Shown in pieces: positions 1 through 46,694 of a stretch of 46,694 bases of DNA; within the stretch, counting starts at the first letter, position 1; every line of letters begins with the position of its first letter. The DNA is from Opitutales bacterium. GTDB lineage: Bacteria; Verrucomicrobiota; Verrucomicrobiia; Opitutales; Seribacteraceae. The position numbers were made by a program, and so were the translations under genes. The notes beneath the pieces were generated by a model. It did not search any database, had not been told where the DNA came from, and saw only the letters and a program-made list of their open reading frames with translations. The stretch covers positions 1-46,694 of the forward strand of contig JAQWWZ010000046.1 in the NCBI GenBank assembly GCA_029254745.1. Reading direction: 5' to 3'.

Positions 1-1807
1 CAGATACCGGAGGCAAATCATGCGAATAGGAGTAGGAATCTCCCTCAGATGTAAAACTAAAGCTAAAGTTTTTTCCATTTACATACGAACTCCAATCGGA
101 ATCGCTGGAGCTTTCAACATCGTATAGTTCATCATCATATATGCTATAACCATAAGTTGTGCGGAATTGAGGAGGCGCCTGAAGGTTAGTCAGATCGTAA
201 GTTACTCCGTCTACTGTAATAGTAGCCGCAGTTACCGCCGGCTTGCCAACTAGTTGTAAATCAAAATTTATTTCACTGGCCCCATCCAATTTAACAAGCT
301 CGTTTTGCCCCTGTAAATAAACCTGGTCCCGAAATGCACTTATGGCAAGGGGTGCAATTTTGATTAACGAAGAAAAACTACTTCGGCGAAGAACACGGAC
401 GTTGTCAGCATATACAGCGTAGGCTTTTCCATCATTTTCAAAAGTGTTAATTCCAAACCAATCGGGTGTGAAATTAGATGCATCTAACTCATGAACCTTC
501 TTACTATTTATATAGAAGGTGTTTTTTTCGTTTTCATGAATGACCGCAACTTGAAATGTGGTTGCCGAACTAGCCGATATTGAAACCCCAGTATCTGCTA
601 CATAATCATGAATCCAAAAGCCTGCACCATTACCACTATCGTTCATTAATTCTGCAATATGCTGTCCAAAGGGATTAAGGGAACCCACTTGCAGACAAAT
701 TGCTGTTTTCGGACTACTTCCTACAGGAAGAGTTATTGAGGCCTCCATTCCATAGACAGTAGAGTCATTGACATACAAAACGCTCCCTGGAGCACCCTCT
801 GTATAATTGATGAATTCTGTAGAGTTCCACCCTTGCTTGAAATCCGAAGTTGCAGAAACCGATTTCCCTGAAGAACTAAACTCCACTCGCCCATCTTTTA
901 CTTCTGGTTTATCACCTCCATAAAAATTCATCGTACCCCACTTGCTCGCATTAAGCGAGCCAGTGCTAAAATCATCATACTCCTCCCAATTAAATTGCTC
1001 GGGAACTGCCACGCCACTTAAGGAAAAGGGTCCGGTTGTAACATCAGTTGTGCCACCACCATAATCCGCATACTTTGTGTAAATACCTGCATTCTCTCCA
1101 GTGAATTGCAAAGCATATTCAAAAGTAATGCCTGCTCCATCAATGGTATAAGAAAGGCTTGCGGAATTGGTCCCTGTTGTAGAATAAGAATAACTACCTG
1201 AACCAGTGGGGTTATCATCGCCGTTGGTAATATTTACGGATAAAGTTCCGGGACTAGTGAAACTAATGCTTTCATTGTATACTGGCCAATAACTATCCTG
1301 GGCACTTAAGGTTCCTCCGGAAATTGATGTTGGCGATAAGTCAGTTGTTAAAATATTGGGCTGATTTGCTGAAGGTATTTCAGATATTTGTAAATCCAAT
1401 ACGCTCACATCAGCCGTTCCTGTCCATTCTACTTCTCCATTTGTTCCGTATCCACTAATTGTAGAACTTGCGAAATTTGAACTCGTAAATGAAAGCACAA
1501 TATCTACCCATCCGCCGTCACTCGAAATAATCCGTAAAGTAGCATCTGTACTAGTGGTTTTTCTATAATGGTAAAGTTCAAATAACCAAAAAGGTGAGTC
1601 ACTCGAATCGTTTGATGTTTTAAAATAATAATTTGTAGAATTTACCGCATCGATTAGGAAAAATTCATGAATTCCTATCGCATTATTTGCTGGAACATTA
1701 AAACTCACTGAAAGCTTTTTGGATAAAAGATTATCTGGAGCACTCGCAAAGAGATTAATAATTAAGCTTAGTAGACTAAACACGGAAAGACCTAAAATTC
1801 GCTTCAT
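1..1807 (-). CDS. Secreted lectin-like (concanavalin-fold) protein, C-terminus cut by window edge
   Basis: The reading frame opens with ATG at 1807 and stays open to the window edge, giving about 602 visible residues. The first ~24 residues form a signal peptide (MKRILGLSVFSLL, a hydrophobic run, then FASA). Next come Ser/Thr/Gly-rich beta-type segments. One contains the pattern SYSYSTTGTNSASLSY, seen in secreted proteins of this phylum. Further on is a stretch starting DDFSTGSLNASKW, typical of laminin-G/concanavalin-like jelly rolls. Function is unknown; carbohydrate or surface binding is an inference. It lies downstream of the terminator that ends the large operon, so it probably has its own promoter in the AT-rich 1808-1940 gap. 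The stop codon is not visible. Confidence 0.75.
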   Translation of the reverse strand, partial: MKRILGLSVFSLLSLIINLFASAPDNLLSKKLSVSFNVPANNAIGIHEFFLIDAVNSTNYYFKTSNDSSDSPFWLFELYHYRKTTSTDATLRIISSDGGWVDIVLSFTSSNFASSTISGYGTNGEVEWTGTADVSVLDLQISEIPSANQPNILTTDLSPTSISGGTLSAQDSYWPVYNESISFTSPGTLSVNITNGDDNPTGSGSYSYSTTGTNSASLSYTIDGAGITFEYALQFTGENAGIYTKYADYGGGTTDVTTGPFSLSGVAVPEQFNWEEYDDFSTGSLNASKWGTMNFYGGDKPEVKDGRVEFSSSGKSVSATSDFKQGWNSTEFINYTEGAPGSVLYVNDSTVYGMEASITLPVGSSPKTAICLQVGSLNPFGQHIAELMNDSGNGAGFWIHDYVADTGVSISASSATTFQVAVIHENEKNTFYINSKKVHELDASNFTPDWFGINTFENDGKAYAVYADNVRVLRRSSFSSLIKIAPLAISAFRDQVYLQGQNELVKLDGASEINFDLQLVGKPAVTAATITVDGVTYDLTNLQAPPQFRTTYGYSIYDDELYDVESSSDSDWSSYVNGKNFSFSFTSEGDSYSYSHDLPPVS

Positions 1808-1940
1808 AATTTTAAAAGAAAGAGGATTCTGTAACTAAAAAATCTTATCATTATTACACCTTAAGCTTTGGTGCAAATCTTATCCTCTTACTTAGTTCAC
1901 ATTAAACTACAAAATTGTGAAGCAATAAGAGTATCGGCGT

Positions 1941-1970
1941 ATAAAAAATACACCCTGCAGTTCAGGGTGT
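1941..1970 (-). terminator. Rho-independent terminator ending the 13-gene operon
   Basis: On the minus strand, 18 bases after the thioesterase stop, there is a perfect 8-bp stem (ACACCCTG / CAGGGTGT) with a 5-base loop, followed immediately by ATTTTTTAT. This is a textbook intrinsic terminator. It closes the minus-strand transcript and separates it from the secreted protein gene that starts at 1807. Confidence 0.85.
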
Positions 1971-1988
1971 AGCAAAGCTTTTCTAAAG

Positions 1989-2414
1989 CTATATGGCTAG
2001 CCTGGAGGTCACCACTTCAGGAATCATGATTGGGGACATAGTTTCTTTGACCGGGTCAAAACGAACACAGGCCGCAACAACTTCGCCCACTGCTGCTTTA
2101 ACTCGCTCACCATCCTCTTCCTTCCAGAACTGAAATGCATAAGTGATCGAGCGATCCCGGATTTCAGTGATGATTAATTTCACTTCCACTTCCTCTTCAA
2201 ATCTAAGCGGGCGCTTAAACCGGCAGGATGTTTTGACCCTCGGCCAGCCGAATCTTCCATTTTCGTCTTCCATATCCACTGATAAACCAAGGCTGCGAAG
2301 AAATTCATGCTCACAGATTTCCATCCACCGATAAAAATTGGTGAAGTGCATAATGCCAGCAAGATCGGTTTCGCTAAATTCAACGCGTCGTGTAATCGAA
2401 AATTCAGTAGTCAT
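1989..2414 (-). CDS. Acyl-CoA thioesterase, 4HBT/YbgC hot-dog family
   Basis: A 141-residue single hot-dog domain, the normal family length. Residues 11-35 match the 4-hydroxybenzoyl-CoA thioesterase signature (VEFSETDLAGIMHFTNFYRW), with the predicted catalytic Asp at residue 17 followed by the G-I-M-H-F turn. It should hydrolyse an acyl- or aroyl-CoA (or carrier thioester) in the cytoplasm. It is the last gene of the operon, 16 bases after the glycosyltransferase and just before the terminator. The presence of a chorismate-lyase-like gene upstream makes an aromatic CoA ester plausible, but this family is substrate-diverse, so the substrate is not settled. Confidence 0.85.
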   Translation of the reverse strand: MTTEFSITRRVEFSETDLAGIMHFTNFYRWMEICEHEFLRSLGLSVDMEDENGRFGWPRVKTSCRFKRPLRFEEEVEVKLIITEIRDRSITYAFQFWKEEDGERVKAAVGEVVAACVRFDPVKETMSPIMIPEVVTSRLAI

Positions 2415-2430
2415 AATAAGATAAAAAAGG

Positions 2431-3738
2431 TTAAGTTTTTAAAGCACGGATGCTGGTAAAGGGTGTCAGTATATTTTCAACAAGGGATTGAGCCAGTACC
2501 TCATTGGCATATTTTTGAGTGACCAAGCAATGAGCATGAGTCCCAATTTTATGGGCTTCGGCTCGATCACTGAGCAACTCATCCAAGGTATCGGTAAAAG
2601 CACCTAATTGTCCAGCATCATAAAGCCTACCACCCTGGGTGGTATTTATAATTTCAGGAAAAGCACCTGCGTCTGGCAAGACCACAGGTACGCCGGCTGC
2701 CATCGCTTCAATCACATAAAGGCCAAAAGCTTCAGGGTAACGAGCAGGGACGGACAATACGGTCAATCTTTTGAGGAAATCAAGTTTTTGAGCACGGGTA
2801 AGGTTGGGGCGGATAGAGAAACAATTCTCAAATCCAGCTTGGACAAGTTTTCTTTCTTGCTCCTCAACATAGGGCTCATCATCTGCGGTCATGCCTCCAG
2901 CGACCTCCAGTCGAAGATTGGAAAACTTATCCAACTCTTTTAATTCGATAAAGGAATCAACAAGCAAATCCAGACCTTTTAGCGGGCACAGCCTAGCCAA
3001 ATACCCTACTGTCGGAACAGAAGTGGGTTTGCCGGGAGGTTCAAAGCCTTCAAGGGTTATTCCATTGGGGTGATGCAAGACATCGCGCACATGAATATTT
3101 AAACGATCGGCCATCAAGTTTCCAAAATATGTACTGGGTGCAATACATCCATCCAACTGCTTGGCATCGGCGGAGAGTAACCGCCACGCTTCTAAACGGT
3201 ACTGAGGGAGAAGAGAATCGAGGAAGGAATCTTCTCCCTGTAAAAAACCCAGCACAGGAACTTTAAGCTCCCGCTTCAGCACTTTGCCAATACCAGCGAG
3301 CATAATTGTGGAAAGCAAAATAATATCAGGCACACCATGGGTCTTAAACCATTGCACGACTTTTTTTACTTCCTTGGCAAGCGGGCCATTTTCTCCGCGG
3401 AAGGTGGAAATGGTAATTTCTCCCAAGTCTTGGCTTGATGTCATCCCACTGCGTGCTGCAGCTTTTCGGAGGAGCCATTTATTGTCTAATGCTTTATCCA
3501 CCCAGCTTGGAGTTTTTCGAAATATGGAAAACTTGTGCTGGAGGTATACATTGATGCCACCAAAGAATATAGGCTCATCTCCAGTGGCGGCTTCCTCATC
3601 CAAAAAGTGGGGTAGATAAGTAGGCAACATGGTAACCTCATGGCCTTGAACGATCAACTGCTTTGCGAGAGAATTATCCCGCATGCACACCCCGCAATAA
3701 TAATTGCCGGTGCCAGGTGTTAGAAAAGCAAGCTTCAC
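2431..3738 (-). CDS. GT4-family glycosyltransferase
   Basis: 435 residues with the two-Rossmann GT-B layout. The N-terminus (GTGNYYCGVCMRDNSLAKQL) is a variant found in a GT4 subgroup in which the usual glycine-rich loop is followed by two cysteines. The C-terminal nucleotide-sugar site shows P-E-A-F-G-L-Y-V-I-E-A-M, the EX7E motif. It transfers a sugar from a nucleotide donor to an unknown acceptor, probably at the cytoplasmic side. Its start codon overlaps the stop of the flavoprotein gene by four bases, so the two are translationally coupled. In context it may glycosylate the product of the neighbouring aromatic-acid enzymes (inference). Confidence 0.85.
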   Translation of the reverse strand: MKLAFLTPGTGNYYCGVCMRDNSLAKQLIVQGHEVTMLPTYLPHFLDEEAATGDEPIFFGGINVYLQHKFSIFRKTPSWVDKALDNKWLLRKAAARSGMTSSQDLGEITISTFRGENGPLAKEVKKVVQWFKTHGVPDIILLSTIMLAGIGKVLKRELKVPVLGFLQGEDSFLDSLLPQYRLEAWRLLSADAKQLDGCIAPSTYFGNLMADRLNIHVRDVLHHPNGITLEGFEPPGKPTSVPTVGYLARLCPLKGLDLLVDSFIELKELDKFSNLRLEVAGGMTADDEPYVEEQERKLVQAGFENCFSIRPNLTRAQKLDFLKRLTVLSVPARYPEAFGLYVIEAMAAGVPVVLPDAGAFPEIINTTQGGRLYDAGQLGAFTDTLDELLSDRAEAHKIGTHAHCLVTQKYANEVLAQSLVENILTPFTSIRALKT

Positions 3739-5006
3739 GAAGAAGCCTGAGCCAAACCATGTTCCACAGGCTCTGGTAATTTAGCCAAGTCGGACATGGA
3801 ATCAAATAATTCCTGGAAATCCTGATCGTCGACATTACCAATCAAGCAATCAGTCAAAGCGGACCGGAGATGATCCCCCCGTTTTACCAAGTCGCCGAAG
3901 CTGAATTCGGGATCATAGAATGCATAGACAATTTTACGCATAGTCTCGATAGAGGATTGCATACGCTTTCCATAATTTTCAAAATTTTTAGATGTAACCG
4001 GTTGGCCTGATTTCAAGGCTTGATCAATTTCATCGGCAAGCATCACACCACTCTTCAACGCCAGAAACACACCGGATGAAAAAACCGGATCTAAAAAACC
4101 GAGAGCGTCGCCAGCGAGAACGAGACCATCCGAGGAGCAGTAGCGATTACGGTAAGAGTATTCCCCAGTAGTACGGTATTCACCAGTTTGTTCCCCTTCA
4201 GCCAGGTGTTCTTTTATCCATTCATTGTTTTGCACTTCGCGCTGGAAAATTTCGGCATGGTCCTTGGTGGAACCGTTAAACAAATAATCCCGTTCCGCAA
4301 CAATACCCACACTCACCATATCACCACGAAGGGGGATGTACCAAAACCACCCTTTATCGGGAAGGTAGGCAACCGTTGTTGCACCCTCATCTAGACCAGG
4401 GTCTCTTTTGGCCTTTTTATAATAAGTCCACAATGCTACCTTCTTTAACTCCGGATCGCGCACCATCCATTTTTCCTTGTGTGCTGCGAAACAATCCCGG
4501 CCTGAAGCATCAACTACAATAGGTGCCCGTAATTCAAGTTCTCCCAAATCTTTGGATAAAACTTTGACTCCTTTTACTTTTCCATCCGAGGACTTGATCA
4601 AGTTTTTAGCTTTGGTTTCTTCCATCACTGAGGCTCCATGCTCCCGGGCTTTGTCCATGATCATCTGGTCAAATTCAGAACGCCAGACTTGCCATGTCGT
4701 GGATGATGGGTGGTCAAAGTGTTGGAAAAAATAAAAAGGCTGGGAAAGGAAACCATCTTCCCTAACGAACTGAACGCAGTATTTTCGGGGATTACCTGAT
4801 TCCATTAGCGTGTCAACGAGACCAAGTCGTTCCAAAGGAAAGTAACAAAAAGGCATCAAAGACTCCCCAACATGATAGCGGGGAAATTTTTCTTTTTCGA
4901 CAATAAGTACATCGTGTCCTTTCTCGGCAAGCAGAGCAGCGGTTGTGGAACCAGCCGGGCCTCCACCGACGACGATGGCATCATAGTTGGATTTTGGGGA
5001 TATCAT
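3735..5006 (-). CDS. FAD-dependent halogenase-like oxidoreductase (PltA/CndH-type fold)
   Basis: 423 residues. The FAD Rossmann motif GGGPAGS lies at 14-20, GESLMP at 47-52, and the flavin-dependent halogenase hallmark WxWxIP is present as WFWYIP at 220-225. Lys75 sits where halogenases carry their catalytic lysine. The second FAD motif (LAGDALGFLDPVFSSG) is intact. The family includes phenol and pyrrole halogenases, which need FADH2 from a reductase, but also many non-halogenating monooxygenases and geranylgeranyl-reductase-like enzymes with the same motifs. It lies directly after the chorismate-lyase-like gene, so a phenolic substrate is reasonable. Halogenation itself is unproven. No flavin reductase gene is in the window. 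Confidence 0.8.
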   Translation of the reverse strand: MISPKSNYDAIVVGGGPAGSTTAALLAEKGHDVLIVEKEKFPRYHVGESLMPFCYFPLERLGLVDTLMESGNPRKYCVQFVREDGFLSQPFYFFQHFDHPSSTTWQVWRSEFDQMIMDKAREHGASVMEETKAKNLIKSSDGKVKGVKVLSKDLGELELRAPIVVDASGRDCFAAHKEKWMVRDPELKKVALWTYYKKAKRDPGLDEGATTVAYLPDKGWFWYIPLRGDMVSVGIVAERDYLFNGSTKDHAEIFQREVQNNEWIKEHLAEGEQTGEYRTTGEYSYRNRYCSSDGLVLAGDALGFLDPVFSSGVFLALKSGVMLADEIDQALKSGQPVTSKNFENYGKRMQSSIETMRKIVYAFYDPEFSFGDLVKRGDHLRSALTDCLIGNVDDQDFQELFDSMSDLAKLPEPVEHGLAQASS

Positions 5007-5048
5007 ACCTATTTATACATTCAATGTTCGATCGGCTGGTTCACAAGC

Positions 5049-5597
5049 TTAATTCAATGCAAGAGTGGGTAAAATTTCCACGATTCTGGCAATAATGTCT
5101 CCATTAAAACCAGTGATTTGATTACTGCGGCCATACAATTCGTCAGATTCTACCGAGCCAAAAGCTTCCACAATGGGACCATCAGGAATAATTTTCAAAA
5201 AAGCACGAGGTGAACTGGAGTAAGGTATACGGTATTGATTTAAAAGACCACCCAAGGGTTGTTTTGCCTCAATTACAAGAGGGCGCACTTCTTCCGGTAA
5301 ATGCTTCAAGGTAATCTCAATCGCACCATACTCTACAGCTTGATCATTTTCCGTTGTGGTCAACAACACTTCACGGAAATAAGACTTCCCATCATTGGAG
5401 GATCGAAGAGGGCTTACACTCAAGGCCGACTCATGGTATGCTTCGAGGCGGGATGTCATGTCACCATCATGGACAAGCAGAGAGGCGTAAGGCTCTGGTA
5501 TTTGACTGGCGTCCAGTTCACTAAAATTTAACTTTGGCAATTTGCGAGTCATTCGCATAAAGCTCAGGGGATACAAAAGGTCTGGGAAGGTCGGCAT
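5049..5597 (-). CDS. Chorismate-lyase-like protein (UbiC fold), predicted 4-hydroxybenzoate former
   Basis: 182 residues using ATG at 5597, four bases after the radical SAM stop; a longer frame from 5675 would overlap that gene by 74 bases and adds residues unlike the family. From memory of E. coli UbiC, several blocks line up: SLLVHDGDMTSRLE (39-52) with LLLEDSMTKRFE, YFREVLL (73-79) with YWLREILL, KQPLG (112-116) with KTPLG, LYGRS (154-158) with LWGRRS, and a C-terminal VEILP (173-177) with TELFLP. The active-site Arg (R75) and Glu (E174) are kept. The known reaction is chorismate to 4-hydroxybenzoate plus pyruvate. Overall identity is low, so 3-hydroxybenzoate formation or a non-enzymatic ligand-binding role remains possible. 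Confidence 0.7.
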   Translation of the reverse strand: MPTFPDLLYPLSFMRMTRKLPKLNFSELDASQIPEPYASLLVHDGDMTSRLEAYHESALSVSPLRSSNDGKSYFREVLLTTTENDQAVEYGAIEITLKHLPEEVRPLVIEAKQPLGGLLNQYRIPYSSSPRAFLKIIPDGPIVEAFGSVESDELYGRSNQITGFNGDIIARIVEILPTLALN

Positions 5598-5601
5598 AAG
5601 T

Positions 5602-6939
5602 CTAAACGTAACGAGAGTCTTGGTGCTGAGGAAGGAAGAGGTCGTGCAGCATGGAGTCAACCCGGAGAAGTGCATCCCTGGAAAGCATTAATTCATCTCC
5701 ATTTTCTACCAAATCACCTGCTTTCTTCCACTTTTTAAAGAGCTTATCATAACGCTCGGATACATTGATCTTAAACTTTTTATCAAAATAACTACGGCTT
5801 ACTTTTCCTATCTTCCATTGCAGAATCAATTCCCGAATAAATCGCTCTTCTTCCGTGGTCATCAGAGCTCGTCGAATTATAGGACTATCGGACTCCATGG
5901 CTTCACAGTATTGATCAAAATGGGTGAGGTTTTGATAATGAATTCCTCCCAGGTGGCCAAAAGAGGCAACTCCGAGAGCAATCATATCTGCACCTGACCA
6001 GAGACGGTCACGATAAATAAATTTGGTGGTGTCGGGGTTTTTTACCGCCGTGCAGGTACTGGTAATCGTATACCCTGCCTCCTCCAAACGAGCGAAAGCC
6101 TCCGAAACCCATTGCCTTTTTTTTGGCCAATCTGCAACGGGTGCAGAAAGCTTACCCTCTTGCTTCATATTTTTATAAATCGTGGTATTAAAGGGAACTT
6201 CCATCTGGTAAATGGTCACGCAATCAGGCTCAAGTTCTAGGGTGCGATCAATGCATGCCGACCAATTCTCATCCGTTTCCTCAAGCATACCAGCAATCAA
6301 ATCAATATTTATATTTTCAAAGCCAAGTTTGCGGGCAAATTCATAGGCCTTAAAAACTTCTCCAGATCGATGAGCCCGTCCGTTTATATCTAGTATATGA
6401 TCATCAAAGTTTTCTACTCCCAGACTCAAACGGGTAACTCCAAAATTTTTGATCGCATCCAACTTTTTTTCTGTAAGGGTGCCGGGCTCGCATTCAAAGG
6501 TGACTTCTTCAGCTTCGTCCCAGGGGATGATAGATTTCATCTGATCAGTTAAATCAGTAAGTTGTTGAGCGGATAAATAGGAAGGTGTACCTCCACCAAA
6601 ATAGACAAACTTTGGCTTACGCCCCCCCAGGTAAGAAGAATCCGCATAATCTTTGAGTTCCTTCATGGTCGCAGATAAGTACCTACGGACATCGTTGGAA
6701 TTTTTATCAGTGTACACCCTAAAATAACAAAAGTGGCAACGCTTGCGACAAAAAGGTACATGATAATAAATCCCCATGGGCTCAGTCCCCGGTGTCGGGC
6801 TATTGAGCATACTATCAACACAGGGTATATCGGACTCATTCCAAAAAGAAAAAGGAGGGTAATTCGATACAAAGTAATTCCCTACTTTAGTTTTTTCTTT
6901 GGTTTCTCTATCAGGTTTAATTTCTTTCGTTTCTGTCAT
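5602..6939 (-). CDS. HemW/HemN-like radical SAM protein
   Basis: 445 residues. The radical SAM cluster motif is CX3CX2C at C64, C68 and C71 (FCRKRCHFCYF), followed by YFGGGTPS for SAM binding, a TIM-barrel core, and a HemN-type C-terminal winged-helix-like segment. It has about 55 extra N-terminal residues compared with HemW. The Cys triad is followed by Y-F rather than the G-C or D-F typical of HemN and HemW. Family members act in heme maturation, anaerobic heme degradation or, in biosynthetic clusters, as radical methyltransferases or cyclopropanases. Being embedded between an alcohol dehydrogenase set and a chorismate-lyase-like gene, and overlapping the propeller gene by four bases, argues for a dedicated pathway role rather than heme synthesis (inference). 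Confidence 0.8.
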   Translation of the reverse strand: MTETKEIKPDRETKEKTKVGNYFVSNYPPFSFWNESDIPCVDSMLNSPTPGTEPMGIYYHVPFCRKRCHFCYFRVYTDKNSNDVRRYLSATMKELKDYADSSYLGGRKPKFVYFGGGTPSYLSAQQLTDLTDQMKSIIPWDEAEEVTFECEPGTLTEKKLDAIKNFGVTRLSLGVENFDDHILDINGRAHRSGEVFKAYEFARKLGFENINIDLIAGMLEETDENWSACIDRTLELEPDCVTIYQMEVPFNTTIYKNMKQEGKLSAPVADWPKKRQWVSEAFARLEEAGYTITSTCTAVKNPDTTKFIYRDRLWSGADMIALGVASFGHLGGIHYQNLTHFDQYCEAMESDSPIIRRALMTTEEERFIRELILQWKIGKVSRSYFDKKFKINVSERYDKLFKKWKKAGDLVENGDELMLSRDALLRVDSMLHDLFLPQHQDSRYV

Positions 6940-8087
6940 TCTTTGCTTTCGGTTCGAAAGGCATAAACTTTTCCATCTTCACACCCAACGATAATTTTTC
7001 CATCAAGCAACGCAGGTGTGGAGGATATAGACTCCCCAATCTCGTAAGATGTTATCTCTTTACCGGTATCGGCGGACAACAGATAAAGTTTACCATCCAT
7101 CGAGCCAAAGACCACTAATTCCTCGGTGATCACTGGGGAGCTATCAATTCTACCCCGGGATGAAAACCTCCATTTTTGCTTACCAGAAAGCCTGTCAATT
7201 GCATGGAGTCCTTTATCTCGGCCACCGATAAAAACGGTATCCTCACTCACAGCAGGTGATGAGAAATAAGGGAAGCTTTTTGGTTGATAGCTCCAAACTT
7301 TTCTTCCTGACAACAGGTTAAATGCCATCACCGCCCGATCCATATTCCCCACATACCCTACCCCATCAGACACCGCAACAGAAGCAGCAATCGGGGCCTC
7401 TACTTCCACGGCGGACACTTCCCCCCCGTCTTCTAAATTAATCACATAGAGCATAGAGTCACAGCCACCGAAGACCACATACTGTTGATCAAAAATGGTG
7501 GGCACTCCATTAACATAATTCTGGGTCTCAAACTTCCACAGGTTCCTGCCTGTCTTTGCATCCACACAATGAACAAAATTATCATAACTCCCAAAAACAA
7601 TTACGGAGTCTTGAGATTTCGGCCGAATCGCTTGGTTAGCCGCTCCCATAATCTCTCCACCGGTTTCATACTTCCAAAGTAATTTGCCTGACCGAGAGTC
7701 GAGTGCGTAGAGATAACTATCTGTCGACCCGGCGTATAAAATCCTATTATGCAACAAAGGGGGGGCTTCGATAGCCATTTCTGCCTTAAATCTCCACTGT
7801 TCTTTCCCATCTTTCAAGTTAATTGCGTGAAGCACGCCACGGTCTGACCCGATATATGCATGCGTACCGGATGTAACCACTGAAGATTTCAGGAAGTCAC
7901 CAGTATCAAATATCCAATCCAAGGTAAGCTTAGTTCCAAGGGTAGCAGTCGATTTCCCCTGCAGAGCGGCATCTCCCCTGTGCCGATGCCAACCACTGGT
8001 CTCCAATGAATTTGCTGAATTTGCAAACAGGCAAAGGGCCATCATGCCAAAAGAGTAAAACAAACTAGGTGAAATGAAACGAACCAT
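6936..8087 (-). CDS. Secreted PQQ-like beta-propeller protein (BamB-like)
   Basis: 383 residues from ATG at 8087; a TTG three codons upstream is less likely. A signal peptide without lipobox precedes GWHRHRGDAALQG, the variant start of this propeller family. At least seven blade repeats follow, each with the pattern YALDxxSGKxxWxY, for example YLYALDSRSGKLLWKY and LHAIDRLSGKQKWRF. Such WD40-like PQQ_2 propellers are periplasmic. Most do not bind PQQ and serve in scaffolding or ligand binding, while some are dehydrogenases. No disulfide-ring or metal-binding signature of quinoprotein dehydrogenases is evident. The gene sits between the iron alcohol dehydrogenase and radical SAM genes in one transcript. 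Role unknown. Confidence 0.85.
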   Translation of the reverse strand: MVRFISPSLFYSFGMMALCLFANSANSLETSGWHRHRGDAALQGKSTATLGTKLTLDWIFDTGDFLKSSVVTSGTHAYIGSDRGVLHAINLKDGKEQWRFKAEMAIEAPPLLHNRILYAGSTDSYLYALDSRSGKLLWKYETGGEIMGAANQAIRPKSQDSVIVFGSYDNFVHCVDAKTGRNLWKFETQNYVNGVPTIFDQQYVVFGGCDSMLYVINLEDGGEVSAVEVEAPIAASVAVSDGVGYVGNMDRAVMAFNLLSGRKVWSYQPKSFPYFSSPAVSEDTVFIGGRDKGLHAIDRLSGKQKWRFSSRGRIDSSPVITEELVVFGSMDGKLYLLSADTGKEITSYEIGESISSTPALLDGKIIVGCEDGKVYAFRTESKE

Positions 8088-8101
8088 ACAAACCAATACC
8101 T

Positions 8102-9334
8102 TTACACACCTTCGGATGAAGAGGAATCGTAAACACTCCGCACTAAAAGTTGAGCATAAAGACTTTCAAAATCAGAAGTGGTGACTGGCCTGGGGTTAAA
8201 ATTTGCAGTCCATTGTTCAGCGGCATCCTGGGCAAGTGTTGGAATATCGCTGGAAGAAAAACCAAGTTCTACTAAAGATTGAGGAAGCCCGGCCAAATCA
8301 AGAAGTTCATGGACTCTGCGGATTAAAGCAAGAGCCGCCTCATCCTCAGAATCATCGATTGTGGCAAGATTGGCCAAACATGCGAAGTGAGCATAAATCG
8401 AGCATACCTCTGCATCCTCAGCATTGTAAGCCATCACCCCAGGAAGAGAAATTCCCACGGCAACTCCATGAATGATCCCTTTCTGAGCAGTCAGAGGATT
8501 GGCCATGGAATGAGCGGCACCCAACATACTTCTTTCAATGGCAGCCCCGGCATGGGAAGCACCTACCAAAACCTGCCCGCGGGCATCAAGGTCATGAGGA
8601 AAGGATAATACTTGGGGGAGATTTTTTTCAAGGAGTTGAAAGGCTATTTTTGCATGCCTGAATGAGGCACTATTTCTCTTTGAGCTTACGGCGGACTCAA
8701 GGGCATGAGCCAAGGCATCCACCCCAGTACAGGCGGTTACCCGATGGGGTTGGGAAATTGTAAGCTCCGGGTCTAAGACTGTTAAAGATGGAAGTGCCTT
8801 GGAGTCACCACAGGCCATCTTTTGGTGGGTGAGATCATCGGATATAAGGGCAAAGGATTGGCATTCACTCCCAGTACCGGCGGTTGTGGGAATAGCCACA
8901 AAAGGAAGCATAGCTTGAGATGCTTTACCCACCCCCCAATAATCAGCCATCTTTCCACCATTGGTAAGAAGAAAATTACAACCTTTTGCTGTATCCATCG
9001 AGCTCCCTCCCCCGAGTCCAATAATGAGATCAACCCCCAAAGGACGGGCAAATTCTACGCATGCTTGGACGCTTGAATCTGTTGGGTTTTCTATGGATTG
9101 GTCGTAGGTAAAAACCTCTATTCCATGAAGTACCAAGCTTTCTCTGATAAGATCTACATGACCGGCTTGTGTGAGGCCATAATCGGTAACTAGTAAAGCC
9201 CGATTCCCAAGCCCTTTTATCTTTTCACCAACATGAGCACTTGAGCCAATACCAAAGATCACTTCTTGGGGCGATGAATCGTCTTCAGAAAAAAAAGGAA
9301 ACGGTGATTCCTGACTCGAAGTAGCAAGTTGCAT
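8102..9334 (-). CDS. Iron-containing alcohol dehydrogenase
   Basis: 410 residues, the usual length. The NAD(P) motif GGGSSMDTAKG lies at 108-118. The predicted Fe ligands of this family are all present: D206 and H210 (GVDALAH), H275 (GAAHSMANP) and H289 (GIIHGVAVG). It interconverts an alcohol and aldehyde with NAD(P)H in the cytoplasm. It follows the aldehyde dehydrogenase gene by 23 bases, so the two probably act on the same carbonyl compound, either in reduction of an activated acid to an alcohol or in the reverse direction. The substrate is not visible from sequence. The eighteen or so N-terminal residues before SSPQEVIFG are poorly conserved. Confidence 0.9.
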   Translation of the reverse strand: MQLATSSQESPFPFFSEDDSSPQEVIFGIGSSAHVGEKIKGLGNRALLVTDYGLTQAGHVDLIRESLVLHGIEVFTYDQSIENPTDSSVQACVEFARPLGVDLIIGLGGGSSMDTAKGCNFLLTNGGKMADYWGVGKASQAMLPFVAIPTTAGTGSECQSFALISDDLTHQKMACGDSKALPSLTVLDPELTISQPHRVTACTGVDALAHALESAVSSKRNSASFRHAKIAFQLLEKNLPQVLSFPHDLDARGQVLVGASHAGAAIERSMLGAAHSMANPLTAQKGIIHGVAVGISLPGVMAYNAEDAEVCSIYAHFACLANLATIDDSEDEAALALIRRVHELLDLAGLPQSLVELGFSSSDIPTLAQDAAEQWTANFNPRPVTTSDFESLYAQLLVRSVYDSSSSEGV

Positions 9335-9357
9335 TTGAATGAGAAGAAAAGTAAACC

Positions 9358-10791
9358 CTACGCTGCCATGCCAATGGACCGGCGCTTGTAGAGGAATTCA
9401 AACATATTTCCCTCATGTGGTTGATCCCAAGAGATTTTCATAGTGGAAATAGGACCGATATTGAGTCGCTCAATGTTACTTGCTCCTAAAAGTTGCCTTT
9501 TAAAATCTGCATCTTTTGTTATGGCGGTTACAACAAGTGTGGGGCCAATAGCCGACAACATTTGATCCTGGTTCACTTCCACAACACTTGCATAAGGGCA
9601 TAAAAATTCACGGTTGGCAAGTACATGGTCCATCGACTCACAGTAAGCTATTGTCGGGCGAAGATAAGTGCCTCCTTCTGCTTTCACCAATCGGTCACCA
9701 TCCCGGTACGGAGCCGTCATATCAATCGCACCTTTCTCCGAGAAATCTGATACCAAGGTTTGATCTATCCATTCCCCCATTTTCGGATTGGCAAAGCCGG
9801 AAAGTACAGCCTGGGGGTCGTTCACAGGCAGGGGCTTCAATGGACCGAGCCTTTGACCTAGAGCGTCCGCTATTTCTTTCCCATATTTTGGAACGATAAC
9901 CGCTGAAGCGTTTACACAGCTTCTTCCCCCATTATCTGAAATAGATGAAACCATAACATCAAGGTACTTTTCCCAATTCTCAATCTCGTCATCCCCTATC
10001 AAAATTTTACTAAATCCTGGACCATGTACTTGTACACCTGGGTCACCAGCATATTGATCGGTGGTTGCCTTGTCTCCAAAAATAAGGGCACGCCCACAGT
10101 GCTTTAGTATATCCCCAGCCCCTTCATGATCCGTTGGATAAAATCCAAAGGCTTCTTTGGGTGCACCGGCTGCGATAAACGCCTGTATCAACCGATAGGG
10201 TGTCCAAGGTTCATCCCTGCCTGGTTTCATAACGATCGGAATTTTCAGGGCAATCGAAGGGAGCCATAGGGAGTTAACCGCTGGTGAATTACTGGGCATC
10301 ACAAGGCCAAGGGCATGAGTAGTGGGGAAGAAACATACAGGAGAGCCCCCATGCTTACCATATCCTTGATCTAAAACCGAAAAATCGATCCCGCGGGTCA
10401 ATCCGTTAAGAATAAGCTCCAAGTGCGTAAGGGCGTAATGAATCTTATCCATATTTTTTCTCACCATTACATGCGGCAATCCACTAGTGGATGAAAGAGT
10501 CTCCACATAATCATGAGCGGATTGTATGGACCCATCCTCTCCGATGGGCAAATCTCCTTGAAGGAATAGTTCGCCTGCTTTGAAGCTTATATCCATAAGC
10601 TCCTTGGTAGAAAATTTTTGCAAGGATTCCCGTGCTTGGTTGATGGTTTTCAAATCTCGACGTATGACGCCGGCATTCACTTGGCTCAAGGTCGCTTTTA
10701 CCGAACCATCACGATAATCTTTGACTTCAGAATGATTCAAGCTTCGGTATGGAACTCCAAACCGCAAGCAGGGTATATGTGGTGTACTCAT
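9358..10791 (-). CDS. Aldehyde dehydrogenase superfamily enzyme, possibly acyl-CoA/acyl-AMP reducing
   Basis: 477 residues using ATG at 10791, two bases after the preceding stop; a frame from 10863 would overlap the upstream gene. ALDH features are the MPSNSP loop (165-170), the cofactor-binding lysine region MKPGRDEPW (188-196), and NGGRSC with catalytic Cys292. The sequence is divergent from betaine- or acetaldehyde-type ALDHs, and the LSSTSGLP region recalls acyl reductases of the LuxC type. Directly behind a LuxE/PaaK-like adenylating enzyme and ahead of an alcohol dehydrogenase, an acylating (acid-to-aldehyde) role is a good hypothesis. Simple aldehyde oxidation is the alternative. Confidence 0.85.
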   Translation of the reverse strand: MSTPHIPCLRFGVPYRSLNHSEVKDYRDGSVKATLSQVNAGVIRRDLKTINQARESLQKFSTKELMDISFKAGELFLQGDLPIGEDGSIQSAHDYVETLSSTSGLPHVMVRKNMDKIHYALTHLELILNGLTRGIDFSVLDQGYGKHGGSPVCFFPTTHALGLVMPSNSPAVNSLWLPSIALKIPIVMKPGRDEPWTPYRLIQAFIAAGAPKEAFGFYPTDHEGAGDILKHCGRALIFGDKATTDQYAGDPGVQVHGPGFSKILIGDDEIENWEKYLDVMVSSISDNGGRSCVNASAVIVPKYGKEIADALGQRLGPLKPLPVNDPQAVLSGFANPKMGEWIDQTLVSDFSEKGAIDMTAPYRDGDRLVKAEGGTYLRPTIAYCESMDHVLANREFLCPYASVVEVNQDQMLSAIGPTLVVTAITKDADFKRQLLGASNIERLNIGPISTMKISWDQPHEGNMFEFLYKRRSIGMAA

Positions 10792-10793
10792 AT

Positions 10794-11870
10794 TTAATAA
10801 ACTCCTTCTACGATATTTTTTTGCATTGCACCAAATGGTCGGACTTCCGCAACTCCATCCCAAGGTGCTTCAGTCCAAGGTCTGCGGCGCAGTGCCTCGT
10901 CCCGCTCCAAAAAACGAGGCATAAAAAATTCTTTGGTCAGGGTGGAAAGTTCTACCCTGCCCCAAGTATCATAGGCCACAGGTTGATTGTTTTCTGTATT
11001 AATGACACGAAGGACAGCTCTTGGTTGGGGGGCATAATAGGCAATTGAATAATCATTTTCCCGAGAAATGGGATGATGCCTTGCGAGTCCCATCAAGGTA
11101 TTTCCATAAGTTGGAACGAAACCAATTTTACCTCCCTCGCAAACCTCTTCTACAAGAAATCGGGCGTATTGCTTATCCATGGTTGTACCCCCACAAAATA
11201 CTCCCTTTATTCCAGCCCGTACTAAATCTTTTCTCTCGGCTAAAGCTTCCAATAATTTCGGTGTTGTAAACAAGGCACTAACTTCACGGTTTTTGAGGAT
11301 TGTTAAGGCTTGGTCTACGACATGATCCATGTAGGCACGAGCTTGATCAAATTGCTTGTTAGCAATCAATCGCTTCACCCAACGGGGATCAAGGTCTACA
11401 AAATAGCAGGAGCACCCACGCTGGTTTGCCAAATGTTCAATGGCTAATCGTAAACGCCTTGGACCTGTTGGCCCCACCATCATCCAATAGTGATCTTTTG
11501 GAAAATGCTCATCATTGAGGGTTTCTGAAAAGGCAGTGTAATCGATCCTGAAATCGTCCCACCCAATTCGCTGTTTCGGCATTCCTGTCGTGCCACCCGT
11601 CTCAAATATATTGAAGGGGCGATCTTTGTAAGCTTGGGGAACCCAAACTTTATTGGGTAAGTCACGCAACCATTCATCCTGGAAGTTGGGAAATTTATTA
11701 CATATATCTTCAAAGGTTTTAATTTCCTTTAGTGGATCCCATGATTGATCTTTTGCCCAATTAAGCCAGAACGGCGAACCAGTTTCATCGGAAAAATGCC
11801 ACTTTATGATTTCAGCAACATGGGTGTCTAAGTCTTTTGCTGCTTGTAGAATTTTATTTTCAATGGCCAT
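10794..11870 (-). CDS. LuxE/PaaK-like acyl-adenylating enzyme (ANL superfamily)
   Basis: 358 residues, close to LuxE length and shorter than phenylacetate-CoA ligase (about 430). The ATP-binding P-loop is ETGGTTGMPKQ at 90-100, followed by FCGGTTMDKQ and VPTYGNTLMGLA, which match the PaaK/LuxE adenylate-forming core. The C-terminal lid domain appears truncated. It should activate a carboxylic acid as acyl-AMP and pass it to CoA, a protein thiol, or directly to the reductase encoded two bases downstream. A 62-base gap with an 11-bp dyad precedes it, so expression may be adjusted separately from the symporter. Substrate unknown; an aryl acid is suggested by the chorismate-lyase-like gene. Confidence 0.8.
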   Translation of the reverse strand: MAIENKILQAAKDLDTHVAEIIKWHFSDETGSPFWLNWAKDQSWDPLKEIKTFEDICNKFPNFQDEWLRDLPNKVWVPQAYKDRPFNIFETGGTTGMPKQRIGWDDFRIDYTAFSETLNDEHFPKDHYWMMVGPTGPRRLRLAIEHLANQRGCSCYFVDLDPRWVKRLIANKQFDQARAYMDHVVDQALTILKNREVSALFTTPKLLEALAERKDLVRAGIKGVFCGGTTMDKQYARFLVEEVCEGGKIGFVPTYGNTLMGLARHHPISRENDYSIAYYAPQPRAVLRVINTENNQPVAYDTWGRVELSTLTKEFFMPRFLERDEALRRRPWTEAPWDGVAEVRPFGAMQKNIVEGVY

Positions 11871-11882
11871 GATAAATTATTG

Positions 11883-11924
11883 TTTAAGAGTTTTCATAAC
11901 TGTCAATACAACGAAACTCTTAAA
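11883..11924. promoter_or_regulatory. Long dyad in the symporter/ligase gap, with possible internal promoter
   Basis: A perfect 11-bp inverted repeat, TTTAAGAGTTT (11883-11893) and AAACTCTTAAA (11914-11924), is separated by 20 bases. On the minus strand the loop contains TTGACA (11901-11906). AATAAT follows at 11876-11881, with a long 19-base spacer. It could be an operator over an internal promoter, or an mRNA hairpin that changes expression between the symporter and enzyme genes. There is no U-tract on the minus side, so it is unlikely to be a strong terminator. Confidence 0.45.
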
Positions 11925-11932
11925 GAAAAGGT

Positions 11933-13645
11933 TCAGCTTTTTGAATTATTTTCCGGAAAGAATTTAGCTACTGTTTGAGGAGAAGGAGGATCGGTTACCA
12001 GAGAAACCACCACCATCGCAACAGAAGCGGCCGCAAAGCATATAGCCGCTGGTACAATACCGGGGCCAACCAGGTATTCCCCCCCATACCCAGAAAGATG
12101 GAAGTAATAGAGCCAGCTCAATACGGCTGCTGCAATACTTGCGATGGCACCCTGCTTGGTGGCTCGCTTCCAATAAAGAGCGGCAAATACCAGAGGGAAA
12201 AGGGCAGAAAACCCACTGAAGCACCAAATCGCTAAATCAAAAACATTGGCGTCTTTTGCAAGCATCGCGAGAAAATAAGTCAGGGTAACAATACAAATAA
12301 TAAAAATACGGGCTATGGAAATAATTTGTTTATCTGTATATCTTTTCTTTCCCGCACGATGCACAACTATGTCGTTTGTAAAAATTGTGCCTAAACAGAG
12401 AAATTGTGAATCAAGGGAGGACATAATGGCGGCCAATACCCCAGCGGTCAACAAGCCGATCAAAATAGGATCACCGACCAAAAGGTTTAACATAGCAGAC
12501 AATACAGCCGGCGGTGGTATTCCTGGTGGTAAGACCCCACTGGCCCAGGCACCGACTAATACGCATGGTACCCAGACAACCATAATACATAGCGGATGAG
12601 CGATGACCGTAAGCCGGAAAGACTTTGCACTTTTTGCGGTCAACCAATGTTGAAACAAGTGAGGAAACATTCCAACACTCAAAGGAATAAATAAATAAGT
12701 AACAAAAGTTATGAAAGAGTATCCAAGCTCTCTCTCAAAAAATGAAAGCTCACCTGTTTTCGGGTTCTTTTTTTTAAACTCAACCTGGGTGGTTTCTCTC
12801 CAAAAGTGAGGTTGCTGGTTTACCACATCGTCACTCTCTGAAGAGAGAACTTTGCCGATGACTCTAGGTGGCTCATTGGCTACAATAGACGCCTGTTTTT
12901 TATCATAGCGATAATCTTGTACAATAGCAGACTGATCCGTGATACGGGCTGGAATTTTCCCCGCATTTTCGATTCCGCCCAAGGCATTGATAATGAATAT
13001 AAATGCCACCACTCCCATAACCATAAAAACAATGGTTTGAAAAGTATTGGCAAAAGCTGCACCACGAGAGCCTCCCATAAACACATAGCTTAATACAACG
13101 AGGCATACCACCAGCCCCGTTAACCAAGGCGGAATCCCCCCCAGCCATGGAGGTGCGCTTGGGTTTGTAAAAAAAGTGGGGAAAGCACCTGCGGTTACCG
13201 GTTCTATTGTTTTACCTGCTCCAATAATACCAATAAGTAAATAAGGAACGACCAACAATACCAAGATCGGAAAAAGGAAGTAGCCTAACTTATCGGAATC
13301 AAAGCGGTCCCGAAAAAATTGAATTTGTGTGATATAGCCATACTTTTTTCCAAAGGCCCACAGCCTTATCCCAATAAGGAAAAAAATGCCCGCGTGTACC
13401 AAACCACTAATCGATGCCATCAACCCATAAGTTCCAATACCACGCTCAAAAGATTTTCCTGTCGAACCGACTAAAGCAAATGCAGTCATAGTAGTACCGA
13501 AGACGCTCATGAGTAACAGGAAAGGGCCAATGCTATGACTCGCCACGAAGTAATCCTTACTCGTACCGCGAAATAATCGATTACTAAAAAAACCAAGGGT
13601 TAACAGCAGGCAAAGATAGCAGGCAATTACAATGAGTGTAGTCAT
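11933..13645 (-). CDS. Sodium/solute symporter family (SSS) transporter
   Basis: 570 residues with about thirteen hydrophobic segments. The N-terminus (LGFFSNRLFRGTSKDYFVAS) is typical of SSS proteins. It imports an organic solute with Na+ across the inner membrane; the substrate cannot be assigned. Two hydrophilic stretches are unusually long: 151-175, rich in Pro and Trp, and about 223-308, strongly charged, before the GYSFITFVTYLF helix. It follows the small membrane protein gene by 26 bases, a pairing often seen for this transporter family. In the operon it could supply or recover the pathway's substrate. Confidence 0.85.
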   Translation of the reverse strand: MTTLIVIACYLCLLLTLGFFSNRLFRGTSKDYFVASHSIGPFLLLMSVFGTTMTAFALVGSTGKSFERGIGTYGLMASISGLVHAGIFFLIGIRLWAFGKKYGYITQIQFFRDRFDSDKLGYFLFPILVLLVVPYLLIGIIGAGKTIEPVTAGAFPTFFTNPSAPPWLGGIPPWLTGLVVCLVVLSYVFMGGSRGAAFANTFQTIVFMVMGVVAFIFIINALGGIENAGKIPARITDQSAIVQDYRYDKKQASIVANEPPRVIGKVLSSESDDVVNQQPHFWRETTQVEFKKKNPKTGELSFFERELGYSFITFVTYLFIPLSVGMFPHLFQHWLTAKSAKSFRLTVIAHPLCIMVVWVPCVLVGAWASGVLPPGIPPPAVLSAMLNLLVGDPILIGLLTAGVLAAIMSSLDSQFLCLGTIFTNDIVVHRAGKKRYTDKQIISIARIFIICIVTLTYFLAMLAKDANVFDLAIWCFSGFSALFPLVFAALYWKRATKQGAIASIAAAVLSWLYYFHLSGYGGEYLVGPGIVPAAICFAAASVAMVVVSLVTDPPSPQTVAKFFPENNSKS

Positions 13646-13671
13646 ATAACTCGGGGTTTTGAAGATGGAAT

Positions 13672-13896
13672 TTATTTGGATTGATCAGATGATTCTGCAA
13701 ATTTTTCTAATTCTTCGGGCCATGCAAACCGTACGGCAGCCCAGCCAAGGATAGCACAGGCGATAGAAAATATCCCATGGTAAGCCAACCCTATGGGCAG
13801 GAAACCGAGTATAAGAAAAGAGTGATCCCACCACCAAAAGTCCTGATGTAAAAAAAACATCAGGATAAATAAAAACCAAACCATACGCTTTCCCAT
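13672..13896 (-). CDS. Small membrane protein, DUF3311-like symporter partner
   Basis: 74 residues with two hydrophobic helices (about 5-17 and 27-54). A central FWWWDHSFLILGFLPIGLAYH segment and a charged C-terminal tail follow. The length, the LPxGLxYH feature and the position just before an SSS symporter gene match the small DUF3311-like proteins commonly paired with such transporters. It is probably an accessory subunit in the inner membrane. The assignment rests on context and pattern, not on alignment. Confidence 0.7.
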   Translation of the reverse strand: MGKRMVWFLFILMFFLHQDFWWWDHSFLILGFLPIGLAYHGIFSIACAILGWAAVRFAWPEELEKFAESSDQSK

Positions 13897-13913
13897 AATT
13901 TTCTGTTTCAGGG

Positions 13914-15431
13914 TTACTCGCCGATCGCGTATAAGTGAGTTTGAGTGGCTACATAAAGAGTGCCATTTGCCACAACGGGGGAACTATATACTGGAGCACC
14001 CATGTTGACGGTTTTTACTTCAGGTTCTTTTTTCCCATGATCAATAATGAGCAGATCTCCATCTTCATTCCCTAGAAGAATCTTGCCTGCAACCACAAGA
14101 GTTGATCCCCATATTCTGCTAAAGGAGTCATAAGACCAGTAAAGTTTTCCGGAATTTGCGTCGAGGCAATGAATAATACCAGCATATTCTGCAACACAGA
14201 CCAGATCATCCAAAACCGAAACTGTGGATATCGTTCTTCCGACATCGGTATATTTCCATAGCACATTACCACTCTTGGCATCAATACAGGAAAGCCTCCC
14301 TACCCCATCGCCATGCTCTGGATCCTGCCCGATTGCGCAATACACTTTCCCTTCATACAAAACAGGTGTCCCAATCAATTCACTGGCACCCGGTGGGGTT
14401 GCATAGGGAACTTTCTTACCGTTTTTATCGATTCTGTAATGGGGCTCATTGCAATCAACCTTCCACCTTGGGTTAAAAAGATCATATCCATCCTTATCTT
14501 TGCTTGTTTGAGTAGAATAACCGTAGCAAAACCCATCTGTTCCACCCCAAATTAAAGTTTCCTCCCCAGCTACAACACCGTGAGTTAACGATGACCATGC
14601 TGCATGAAGAGAATGAGCACTGGCATCCGAACCATCTTCGCCAATCAGTTCTCCAGTATTTTTATCAAGCGCAATCCAACTTGGAGAAAGAGGGCTTGGA
14701 ATATTTGTATGCGACCAGTCCACACCGTTCGAGGTCGCCACATAGACCCGGTCCCCGACAATCAAAGCCGATGAGCTTGTGACATTGTGAGGGAAAACGC
14801 CAAGTTCATCCCTCATATCGTACATCCAAAGAATATCAGCATCCATTTTTTTGTTCACTGGATCGTTCATACCTTTGGGCTTTATGTACTCGGCCTCATT
14901 CTTGAAGGGTCCGTTATTTCCATCCGCTAACCCATGGATGTCTAGACAGACAACTTCACAGCGATTAGTGACCACATAAACTTTATCGCCATCAATTGCA
15001 GGAGATGAGCAAACTCCGATATATTCCCAGTCACTTACTTTGCCGGCACCAAGTTTAGGAATTACAAGTTGCCACTTTAAATCCCCCGTTTTTTCATCGA
15101 GGCATAAGACAACGCCCCGATCCCCTTTTTTACTGGAATCTCTGGGGGATTCATTATTTGTACCCACAAAAACACATCCATTGGCAATGGTAACATTTCC
15201 GTAGGCTTGGGAGCCTAACTTGGCGACCCATTTTATATTTTTTGTGGTTTTCAGGTCTACTTTTTCATCCTCACCTATATCACCGGGAATAAAATCAAAT
15301 ATAACTTTTTCTTCGGATGAAACCATATTGCGGGAGCCATCTCCCCCCCAAACCGGCCAGTCGCTAGCCTGTGAAAAAGAAAGGAGTGAAAGGTAGACGG
15401 TGCAAAGAACTAAAAGTTTAATCATTTTCAT
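13914..15431 (-). CDS. Secreted PQQ-like beta-propeller protein
   Basis: 505 residues with a signal peptide ending near SFSQA, then SDWPVWGGDGSRN, the family's N-terminal motif. Blades show VVCLDIHG, VLCLDEKTGDLKW, LSCIDAKSGNVLWKY and IHCLDANSGKLYWSY. It is longer than BamB because of inserted loops (about residues 165-205 and 290-340), as in many Verrucomicrobia/Planctomycetes homologues. Likely periplasmic. It lies 18 bases downstream of another propeller gene and 17 bases upstream of the small membrane protein and symporter, so it may capture a ligand for transport or take part in periplasmic oxidation. No catalytic residues can be named. Confidence 0.85.
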   Translation of the reverse strand: MKMIKLLVLCTVYLSLLSFSQASDWPVWGGDGSRNMVSSEEKVIFDFIPGDIGEDEKVDLKTTKNIKWVAKLGSQAYGNVTIANGCVFVGTNNESPRDSSKKGDRGVVLCLDEKTGDLKWQLVIPKLGAGKVSDWEYIGVCSSPAIDGDKVYVVTNRCEVVCLDIHGLADGNNGPFKNEAEYIKPKGMNDPVNKKMDADILWMYDMRDELGVFPHNVTSSSALIVGDRVYVATSNGVDWSHTNIPSPLSPSWIALDKNTGELIGEDGSDASAHSLHAAWSSLTHGVVAGEETLIWGGTDGFCYGYSTQTSKDKDGYDLFNPRWKVDCNEPHYRIDKNGKKVPYATPPGASELIGTPVLYEGKVYCAIGQDPEHGDGVGRLSCIDAKSGNVLWKYTDVGRTISTVSVLDDLVCVAEYAGIIHCLDANSGKLYWSYDSFSRIWGSTLVVAGKILLGNEDGDLLIIDHGKKEPEVKTVNMGAPVYSSPVVANGTLYVATQTHLYAIGE

Positions 15432-15449
15432 TTAGGTAGTATTTATAAA

Positions 15450-17759
15450 TTAGCGGTTTTGAAAAATTTTTATGTTATCTATGTATACCTTTTTTTTACT
15501 CTGGGGAGACATCGCATATATACCTGGTGCACCTTGTGCATGAGGAACCTGATGGGGGATTTCTAGTACCCATGCTTCGGGCTCTTCCTCGTTTTTGAGC
15601 CATGCCTTGGCTCGAATTAAGCCGGTTCCATCCTCCAGCCTATCAATTTTAGTTTTAAGGCTGTACCAAGTATTCGTTTTAATAGTAAACGGAACAGAGT
15701 GCCTAAACCGGTCGTAGTTTGAAACGACTTCAAGTTTCTGACTATTGCCAACAAGAACAAATATATACCGTTGGTTTATCAACCCGACATTCGATTTAAT
15801 TCTTCTGTCACCATCTGTCATGACATCTGCCTCCATGGTATAATCCGACATATCTTTGTGCCCAATAAAATTAATCGCCCTCTGGAAAAGCACGCGATCT
15901 AATGTATTTCCTGCCATATGGTTTTCTCCAGCAAGCTGAACTTGCCACCTCATTCGAGCACCGAGCCATGGTAATGGAGGGTAGGAAAATGGTATATCAC
16001 CGGTTCCTATATTTACTAAGTCAAAATTTGACTCAAAATCCTCCGTATATGGAAGTTCCTGTAAAATACGCCCACGAGTGACCCCAAGGTGTTTTCCATA
16101 TGTTACACGCAAAGCACCCGCTGAAAGTTCTGCATTCTTTTCAGCAGTGAGAACCCCATTATCACTAATGTATGCGTCGACTTTTGATTTTACTTTGGCA
16201 ATTGGGGGAATCCATTTTTCCCAGCTCATTCCTTCCTTAATTTGGGAAATACGATTTCCCTTATTATCCAATGTAAATACGGAGAAAATCTGGCTTTGCC
16301 CTGACCGCAATGCAAATTCTGCAGGAATCACTTGAAGAGAGTTCACGGGGCCACTTCCTACTTTTACTTGAGATGGCTGAGCCACAAACGGGGGGGCAGG
16401 TGCATCTGAGCCAAAACAAAAAAGTTTGCGTTTTGTTTGCACAAATACGCGCCCATGAGCAACCGATGGAGCGGCGAGGCAAGCGGAACCTAAGTCGAGT
16501 TCGCTGATAATTTCCCCATCACCTCCTCGATCAGCTACCACAAAAAGTTTTCCGTTAAACATAGGTACATATATTTTTCCGTCTGCCAAAGTAGGTGAAG
16601 CATGAACCTGGTCAGGAGCTAATTTAATCACCCAATGTTCTTCTCCAGAGTCAGCATCGAGGCAAACAAGCTCACCACGCTTGATAGTTGCATACAATTT
16701 ACCATCCTTGTAGGCAGGCGTGCTTGTAAATGCCTCCATAGCCGAGTTTCTCCAGGCTTCATGCTCTTTCCCAAGGATCATGATCTCTTCTCCGTAGACA
16801 GGCAGGTTGGTAGGTTTTCTGATGGCAACCATTCTTCCTATGACCGAGCTGTCTAGGTTTTCTTTACCATGAATCGCAATCACCTTGTTGCCATGCAAAA
16901 CGACACCAGAATTTACACCACCACGGGACATTTGAAAACGCCATAAAGGTTGACCGGTCCGTGCATCTATGCACACCACATTCCCGCAACCCGTTCCACT
17001 GTAAAATACACGCCTGCCGTCAGGTAAGTCTTCAAAAATGAGTGGAGAAAAAGAACTATCTTTGGGGGTAACCCCTGGAGTTGAAGACCAAACAAGTTCA
17101 CCAGAAGATTTGTCAAAGGCGTAAAAACGGTCACGGGCAGGACCATGCTTTCCCCAGCTTGCCGTAATCGCATGAATAATCACGAGATTTTCATCGATAC
17201 AAGGCCCACCAGTTCGACCATTTGGAAAAGTTAAACGAGCAAACTCCTCCATAAGAGATCTTTCCCAGAGCTTTTCCCCTTGGGCGTCGTAGCCAATAAG
17301 CAGACCAGGACTTGTCTGGAAATACACATTCCCTGTTGTTGGGTCGACGCAGGGTGCACCAACGCCATAACGGTTATATACAATATCACTTACAAAATCG
17401 CTATGCCTACGCTCCCATAAAACCTTCCCATTACGGGCGTCAAAACAAACCAAAGCTTCCTGGAGATCATCCTCTACCCCGAAGTATCCGAATTGATAGA
17501 CCCGACCACCTGCAATCACCGGTACCCCTCCTCCTTGAATTTTATAAGTCCAAAGAAGACTGTTACTTAAATCACTTGGCAGGTGGGTTTGTTCCGATAC
17601 ACCTGAGCCATCCTTCCCTCTCCAGTACAACCAATCTGAATGTGTGGGTTGACTGTTTTTAATTTTATTTCCACCAATATTAGTAGAGACCGTTTCCGAT
17701 GAGAGGGAAAAAAAACTGGCCAAAAAAGAAGACAGATAAAAGAAATATTTTGGGATCAT
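15450..17759 (-). CDS. Secreted PQQ-like beta-propeller fused to a C-terminal jelly-roll domain
   Basis: 769 residues from ATG at 17759. This start is preferred over the one at 17828 because it puts the signal peptide (MIPKYFFYLSSFLASFF) at the N-terminus and lies downstream of the predicted promoter. SDWLYWRGKDGSGVSE opens the propeller; blades include LVCFDARNGKVLWERR, VVCIDARTGQPLWRF and LVCLDADSGEEHW. From about residue 570 (LPYTEDFES) to the end is a separate beta-sandwich resembling laminin-G or 3-keto-glucoside-hydrolase-like jelly rolls, which often bind carbohydrate. A linker with an Ig-like look lies between them. It is the first gene of the operon. Function unknown; an extracytoplasmic sensing or sugar-binding role is inferred. 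Confidence 0.85.
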   Translation of the reverse strand: MIPKYFFYLSSFLASFFSLSSETVSTNIGGNKIKNSQPTHSDWLYWRGKDGSGVSEQTHLPSDLSNSLLWTYKIQGGGVPVIAGGRVYQFGYFGVEDDLQEALVCFDARNGKVLWERRHSDFVSDIVYNRYGVGAPCVDPTTGNVYFQTSPGLLIGYDAQGEKLWERSLMEEFARLTFPNGRTGGPCIDENLVIIHAITASWGKHGPARDRFYAFDKSSGELVWSSTPGVTPKDSSFSPLIFEDLPDGRRVFYSGTGCGNVVCIDARTGQPLWRFQMSRGGVNSGVVLHGNKVIAIHGKENLDSSVIGRMVAIRKPTNLPVYGEEIMILGKEHEAWRNSAMEAFTSTPAYKDGKLYATIKRGELVCLDADSGEEHWVIKLAPDQVHASPTLADGKIYVPMFNGKLFVVADRGGDGEIISELDLGSACLAAPSVAHGRVFVQTKRKLFCFGSDAPAPPFVAQPSQVKVGSGPVNSLQVIPAEFALRSGQSQIFSVFTLDNKGNRISQIKEGMSWEKWIPPIAKVKSKVDAYISDNGVLTAEKNAELSAGALRVTYGKHLGVTRGRILQELPYTEDFESNFDLVNIGTGDIPFSYPPLPWLGARMRWQVQLAGENHMAGNTLDRVLFQRAINFIGHKDMSDYTMEADVMTDGDRRIKSNVGLINQRYIFVLVGNSQKLEVVSNYDRFRHSVPFTIKTNTWYSLKTKIDRLEDGTGLIRAKAWLKNEEEPEAWVLEIPHQVPHAQGAPGIYAMSPQSKKKVYIDNIKIFQNR

Positions 17760-17795
17760 ATTTTCAACAGAGTGTGTATTTTCATTGCAATAAAA

Positions 17796-17824
17796 ATTAG
17801 TACTTGTACGTAGTATTTTGTCAA
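17796..17824 (-). promoter_or_regulatory. Operon promoter with overlapping operator candidate
   Basis: On the minus strand, TTGACA (17819-17824) is followed by a 17-base spacer and ACTAAT (17796-17801), a good sigma-70 arrangement. The spacer and -10 region contain the palindromes TACGTA (17807-17812) and AGTACT (17799-17804), plus a TAGTA direct repeat. This is where the adjacent, divergently transcribed MarR-family protein would be expected to bind. Transcription would begin near 17789, upstream of the 17759 start codon. Confidence 0.6.
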
Positions 17825-17855
17825 TCATTCACCATTCTTTTCGATTAACAACTGT

Positions 17856-18296
17856 ATGCATAAAGAAAACGCCCGCAGGCTACCTACCCTTCTCCGATCG
17901 TGCTGGATTACTTTAAATGCAACCTTTCAAAAACGTTTGCTACCCTTCGAAATTACACCCGATCAATACATTGCCTTGCGTTGGCTTTACGAGCGGGGCG
18001 ATAAGGAAACCAACCAAGTCACTCTTGCAACTCTAATGTGTACCGATGCAAATAATATATCGGGCTTAATTTCCCGAATGATAACATCCGGTCTTCTCCA
18101 AAGAAAAGCTTCCATCAAGGACAACAGAATGAAATGCTTAAATCTCACTGCAGCCGGTAGAGAGAAGTTTAAGAAAACAATCCCTGTTGCCCGGTTTTTA
18201 GAAAAAGAAGTTCTTGCAGATCTGAGGGGGCAAGAAAGAGAAATCTTCCTCCGCTTACTCAGTCGACTGAGTTCTTTCCTCAATCATTCAGCTTAA
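17856..18296 (+). CDS. MarR-family transcriptional regulator
   Basis: 146 residues, the family's usual size. A winged helix-turn-helix spans about 36-100: ITPDQYIALRWL, recognition region NNISGLISRMITSGLL, and the wing with IKDNRMKCLNLTAAGRE, carrying the DxR-type wing motif. The flanking helices would dimerise. MarR proteins usually repress a divergent operon and release DNA on binding small aromatic or phenolic ligands, some of them aryl-CoA esters. Here it is divergent from the 13-gene operon with 96 bases between starts. Its stop codon is interleaved with that of the convergent propeller gene (four-base overlap). Confidence 0.9.
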   Translation: MHKENARRLPTLLRSCWITLNATFQKRLLPFEITPDQYIALRWLYERGDKETNQVTLATLMCTDANNISGLISRMITSGLLQRKASIKDNRMKCLNLTAAGREKFKKTIPVARFLEKEVLADLRGQEREIFLRLLSRLSSFLNHSA

Positions 18297-19519
18297 TTGA
18301 CTTTACCCATAGAGAGACAAACCCAGCGCCCCTGACTTCCTCTTGCGTGCATTCTACCCTGCGAATAGGTGAGTGGAGTCCAGTTATTCTTACCGGATAA
18401 GATTTGGAAACTTTCTATTTCTTCAAATTTATCTTCCCTCGCTTCTGCGATGGTGAGAGCTCCATCGTCACTGAGAATGACTAGATGTTGATCAACTAAA
18501 ATTAAAGTTCCAACACCAAAACCCTTATGCTCCCAAACTTTTTCACCAGAAGCAATATCCACGCAAAAGAGGGTTGCCTGTTTAGATCTTGCCCCTGCTT
18601 GCCCGTGGATTCCATAGGCATAATTTCCTTTTCTTACCAAACTTGCCATTTGACATGAAATTGCATCCGACTCCCATACAGATTGCATGCCCGTTTTACT
18701 ACTATTTACAAGAGCTGCCCCTTTTCCATAAGCACTGGATATAAGAAAATAATCTTTGTATTCCAGTGGTTGGGCTGCATTGATACCGTATCTTGTTTTA
18801 TGCTGATACCTTTTAAGTTCAGCACCATTCCCTAGCTCATGCAAAACCAACCCGAACTGATTAAACACAACAATTTGATTAGGATTTGACCGTCGTATGA
18901 AGGGGGAAGAATAGCCAGCCTTATCACTTCCACTCCTCCATATAACTTCTCCATTCAATGGATTCAGCGCGACTAAAGAACCCGAGCTGGCACCCGTTTG
19001 TAAAATAACTTTATCATCGACCACTAAGGGTGCTCCTGCAAAACCCCACTGGGGTCTTTCTCCTCCAAGTTTTTTTACAATATTAAAGCTCCACATAATT
19101 TTCCCAGTCACTGCATCAAGCGAATATAAATCTCCTTCATGGCTCTGCAGGAAAATTTTATCGTTAAATGCCGTAGGGGTAGAACGACTTCCACCCTGAA
19201 AATAGTCTGGTGCTTTTTTACAGGGATACTGATGCTGCCAAATAATATCTCCCTTTTCTGCATCTACACAAAGCAATGTATTTTTTCCATTGTTGTAACC
19301 TTGGCAATAAGCTCTGCCTTTGTATTCGATAACACTAGAATATCCCAAGCCAATATCCTGTTTCCACAAAACATCGGGTTCCTGAGTTGCCCACTCAATT
19401 CTCAAAGACTCTTCTCCTGAGATATGTGAGCGCAACTGTCCCCCAAAGGTCGGCCAATCATCTGCTGATATTTGGGAAACCATTAACAAAAAAGCGAAGA
19501 GCAAAGATTTTTGAATCAT
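18293..19519 (-). CDS. Secreted PQQ-like beta-propeller protein
   Basis: 408 residues. The signal peptide MIQKSLLFAFLLMVSQISA is followed by DDWPTFGGQLRSHISGE, the same N-terminal motif as the other propellers here. Blades include LLCVDAEKGDIIWQH, LYSLDAVTGKIMWSF, LVALNPLNGEVIWRS and LFCVDIASGEKVWEH. Likely periplasmic, without a lipobox. It lies between the anti-sigma gene (82 bases upstream, past a terminator) and the convergent marR gene. It may belong to the sigma-factor regulon by readthrough or act with the MarR operon; sequence alone does not decide. Confidence 0.85.
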   Translation of the reverse strand: MIQKSLLFAFLLMVSQISADDWPTFGGQLRSHISGEESLRIEWATQEPDVLWKQDIGLGYSSVIEYKGRAYCQGYNNGKNTLLCVDAEKGDIIWQHQYPCKKAPDYFQGGSRSTPTAFNDKIFLQSHEGDLYSLDAVTGKIMWSFNIVKKLGGERPQWGFAGAPLVVDDKVILQTGASSGSLVALNPLNGEVIWRSGSDKAGYSSPFIRRSNPNQIVVFNQFGLVLHELGNGAELKRYQHKTRYGINAAQPLEYKDYFLISSAYGKGAALVNSSKTGMQSVWESDAISCQMASLVRKGNYAYGIHGQAGARSKQATLFCVDIASGEKVWEHKGFGVGTLILVDQHLVILSDDGALTIAEAREDKFEEIESFQILSGKNNWTPLTYSQGRMHARGSQGRWVCLSMGKVN

Positions 19520-19540
19520 GCGGTCACGCTTTCAATACAA

Positions 19541-19566
19541 GAAAAAAAGTCAACTCAAACTGACTT
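19541..19566 (-). terminator. Rho-independent terminator after the anti-sigma gene
   Basis: Reading the minus strand, AAGTCA and TGACTT form a 6-bp stem around an 8-base loop, followed by a run of T. It falls between the anti-sigma stop (19601) and the propeller start (19519). Only about 22 bases are left before the propeller start codon, so the propeller gene either has a promoter overlapping this hairpin or depends on readthrough. Confidence 0.6.
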
Positions 19567-19600
19567 ACCAATGCTTACTACGACTTGTGAAGTAAGCCGG

Positions 19601-20653
19601 CTAGTGTACAACCGTAGAAAGGTTGACGCGGAATGAGTCGGCGTAATTCCCAGATGGATTTGGGAGCAGAGACTCGGGGCCTTCGATGCGCGCCGTTAAA
19701 GACACAACCAAAAAATCCGCACCTTCTGGAACCACAAAACTAGAAGTAAGATTCTCCCATGTTTCTTGATCAGCATCAGCAATTAAAGAATTTGTGGATG
19801 AACCTAAGGAAAATTTGTCTTGTCCTTCAAGCCCTTTAAGGGCCTCGACGGATAGCTCAAATTCGGTCGTTTGAGGGTAAGCAGTTGCTCCCTTATTCAG
19901 ACAAATTTCGGCATCAATCGTGGATGCCGACTGAGGGGATAGATCACGCACATCAACAACCTGTAGGGTTTCCTGCACCTCAGCAGTTTGAGCATCAACA
20001 TTTACAACCATCCCCGAAAGCTTAATCATTCCCGCCCCTTCAAGTGGAAGAATACCATTTTCTGCGGGAACAGAAAGGTGATCAGTCCTATCCCAAACTA
20101 CAAAATTATCTTCCACGCTAATGATCGCACCACCATCAAACCTCTTTTCACTCTCTAATAACTCAATGGCAGAGAAAACCACTGATTTGTTTAGAGCGGC
20201 AGGTAATACCTCTACCTCGGTTGTAAAAGGCAATTGAGAGTTATCAGCTGTTGGATCGAAAGCGTTTCCCTTTTGGGCAATAACAGTTTTTCCAGCAAGT
20301 TTGTTACTTTCAACATTATCCAAAGCAATTTGCGAGGAATTGGTATCTTGGGGGAATTGCTTACTCAAACCCCAGGCGCTTAAAAGGGCAACGATCGCTG
20401 CGGCAGCAGACGCAAAAATGGGGAAATTGATTATTTTCTTATCCGATTTACTGTCTTCAACAAAATCGGTTACTTCTCCTGTCTCCCAGTGCAATAGAGA
20501 TTCTTGCGTAACTAAGAGGGCATAACGCTTACGCATAGAACTGCTCATTTTTATGAGTTCCTCCAACCTTTCTATATCTGCTGGCGTAGCAATTTCATCT
20601 AAAGATTTAGATGTGAGACAATCAAGTTCTTCGTACAAATGTAATGTGTTCAT
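19601..20653 (-). CDS. Membrane anti-sigma (FecR-like) protein
   Basis: 350 residues. The cytoplasmic N-terminal part (about 1-72) contains the helical anti-sigma-like segment LEELIKMSSSMRKRYALLVTQ. A single transmembrane helix lies at about 75-97, and a long beta-rich extracytoplasmic part (about 100-350) ends in AARIEGPE-like strands (LTARIEGPESLLPNPSG). It is encoded 64 bases after the ECF sigma factor and should sequester it at the membrane until a periplasmic signal arrives. The C-terminal sensor is unlike classical FecR of iron uptake, so the signal is unknown. Confidence 0.75.
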   Translation of the reverse strand: MNTLHLYEELDCLTSKSLDEIATPADIERLEELIKMSSSMRKRYALLVTQESLLHWETGEVTDFVEDSKSDKKIINFPIFASAAAAIVALLSAWGLSKQFPQDTNSSQIALDNVESNKLAGKTVIAQKGNAFDPTADNSQLPFTTEVEVLPAALNKSVVFSAIELLESEKRFDGGAIISVEDNFVVWDRTDHLSVPAENGILPLEGAGMIKLSGMVVNVDAQTAEVQETLQVVDVRDLSPQSASTIDAEICLNKGATAYPQTTEFELSVEALKGLEGQDKFSLGSSTNSLIADADQETWENLTSSFVVPEGADFLVVSLTARIEGPESLLPNPSGNYADSFRVNLSTVVH

Positions 20654-20717
20654 GAGGGGTTATTCACAATGTATTAGCACTTATGCCCAATTTAATACAT
20701 TAATCTCAAAATTATTT

Positions 20718-21251
20718 TTAGGCGTCCATTTCTGCCTCTACGCCAGGAGTTTTTTGCTGCACACAATTTACTAAATTTTGACGAATACGATGTAGGGTAG
20801 CTGAAACCGACCCTAGAGGACGATTTACGAGAGAAGAAATATCTCTCAGTGTTTTCTCTTCCTTAAATCTCAAGCGTGCAATTAACTGCATGTGCTTAGG
20901 AAGCAAGTCATAGCAAATCTGCAGTGCCTTTTGGGTTATATTGAGGTTTGTGGAATCAAAATCTTCCTCAGCCATAGCATCAACCAATTCATTACTAAAA
21001 TGAATTTTACTGCGTCGGGATTTTGTCATGTGAGCCATAATTTGATAGCGAGCAATTCGGAAAGCCCACCCTTGAAAATGCCCATCTGCTTTGTATTCCT
21101 TGGCCTTCTTGCAAAGTATGAGGTTTGTTTCTTGCAAAATGTCCTCCGCATCCGAACGGTTCGGTAGCAAAGAAAGTATGTAGGCATATAAAGACCTCTG
21201 GATAGCAGTCAATTTATGAGAATATTCAAATGGAATCGTGTTTTCTTCCAT
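20718..21251 (-). CDS. ECF sigma factor, Rhodopirellula/Verrucomicrobium type
   Basis: 177 residues. Sigma region 2 covers about 12-80, with the core-binding and melting motif NRSDAEDILQETNLILCKKAKEY and FQGWAFRIARYQIMAHM. Region 4 covers about 108-165, with LPKHMQLIARLRFKEEKTLRDISSLVNRPLGSVSATLHRIR as the helix-turn-helix. This fits the sigma-70 subfamily common in Planctomycetes and Verrucomicrobia. It pairs with the membrane anti-sigma gene downstream. Its targets are not evident here, although the propeller gene 82 bases beyond the anti-sigma gene is a candidate. Confidence 0.9.
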   Translation of the reverse strand: MEENTIPFEYSHKLTAIQRSLYAYILSLLPNRSDAEDILQETNLILCKKAKEYKADGHFQGWAFRIARYQIMAHMTKSRRSKIHFSNELVDAMAEEDFDSTNLNITQKALQICYDLLPKHMQLIARLRFKEEKTLRDISSLVNRPLGSVSATLHRIRQNLVNCVQQKTPGVEAEMDA

Positions 21252-21360
21252 AGCCTAAGTGGAATTGGTGCCATCATCATTGTCAATTCTCTTGTTTCGA
21301 AAGAATACCTTACATGAACACAAAGGTTGCAATCTTCTCCATTCTCTCTTCATATGAATC

Positions 21361-22545
21361 ATGCAAGCATGGCATTGCATTGCGATTATTACAGTTTCAA
21401 TACTGCTCTTCATTTATGGAATATTCCGAAATGAAATCGAAGATCATGTGTATGAACAAGAAGTCGATCGGGCCATCACCAATGCCAAAGCGTCAGGAGA
21501 AGACAGAAACAAGATAGGCGAAAACAGCACATCACCAAACAAGGAAAAGATACTAGATTCTCCTGCATGGGCGAAATATGAAGTGATCTTAAAATGCAAG
21601 GACTCAAAGCAAGCCCAGCTCCACTTAGAGACGATAAAGGGAGCATCATTTTTAAAGTTTTTCTTAAACCAAATTCGATCTTCAACCACTGCCTCTGAAC
21701 TTATTTTCAGCCCTTTCAAAAGTGAATTTTTCTCGGAAGATGAATATAGTATTCTCCAATCCCTTTTCTCTGCCCATACTATTTTAGAGGATGATACCGT
21801 CATTCATATCACCTGCCGTGGACACACATCCAAAAGTACAAAGCTTTTCGCCACCTTGATTCTCGACTCTTACAAACTCGCCAGGCAGCAGGAAGAAAAA
21901 AGCCAACCTCTTGCTTCCTCTCTTCTCATTCAATACGAGGAACTCACATTACTTGAAGAACAAATCATATTTTTAAAGGAAGAAATTTCCACCGAAAACA
22001 ACGACGGTTCCACGATCAATGTTGAAGCGATCGCTCTGAGTTCGGAAATGATGATGCTTGAACAGGAACTAGCCCAATATAAAAAAATACTGCTTGAAAT
22101 CGATAAACTTTTTAAAGCGGACAAGCCAACAGATGAATACCTCAAGATTGAATCTTTTTCCCAATTTGGCATGATCGATGAACTGAAAAATACAATCCAT
22201 CAACTACGTAGTATGCTTGTAAACCAAGAGTTAGAAGATGTGGTTTTCATCGAAGTGAAAAAGAATATAGAAACAAATGAACTTTTGTTAAAAAATGAGG
22301 TGGCAAACGCGATTGAAGACCTAAAAGCCAAAACTATTAAAGGAATGGAACGGAAAAAAACATTATCCTTTCGATTGGTAGACTTACGAAAAAGTGAAGG
22401 CTTAAAAGATGGCAGTCATCCAAAATTTAACCTCCTTAAAGAATTGGAAGAAAAATTGCAGTCTCTATCACTGCAATACCAAAAATCTTTTACCGATTGG
22501 AAGCAGAGTTCTTTTGATGTGGTTAGGTCATCTTTTGCTGAGTGA
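21361..22545 (+). CDS. Wzz/GumC-like membrane protein with long coiled coil (uncertain)
   Basis: 394 residues. One transmembrane helix lies at about 5-20. A folded segment (about 65-175) contains EVILKCKDSKQAQLHLE and VIHITCRGHTSKSTKLFATLILDSYKL, resembling the DP-A-A/N pattern of polysaccharide co-polymerases. A long charged coiled coil follows (about 185-380), without a visible second transmembrane helix. An in-frame stop (21355-21357) precedes the start, so this ATG is the first available. It stands alone between divergent sigma-factor and SulP genes. Chain-length control of a surface polymer is possible, but the missing C-terminal helix makes this weak. Confidence 0.5.
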   Translation: MQAWHCIAIITVSILLFIYGIFRNEIEDHVYEQEVDRAITNAKASGEDRNKIGENSTSPNKEKILDSPAWAKYEVILKCKDSKQAQLHLETIKGASFLKFFLNQIRSSTTASELIFSPFKSEFFSEDEYSILQSLFSAHTILEDDTVIHITCRGHTSKSTKLFATLILDSYKLARQQEEKSQPLASSLLIQYEELTLLEEQIIFLKEEISTENNDGSTINVEAIALSSEMMMLEQELAQYKKILLEIDKLFKADKPTDEYLKIESFSQFGMIDELKNTIHQLRSMLVNQELEDVVFIEVKKNIETNELLLKNEVANAIEDLKAKTIKGMERKKTLSFRLVDLRKSEGLKDGSHPKFNLLKELEEKLQSLSLQYQKSFTDWKQSSFDVVRSSFAE

Positions 22546-22660
22546 AATTGCCCCCGCCTGATTTCCTGATTAAGTAAACGCACATTCGCAATGTATTTAG
22601 AAGGTATAATCTTCTTTACCCCATAATTGGATTTCTTAGCGTACTGTTGATTATACTATA

Positions 22661-24466
22661 ATGGATAAATTCTCCCCTCGTCTGAAAAACTTGTTCGATA
22701 TCAATCAATTTCGGCCACCCATTCTCCAAACTTTTGCACAATACGACCCTCAAAAATGGTCAGGTGACTGGAGGGCAGGCATTAATGTCGCCCTTTTGGC
22801 GATCCCCCAAGGTATGGCCTATGCCCTAGTAGCCGGCCTGCCCATTAGTTACGGTTTATTGGGCTCGGCGATTGCCGCAATTTTGGGTGGAATTTTCGGA
22901 GGGGGTCGATTCGTGACACTCGGGCCAACCAATGCCACCGCTGTTCTCTTATTTGGAGTTTTTGCCAGTATCGGGTTAATCAAATCAAATGGAATGGGTT
23001 CCGAGGAATCTCTTTTACTTCTTCCCTGGGTTTTAATTTTTACTTCTATCTTTTTGATTGTTGCCAGTATTTTAAGAATATCCTTCATGATTCAATTTAT
23101 CTCACGTACGGTAATTACTGCCTATGTCACTGCAGCAGCCTGTTTGATTATTGCGAACCAAAGCAAGCACCTATTGGGCTTACAAGATACAAGTGGTGAT
23201 ATACCCACGACCTTTTTGGAGATTATCATTCATACTATATCCAACCTAAACCTCTTCTCTCTCCCTGCCCTTATTCTCTCGGTCCTAACTGCTTTTTTTT
23301 ACGTAATTCTTCAACGGAAATTCCCTTCTTTACCTAATGTTGCCATAACCCTCGTCATTAGCTCATTAATAGCCGTTGGGTATGAACAGATTCATTGGAG
23401 TGTTACCTGCCTTGACAGCTTTAATTTGGCTGGCTCCTTTTTGACAATTCCTAAAGTTTCAACGTTCGCAAACCAATGGGAAACCATTCTTTCAGCAGCC
23501 TTTGCTGTTTCTCTTTTGTGTTTGCTTGAGGGACTTTCTATCGGAAAGTCTCTGGCGGCCCGAGCAGGTTCTCGCATCAATACAAACCAAGAAACTATGT
23601 CCATAGGACTGGGAAACCTTGGTTGTGCCCTTTTATCCGGAATGCCCGCCTCAGGTTCACTCACCCGGTCTACGCTTAATGTGGAATCTGGAGCTACCAC
23701 TAGTGTCGCCAATTTAGTCGCAGGTGTATTCATCTTATTAGGATCTCTAGTACTGGGTAATCTCATTGCGTTTGTTCCCTTGTGTGCTCTTGCCACTCTC
23801 GTCGTATTTATCGGGGCTTCTTTAATCAAAGCTCGCCAGATTAAAACAGTGTCACGAGCTACCGGGTCTGATGCAGTAACTTTTATCGTTACCATCACCG
23901 TTGGCCTTCTTTTCTCGCTACAAGTTGCGATTTTTGCGGGTATGATAACATCTATCATTCTATTTTTGAAAAAGGTAGCTGAACCAGAATTACGCGAATA
24001 TGGCTTTAATGAAGAAGGTGAGTTGGCGGAAATGTCTCTCAAAAGCAGGCGTCCCGAACCTGAAGTATCCATTGTTCATGTTGAGGGAGAACTCTTTTTT
24101 GCAGCGGCTGAACTCTTTTACGAACAGATCCGCCGTGTTGGAGACGACGAAAACCTGCGCGTTCTTGTTTTAAAACTACTGAACGCCCACCACCTAGATG
24201 CGACCTCAGTGCTCGCACTCGAAGAATTACTAGAATATCTAAAAGAAAAAAATTGTCATGTACTTCTGTGTGAAGTGAGGAGAGATGCCCTGAGGATTCT
24301 TAAAAACTCTGGCGTACTTGAAAGGATTAATCGAAAAAATGTGTTTCCGCATACGGCGAGCAATCCAACCCTCTCAACCGCCAAGGCTATTAAAAGAGCC
24401 AAGTTTTTGGTAGATGGTGAGAAAGCTAAGGTGACAATTTTCGCAGATTCGCAAAAAAAGCTCTAA
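22661..24466 (+). CDS. SulP-family anion transporter with STAS domain
   Basis: 601 residues. The signature stretch AIPQGMAYALVAGLPISYGLLGS lies at about 48-70, followed by SulP membrane segments including GMPASGSLTRSTLN. The STAS domain starts at about 469 (VSIVHVEGELFF), with the loop NAHHLDATSVLAL corresponding to the nucleotide-binding/phosphorylation loop. The family carries sulfate, bicarbonate or dicarboxylates. Na+-bicarbonate uptake (BicA-like) and sulfate uptake cannot be told apart here. No cys genes are nearby. A TATAAT at 22605-22610 may belong to its promoter. Confidence 0.85.
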   Translation: MDKFSPRLKNLFDINQFRPPILQTFAQYDPQKWSGDWRAGINVALLAIPQGMAYALVAGLPISYGLLGSAIAAILGGIFGGGRFVTLGPTNATAVLLFGVFASIGLIKSNGMGSEESLLLLPWVLIFTSIFLIVASILRISFMIQFISRTVITAYVTAAACLIIANQSKHLLGLQDTSGDIPTTFLEIIIHTISNLNLFSLPALILSVLTAFFYVILQRKFPSLPNVAITLVISSLIAVGYEQIHWSVTCLDSFNLAGSFLTIPKVSTFANQWETILSAAFAVSLLCLLEGLSIGKSLAARAGSRINTNQETMSIGLGNLGCALLSGMPASGSLTRSTLNVESGATTSVANLVAGVFILLGSLVLGNLIAFVPLCALATLVVFIGASLIKARQIKTVSRATGSDAVTFIVTITVGLLFSLQVAIFAGMITSIILFLKKVAEPELREYGFNEEGELAEMSLKSRRPEPEVSIVHVEGELFFAAAELFYEQIRRVGDDENLRVLVLKLLNAHHLDATSVLALEELLEYLKEKNCHVLLCEVRRDALRILKNSGVLERINRKNVFPHTASNPTLSTAKAIKRAKFLVDGEKAKVTIFADSQKKL

Positions 24467-24474
24467 CTTTTTTT
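24453..24474. terminator. Weak bidirectional terminator candidate between convergent genes
   Basis: AAAAAAAG (24453-24460) and CTTTTTTT (24467-24474) form an A:T-rich inverted repeat around the SulP stop codon. A and T runs are placed to serve both strands. The stem is weak because it has a single G:C pair. Confidence 0.35.
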
Positions 24475-24477
24475 CTT

Positions 24478-25164
24478 TTATTGAAGCTGACTTCTACGCT
24501 TCGATTTGATTCCATTGAGGTTTTGAAGGAATTCTTTATGGGTAAAATTTTCGATCGCTTCCTTTTCGAGTTCCAACAAGTGAAACTTTTCTCTTAACAA
24601 ACCGATGTCGTTACCTTGAATATTGGCATCCTGTTCTGCAATTTTTTCTCTTATTGCATTCATTTTTACCTCAATTTCTTTTAGGTTCTGTTCCTGTTCA
24701 TTTCCTTTCCCTTGTATCTGTTGAGAGCCAAGGAAGCGGGTGTGATTAAAATCTTTTACCGCATTAAGTTCAAGAGTCAGTCCTTTCAATTCCTCATGAA
24801 TTTTTAGAATTTTTAAATTGAGAGCTGCCTTTTGGTCTGAATCTTTTTCTTCACTGTCTACATCTTTTCGTAAAGATTTAAGCCTAATTTCTAAGTGTTT
24901 TCTTTTCCATGAAATCTTTTTCTCTTTTTGAGAAAGTTCTTTTTTAGGTTCCAGCATCTTTTTTGCTGAAATAAAAACGGTGTGACCACTATCCTCGATT
25001 GATTTTAATTCTTTGCGAATAACATCTATTTCACCCTCATTCGACTCTATGTCAGACTGGGCTGCCCTTTCACTTTGGAGTTTTTTTCTTTGATCAATGA
25101 GCTGTGCAAGTTTCAATCTAAGCTTTGATCTTAATGCCCTATCTTTTGAACTAAAATTATTCAT
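24478..25164 (-). CDS. Unknown coiled-coil protein with three repeats
   Basis: 228 residues, very rich in Lys, Glu, Leu and Gln, with no signal peptide or membrane segment. Three units each consist of a long helical coiled coil ending in a shared motif: ELKSIEDSGHTVFI (52-65), ELNAVKDFNHTRFL (132-145) and EKEAIENFTHKEFL (200-213). Each has a His at the same place (61, 141, 209). The pattern suggests triplication of a helix-plus-cap unit of about 70-80 residues. Not recognised as a known family. It lies 44 bases after the TatD gene on the same strand and may be co-transcribed with it. Confidence 0.65.
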   Translation of the reverse strand: MNNFSSKDRALRSKLRLKLAQLIDQRKKLQSERAAQSDIESNEGEIDVIRKELKSIEDSGHTVFISAKKMLEPKKELSQKEKKISWKRKHLEIRLKSLRKDVDSEEKDSDQKAALNLKILKIHEELKGLTLELNAVKDFNHTRFLGSQQIQGKGNEQEQNLKEIEVKMNAIREKIAEQDANIQGNDIGLLREKFHLLELEKEAIENFTHKEFLQNLNGIKSKRRSQLQ

Positions 25165-25208
25165 TATTTACTCTTTATCATAGTACGAAGTCTTAGAAGT
25201 AAGCCAGT

Positions 25209-26000
25209 TTAGCAACCATAGAAATTATTTGAATTAATCATCATTCGTTCCGCAAACTCTTTTTCAGGAGAATTGAGAATTGCCGCAGAAAACGAACCTA
25301 AAAATGAAAGATAAGAAGGCTCGTTTTCTTTTCCCCTTTTCGGAACTGGAGCTAAATAAGGGCTATCAGTTTCGAGCATTACCTTTTCTTTATCCGAAAT
25401 TTCAAATACATGCTGAAGAGATTGATTGGCTTTAAAAGTCAGAATTCCAGTAAATGAAACCCAACCACCACGGGTTTGAATTTGCTTCAATTCTTCCACT
25501 CCTTCAGAAAAACAGTGGAAGACAACTTTGCTCCAATCTACCCCACTTTCGTCAATTATTTTCACACAGTCCTCAAATGCGCTCCTCGAATGAATAATGA
25601 TAGGACAATTTAAATCCAATGCTTGCCTTAATTGGTAACGTAAGGCTTCTTCTTGAAACTTTTTTATTTTTTGCGCCTCATTAGCATCTCTAGGTAAGCG
25701 AAAATAATCCAGCCCCACTTCTCCCAAAGCCTTCGGTTTCACTTCCTTTTGCCAATAACTTATTAGTTTAGAAACCTGAATCTCCCAGGAAGAATTAACA
25801 TAAGATGGATGTAACCCAACACTGTAAAATATATCCGATGAATATTTTTTTGATAAAGTTGCATAAAGATCCCAATCATCTGTACTTGTTCCAACCGTTA
25901 CCATTTTTTTGACTCCGCGTTCCTGGGATCGTGATAATATTCTTTCCAAATCCCCTCGATCGAAAAATTTTTGGAGATGACAATGTGTATCAAACCACAT
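25209..26000 (-). CDS. tatD: TatD-family metal-dependent DNase
   Basis: 263 residues, the normal family size. The metal-binding HxH (H6, H8 in DTHCHLQ) opens the TIM barrel. GEVGLDYFRL supplies the conserved Glu, IIHSR and VVFHCFSE the conserved His residues, and LETDSPYLAP the C-terminal Asp motif. It acts as a 3'-5' exonuclease or related metal hydrolase in the cytoplasm in DNA repair or RNA/DNA turnover. It diverges from trxB with 78 bases between starts. Confidence 0.92.
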   Translation of the reverse strand: MWFDTHCHLQKFFDRGDLERILSRSQERGVKKMVTVGTSTDDWDLYATLSKKYSSDIFYSVGLHPSYVNSSWEIQVSKLISYWQKEVKPKALGEVGLDYFRLPRDANEAQKIKKFQEEALRYQLRQALDLNCPIIIHSRSAFEDCVKIIDESGVDWSKVVFHCFSEGVEELKQIQTRGGWVSFTGILTFKANQSLQHVFEISDKEKVMLETDSPYLAPVPKRGKENEPSYLSFLGSFSAAILNSPEKEFAERMMINSNNFYGC

Positions 26001-26078
26001 CTACTCGACGAATGATGAAAGAATTGTCATTATGATTCCTTTTAAACGTAAGAGCTTATTATTCCCAACACTAATTTT

Positions 26079-27005
26079 ATGGAAAACATTATTATTCTAG
26101 GCACTGGATGTGCGGGTTTTACTGCTGGTATTTATACCGCAAGAGCAAACCTAAACCCACTAATTCTTGAAGGCAAACAACCCGGAGGACAGCTTACAAC
26201 CACATCAGAGGTTGAAAATTTTCCCGGCTTCCCTGAAGGGGTGGATGGGTTCTCACTCATGGATCAATTAAGAAAGCAGGCGGTTAAATTCGGTGCTCGG
26301 GTTGAAAATGCTTTCATCGACCGAGTCGACTTTAGCGGGCAAACAAAACTTCTTTTTTCTGGAGATAAGAAAATTGAGGCAAAGGCGGTGATTATCGCAA
26401 CCGGTGCTGCCCCCCGTTTACTTGGTATTCCCGGAGAGCAAGAAATGTACGGAGGGAAAGGGGTAACGACTTGTGCGACCTGCGATGGTGCGTTTTACCG
26501 CGATATGGATGTGGTTGTAGTTGGCGGCGGGGATTCAGCTTGCGAGGAAGCCCTTTTTCTTACTCGATTTTGCAAAAAAGTTACCTTAGTTCATAGAAGA
26601 GACGAACTCCGAGCATCCCGTATTATGGCAGAGCGTACTGAAGCTCATGAAAAAATTGAATTACTTTGGGATTCGGGAGTAGAAGAAATTTTAGCAGATG
26701 AGGATGGAAAAGCCCGAGCCATTAAAGTTAAAAACCTAAAAACAAATGAAGAAAGTGAAATTTCCTGTAAAGGGGTATTTATTGCCATTGGCCACATTCC
26801 GAATACTAGCCCTTTTCAAGGTATACTCGAACTTGATGAAAACGGCTATCTAGTACCCCAAGGGAAGAGTATGGTAAAAACTGCACTAGATGGTGTTTAT
26901 GTGGCTGGTGATTGCGCTGACCATGTATACCGTCAAGCTATTACAGCAGCAGGCATGGGTTGCCAGGCTGCTATCGAAGCCGAACGCTGGCTGGCTGAAG
27001 GATAA
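26079..27005 (+). CDS. trxB: Thioredoxin reductase
   Basis: 308 residues, full length. The FAD-binding motif appears as [16 protein letters not shown] (8-23), the redox pair is C132-A-T-C135 in TCATCDGAF, the NADPH motif is [10 protein letters not shown], and the C-terminal FAD motif is [10 protein letters not shown]. It reduces thioredoxin with NADPH in the cytoplasm. The usual GSGPAG is replaced by GTGCAG, which adds a cysteine inside the first motif. It is followed after nine bases by oleC, so the two may share a transcript. Confidence 0.95.
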
Positions 27006-27014
27006 GACTTAGGC

Positions 27015-28670
27015 ATGCCAGATCGCTTTGCTTGTAAAAACCTTGTTTCCCACCTTGCGGAAACTGCTAAGCGTTCTCCTCATCAAACTGCCATATTTTC
27101 CGCTTCCAAAAACAACTTTACTAAACGAAATTTTAAAGAACTCAGTGAAGATGTAGCTCGATGTGCGACCTACTTACAAACAAAAGGCCTCACCAAAGGG
27201 CAGAAAGCCCTGCTTTTTGTAAAGCCTGGCTATGAGCTCACAGTTCTTGCATTCTCTGTCATTTATCTTGGCGTAATTCCTGTTATTATTGACCCAGGCA
27301 TGGGGTTTCGTTCCGTTTTATCCTGTATTCGTTCGACCAAGCCAGATATTTTGATCGGATTGCCGCTTGTAATGTGGTTGAGCTTTGTTTTTAGAAATTC
27401 ATTCAAGGCTGTCCACACCAAGATTCAAATAAGTAAAAATTTTCTCAACAAGCATATTTTATCGGCATCCTCTAGACCCTATTGGCCTCAAGCAAGTACA
27501 ACAGAAGAAGAGCTTGCTGCGATTGTTTTCACTTCAGGCTCAACCGGTGCCCCCAAAGGAGTAAAATACCTTCACAAAAACTTTAACTCTCAAGTCGACT
27601 CTCTTCAGGGTAATTTTGATATTGCTCATGGTGAAATTGATCTTGCCACACTCCCTATTTTTTCCCTCTTTAATCCCGCTTTGGGGGTAACCACGATTGT
27701 TCCAGAAATGAATCCGCGTAAACCAGCATCTGCAGATGCTAGAAGTTTGGTCGAATCCATCAAAAGCCATGGAATCACCACCGCTTTCGCATCTCCTGTT
27801 ATTGGAAAGAAAATTGCTGATTATTGTATCAAGCACGATCAGATACTACCCTCTCTTCAAAGAATTTTTCTTGCTGGAGCTCCCTCCCCTCCTGGCTTGA
27901 TTGAAGATCTTAGTAAGATCCTGGTACATGGAGAAGTCATTGTTCCATATGGAGCTACAGAAGCCCTCCCTGTTTCATTTGCAACCGCCAAACAGATTAT
28001 TCAGAGCCAAAAAAGTATTCTTGCGGGTGAAGGGTCTTATTTGGGAAATCCGGCTCCCGGAGTGTCAGTTAAAATTTTCCCTTCTTTGGCTCCTGCTTTA
28101 TCCGCTAAATTAGGCGAACATGGAGAGCTTACTCGTGGACAAATTGGAGAGATTTGCGTTGCAGGAGATATTGTTACAGATGGTTATTATAGAATGCCAG
28201 GAGCATCTATCGACGCGAGATTTTCCTATGAAAACAAAACTTTTCACAGAATGGGCGATCTTGGATACTTTGATCAGGATCATTGCCTACGTTTTTTGGG
28301 TCGAAAGGCTGAATGTATTCAAACAGAAAATGGCCTTCTTGAAACCGAACGGTGCGAACCAATGATCAATGCCATCCCCTGTATAAAAAAATCGGCTTTA
28401 ATTGGAATTGGAAACGCAAAGAAACAAGAACCATGTATTGTGGTCGAACCGCTACGGGCAGATTTTACCGAAAAGAAAAAAAGAGAAGTAAGTCAAAAGA
28501 TTTTATCTATTCTTACCACTTCTTTTCCCCAATTTAATTTCATGAGAGTTTTCTGGGAACCATCCATTCCAGTTGATGCAAGACATAATGCAAAGATTCA
28601 CCGCCTTTCTCTTTCCAAAAAATGGACCCGAATCGTTCAAGGTCAAAGTAAGGCCGGAATATTTTCATGA
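27015..28670 (+). CDS. oleC: OleC-like beta-lactone synthetase (ANL superfamily)
   Basis: 551 residues. The adenylate-forming P-loop is FTSGSTGAPKG at 172-182. The family-specific stretches LATLPIFSLFNPALGVTTIVPEM and LAGAPSPPGLIEDLSKIL, with PYGATEALPVS, match OleC proteins of long-chain olefin biosynthesis. OleC converts syn- or anti-2-alkyl-3-hydroxyalkanoate with ATP into a beta-lactone; OleB then decarboxylates it to an alkene. It overlaps oleD by four bases. The thiolase OleA and hydrolase OleB are absent from this window. Confidence 0.88.
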   Translation: MPDRFACKNLVSHLAETAKRSPHQTAIFSASKNNFTKRNFKELSEDVARCATYLQTKGLTKGQKALLFVKPGYELTVLAFSVIYLGVIPVIIDPGMGFRSVLSCIRSTKPDILIGLPLVMWLSFVFRNSFKAVHTKIQISKNFLNKHILSASSRPYWPQASTTEEELAAIVFTSGSTGAPKGVKYLHKNFNSQVDSLQGNFDIAHGEIDLATLPIFSLFNPALGVTTIVPEMNPRKPASADARSLVESIKSHGITTAFASPVIGKKIADYCIKHDQILPSLQRIFLAGAPSPPGLIEDLSKILVHGEVIVPYGATEALPVSFATAKQIIQSQKSILAGEGSYLGNPAPGVSVKIFPSLAPALSAKLGEHGELTRGQIGEICVAGDIVTDGYYRMPGASIDARFSYENKTFHRMGDLGYFDQDHCLRFLGRKAECIQTENGLLETERCEPMINAIPCIKKSALIGIGNAKKQEPCIVVEPLRADFTEKKKREVSQKILSILTTSFPQFNFMRVFWEPSIPVDARHNAKIHRLSLSKKWTRIVQGQSKAGIFS

Positions 28671-29671
28671 AGATTGTTATTACTGGAGGACTTGGTTTTG
28701 TCGGTAACCAAGTGGCTAGACATCTTGCAAAAGCTTTCCCTCACGCTGCTATCACCGCGATTGGCAGAACTATTTCTCCCCTTGATTCGAAAATATTTCA
28801 GGACTTAGAATATTTATCCTCGGATCTAACCAAGGGGCGTGATTCTTTTTCATGGTTAAAAGGGGTAGATTGCGTCTTCCATGTAGCAGCTAAAGCTGGA
28901 ATTGGAGGAAAGTTTGATGACTACAATCTGGCAAACTTTGAAGCTACCCGTGATTTACTAGATGCCTCCAAGAAATTTGGCGTTAAGCAGTTCATCTACA
29001 CCAGCACTCCCAGCGTAGTCTTTAATACTCAAAATATTCAAAATGGGGACGAGTCTTTACCATATCTTAACTCCCCAGTCTCTCCTTATGCCTTTACTAA
29101 AGCCAAAGCAGAGAAAATCGTATTAGAAGCTCACAGCCCAAAGAAATTTCAGACTATCTCCCTCCGTCCCCATTTAGTTTGGGGAAAAGATGACCCTCAT
29201 CTCCTTCCCCGCATTCTTGCTAAACATCGCCAAAAGAAACTTAGAATTATTGGTGATGGGCAGAATATGATGGATGTTACGCATGTGTCGAATGTGGCCC
29301 ATGCCCATATCTGTGCCTTTCAGGCGATGTTACAAAATCAAGATTTTGGTGGAAAAGCCTACTTTATTGGTCAAAACGAACCCGTACAAATCTGGTCTTG
29401 GTTGAACGAAATCTTCAAAAACCTCCAACTCCCCAATCTCACCCAAAAAATTTCTTTTCGGAATGCCCACTCGATTGGTTTTGTTATGGAAAAAATTTGG
29501 GGATTAGCCCAATTGACCACCGATCCTCCTATGACCCGTTTCGTGGCATCCCAGCTTGCTCATGACCATTGGTTTTCAAACAAAGCAGCTGAACAAGACA
29601 TCGGCTACTATCCTATAATTTGCATGCAAGAAGCCATGGATAAAACATTACCCTGGTTGCGCACCCTCTAA
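28667..29671 (+). CDS. oleD: OleD-like 2-alkyl-3-oxoalkanoate reductase (SDR)
   Basis: 334 residues of the extended short-chain dehydrogenase family. The Rossmann motif GGLGFVG is at 7-13, YTSTPSVVFN at 111-120 and the catalytic YxxxK at Y141-K145. RPHLVWGKDDPHLLPRI and IGDGQNMMDVTHVSNVAHAH fit the 3-beta-HSD/OleD branch. It reduces the beta-keto acid made by OleA to the hydroxy acid used by OleC, with NADPH. It is translationally coupled to oleC. It ends in a four-base overlap with the convergent methyltransferase gene. Confidence 0.88.
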   Translation: MKIVITGGLGFVGNQVARHLAKAFPHAAITAIGRTISPLDSKIFQDLEYLSSDLTKGRDSFSWLKGVDCVFHVAAKAGIGGKFDDYNLANFEATRDLLDASKKFGVKQFIYTSTPSVVFNTQNIQNGDESLPYLNSPVSPYAFTKAKAEKIVLEAHSPKKFQTISLRPHLVWGKDDPHLLPRILAKHRQKKLRIIGDGQNMMDVTHVSNVAHAHICAFQAMLQNQDFGGKAYFIGQNEPVQIWSWLNEIFKNLQLPNLTQKISFRNAHSIGFVMEKIWGLAQLTTDPPMTRFVASQLAHDHWFSNKAAEQDIGYYPIICMQEAMDKTLPWLRTL

Positions 29672-30480
29672 AGCTTTCCAACGCTTCGGTTGTAATCGCT
29701 CAATATACAACCTACACTTACATTCAAGTTTAACGAACTTGCATCCCCGAACATCTTAAGAGAAACCCAGTGGTCTACTTTTTGCTTCCAATAATCTCCA
29801 AGACCGTTGTGTTCGTTTCCAAAAATTATGGCCACATTTTGATCGTAAGTAAAACTATGTGAAAATTCTGGTGCTTTGGAGCTTGTGGCAACACAAGGTA
29901 AACCTTGCTTCTGCAACCAGTTATAAATTTCTTCTTTGCTGCCAGACCTTACATTTACTTTCCCAGTAAGACCTCGAGAAGAGCGAATAACATTTGGATT
30001 AAAGAAATCGACTTTGGGCTCAGAAAGAAGAATCAAGCCTCCTCCGAGTGCCTCGCTTGTACGCAGGATAGCACCGAGGTTTCCCGGCTTTTCTATTTCG
30101 TCGAAAATAAGAACTGGTGCATCGATTTTGTTCACCTTTGTATTTGGAATACTCAGATCCCATGCCCTGACCACTCCAAGAACACCATCCGAGGTTTTTC
30201 TGTAAGAAGCTTTAAGTAATGCTTCTTTACCAAGTTCCCGTAAGCTAAGAGACGGATTTTCTTGCCAATGCAAAAAATATTGGGATGCCGATGAGGTAGA
30301 AACCAAATCCTCATTGAAATAAATTTCTAGTACTTCCCGGTTACCATCGATCAATGTCTGTAAATCCTGAGCTCCCTCCACCACAAAGCATTGCCGTTCA
30401 CGCCTCCGTCGTGGAGATTCACGAAGCTTAACCAATTCTTTGACGGTTGTATTCGTCGGACTTTGAATTATGTCTGTCAC
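29668..30480 (-). CDS. TrmH/SpoU-family RNA 2'-O-methyltransferase
   Basis: 270 residues from a GTG at 30480. An earlier GTG or ATG at 30588 or 30585 would add 35-36 atypical residues and overlap the divergent gene's start. The N-terminal substrate-binding domain includes RRRRERQCFVVEGAQDL. The SPOUT knot motifs are LIFDEIEKPGNLGAILRTSEALGG, VAIIFGNEHNGL and the C-terminal SLNLNVSVGCIL. These methylate a ribose in rRNA or tRNA using SAM; the exact target is uncertain. No Shine-Dalgarno sequence is clear, so the start is moderately sure. Confidence 0.85.
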   Translation of the reverse strand: MTDIIQSPTNTTVKELVKLRESPRRRRERQCFVVEGAQDLQTLIDGNREVLEIYFNEDLVSTSSASQYFLHWQENPSLSLRELGKEALLKASYRKTSDGVLGVVRAWDLSIPNTKVNKIDAPVLIFDEIEKPGNLGAILRTSEALGGGLILLSEPKVDFFNPNVIRSSRGLTGKVNVRSGSKEEIYNWLQKQGLPCVATSSKAPEFSHSFTYDQNVAIIFGNEHNGLGDYWKQKVDHWVSLKMFGDASSLNLNVSVGCILSDYNRSVGKL

Positions 30481-30534
30481 AATTTTATAAAAAGGGTTTT
30501 GCCAGAAAAGGGCGAGCTCGTTACGAACAATTCG

Positions 30535-31749
30535 ATGACAAAACAGGAGCCAAAAGGTTTTACCCCTCACCCATACCCTTATCATCACGAATTAGAACTA
30601 CGCATTGAAAGCATAACTAATCTAGGCTTGGGGATAGCACGGGATAATGGGTGGGTCGTTCAAGTACCCTTTGTAATCCCTGGAGAATTGATTTTGGCTA
30701 GAATTTACCGAAACCACAAAAATTATTCAGATGCTGATTGTATACAAATTCTGACTCCATCCCCAGACCGTATTGAAGCAAAGTGCGACCTCTTTGGTAC
30801 CTGTGGTGGGTGTCAATATCAGTCGGTTGCCTATGAAAAACAATTGGAATGGAAGGCAGCCCAAGTCAAAGAATGCTTTGAAAAAATAGGGGGACTTGAG
30901 CTTCAAGTGCAACCGGTTATTCCTTCCCCAAAAACTTATGGCTATCGCTCGAAATTAACTCCTCATTATGAAAAAAATCGAGAAGGTATTTTACGAAAGC
31001 TCGGTTTCTTAAAGTATGGCTCTAGAAGGATACTCGTCGATGTTCCTCATTGCCCTATAGCAACCAGTGCCATTGATCATGCTCTTCCATCAGCAAGAGA
31101 GGAACTTTTTGAAAAAGCCAAGAAAAATAAAGGAGGTACCCTTCTCCTCAGAGATACCCAAGAAGGGGTGATTACTGACCCAAATCAGCTTGCTACCGAA
31201 AGAGTGAAAGATTTAGTCTTTCAATTTAAGGCAGGAGAATTTTTTCAAAATAACCCTTTTATTCTGCCCCAACTCGTAGATTATGTAATTGAGCAGGCCA
31301 GTCCAAACACTTCAAAAACATTAGTTGATGCATACTGTGGAGGTGGCTTATTTAGCCTATCTGCATCCAAAAAGTTTCAGAAGGTTGCTGGAATTGAAAT
31401 TAGCCGTGAAGGATTTGAAGGTGCCCGGACTAATGCTTTGCTTAATCAAATTGAAAATGCTGCATTTTATCTGGGAGATGCCTGTTCTATCTTCTCTGAA
31501 TTACAAGACTTACCCAAACCATTCTCCCTCATTGTCGATCCACCTAGAAAAGGGTGTGACGCAAACTTCATTGAGCAAACCTTGGAGTTTCGTCCCGATA
31601 AGATTGTTTATGTCTCCTGTGATCCATCTACCCAAGCGAGGGATACTAAGCTGCTTACTGCAGGTGGATACAAGGTATTGGCAGTTCAGCCTTTTGATTT
31701 ATTTCCCCAGACAAGGCATATTGAAAATGTCTTAACCCTAGGAATCTAA
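30535..31749 (+). CDS. TrmA/RlmD-family RNA (uracil-5-)-methyltransferase
   Basis: 404 residues from ATG at 30535, which places a TRAM-like RNA-binding domain (about 18-73) at the N-terminus; a frame from 30391 would run into the divergent gene. A [4Fe-4S] set is visible at C84, C90, C93 and C173 (CX5CX2C plus a later Cys). SAM-binding VDAYCGGGLFS, catalytic VSCDPSTQARD (nucleophilic Cys) and VDPPRKG are intact. It makes 5-methyluridine in 23S rRNA or tRNA. The RlmD-like cluster suggests 23S rRNA. Confidence 0.9.
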   Translation: MTKQEPKGFTPHPYPYHHELELRIESITNLGLGIARDNGWVVQVPFVIPGELILARIYRNHKNYSDADCIQILTPSPDRIEAKCDLFGTCGGCQYQSVAYEKQLEWKAAQVKECFEKIGGLELQVQPVIPSPKTYGYRSKLTPHYEKNREGILRKLGFLKYGSRRILVDVPHCPIATSAIDHALPSAREELFEKAKKNKGGTLLLRDTQEGVITDPNQLATERVKDLVFQFKAGEFFQNNPFILPQLVDYVIEQASPNTSKTLVDAYCGGGLFSLSASKKFQKVAGIEISREGFEGARTNALLNQIENAAFYLGDACSIFSELQDLPKPFSLIVDPPRKGCDANFIEQTLEFRPDKIVYVSCDPSTQARDTKLLTAGGYKVLAVQPFDLFPQTRHIENVLTLGI

Positions 31750-32456
31750 ATCCGCTCCCGATTCTTTCGCCAAGCAGAACTATCAAATTGTTGGCAGAAT
31801 ATTTTCCTTTCTCGACAAAATTCTGGTGGCCATTCTACTTTTTGAAAATCTTGCTCCAAAAGACCAAGTAGTTGTTCCAGGAAATCATGATGGAATATTT
31901 TCGAATTAAAGGTAGAAAGCTTTTCAATCTCCAAAGTCCCTTGCATTAAGATAGCGGATCGTGTCCTCTTCATAGCCGCACCCGCAATTTTTGATTCTTC
32001 TTTGCCGATCATTAAGTCCTTTCCAACAGGTTCATGAAAACAATCACCAGGAATACCTGCCTTTTTTTCTACCTCACAAGGTTGTAAAAAAGTTGTAATC
32101 GATTGGCTTGCGAGTGCTCTCCCCATGGCAGCATGTATAAACTCATAAAGGTCTAAGGATGGAATTTGATACGATGGATGACCTCTCGGTAGTACGAGGC
32201 AATAAGTCCAGTCATGGCCGTGTCTTACAATCCCTCCCCCTGTTGGTCTCCGTATCAAGTTTTCAATGGCCTCTCCAGCTTCCTGCTCAACCCATTGCCA
32301 TTTTTGCCCATAACCAAAACTGATTTGCGGCTTCTCCCATTGATAATGACGGAATAAGGGCAGATTGGCTTTCACGGAATGCTGCATTAGCCACCAGTCG
32401 GAAGCCATATTTTCAGCCCCTGTTTCGATTAAGGATGGATAAACAAGCAAACTCAT
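31746..32456 (-). CDS. Lipoate/octanoate transfer family protein (LplA/LipM-like)
   Basis: 236 residues. The family motif RRPTGGGIVRHG lies at 69-80, preceded by ENMASDWWLM (15-24) and ISFGYGQKW. The C-terminal accessory domain of E. coli LplA is missing, as in octanoyltransferase LipM or short ligases. It attaches lipoate or octanoate to a lipoyl domain. Ligase and transferase cannot be told apart from the sequence. It lies next to a RmlD-like gene on the same strand (12-base gap) and overlaps the convergent methyltransferase stop by four bases. Confidence 0.8.
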   Translation of the reverse strand: MSLLVYPSLIETGAENMASDWWLMQHSVKANLPLFRHYQWEKPQISFGYGQKWQWVEQEAGEAIENLIRRPTGGGIVRHGHDWTYCLVLPRGHPSYQIPSLDLYEFIHAAMGRALASQSITTFLQPCEVEKKAGIPGDCFHEPVGKDLMIGKEESKIAGAAMKRTRSAILMQGTLEIEKLSTFNSKIFHHDFLEQLLGLLEQDFQKVEWPPEFCRERKIFCQQFDSSAWRKNRERI

Positions 32457-32468
32457 AAATGGATAATC

Positions 32469-33422
32469 TTAGAACTTATGAATATATACATTCGGTTTAT
32501 CAGCGTTTTGTCGGTGCCACCTAAAAAGGTCCTCCGGCAGTAATAACTCTTCAATCTGTTCTTGAACTGACGAAGGATTGGTAGTCAATTTCCCAACCAG
32601 AGGTGCAAGTTCAAAACCAAGATGCTGGGGTCTGGAATCACTGTCATGATAATCTTTTATAGCTCCTTTGATAATTCGGTTTCGAGAAAACCCAAAACGA
32701 TCAAGGATTCGAATGCCTAGTTCATATCGGCTTATTTCCTCTGCTCCAGCCCAATGAAATAAGCCATTTAGATTTGGTCTCTCCAATAGCTCAACCACGG
32801 CGGACGCGACATTTTCAGAAGAACAGGGCTGCCTCATCTCATCGTCAAACAAAGTGAGTGGATTTCCGTTCTGTATGCTTCGTAAAATCTTTTCGTGGGG
32901 ACTCCTCTTTCCATAAGGGCTGTTTCCGTTGAGGAGAGTGATGCGCAAAATTGCAAGATTCTCATCTGTTACTGCAAGGACTTTTTTTTCTGCTTCAAGC
33001 TTTTGACTCCCATATTCATTTAGTGGATTAGGAATATCAGTCGAACGGTAGGGTGAGGAAGTCCCATCAAAGACCATATCAGTGGAAACATGAATGAATC
33101 GAGCACTCAAGTGAGAAGCAATCTCGGCAAGTTTTACCGCACCCTCAATGTTTATTTTCCGGGAAAAACTTGAGTCTTTAATTACTGTATCGGGAGAAGA
33201 AATTGCAGCACAGTTTATAATTGCATCTGGCCATGTATCTAAAAGTTCACGAGTTAACCCTTCTTGGTTTGAAAGGCATAATGCTTGAGCCCCTCCAAAA
33301 GTAGATTGCTTAGAATATCGCATGCTTTTGTGATGTCTCTTGGCCAAAGCCCGAGAAACTGCATCACCAAGAAGACCGCTGGATCCAAACAAAGCTACTT
33401 TCACACCACTTAGACTACTCAT
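32469..33422 (-). CDS. RmlD-like NAD-dependent sugar nucleotide reductase
   Basis: 317 residues. The Rossmann motif GSSGLLG lies at 13-19, VSTDMVFDG near 112-120, and the catalytic YxxxK at Y137-K141 (EYGSQK). FHWAGAEEISRYELG resembles the C-terminal part of dTDP-4-dehydrorhamnose reductases. It probably reduces a 4-keto sugar nucleotide for surface polysaccharide, although other family members are methionine adenosyltransferase beta-like and lack this activity. No rmlABC genes are in the window. Confidence 0.75.
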   Translation of the reverse strand: MSSLSGVKVALFGSSGLLGDAVSRALAKRHHKSMRYSKQSTFGGAQALCLSNQEGLTRELLDTWPDAIINCAAISSPDTVIKDSSFSRKINIEGAVKLAEIASHLSARFIHVSTDMVFDGTSSPYRSTDIPNPLNEYGSQKLEAEKKVLAVTDENLAILRITLLNGNSPYGKRSPHEKILRSIQNGNPLTLFDDEMRQPCSSENVASAVVELLERPNLNGLFHWAGAEEISRYELGIRILDRFGFSRNRIIKGAIKDYHDSDSRPQHLGFELAPLVGKLTTNPSSVQEQIEELLLPEDLFRWHRQNADKPNVYIHKF

Positions 33423-33514
33423 TCATGATAATCCTACAATACGAGAGTTTACTCATTCTTCTTTTGCTTTTCCTTGAACAAAACAGGCTTATCCGATAAC
33501 TTGCAGTTTTTACG

Positions 33515-34621
33515 ATGAACTTTTCCCAACTTGCGAACCCTCGCATTCTGGAACAACCCACATATCAACCAGGCAAACCAATCGAAGAAGTTGCCCGAGA
33601 GCAAGGCATTGCTCCCCAAGATATTTGCAAGCTTGCCTCAAACGAAAACCCTTGGGGAGCATCACCTGCTGCTCTTGTGGCTGCCCATAGTGCGCTCGAT
33701 AGTGTTCACCGCTATCCTGACGGAAGTTCGTTAGCTCTTAGAGAAAAGCTTGCAAGTCTTCACGCACTTTCGCCAAAACAATTTATTATTGGAAACGGAT
33801 CGAATGAAATCATCGAATTGATTGGCCATGTTTTCTTGAACGAAGGAGACGAAGTTTTATTCGGAGAATATGCATTTGTTGTTTATAAATTAGTTTCTCT
33901 TCTAATGGGGGCTAGTCCCGTATGCTCACCAATGCCCGGTCTCAAGCATGATCTCAACCAAATGAAGGCATTGATTACTGAGCGAACCAAAGTTATTTTT
34001 CTTCCAAGCCCAAATAACCCAACCGGTACCTCAAATACGGAAGAAGAGATTTTTGCTTTTGTTCGCGACCTTCCGGATAACATCATCTTTTGCCTAGATG
34101 AAGCCTATGCGGAATATCTGGAGGATGCGCCAGATTTACGGGTTTTACTCCGAGAAGGAAAAAAAGTTATTGGGCTCCGAACTTTCTCAAAAATTTATGG
34201 ACTAGCAGGACTCCGTGTAGGATACGGGTATGGATGTCATGAGATCATTGAATTATTACAACAAGCCCGGCAACCTTTCAACGCAAACGCGGTTGCTCTT
34301 GCAGCGGCAACCGCATCTGTAGAAGACCAAAATTGGGTAAGAGAATGTAGGCTTAAAAACAAGCAGGGATTGAAACAGCTCCAAGATGCATGTGACCGTC
34401 TCAACCTCCCTTGGATACCAAGCGATGCCAACTTCCTCCTTATTGAAATTGGTGATGGATATAAAGCCTTTCAAAAACTACAAGCACTCGGTGTAATTAC
34501 TCGCCCCATGCCAAAAGGATTAGAACAGTATGTTCGTGTTTCCGTTGGGACTACAAATGAAAATGAAATGGCAATGGCAGCCATTGAAAAAATTATCCCT
34601 CTACTGAAATATTCTGCCTAA
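33515..34621 (+). CDS. hisC: Histidinol-phosphate aminotransferase
   Basis: 368 residues of the fold-type I PLP family. LASNENPWGASP (40-51) and the PLP lysine K226 in RTFSKIYGLAGLRVGY are diagnostic for HisC, as are PNNPTGT (166-172) and LDEAYAEY (194-201). It makes L-histidinol phosphate from imidazole acetol phosphate. The stop overlaps the start of the CBS-domain gene by one base (TAATG), indicating coupling. hisF lies farther along at 40642 on the same strand. Confidence 0.93.
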   Translation: MNFSQLANPRILEQPTYQPGKPIEEVAREQGIAPQDICKLASNENPWGASPAALVAAHSALDSVHRYPDGSSLALREKLASLHALSPKQFIIGNGSNEIIELIGHVFLNEGDEVLFGEYAFVVYKLVSLLMGASPVCSPMPGLKHDLNQMKALITERTKVIFLPSPNNPTGTSNTEEEIFAFVRDLPDNIIFCLDEAYAEYLEDAPDLRVLLREGKKVIGLRTFSKIYGLAGLRVGYGYGCHEIIELLQQARQPFNANAVALAAATASVEDQNWVRECRLKNKQGLKQLQDACDRLNLPWIPSDANFLLIEIGDGYKAFQKLQALGVITRPMPKGLEQYVRVSVGTTNENEMAMAAIEKIIPLLKYSA

Positions 34622-35889
34622 TGACAAGTTTCATGTGGATAATTGCGGGGGTCTGGTCAGTGCTCATACTTTTCTCTTCTTACCTAGGAGTATTCAGAAC
34701 GCTCGTAGACAGAATCCGATCAGGTCTTTCAGCTTCACCCACAAAAACAGACCGAATTTCCAAGCTAATTACAACTTCTCTCACCCTACCCAATCATGAA
34801 AGGCCCTTTCATGTAGAAGCTAGCTTTCTATCTTCTTTTCAAGTTCTAGCGGGCTATTTCTTCTTTCATAACTTCCTAGCCAACACTACCGCTTCCTACC
34901 TAATACCCTGTATTTTTGCTCTTTTGGTGGAAAGAATGTCCACATGGCTCTACCCACGTAAAATAGTCCAGTCAAAAAATTTGGACTCCCATTTAAAAAT
35001 GGGTTTTTTGATGGTCAAGCTCACGACACTTTTATGTGTTCCCATGCAACTGGTCTTATCCTTCTCTGAACGATTACTTCAATCTTCCGGACAAAAGACT
35101 CTACAGGCAAAAGAAGAGGAAAACGAAGTGGCTGACCATATTCGCATCGTTGGAAGAGAAGGGAGCAACATCGACCCAGATGTTCTTGAAATCATGGGTA
35201 ACACCTTGGAAATGAGCCAACTAAAAATCAAAGATGTAATGGTTCCCAGAAACCAAGTGCAAATCTTGGACATTAATGATGCATACCAAAAAAACTTAGC
35301 AATTACCAAATCTTCGGGGCATACCCGCTTACCACTTTGTGAAGGTAATCTCGACCACTGCCTGGGCATTATACATGTTAAACACGCATTTCGCACCATA
35401 TCCGATGCTCAGGATATGTTCGATCTCCATCAGATTACGAAATCACCCACTTTGCTTAACAGTGAAGAGTTTCTTCCTGTTGCCCTTAAAAAAATGATGA
35501 AACTAAAGGTTCATATGGCTTTAGTTAGAGATGAATTTGGAGGCATTGATGGGGTAATTACGCTCGAAGATATACTAGAAGAAGTTGTGGGCGAAATTCA
35601 GGATGAATTTGACTCAGAAGAAGATGATGTCGAAATGCTAAGTGATGGGGTATGGAAAATATCAGGTCTCACTGCCTTACATGCATTGCCCGAGGAGCTG
35701 GGTATCTCAGATGAAGATCCTGAAATTTCAAGCTTGGGTGGTATGCTGACCCAAACGATTGGTAAAATCCCAGAAAATCGAGAAATATTTGATTTCCCTA
35801 ATTTTAAAGTAGAAATCTTAGATGCAGATGATACCCGAGTGCAAAGTGTAAAAATTGTACTTAACAAGCCATCGAATACTTTGGAATAA
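34621..35889 (+). CDS. CorC/HlyC-type CNNM/CBS membrane protein
   Basis: 422 residues. Hydrophobic segments lie in the N-terminal half (about 5-25, 75-105, 125-150), followed by paired CBS domains with LKIKDVMVPRNQVQILD (about 198-214) and LEDILEEVVGEIQDEF (about 312-328). A CorC_HlyC C-terminal domain follows, rich in acidic residues. The family exports Mg2+ or Co2+ or handles metal homeostasis, with ATP sensing by the CBS pair. It is translationally coupled to hisC, a link with no obvious functional reason. Confidence 0.8.
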   Translation: MTSFMWIIAGVWSVLILFSSYLGVFRTLVDRIRSGLSASPTKTDRISKLITTSLTLPNHERPFHVEASFLSSFQVLAGYFFFHNFLANTTASYLIPCIFALLVERMSTWLYPRKIVQSKNLDSHLKMGFLMVKLTTLLCVPMQLVLSFSERLLQSSGQKTLQAKEEENEVADHIRIVGREGSNIDPDVLEIMGNTLEMSQLKIKDVMVPRNQVQILDINDAYQKNLAITKSSGHTRLPLCEGNLDHCLGIIHVKHAFRTISDAQDMFDLHQITKSPTLLNSEEFLPVALKKMMKLKVHMALVRDEFGGIDGVITLEDILEEVVGEIQDEFDSEEDDVEMLSDGVWKISGLTALHALPEELGISDEDPEISSLGGMLTQTIGKIPENREIFDFPNFKVEILDADDTRVQSVKIVLNKPSNTLE

Positions 35890-35905
35890 TCTACAATGAG
35901 ATGGA

Positions 35906-37429
35906 TTAGTCTCGTGGAAAAAGGATAACTTTTTCTTTCACAGTTTTACCAGTTAATGTATTCCCCCAAATCAGTTCATCCTCCCACAATTCTATGGGTT
36001 GTAATGTCAACCTCTCATGGATTCTTGCATGTACCGTTGGCATAACTGGAGATATTGCCACACTCACTAACCTTAGTCCTTCAAGCATAGTCGCTAAACA
36101 AGAACGAAGAGCTTGTAAATCTTGAGGGTTTTCTGATTTGGCAAGCTTCCATGGCAATCGATCATCAGCGTACTTATTAATCGCACGAACGAAGCCAAAT
36201 ATTTCTTCTAAACCAAGATTAAAGCGATAGGCTTGAAAATGCTTCAGCATCGAACTTACTGCTTTTCCCCAATGTTCTTGCAGGCCAAGCTCATAACTTT
36301 CACAAAGATCTGCAGCGGGGACGACTCCTTCGACATAACTTCGAGTCATATGCAAAAGTCGACTCAACAAATTACCAAGATCGTTCCCTAGATCCGCTCG
36401 GTATCTAGACTGAAAACGTTCCAGCGAAAATTCAGCATCCTGCCCAACTGTCATTTCTCTCATCACAAAATAGCGAAAGCTATCAGCTCCGTATTGATCG
36501 ACTAAACTAAGAGGATCCACTGTTTCCCCCGTACTTTTCGACATCTTAGCTCCTGAAGTGGTCCACCATCCATGTGCCAGGATTGATTTTGGCGTATCCA
36601 AACCACTGGCATGTAGCATGATTGGCCAGTATACCGCGTGCGGCGGAGTAAGAATATCTTTCCCAATTACATGAAGGTTGGCAGGCCAACGATTTTCTTG
36701 TTCAGGATCCAGAGAAACAACCGCAGAGTAGTAATTGACCAAAGCATCAAACCAAACATAGGTGACAAAATTATCATCGAAAGGAAGGGGTATTCCCCAT
36801 GATAATCTTTCTTTCGGCCTAGATATACATAAATCATTCAAAGGTTCTTTTAAAAATTCAAGAACCTGTGCCTGTCGGTTTGTAGGTAAAATAAACTCTT
36901 GATTATCGGTAATATGTTTAACAAGCCAATCTTGGTATTTACTCAATTTAAAGAAATAATTGCTTTCAGTGATTTCAGTTACTTCACCAAAGATTTCCGG
37001 CCATTTACCGTTAACCTTATCTTTTTCCTGAAGAAATTGCTCTGCCCGGGTGGAATAAAAACCTTGATATTCAGTTTGGTAAATCTCTCCTTTTTCATAA
37101 AGATTCTGCAAAATGTTAGCTACCACTTTTTTATGCCTTGTCTCCGTTGTCCGGATGTAATCATCATGAGATACATTGAGTTTTCCAAGCATCTCTTGAA
37201 ATTCTGCCGCAACTTTATTACACCGCTCCTGGGGTGATATTCCTTCTTTCTGGGCTCCTTGTTGTACTTTTTGCCCATGTTCATCCAATCCAGTCAGAAA
37301 GTGAACATTGCGTCCTTCCAGTCGCATCGTACGAGCAATTACATCCGTAAGTATTTTTTCATAGGCATGACCGAGGTGGGGTGAGCCGTTTGCGTAATCA
37401 ATTGCGGTCGTGAGGTAAAAATTTTTCAT
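35906..37429 (-). CDS. metG: Methionyl-tRNA synthetase, short form
   Basis: 507 residues. The class I HIGH motif is HLGH (18-21) and the KMSKS motif is 295-299. VWFDALVNYYSA and NYFFKLSKYQDWL are typical of MetRS. No zinc-finger cysteines are seen in the connective region, and the C-terminal EMAP/dimerisation domain of the E. coli enzyme is absent, matching shorter bacterial MetRS. It charges initiator and elongator tRNA-Met. It converges on the CBS gene with a 16-base gap. Confidence 0.95.
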   Translation of the reverse strand: MKNFYLTTAIDYANGSPHLGHAYEKILTDVIARTMRLEGRNVHFLTGLDEHGQKVQQGAQKEGISPQERCNKVAAEFQEMLGKLNVSHDDYIRTTETRHKKVVANILQNLYEKGEIYQTEYQGFYSTRAEQFLQEKDKVNGKWPEIFGEVTEITESNYFFKLSKYQDWLVKHITDNQEFILPTNRQAQVLEFLKEPLNDLCISRPKERLSWGIPLPFDDNFVTYVWFDALVNYYSAVVSLDPEQENRWPANLHVIGKDILTPPHAVYWPIMLHASGLDTPKSILAHGWWTTSGAKMSKSTGETVDPLSLVDQYGADSFRYFVMREMTVGQDAEFSLERFQSRYRADLGNDLGNLLSRLLHMTRSYVEGVVPAADLCESYELGLQEHWGKAVSSMLKHFQAYRFNLGLEEIFGFVRAINKYADDRLPWKLAKSENPQDLQALRSCLATMLEGLRLVSVAISPVMPTVHARIHERLTLQPIELWEDELIWGNTLTGKTVKEKVILFPRD

Positions 37430-37532
37430 TTCATCTGTTCACTACACCAGAAAGTGCTAAAGAACGACACCAAACCACTCGAAGTTTGTTTAGAGGGTTG
37501 ACTTCATGCGGTGCTGCTAAGAATATGAAAAT

Positions 37533-37547
37533 ACAAGATATTCTTGT
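37533..37547 (+). promoter_or_regulatory. Small hairpin followed by T-tract in the rho leader
   Basis: ACAAGA-TAT-TCTTGT is a perfect 6-bp inverted repeat followed by TTTTTCTAATCTTTT. It lies in the 195-base gap between metG and rho. TTGACT at 37498-37503 may be a -35 element for rho. The hairpin is AT-rich and could attenuate rho, as known rho genes are autoregulated, but this is weak evidence. The rest of the gap shows no gene or other element. Confidence 0.3.
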
Positions 37548-37624
37548 TTTTCTAATCTTTTGACACCCACATTTACCCTACGGGTTCAACATTTGACGGT
37601 TCGTCACCCTTTTTTTCCATCAGT

Positions 37625-38761
37625 ATGAGCGAAGACATTCCACAAGCTCCTGAAACCATTGAGGTCGAAGGCTTGCTAATCCTAAACGACAATAAATCGG
37701 GCTCCTTGCTCGATCCACAAAGGGGCGGAAAAACAACCCCTCATGATCCTTTTGTACCAAGAGAATTGATAAAACGATTTAAGCTCAAAAAAGGTTCTTT
37801 TATTAAGGCAGATGCAATCCCAGACAAAGCGAGGCCCAACCCCAAAATTAGATTTATACACGAAGTCGATGGCGTAGCCTTAAATGATCGCAAAAAGTTG
37901 TTTCGTTTTGACCAACTCACCACTATCCAACCGCAAGAAAAATTAAACCTGGAATCGAAGGATGGTCGGATGACAACGCGAGTGCTGGATCTTTTTTGCC
38001 CGATTGGCAAAGGTCAAAGAAGCTTAATCGTCGCACCACCCCGAGCTGGTAAAACCACCATTCTTCATGACATTGCAAAAGGAATCGAAGAAAACCATCC
38101 TGACTGCCACCTCATGGTTTTACTTATTGATGAGCGTCCTGAGGAAGTTACTGATTTCAAGAGAACGGTACCGGCAGAAATTTACGCCTCATCAAATGAT
38201 GAAGAAGTAAAAAACCACCTTCGAATTGCTGAACTCGCGATCGAGAGAGCTAAACGCTTGGTAGAGGCCAAAAAGGATGTAATTCTACTTATGGACTCTA
38301 TCACACGGTTATCGCGTGCCTACAATGCAGCTTCAGGAAAAAGCGGGAGAACCATGACAGGTGGTCTTGATGTGCGTGCTTTGGAGAAACCAAGGCAAAT
38401 ATTTTCAACAGCCCGAAATTCAGAGGAAGCTGGGTCTCTAACCATTGTAGCCACTGCGTTAGTGGAGACAGGATCTAAAATGGACGAACTAATTTTCCAA
38501 GAGTTCAAAGGGACTGGTAATTGTGAAATTGTATTGGATCGAAAAATTGCTGAACTACGGTTATGGCCAGCTATCAACTTGGCTTCATCCGGTACACGCA
38601 AGGAAGAAGACCTTATGAACCCAGTAGATTTAGAAAAAACTTCATTTCTTAGAAGAGCGATGTCTCCCATGAAAATTATTGATGCTGCTGAAACCCTAAT
38701 TGAGCGAATGTCATCCACTTCATCAAATAAAGAATTTTTAGAGTTAATCCAAACACCTTAA
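37625..38761 (+). CDS. rho: Transcription termination factor Rho lacking the N-terminal helical domain
   Basis: 378 residues against about 419 for E. coli Rho. It begins directly at the RNA-binding cold-shock-like domain (EVEGLLILNDNKSGSLLDP). Walker A is APPRAGKTT (137-145), Walker B follows as DVILLMDSITRLSRAYN, and the Q-loop and R-loop regions (GGLDVRALEKPRQIF) are intact, so the ATP-driven helicase should be functional. The upstream frame stays open for about 23 codons to a stop at 37553 but has no ATG, so the helical Rho_N domain is truly absent. Verrucomicrobia often carry a longer Rho N-terminus. Confidence 0.93.
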   Translation: MSEDIPQAPETIEVEGLLILNDNKSGSLLDPQRGGKTTPHDPFVPRELIKRFKLKKGSFIKADAIPDKARPNPKIRFIHEVDGVALNDRKKLFRFDQLTTIQPQEKLNLESKDGRMTTRVLDLFCPIGKGQRSLIVAPPRAGKTTILHDIAKGIEENHPDCHLMVLLIDERPEEVTDFKRTVPAEIYASSNDEEVKNHLRIAELAIERAKRLVEAKKDVILLMDSITRLSRAYNAASGKSGRTMTGGLDVRALEKPRQIFSTARNSEEAGSLTIVATALVETGSKMDELIFQEFKGTGNCEIVLDRKIAELRLWPAINLASSGTRKEEDLMNPVDLEKTSFLRRAMSPMKIIDAAETLIERMSSTSSNKEFLELIQTP

Positions 38762-38829
38762 CTCATTGACAATAACAGCCTCTGCAGGCATTCTAGAACC
38801 CTTCCCCCTTAATTTCATACTGGCATCCG

Positions 38830-40590
38830 ATGCATAATTTTTCTGATCAGTGTCTAGACCTCGCTAGAGCTCTTTTAGGCAACAATCTCAAGCACATTAA
38901 CGAAGACGGAACGATCACTCCGGCAACAAATGAATCGAGTCGCATCGATGAACCTGGTCATGCTGCTCTTGCGATTGGTGAATTTTTCAGAGCAACCGGT
39001 GAAGTCGAGCTGGCGGGCTTTGACTTGTTTGATCTCTCAGCACGGTGTATCACACACCAAGCATTTTCTGAAGAAGCAAGCGATAATGGTATGGCTTATG
39101 CAGCTCTTGGTCTCCTTTCTTTTGGAGCCTCCAAGGAAAGAAACCCTGTTTGGGAAAGGCTGCTTGACCCTACCCGCGAGCAATTAGATGAGTGCCTTCT
39201 CACTCGAACTGAACGGAAAGATCATTACCAAGCATTTAATGTAGCGAAGTCGGTTGCCCGCTTTAGTTTCGGGCTCACCAAAAAAGACGATACCGGAAAG
39301 GTGATCGATCGATTTGTTGAACATTTGGAAAATCACAGCAGTGGCGGTTATTTCAATGATGATGAAACAGGGCAGACTGGTCTTTTTGACATCTATGGTC
39401 TGCTCTCTTTTGTTTTTATCAGACAAGCTCTGCAACTTCACGCCAATGTTCACCTCAAAGATCGTAAGCTGCCTAAATTACGTACTTTTGCAGAAAAATA
39501 TATCCGTATGATTCCAGACATGACAAGACAGGACGGTCTTGGCTGGAATTATGGTCGTTCCGTAGGTGCATATGGTCAACTTCATGGTATAAGTATGATC
39601 TTACAAGCCATGCGTGACCAATGGATCGCCCCAGAGAAAATGCCCCTGTACCTCGATTCATTACGTAGGCAATTTCAATACTTCTTTGTTACCTACCTCG
39701 ACCAAGATAAAGGCGATTTGGTCATAAGAGACGAAGAAAGAAATACCGTCGACAATCACACAACCCGAATTGCTAATTTTGATGCAGCTCGTTACCTCTG
39801 CCAATGGGCCCGTCTGGCAAGAGTCATAGGAGGTTCTCTCGCAGTACCCACGCCAAACCGGTCGAAAACCGGTGGTAGATTCATCATTTTCGATAAGTCT
39901 CACAAAAAAGAAAACGGTCTATTTCTTTTCAGGGATGAAAATATTGGCGTTCAATACCAGCTTCCTTTGATCAGCCCTACCCCTTCAATTACCTGTGATA
40001 ATCTAGCATTCCCCCACTGCCCTGGTATTTTTGACTGGCCGGTAAACCGCTATCTGCCGGTTATGCTACCCGAACTCACTTTTGGCGATACCACTATCAT
40101 TCCGTCCTATTACGGCAAAAATTCGGTTACTGGAATTGGTCTCAAAAAATCTTTCTATCTTCGCTTTGAGCAACCTGATTTAATTAAAACAGATGGTACT
40201 TTTGCCTATGGGTTAGGCAGTTGCAGCGTTCAATGGAGTTTTGCCGATGGTAAAATTACATCGGAGTTTGTATTCAAAGTTAAAAATCAAATTTCTATGG
40301 ACAAAATGAGGCTCGCTTTAGTTATTGGGGCACCTCACGACTCTCACAGGCTCGGAACGACTCTACGCCAAGGACCTGAAGGATTACGTGCAAATGTAGA
40401 AGTAGATGACTTTCAAGCACAATGGGGGTCTTTTGAAACAGTTACCGAAGATTCCAGCTACAGGGGCTACTCTGGAAATATCCACTACATTCAATACTTG
40501 ATGCGAGACCATCCACTAAACATGCGGCCTGGTCAGCAATACAAACTCGTTATGTCATATCACCCAGATGTGGCCTTTGCTGACGAATAA
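38830..40590 (+). CDS. Unknown protein, possible alpha-toroid plus beta-sandwich
   Basis: 586 residues with no signal peptide. The N-terminal two-thirds is helix-rich, with repeated AALAIGEFFRATGE-like and AYAALGLLSF-like pairs and GWNYGRSVGAYGQLHG near 240-255, reminiscent of (alpha/alpha) toroid polysaccharide lyases and hydrolases. The last third (from about 355) is beta-rich. I do not recognise a family and see no certain catalytic residues. It is encoded between rho and hisF on the same strand. A sugar-polymer-related enzyme is a guess; the missing signal peptide suggests cytoplasmic location. Confidence 0.6.
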   Translation: MHNFSDQCLDLARALLGNNLKHINEDGTITPATNESSRIDEPGHAALAIGEFFRATGEVELAGFDLFDLSARCITHQAFSEEASDNGMAYAALGLLSFGASKERNPVWERLLDPTREQLDECLLTRTERKDHYQAFNVAKSVARFSFGLTKKDDTGKVIDRFVEHLENHSSGGYFNDDETGQTGLFDIYGLLSFVFIRQALQLHANVHLKDRKLPKLRTFAEKYIRMIPDMTRQDGLGWNYGRSVGAYGQLHGISMILQAMRDQWIAPEKMPLYLDSLRRQFQYFFVTYLDQDKGDLVIRDEERNTVDNHTTRIANFDAARYLCQWARLARVIGGSLAVPTPNRSKTGGRFIIFDKSHKKENGLFLFRDENIGVQYQLPLISPTPSITCDNLAFPHCPGIFDWPVNRYLPVMLPELTFGDTTIIPSYYGKNSVTGIGLKKSFYLRFEQPDLIKTDGTFAYGLGSCSVQWSFADGKITSEFVFKVKNQISMDKMRLALVIGAPHDSHRLGTTLRQGPEGLRANVEVDDFQAQWGSFETVTEDSSYRGYSGNIHYIQYLMRDHPLNMRPGQQYKLVMSYHPDVAFADE

Positions 40591-40641
40591 TCTTTCCCTC
40601 TTTTCCAGCTTTCTCACAAGTGTATTTTCGGTTATAGAAAT

Positions 40642-41403
40642 ATGCTCTCAGCTAGAATTATTCCCTGCCTTGATGTTGATAACGGTCGAGTTGTAAAAGG
40701 AGTAAAGTTTCAAGAATTAAGAGATGCAGGAGATCCGATTCAGGTTGCCCAAGCTTATGAAAAACAAGGGGCTGATGAGTTAGTTTTCCTTGATATCACC
40801 GCCTCAAGCGACGAAAGAAAAACAATGAGGGATGTGGTTGAAGAAACAGTGGCTTCCTGCTTTATGCCCGTTACCGTAGGTGGTGGGATTCGTAACCTTG
40901 ATAATATAAGAGAAATGCTTTTGAGCGGTGCAGACAAAGTCAGTATTAACACAGCCGCTATTCTTGACCCCAGCTTAATTAACAGAGCATCTGAGCGCTT
41001 TGGTAATCAATGCATTGTTGTAGCAATCGATGCTAAAAGAAAAACTGACGGTAATGGTTGGCTTGTTTATACCCATGGAGGTCGTAAGGCGACAACTCTT
41101 GACGCAGTGGAGTGGGCTGAAGAAGTGGTTGAACGGGGGGCAGGTGAAATTTTGCTTACCAGTATGGATTGTGATGGGACCAAAGAAGGGTTTGATTTGG
41201 AGCTGACGAAAACCATTAGCGAGGCTGTAAAGGTTCCAGTGATTGCCTCAGGTGGTGTTGGTAATCCTTCTCATATGGTAGATGGGATTACTGTAGGTAA
41301 AGCAAGTGCAGTCTTAGTGGCTAGTATCTTTCATTTCGGTGAATATACGGTCAAAGATGCCAAAGAAGAAATGCGAAAGCAAGGGATTCCAGTAAGATTA
41401 TAA
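40642..41403 (+). CDS. hisF: Imidazole glycerol phosphate synthase cyclase subunit
   Basis: 253 residues, full length. Catalytic Asp residues D11 ([12 protein letters not shown]) and D130 (VVAIDAKR) are present, with phosphate-binding GGGIRN and SGGVGN loops. It converts PRFAR and ammonia from HisH to imidazole glycerol phosphate and AICAR. hisH is not adjacent; hisC is at 33515. The stop codon lies inside a perfect palindrome that probably ends the transcript. Confidence 0.95.
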
Positions 41404-41434
41404 TCTTACTTTCTTCAGTTTCCCTTCCACTGAA
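41391..41434 (+). terminator. Tandem hairpins ending hisF
   Basis: A perfect 20-base palindrome (AGTAAGATTA/TAATCTTACT) spans 41391-41410 and includes the hisF stop codon in its centre. It is followed by a pyrimidine-rich run and a second stem, TTCAGT (41414-41419) and ACTGAA (41429-41434). Both can act in termination or transcript-end protection between convergent genes. Neither has a full U-tract on the plus strand. Confidence 0.5.
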
Positions 41435-41521
41435 AAAACTTAATTTAGGCCTTAAAATCTAATTTTTATAGCCATCCGTTGGTAGCGTATTTACTATTCA
41501 AAAGAGATAATAGCCGTAATG

Positions 41522-42631
41522 TTACAATATTGTTTTAAAATCGTTTAGAAATTTTTGGGCTACTTTATCAACCGTAAATTCCATCGATTTTTCATAAGCA
41601 TGAGATGATAAAATAGAATGCCTCGGCTCTGCCATTAAAATTTCTGCAAGTGTTTCTGTAAGAGAAGACTCAAAGCTTTCACTCTTGGGGATGATGAAGG
41701 CACAATCAGAAGATATAATATCGTTAAAGCATGGCAAAGCGGATACGACAGGAACACATCCCATACTCATCGATTCGAGAACAGACAGCCCAAAGGTTTC
41801 CCCCTTTTCAGCCAGCGATGGATATAGAAATATACGAGCTGATTGATATGCATCCTTTATTTGAGAAGTTTCAAAAATTGGCTCAAGCAATTCAACACTC
41901 ATTTTTTCCTTTTCTATCAAATTCTTTATTTGATTTCTATATTCTAACCCCCCTCCCCCTTGGTCTCTCCTCCAAGGGCCCACAATTCGCAACGTCCAAT
42001 CAATGCTTTTGTCATGGCTTAATCTCGCCCATGCTTTCACCATAGATAAAACTCCTTTCTCTGGGTGTATACGGCCAAAATATAACATTCTCCTGGGCCG
42101 ATCTTCGATCGGTAATCTAGGCTCGATTTCCCAAGGTATAGGGTAAGGAATTACAGAAACCTTGTGGCTCTTAATTGCCATTTCTCTCTTGGCAGCCTCG
42201 GCCACCGCTACACTCGGTACCTGTAATTTCTTGGCTTTACGGTAAAGTTTCAGTTGTCCTTTGGGGTACCTCCCGACATGAACATAAATTTTTCCAAATT
42301 TTTCTGGTGATAATATAAGCGGTGCCCAAAATGCATGAGTCACAAGAATATCAGCAGGTAACAAAGCCTTTCTCGCTCTCCATACATAAGGGAGCTCACA
42401 CAATTTTAATAAATATGGATTGCTAACCGCATCTCTGCTTAAAATACGTTTATGATTAACCCCATCAATAATTTCCTCTGCAGGTAGTTGATCACAATAC
42501 CGCGATACATGGGTAACCTCATGACCATGCTTCACGAAGGCCTTGCCCAATTCAAACCAAGCCTTTTCAATAGCTCCCCCCCGCCGACTAGGAACTGGAA
42601 GAAACGCACCCTGCAGAATATTTATTTTCAT
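41522..42631 (-). CDS. GT4-family glycosyltransferase
   Basis: 369 residues. GT-B fold: the N-terminal GAFLPVPSRRGGAIEKAWFELGKAF carries the acceptor-side loop, and the C-terminal donor site shows RMLYFGRIHPEKGVLSMVKA and KGETFGLSVLESMSMG (EX7E). It adds a sugar to a growing polysaccharide or lipid carrier. The start overlaps the preceding glycosyltransferase gene's stop by one base (TAATG). Acceptor and sugar are unknown. Confidence 0.88.
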   Translation of the reverse strand: MKINILQGAFLPVPSRRGGAIEKAWFELGKAFVKHGHEVTHVSRYCDQLPAEEIIDGVNHKRILSRDAVSNPYLLKLCELPYVWRARKALLPADILVTHAFWAPLILSPEKFGKIYVHVGRYPKGQLKLYRKAKKLQVPSVAVAEAAKREMAIKSHKVSVIPYPIPWEIEPRLPIEDRPRRMLYFGRIHPEKGVLSMVKAWARLSHDKSIDWTLRIVGPWRRDQGGGGLEYRNQIKNLIEKEKMSVELLEPIFETSQIKDAYQSARIFLYPSLAEKGETFGLSVLESMSMGCVPVVSALPCFNDIISSDCAFIIPKSESFESSLTETLAEILMAEPRHSILSSHAYEKSMEFTVDKVAQKFLNDFKTIL

Positions 42632-43683
42632 TAAGAATCAAGATTTTCTGCAAGATTAATAAGGTTTTCAGCGGCTTTTCTAATATGAAAATTTTGAAGA
42701 AAGCATGGTTCCGCAGATTTACTTATTTCAAAACACGATTGGTTTAACCAATGATCAACCAATTGGTTAATCCCTTCTTGGTCATCATTTCTGACAAGGC
42801 CCGCATTCGATTGTTCGACTTCTCGCCATAGGTTGACTTTGTTGGTAATATACACAGGTTTTCCAACCGCAAGAGATTCGGCTACGACCATCCCAAAATT
42901 CTCTTGATGTGAAGGCAAAATTAACGCCTCAGAAAGCCTCATCATTTCCCACTTCTCATTTTCATCCAACATACCAGTCCACAAAATCGTTTTATCACAC
43001 TTAAGAGACTGACTCTGTAACCTCTTTATATAAGAACTCCCTTCCTCGATTGGGCCTGCTAATACAAGAACAGAGTCCTTGGGCCTACGCTGAATCCAAG
43101 TATTCAGCAGCAGGTCGATCCCCTTTTTTTTATGAAATCTTCCCAAATAAAGTAAGACTTTTTTGCTCATCAATTCAGGGAATTTGGCACACAATGTTTG
43201 GCGTATAGATAGATTCTTAGCAGGTGGATTATCGACACCTAAACCAACTACCCTTTCTTCACATTTATAAGGCATAAAAGTATGCCTTGCTAAGCTCATT
43301 TCTTCATGAGTCGTGAAACATAAAAAATTTGCGTTCCGTATCGCAATACCTTCTTTAAGAAACCAGTATATTTGCTTTTTAAAGTGTTTAAATGGATAGG
43401 TTTTTTTAAACCAAGGATCAAGCATCCCATGTGGAAAAATAATGTAAGGAGTTTTGTCTTTATTTTTTTTCTTTAGGGCAAGTCTTGATGGCCAGTGCCA
43501 TAGACCGTGTACTACATTCAAAGTTTTTGTCGTGCATTTCCTAGCATCAATTGATTTCGGGTTGTCGTACAAGCCCGAAGATACCCCTAGTTCATTTAAG
43601 GCATGATTGAGAGAGAAAACTGAAGAAGAAACACCACCTTCATTAGGGTCTAAGGAATGGACCAAATGTCGAAAAGCTACCAA
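42631..43683 (-). CDS. GT4-family glycosyltransferase with TTG start
   Basis: 350 residues. FPHGMLDPWFKKTYPFKHFKKQIYW and VLLYLGRFHKKKGIDLLLNTW are characteristic of a GT4 subgroup in exopolysaccharide clusters. ENFGMVVAESLAVGKPVYI provides the EX7E motif. No ATG is available before residue 87, and TTG at 43683, 11 bases after the preceding stop, gives the family-typical N-terminus (HLVHSLDPNEGGVSSSV). It is probably co-transcribed with the large secreted protein upstream and the other glycosyltransferase. Confidence 0.85.
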   Translation of the reverse strand: MVAFRHLVHSLDPNEGGVSSSVFSLNHALNELGVSSGLYDNPKSIDARKCTTKTLNVVHGLWHWPSRLALKKKNKDKTPYIIFPHGMLDPWFKKTYPFKHFKKQIYWFLKEGIAIRNANFLCFTTHEEMSLARHTFMPYKCEERVVGLGVDNPPAKNLSIRQTLCAKFPELMSKKVLLYLGRFHKKKGIDLLLNTWIQRRPKDSVLVLAGPIEEGSSYIKRLQSQSLKCDKTILWTGMLDENEKWEMMRLSEALILPSHQENFGMVVAESLAVGKPVYITNKVNLWREVEQSNAGLVRNDDQEGINQLVDHWLNQSCFEISKSAEPCFLQNFHIRKAAENLINLAENLDS

Positions 43684-43694
43684 ACTTAAAATTC

Positions 43695-46694
43695 TTAAAA
43701 GGAAATATACTCTCCCAAACTATAAGAATAATATCTTTGAGAAGGAGTTGATTTATCAGATTCTATGGCAATCCAACTATTTTTTTGAGAAAGGTAAAGC
43801 TGCCGATAATCTTTTTCATTGCCTGGCTCATGGGAGAAACGTTTCTTATCTGACCATAACCAGCCTAATCTGTCGCTAAATAACCAGAATCCACCATTTA
43901 AAGTGGCGCCACCATAGTAAAGCCATCCCAGCTCAGCATGGAATATCCAAGGATATGAATTGTCTACAAAATAGCCAAACCATTCTGTTTTTTTCCAGGA
44001 ACCTATTTCTATACTTGATTCATTTATAAACTGATTAAATTTCAACTGATACCTGTAATCACTAAGAATTGAAAGCATAGCTTGATCGAAAGAAAGAGTG
44101 GACAGGCTAGTTATTTCACTTGAGGAGAAACTACCTATTTCATCTTCCATAAGAATAAACAGTAAAACTACTATTTTAAACACATTATCCCTGTGAGCAT
44201 TGCTGCCTAAAATGTATGGCAAACCGCCCTCAAGTTTATACTCTTTAGATAAATTAAAAATGAGGTCGACCGCACAATGTCCTGATTCCGGACCAAGGTA
44301 ACCAACAATTTCATTAACCGAAAGATTACCTGAAGTAAAATTATTATCTCCACCAGTCTGTTCGATAGGCATCGCATCACGACGGGGGGGCGAATCTATT
44401 GATTCATCTGGTCTACCACCCCGTATTTCCCAATAATCTGGTTCGTAATTCTCCCAAAAAGAAAGCATTCTTGATGAGCCCTGCATTAATTGTTGGAAGT
44501 TTGTCTCCTTGTCGTATTTATTTTTGTAACATTGACGAACAAAATTCCTTCGGTTTTCAGCATAGTTAATCGAACTTGCCCGTGATGCTGCCCCAACGAG
44601 GTAGGGAACAGGCCCAAAAGCGGACTGGTATTCAGGGGAAAACAATAAATAGTCAATATATCTACGCAACCATTGATCAGATGAATCAGTTATGAAATTT
44701 TTAGCCTCAAGAAAAGAGGCATAAGTTTTATGAAAGTCACCCAGTGAAATCTTATGTGCAGCAACAATATCAATGTATTGTGATAAAAGGCTTGATGAGC
44801 TTATCTGATTAAAATAAGCGACTAGTGCCCTCTTAGGGTCTTGGTCGTTTTGGGCGAGCAAATTATCAAACTTAGTTCTCTCTGAAGAATTCATTGGTAC
44901 CCCTAAGATGTCAGCAATACCAGCAGGATTATATGGATCTGGGGTAAAAACATTTACAATGTGTGTATTTGAGTACACGTCAGGATCCTTACTAACCGCA
45001 ATGAGGAGAATTCCTCCGTTTTTATCAGCATAATTAGCGTAGTCGACATTCCACTCAAAAGTGTATGAAATTTTTTGAAGTATTCCGTTTCCATAAAAAA
45101 CTGGCACACTTTGCATATTTCCGAGCAACTTACCATTGGCATACAATGAAACGCTATTTAAGCGAGAAAGTTCTGTGCTTTCTCCGTCTGCCCTGACTGA
45201 AATACTAACAGTTGATCCATCGTATAGCCCGTAGATTCCATCTTTCTCTTCTAATTCTATATCGGCCATATTAAACGAAATTAATTCAGTATCCTTGATT
45301 TCTATCGATCTGTTAGGAGAAACCATAATATTATTTTCATTATCACGAACTTGAGCAAATAAATCGTATGTTCCACTATTTTGAGGAAGCCAATCCTGTA
45401 AGTACGGGTACTGCATGTCAGGCAATCCTAGTTGTACTCCATTAACAAAAAACTTAACTTCTTCTACTACACCATACATTGAACTGGAATTGGCTTCATC
45501 CACTCCTGTTGCAAACAAGTTAACAACACTTCCAACCTGATAGGAATCACTTAGATTGCCAAGTTCGATCGTTGGCAAATAGTCATTTCCGGAACTCACA
45601 CTGAGAATTACAGGAGTTGAAAACGAAAGATTACCGCTTGCATCTTCTGCCCGTACCATAATGGAAAAAATTCCTGTTTCTCCCTTTGGTCCCCAGTTCA
45701 CAGAAAACGATTGAGAATAAGAAGACTTACTTTTGTCAAAGCTTATCTCAGCATCATAAGGCTCTCCATTAACAAAAAATTGAATCTTATCTACCGAATC
45801 ATCTGGATCGGATGCTGTAGCAACCAATCGGATTTCTGATGTCGAAGTTATTTGCATATCTTCACTCGGGTAAACCAAATCGACAACCGGCAACTTACTA
45901 TCCGTTCGCGAAAGAACTTTAATATAAACAGGTGCCGAGACGGCAATGTTTCCCCTGTTGTTATTTACATTAGGAAGGTCTTCAATCTGATCTAGGTAGG
46001 TAAACCCACCCTGACTATCAATCGCGTAAGCGATCAACTTATATTCACCATCAGATTTGGGCAACCAGTCGAGGGAATAGTGAGAGGTAAAAGGTATTCT
46101 TTGTCCTTCTCCAGCAAAACGATCGTTGGCAAAAAACATCACACCATTAATCTTACTGGTTTCATTAACATCGTTGTTAAATGCCCAATCCGGATCACGG
46201 GCATCTGCAACCAGTCTAATGGGACGGTTTTGATCATAGCCTATAGACCAATTTGAATCCTCAATTGGAGTTATCAATTCCACCGTTGGATTCAAACCAT
46301 TCGTTACCTTGTAGCGCAATGGATTACTGTAGGTGGTTTTTCCTTCGTCATCAAAAGCCTCTATCATAAGCTCGGTGAACCCAAGACTATTCGGTGTGTA
46401 GTGTACGATGTATTCGGGATCAGACCCATTATATTGAAAAGACCCTGGTTTAAATTGAGGATCTAAAATATCATCAGCAAGCTTAACATTTTGTTTATCT
46501 CCATCCAGCACCAAAGCTAGCCTAACCACTTGACCATCTGGATCCATTGCTGATACACGAACAGAAATCGTTTCACCCAATACCATTTCCGGGGCCGTTT
46601 TTCCTTTTTCCAAACCACCCACAAAATATATACTGGCACGCGTATAACCACCTCCAGATTTACCTGGTAACACATCAACCTTGGTTATTTGACC
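43695..46694 (-). CDS. Large secreted multi-Ig-domain protein, N-terminus cut by window edge
   Basis: 999 residues are visible; the start lies outside the window. At least four bacterial Ig-like (Big_7-type) repeats show the pattern VDKIQFFVNGEPY, VEEVKFFVNGVQL and NSVSLYANGKLLG, each in a domain of about 100 residues (roughly 1-560). A DUF4214-like helical segment follows (FLEAKNFITDSSDQWLRRYI and LLFSPEYQSAFG). The C-terminal tail (WFGYFVDNSYPW, AELGWLYYGG, SDRLGWLWSD) is an aromatic repeat module I associate with secreted Opitutia proteins. It is likely a surface or extracellular adhesin. The two glycosyltransferases behind it may modify it. Confidence 0.8.
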   Translation of the reverse strand, partial: GQITKVDVLPGKSGGGYTRASIYFVGGLEKGKTAPEMVLGETISVRVSAMDPDGQVVRLALVLDGDKQNVKLADDILDPQFKPGSFQYNGSDPEYIVHYTPNSLGFTELMIEAFDDEGKTTYSNPLRYKVTNGLNPTVELITPIEDSNWSIGYDQNRPIRLVADARDPDWAFNNDVNETSKINGVMFFANDRFAGEGQRIPFTSHYSLDWLPKSDGEYKLIAYAIDSQGGFTYLDQIEDLPNVNNNRGNIAVSAPVYIKVLSRTDSKLPVVDLVYPSEDMQITSTSEIRLVATASDPDDSVDKIQFFVNGEPYDAEISFDKSKSSYSQSFSVNWGPKGETGIFSIMVRAEDASGNLSFSTPVILSVSSGNDYLPTIELGNLSDSYQVGSVVNLFATGVDEANSSSMYGVVEEVKFFVNGVQLGLPDMQYPYLQDWLPQNSGTYDLFAQVRDNENNIMVSPNRSIEIKDTELISFNMADIELEEKDGIYGLYDGSTVSISVRADGESTELSRLNSVSLYANGKLLGNMQSVPVFYGNGILQKISYTFEWNVDYANYADKNGGILLIAVSKDPDVYSNTHIVNVFTPDPYNPAGIADILGVPMNSSERTKFDNLLAQNDQDPKRALVAYFNQISSSSLLSQYIDIVAAHKISLGDFHKTYASFLEAKNFITDSSDQWLRRYIDYLLFSPEYQSAFGPVPYLVGAASRASSINYAENRRNFVRQCYKNKYDKETNFQQLMQGSSRMLSFWENYEPDYWEIRGGRPDESIDSPPRRDAMPIEQTGGDNNFTSGNLSVNEIVGYLGPESGHCAVDLIFNLSKEYKLEGGLPYILGSNAHRDNVFKIVVLLFILMEDEIGSFSSSEITSLSTLSFDQAMLSILSDYRYQLKFNQFINESSIEIGSWKKTEWFGYFVDNSYPWIFHAELGWLYYGGATLNGGFWLFSDRLGWLWSDKKRFSHEPGNEKDYRQLYLSQKNSWIAIESDKSTPSQRYYSYSLGEYISF

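Follow-up and report, generated by a model that had tools for sequence, protein, structure and literature searches.

The window analysed here, a stretch of 46,694 nucleotides from an Opitutales bacterium (contig JAQWWZ010000046.1 of assembly GCA_029254745.1), carries an oleC-oleD pair, and an oleA-oleB pair is found elsewhere in this genome, on contig C58. We conclude, with a probability of roughly 0.9, that each pair supplies one half of a single, complete OleABCD pathway, and that the cell most likely uses this known route to produce a long-chain internal alkene.

The window encodes OleC and OleD behind trxB

The pair and its neighbours are arranged as follows:

26079-27005, + strand: trxB, thioredoxin reductase, outside the alkene pathway (TIGR01292, 378 bits, cut-off 343)
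27015-28670, + strand: oleC, olefin beta-lactone synthetase of the AMP-binding/ANL superfamily, 551 aa (NF006754)
28667-29671, + strand: oleD, 2-alkyl-3-oxoalkanoate reductase, an SDR protein, 334 aa (OleD models)
29668-30588, - strand: SpoU-type RNA 2'-O-methyltransferase, a convergent neighbour outside the pathway (PF00588, 105 bits, above cut-off)
30391-31749, + strand: 23S rRNA (uracil) methyltransferase, which we take from a reading of the open frame to be of the RlmD type, a mere neighbour (open reading frame list)

OleC matched the NCBIfam model NF006754 with 491 bits, above the cut-off of 478, which was exceeded in 0 of 14 control genomes. The next-best matches were the olefin beta-lactone synthetase models of Xanthomonas (378 bits) and Shewanella (360 bits), whose strict equivalog cut-offs of 900 and 850 bits, specific to these clades, OleC fails; the best match outside these three models reached 156 bits. 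The two OleD models gave OleD 280 and 276 bits; both scores fall short of the strict NCBIfam cut-off of 580, and the next family, HpnA, followed with 102 bits. Moreover, an OleD profile built for this analysis gave 538 bits for OleD versus 17 bits for the other SDR protein in the window.

In the OleC tree, a branch with support 91/81, found in 89% of bootstrap trees, sets off 29 ole rows. The window's OleC groups with the OleC proteins of the order and with that of L182, a contig on which the ole genes are contiguous, and this group excludes 10 OleC-like ligases found in other orders as well as two paralogues from the window's genome, both on long branches. Similarly, in the OleD tree the window's OleD lies inside the OleD group (91/95), separate from 12 other SDR proteins, in a tree with long outgroup branches and a bootstrap that had not settled. 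Both trees rule out a position of the two proteins outside the OleC and OleD clades and, together with the family models, uphold the original prediction that the two reading frames are OleC and OleD.

The OleC-like ligases, L205-L215, score below the OleC cut-off and form a group of their own, with 10 of the 11 placed in the tree; L214, the match of which was in two pieces, was omitted. Their hosts are G172, G208, G240, G177, G314, G226, G179, G241, G299, G151 and G236. In the two loci inspected, L207 and L212, the ligase gene lies behind genes for a DUF3419 protein, a protein without a Pfam match and an acetyltransferase-like protein, the last having a Pfam match in L212 only. These ligases may be part of another lipid pathway.

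The four-base overlap and the place behind trxB are also as originally described: the stop of oleC and the start of oleD overlap as ATGA at 28667-28670, and 9 bases separate the end of trxB from the ATG of oleC. The position behind trxB is the ordinary placement for this group, trxB being upstream of oleC in 28 of 28 loci of the family with room upstream. We consider that trxB is probably co-transcribed with oleCD. Predictions of promoters and terminators around oleCD were uninformative, with 10 and 4 sites versus shuffle means of 8.4 and 4.9. From its sequence, the window's OleC is predicted to make a beta-lactone from a beta-hydroxy acid with ATP.

Three details concern other parts of the window. 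The SpoU-type methyltransferase reached 94 bits with the RlmB model, below its cut-off of 160. The TTG start listed for the RlmD-type frame overlaps the preceding gene, and the true start is probably further downstream. Finally, part of an AMP-binding domain was found at 10965-11312 on the - strand in an open frame of 360 aa (21 bits, 30 with neighbours).

oleA and oleB are on contig C58

Neither oleA nor oleB adjoins oleCD, as had been noted originally with the proposal that the two genes are elsewhere or that another source of hydroxy acids feeds beta-lactone formation by the pair. Genome-wide searches of the assembly (72 contigs, 96.5% complete, 0.42% contamination) located both genes on C58, a contig of 22 kb. 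A search with the C-terminal domain of ketoacyl synthase III found two places, a FabH-like protein on C65 and, on C58, the sole OleA-type thiolase; in a search for alpha/beta hydrolases, the top match was on C58 directly behind this thiolase. The first proposal is thereby confirmed, and orphan oleCD genes are ruled out for this genome.

The C58 thiolase scored 384 bits (cut-off 285) with NF006720, which we take to be the OleA family. Its best PDB matches (183 bits) were 3row and kin, titled 3-oxoacyl-ACP synthase III in the PDB and presumably the X. campestris OleA structures. The OleA signature published as EPxx[AS]x(14,18)DxxNACL (accessible part of PMC7158056) was present in 130 of 130 OleA loci checked, including that on C58.

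The oleB gene starts right behind oleA and encodes an alpha/beta hydrolase resembling haloalkane dehalogenases. Haloalkane dehalogenase models were its best family matches, below cut-off, and no OleB-specific curated model was among the family matches. The hydrolase is predicted to decarboxylate the cis-beta-lactone.

On C58, genes for a CrtI-like FAD oxidoreductase, fabZ (dehydratase), fabI (enoyl reductase), oleA and oleB follow one another in this order on the same strand, and the first 4 bases of oleA are also the last of fabI. FabI was its own sole match in the genome at 1e-8, and no FabK-type second enoyl reductase scored over the cut-off in this genome (best 27 bits versus 453). The CrtI-like gene, at L047:8318-9772 (G000:C58), lies ahead of fabZ-fabI-oleAB. 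Where members of the order have this gene, its products share approximately 60% identity; the top NCBIfam matches were carotenoid desaturase and isomerase models, far below cut-off.

Separate oleAB and oleCD loci are the rule in the Opitutales

In a sample of 42 genomes of the family, the present one included, a close OleC (at least 41% identity) was found in 41, with pieces only in G003, G026 and G037, and no close OleC in G034. A close OleA (at least 60% identity) was found in 33 of the 42 genomes, and in 0 of these 33 were OleA and OleC on one contig. We fetched 30 OleC loci (of 41 genomes) and 30 OleA loci (of 33). Among loci with room, i.e. those not truncated too early by the end of a contig, oleD was behind oleC in 29 of 29, oleB was behind oleA in 28 of 28, and fabI was within 200 bases upstream of oleA in 29 of 29. 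The repeats L121 (the oleA of L113), L049 (the oleA of L047) and L017 (the oleC of the window) were removed from the counts; in the layout counts, L049 represents the oleA and L017 the oleC of the present genome.

Among 20 OleC and 20 OleA neighbourhoods fetched from the order and class, neither oleA nor oleB was found in any of the 20 OleC loci. oleB was behind oleA in 18/20, fabI was within 200 bases upstream of oleA in 15/20, and oleD was at most 1 kb from oleC in 13/20. Genome-wide searches located the missing OleD elsewhere in G122, G249, G173, G191, G168 and G177, and the missing OleB at another place in G191 and G168; in G191, the four ole genes are on four contigs. Thus, the pathway has been retained even where its genes have become scattered. 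In the 15 genomes of the class sample (286 genomes, see below) in which oleA and oleC share a contig, the distance between the two genes ranges from 56 kb to 3.3 Mb. In the order Opitutales, the split between oleAB and oleCD is the rule.

A scan of named genomes with a single OleA protein gave no match; with alignment A1 of 11 OleA proteins, we considered the best 80 of 580 confirmed stretches. Most of these 80 are titled Opitutaceae, Opitutales, Opitutia, Opitutae or Puniceicoccaceae, and they include Cephaloticoccus primus CAG34 and Verrucomicrobiae bacterium DG1235; a few are titled otherwise (Verrucomicrobia without order, Akkermansia, Planctomycetota, Nitrospinota, Nitrospinaceae). Among those of the best 80 with room, oleB was behind oleA in 77/78 (the exception is L193), fabI within 200 bases upstream in 64/74, fabZ within 1.2 kb in 61/72 and a CrtI-like gene within 3.6 kb in 40/60. 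Two of the 80, L203 (a bin titled Nitrospinaceae) and L189 (Nitrospinota), hold oleA-oleB pairs, and no oleC or oleD was found in the stretches fetched.

The two halves of the pathway are joined on L182, a contig of 6.3 kb from a bin titled Planctomycetota (nwagbin3), on which fabZ-fabI-oleA-oleB-oleC-oleD form one run on one strand (L182:98-6103). Identity between the encoded proteins and their counterparts in the window's genome is 39-61%. Because L182 is one short contig of one bin, its host is uncertain.

These layouts bear on the possibility that all four genes are present and the product is a beta-lactone or a ketone, the C58 hydrolase being a dehalogenase or another esterase rather than OleB. 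The family matches of the hydrolase, with haloalkane dehalogenase models as the best and no OleB-specific model, would agree with this possibility. However, the hydrolase gene is behind oleA in nearly all loci, in L182 a hydrolase 44% identical to that of C58 is encoded between oleA and oleC, and OleB is described as having features in common with haloalkane dehalogenases (a title cited in PMC6463001). We therefore regard this alternative as very unlikely and retain the assignment of the hydrolase as OleB.

OleA and OleC occur together

A class sample of 286 genomes comprised 52 genomes of the Opitutales, including the present one, and 234 others. OleC and OleA each scored over the cut-off in 52 of the 286 genomes; both were present in 51, OleC alone in 1, OleA alone in 1 and neither in 233. 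Within the order, 49 of the 52 genomes have both, G144 has OleC alone, G186 has OleA alone and G322 has neither; outside the order, G177 and G285 have both and the rest of the 234 have neither. Because the co-occurrence is concentrated in one order, these counts are not independent events, and Fisher's p of 2.6e-54, which ignores kinship, was given no weight.

G144, a genome of 1.7 Mb that is 99% complete, has retained oleC-oleD and fabZ-fabI (L096, G144:C4:307000-321000; L119, G144:C2:146000-162000), and genome-wide searches of it yielded neither an OleA above the cut-off nor any match to OleB. Behind fabI, in the place expected for oleA, is a gene that by eye resembles cysC. G144 is a real candidate for oleCD without oleAB.

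In the family, no close OleA was found in nine of the 42 genomes (G004, G012, G014, G019, G023, G026, G030, G034 and G038), of which eight are 51-84% complete and G038 is 92% complete. G038 is the nearest relative by OleC (87% identical), and no close OleA, OleB, ole-type FabI or ole-type FabZ was matched in it. For G038 and the other genomes of this set, fragmented assembly is the easy reading, and real loss is possible.

The physical separation of oleCD from oleAB, together with G144 and with G038, which likewise shows oleCD only, would be consistent with the second proposal of the original prediction, i.e. an oleCD pair that is independent of OleA and OleB and turns another hydroxy acid into beta-lactones. 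This proposal is contradicted by the presence of oleA and oleB in the window's own genome, by the agreement between OleA and OleC presence over the cut-off in 284 of the 286 genomes, and by L182, which links all four ole genes. Because the genome encodes both the condensing enzyme and the decarboxylase, and OleA tracks OleC across the class, another hydroxy acid source is unsupported and need not be assumed, and we judge the proposal highly improbable.

That C58 is contamination foreign to the organism, as its short length and the 72 contigs of a metagenome-like assembly might suggest, is hardly credible and unsupported given the contamination of 0.42%, the same fabZ-fabI-oleAB operon in G017 of the same genus (OleA 75% identical), the close OleA in 33 of 42 family genomes and the single-contig genomes of the order that hold both halves.

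Proposed pathway

In the published route, two acyl chains are joined by OleA to a beta-keto acid, which is the substrate of the reductase OleD; OleC then forms the beta-lactone ring, from which OleB releases CO2 (PMC7158056 and PMC6463001, accessible parts). By analogy, the C58 OleA would condense two fatty acyl chains head to head to a beta-keto acid, which OleD from the window would reduce; OleC would then close the beta-lactone, and OleB would remove CO2, leaving a cis-alkene with a long chain and an internal double bond, presumably located in the membrane. OleB, OleC and OleD, encoded at two loci, would join in one assembly. What counts against this reading is that OleC and OleD are below the strict NCBIfam cut-offs set on Xanthomonas and Shewanella, that OleB matched no curated model of its own, and that G038 and G144 show oleCD without oleAB.

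The genes are probably transcribed as two separate transcripts, trxB-oleC-oleD and fabZ-fabI-oleA-oleB, and the latter operon would tie the condensing step to fatty-acid synthesis. OleA formed its product in an E. coli fadD mutant, i.e. without acyl-CoA synthetase activity (accessible part of PMC6463001), which fits an acyl supply from fatty-acid synthesis, and we infer that OleA uses acyl-ACP directly.

It is conceivable, albeit rather unlikely as a whole, that the alkene pathway of the Opitutales is hard-wired to fatty-acid synthesis. In this joint reading, oleA and oleB would be co-transcribed with fabZ and fabI; this fabI may encode the only enoyl-ACP reductase of the cell; OleA would take its acyl chains directly from acyl-ACP, alkene being made in step with membrane lipid synthesis; the CrtI-like oxidoreductase would modify the acyl chain or the alkene; and the OleBCD assembly would form from proteins of two unlinked operons.

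Comparison with known systems

Lineages such as this one can be undercounted or misinterpreted, and their oleCD labelled a beta-lactone cluster, in surveys that look for the four genes side by side. Moreover, the layout connects type II fatty-acid synthesis with hydrocarbon formation in a way that can be tested, in an order that has cultured members.

The four enzyme families found here are those of the OleABCD pathway of Xanthomonas campestris, Shewanella and Micrococcus luteus. Unlike in those organisms, oleAB and oleCD are unlinked and oleAB lies behind fabZ-fabI; the genes do not form the usual cluster of four in one neighbourhood, the two pairs being on different contigs. The accessible part of PMC7064751 lists three contexts, i.e. 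oleABCD with 0-3 genes in between, oleBC fusions, and oleACD without oleB, and the split is not among them; nor did we meet a description of it in the partly accessible literature returned by searches on ole genes, and an earlier description is possible. Verrucomicrobia are already known to have ole genes (PMC7158056, PMC5673642), and an oleABCD operon of Opitutae genomes is mentioned in PMC5673642, as far as the accessible parts of these papers go.

The oleACD beta-lactone clusters of the lipstatin type in Actinobacteria share OleA, OleC and OleD with the present system (PMC7064751, in part). They lack oleB, whereas here oleB adjoins oleA, and we therefore predict an alkene as the end product instead of a beta-lactone. 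In the pfa-linked ole operons of marine gammaproteobacteria (PMC6463001, in part), the ole genes are likewise tied to a source of acyl chains; there the partner is a polyunsaturated fatty-acid synthase, whereas here the partners are fabZ and fabI, genes of the ordinary type II pathway of fatty-acid synthesis. The chemistry is known, and the possible novelty, a modestly interesting link, is the conserved two-operon layout tied to fabZ-fabI.
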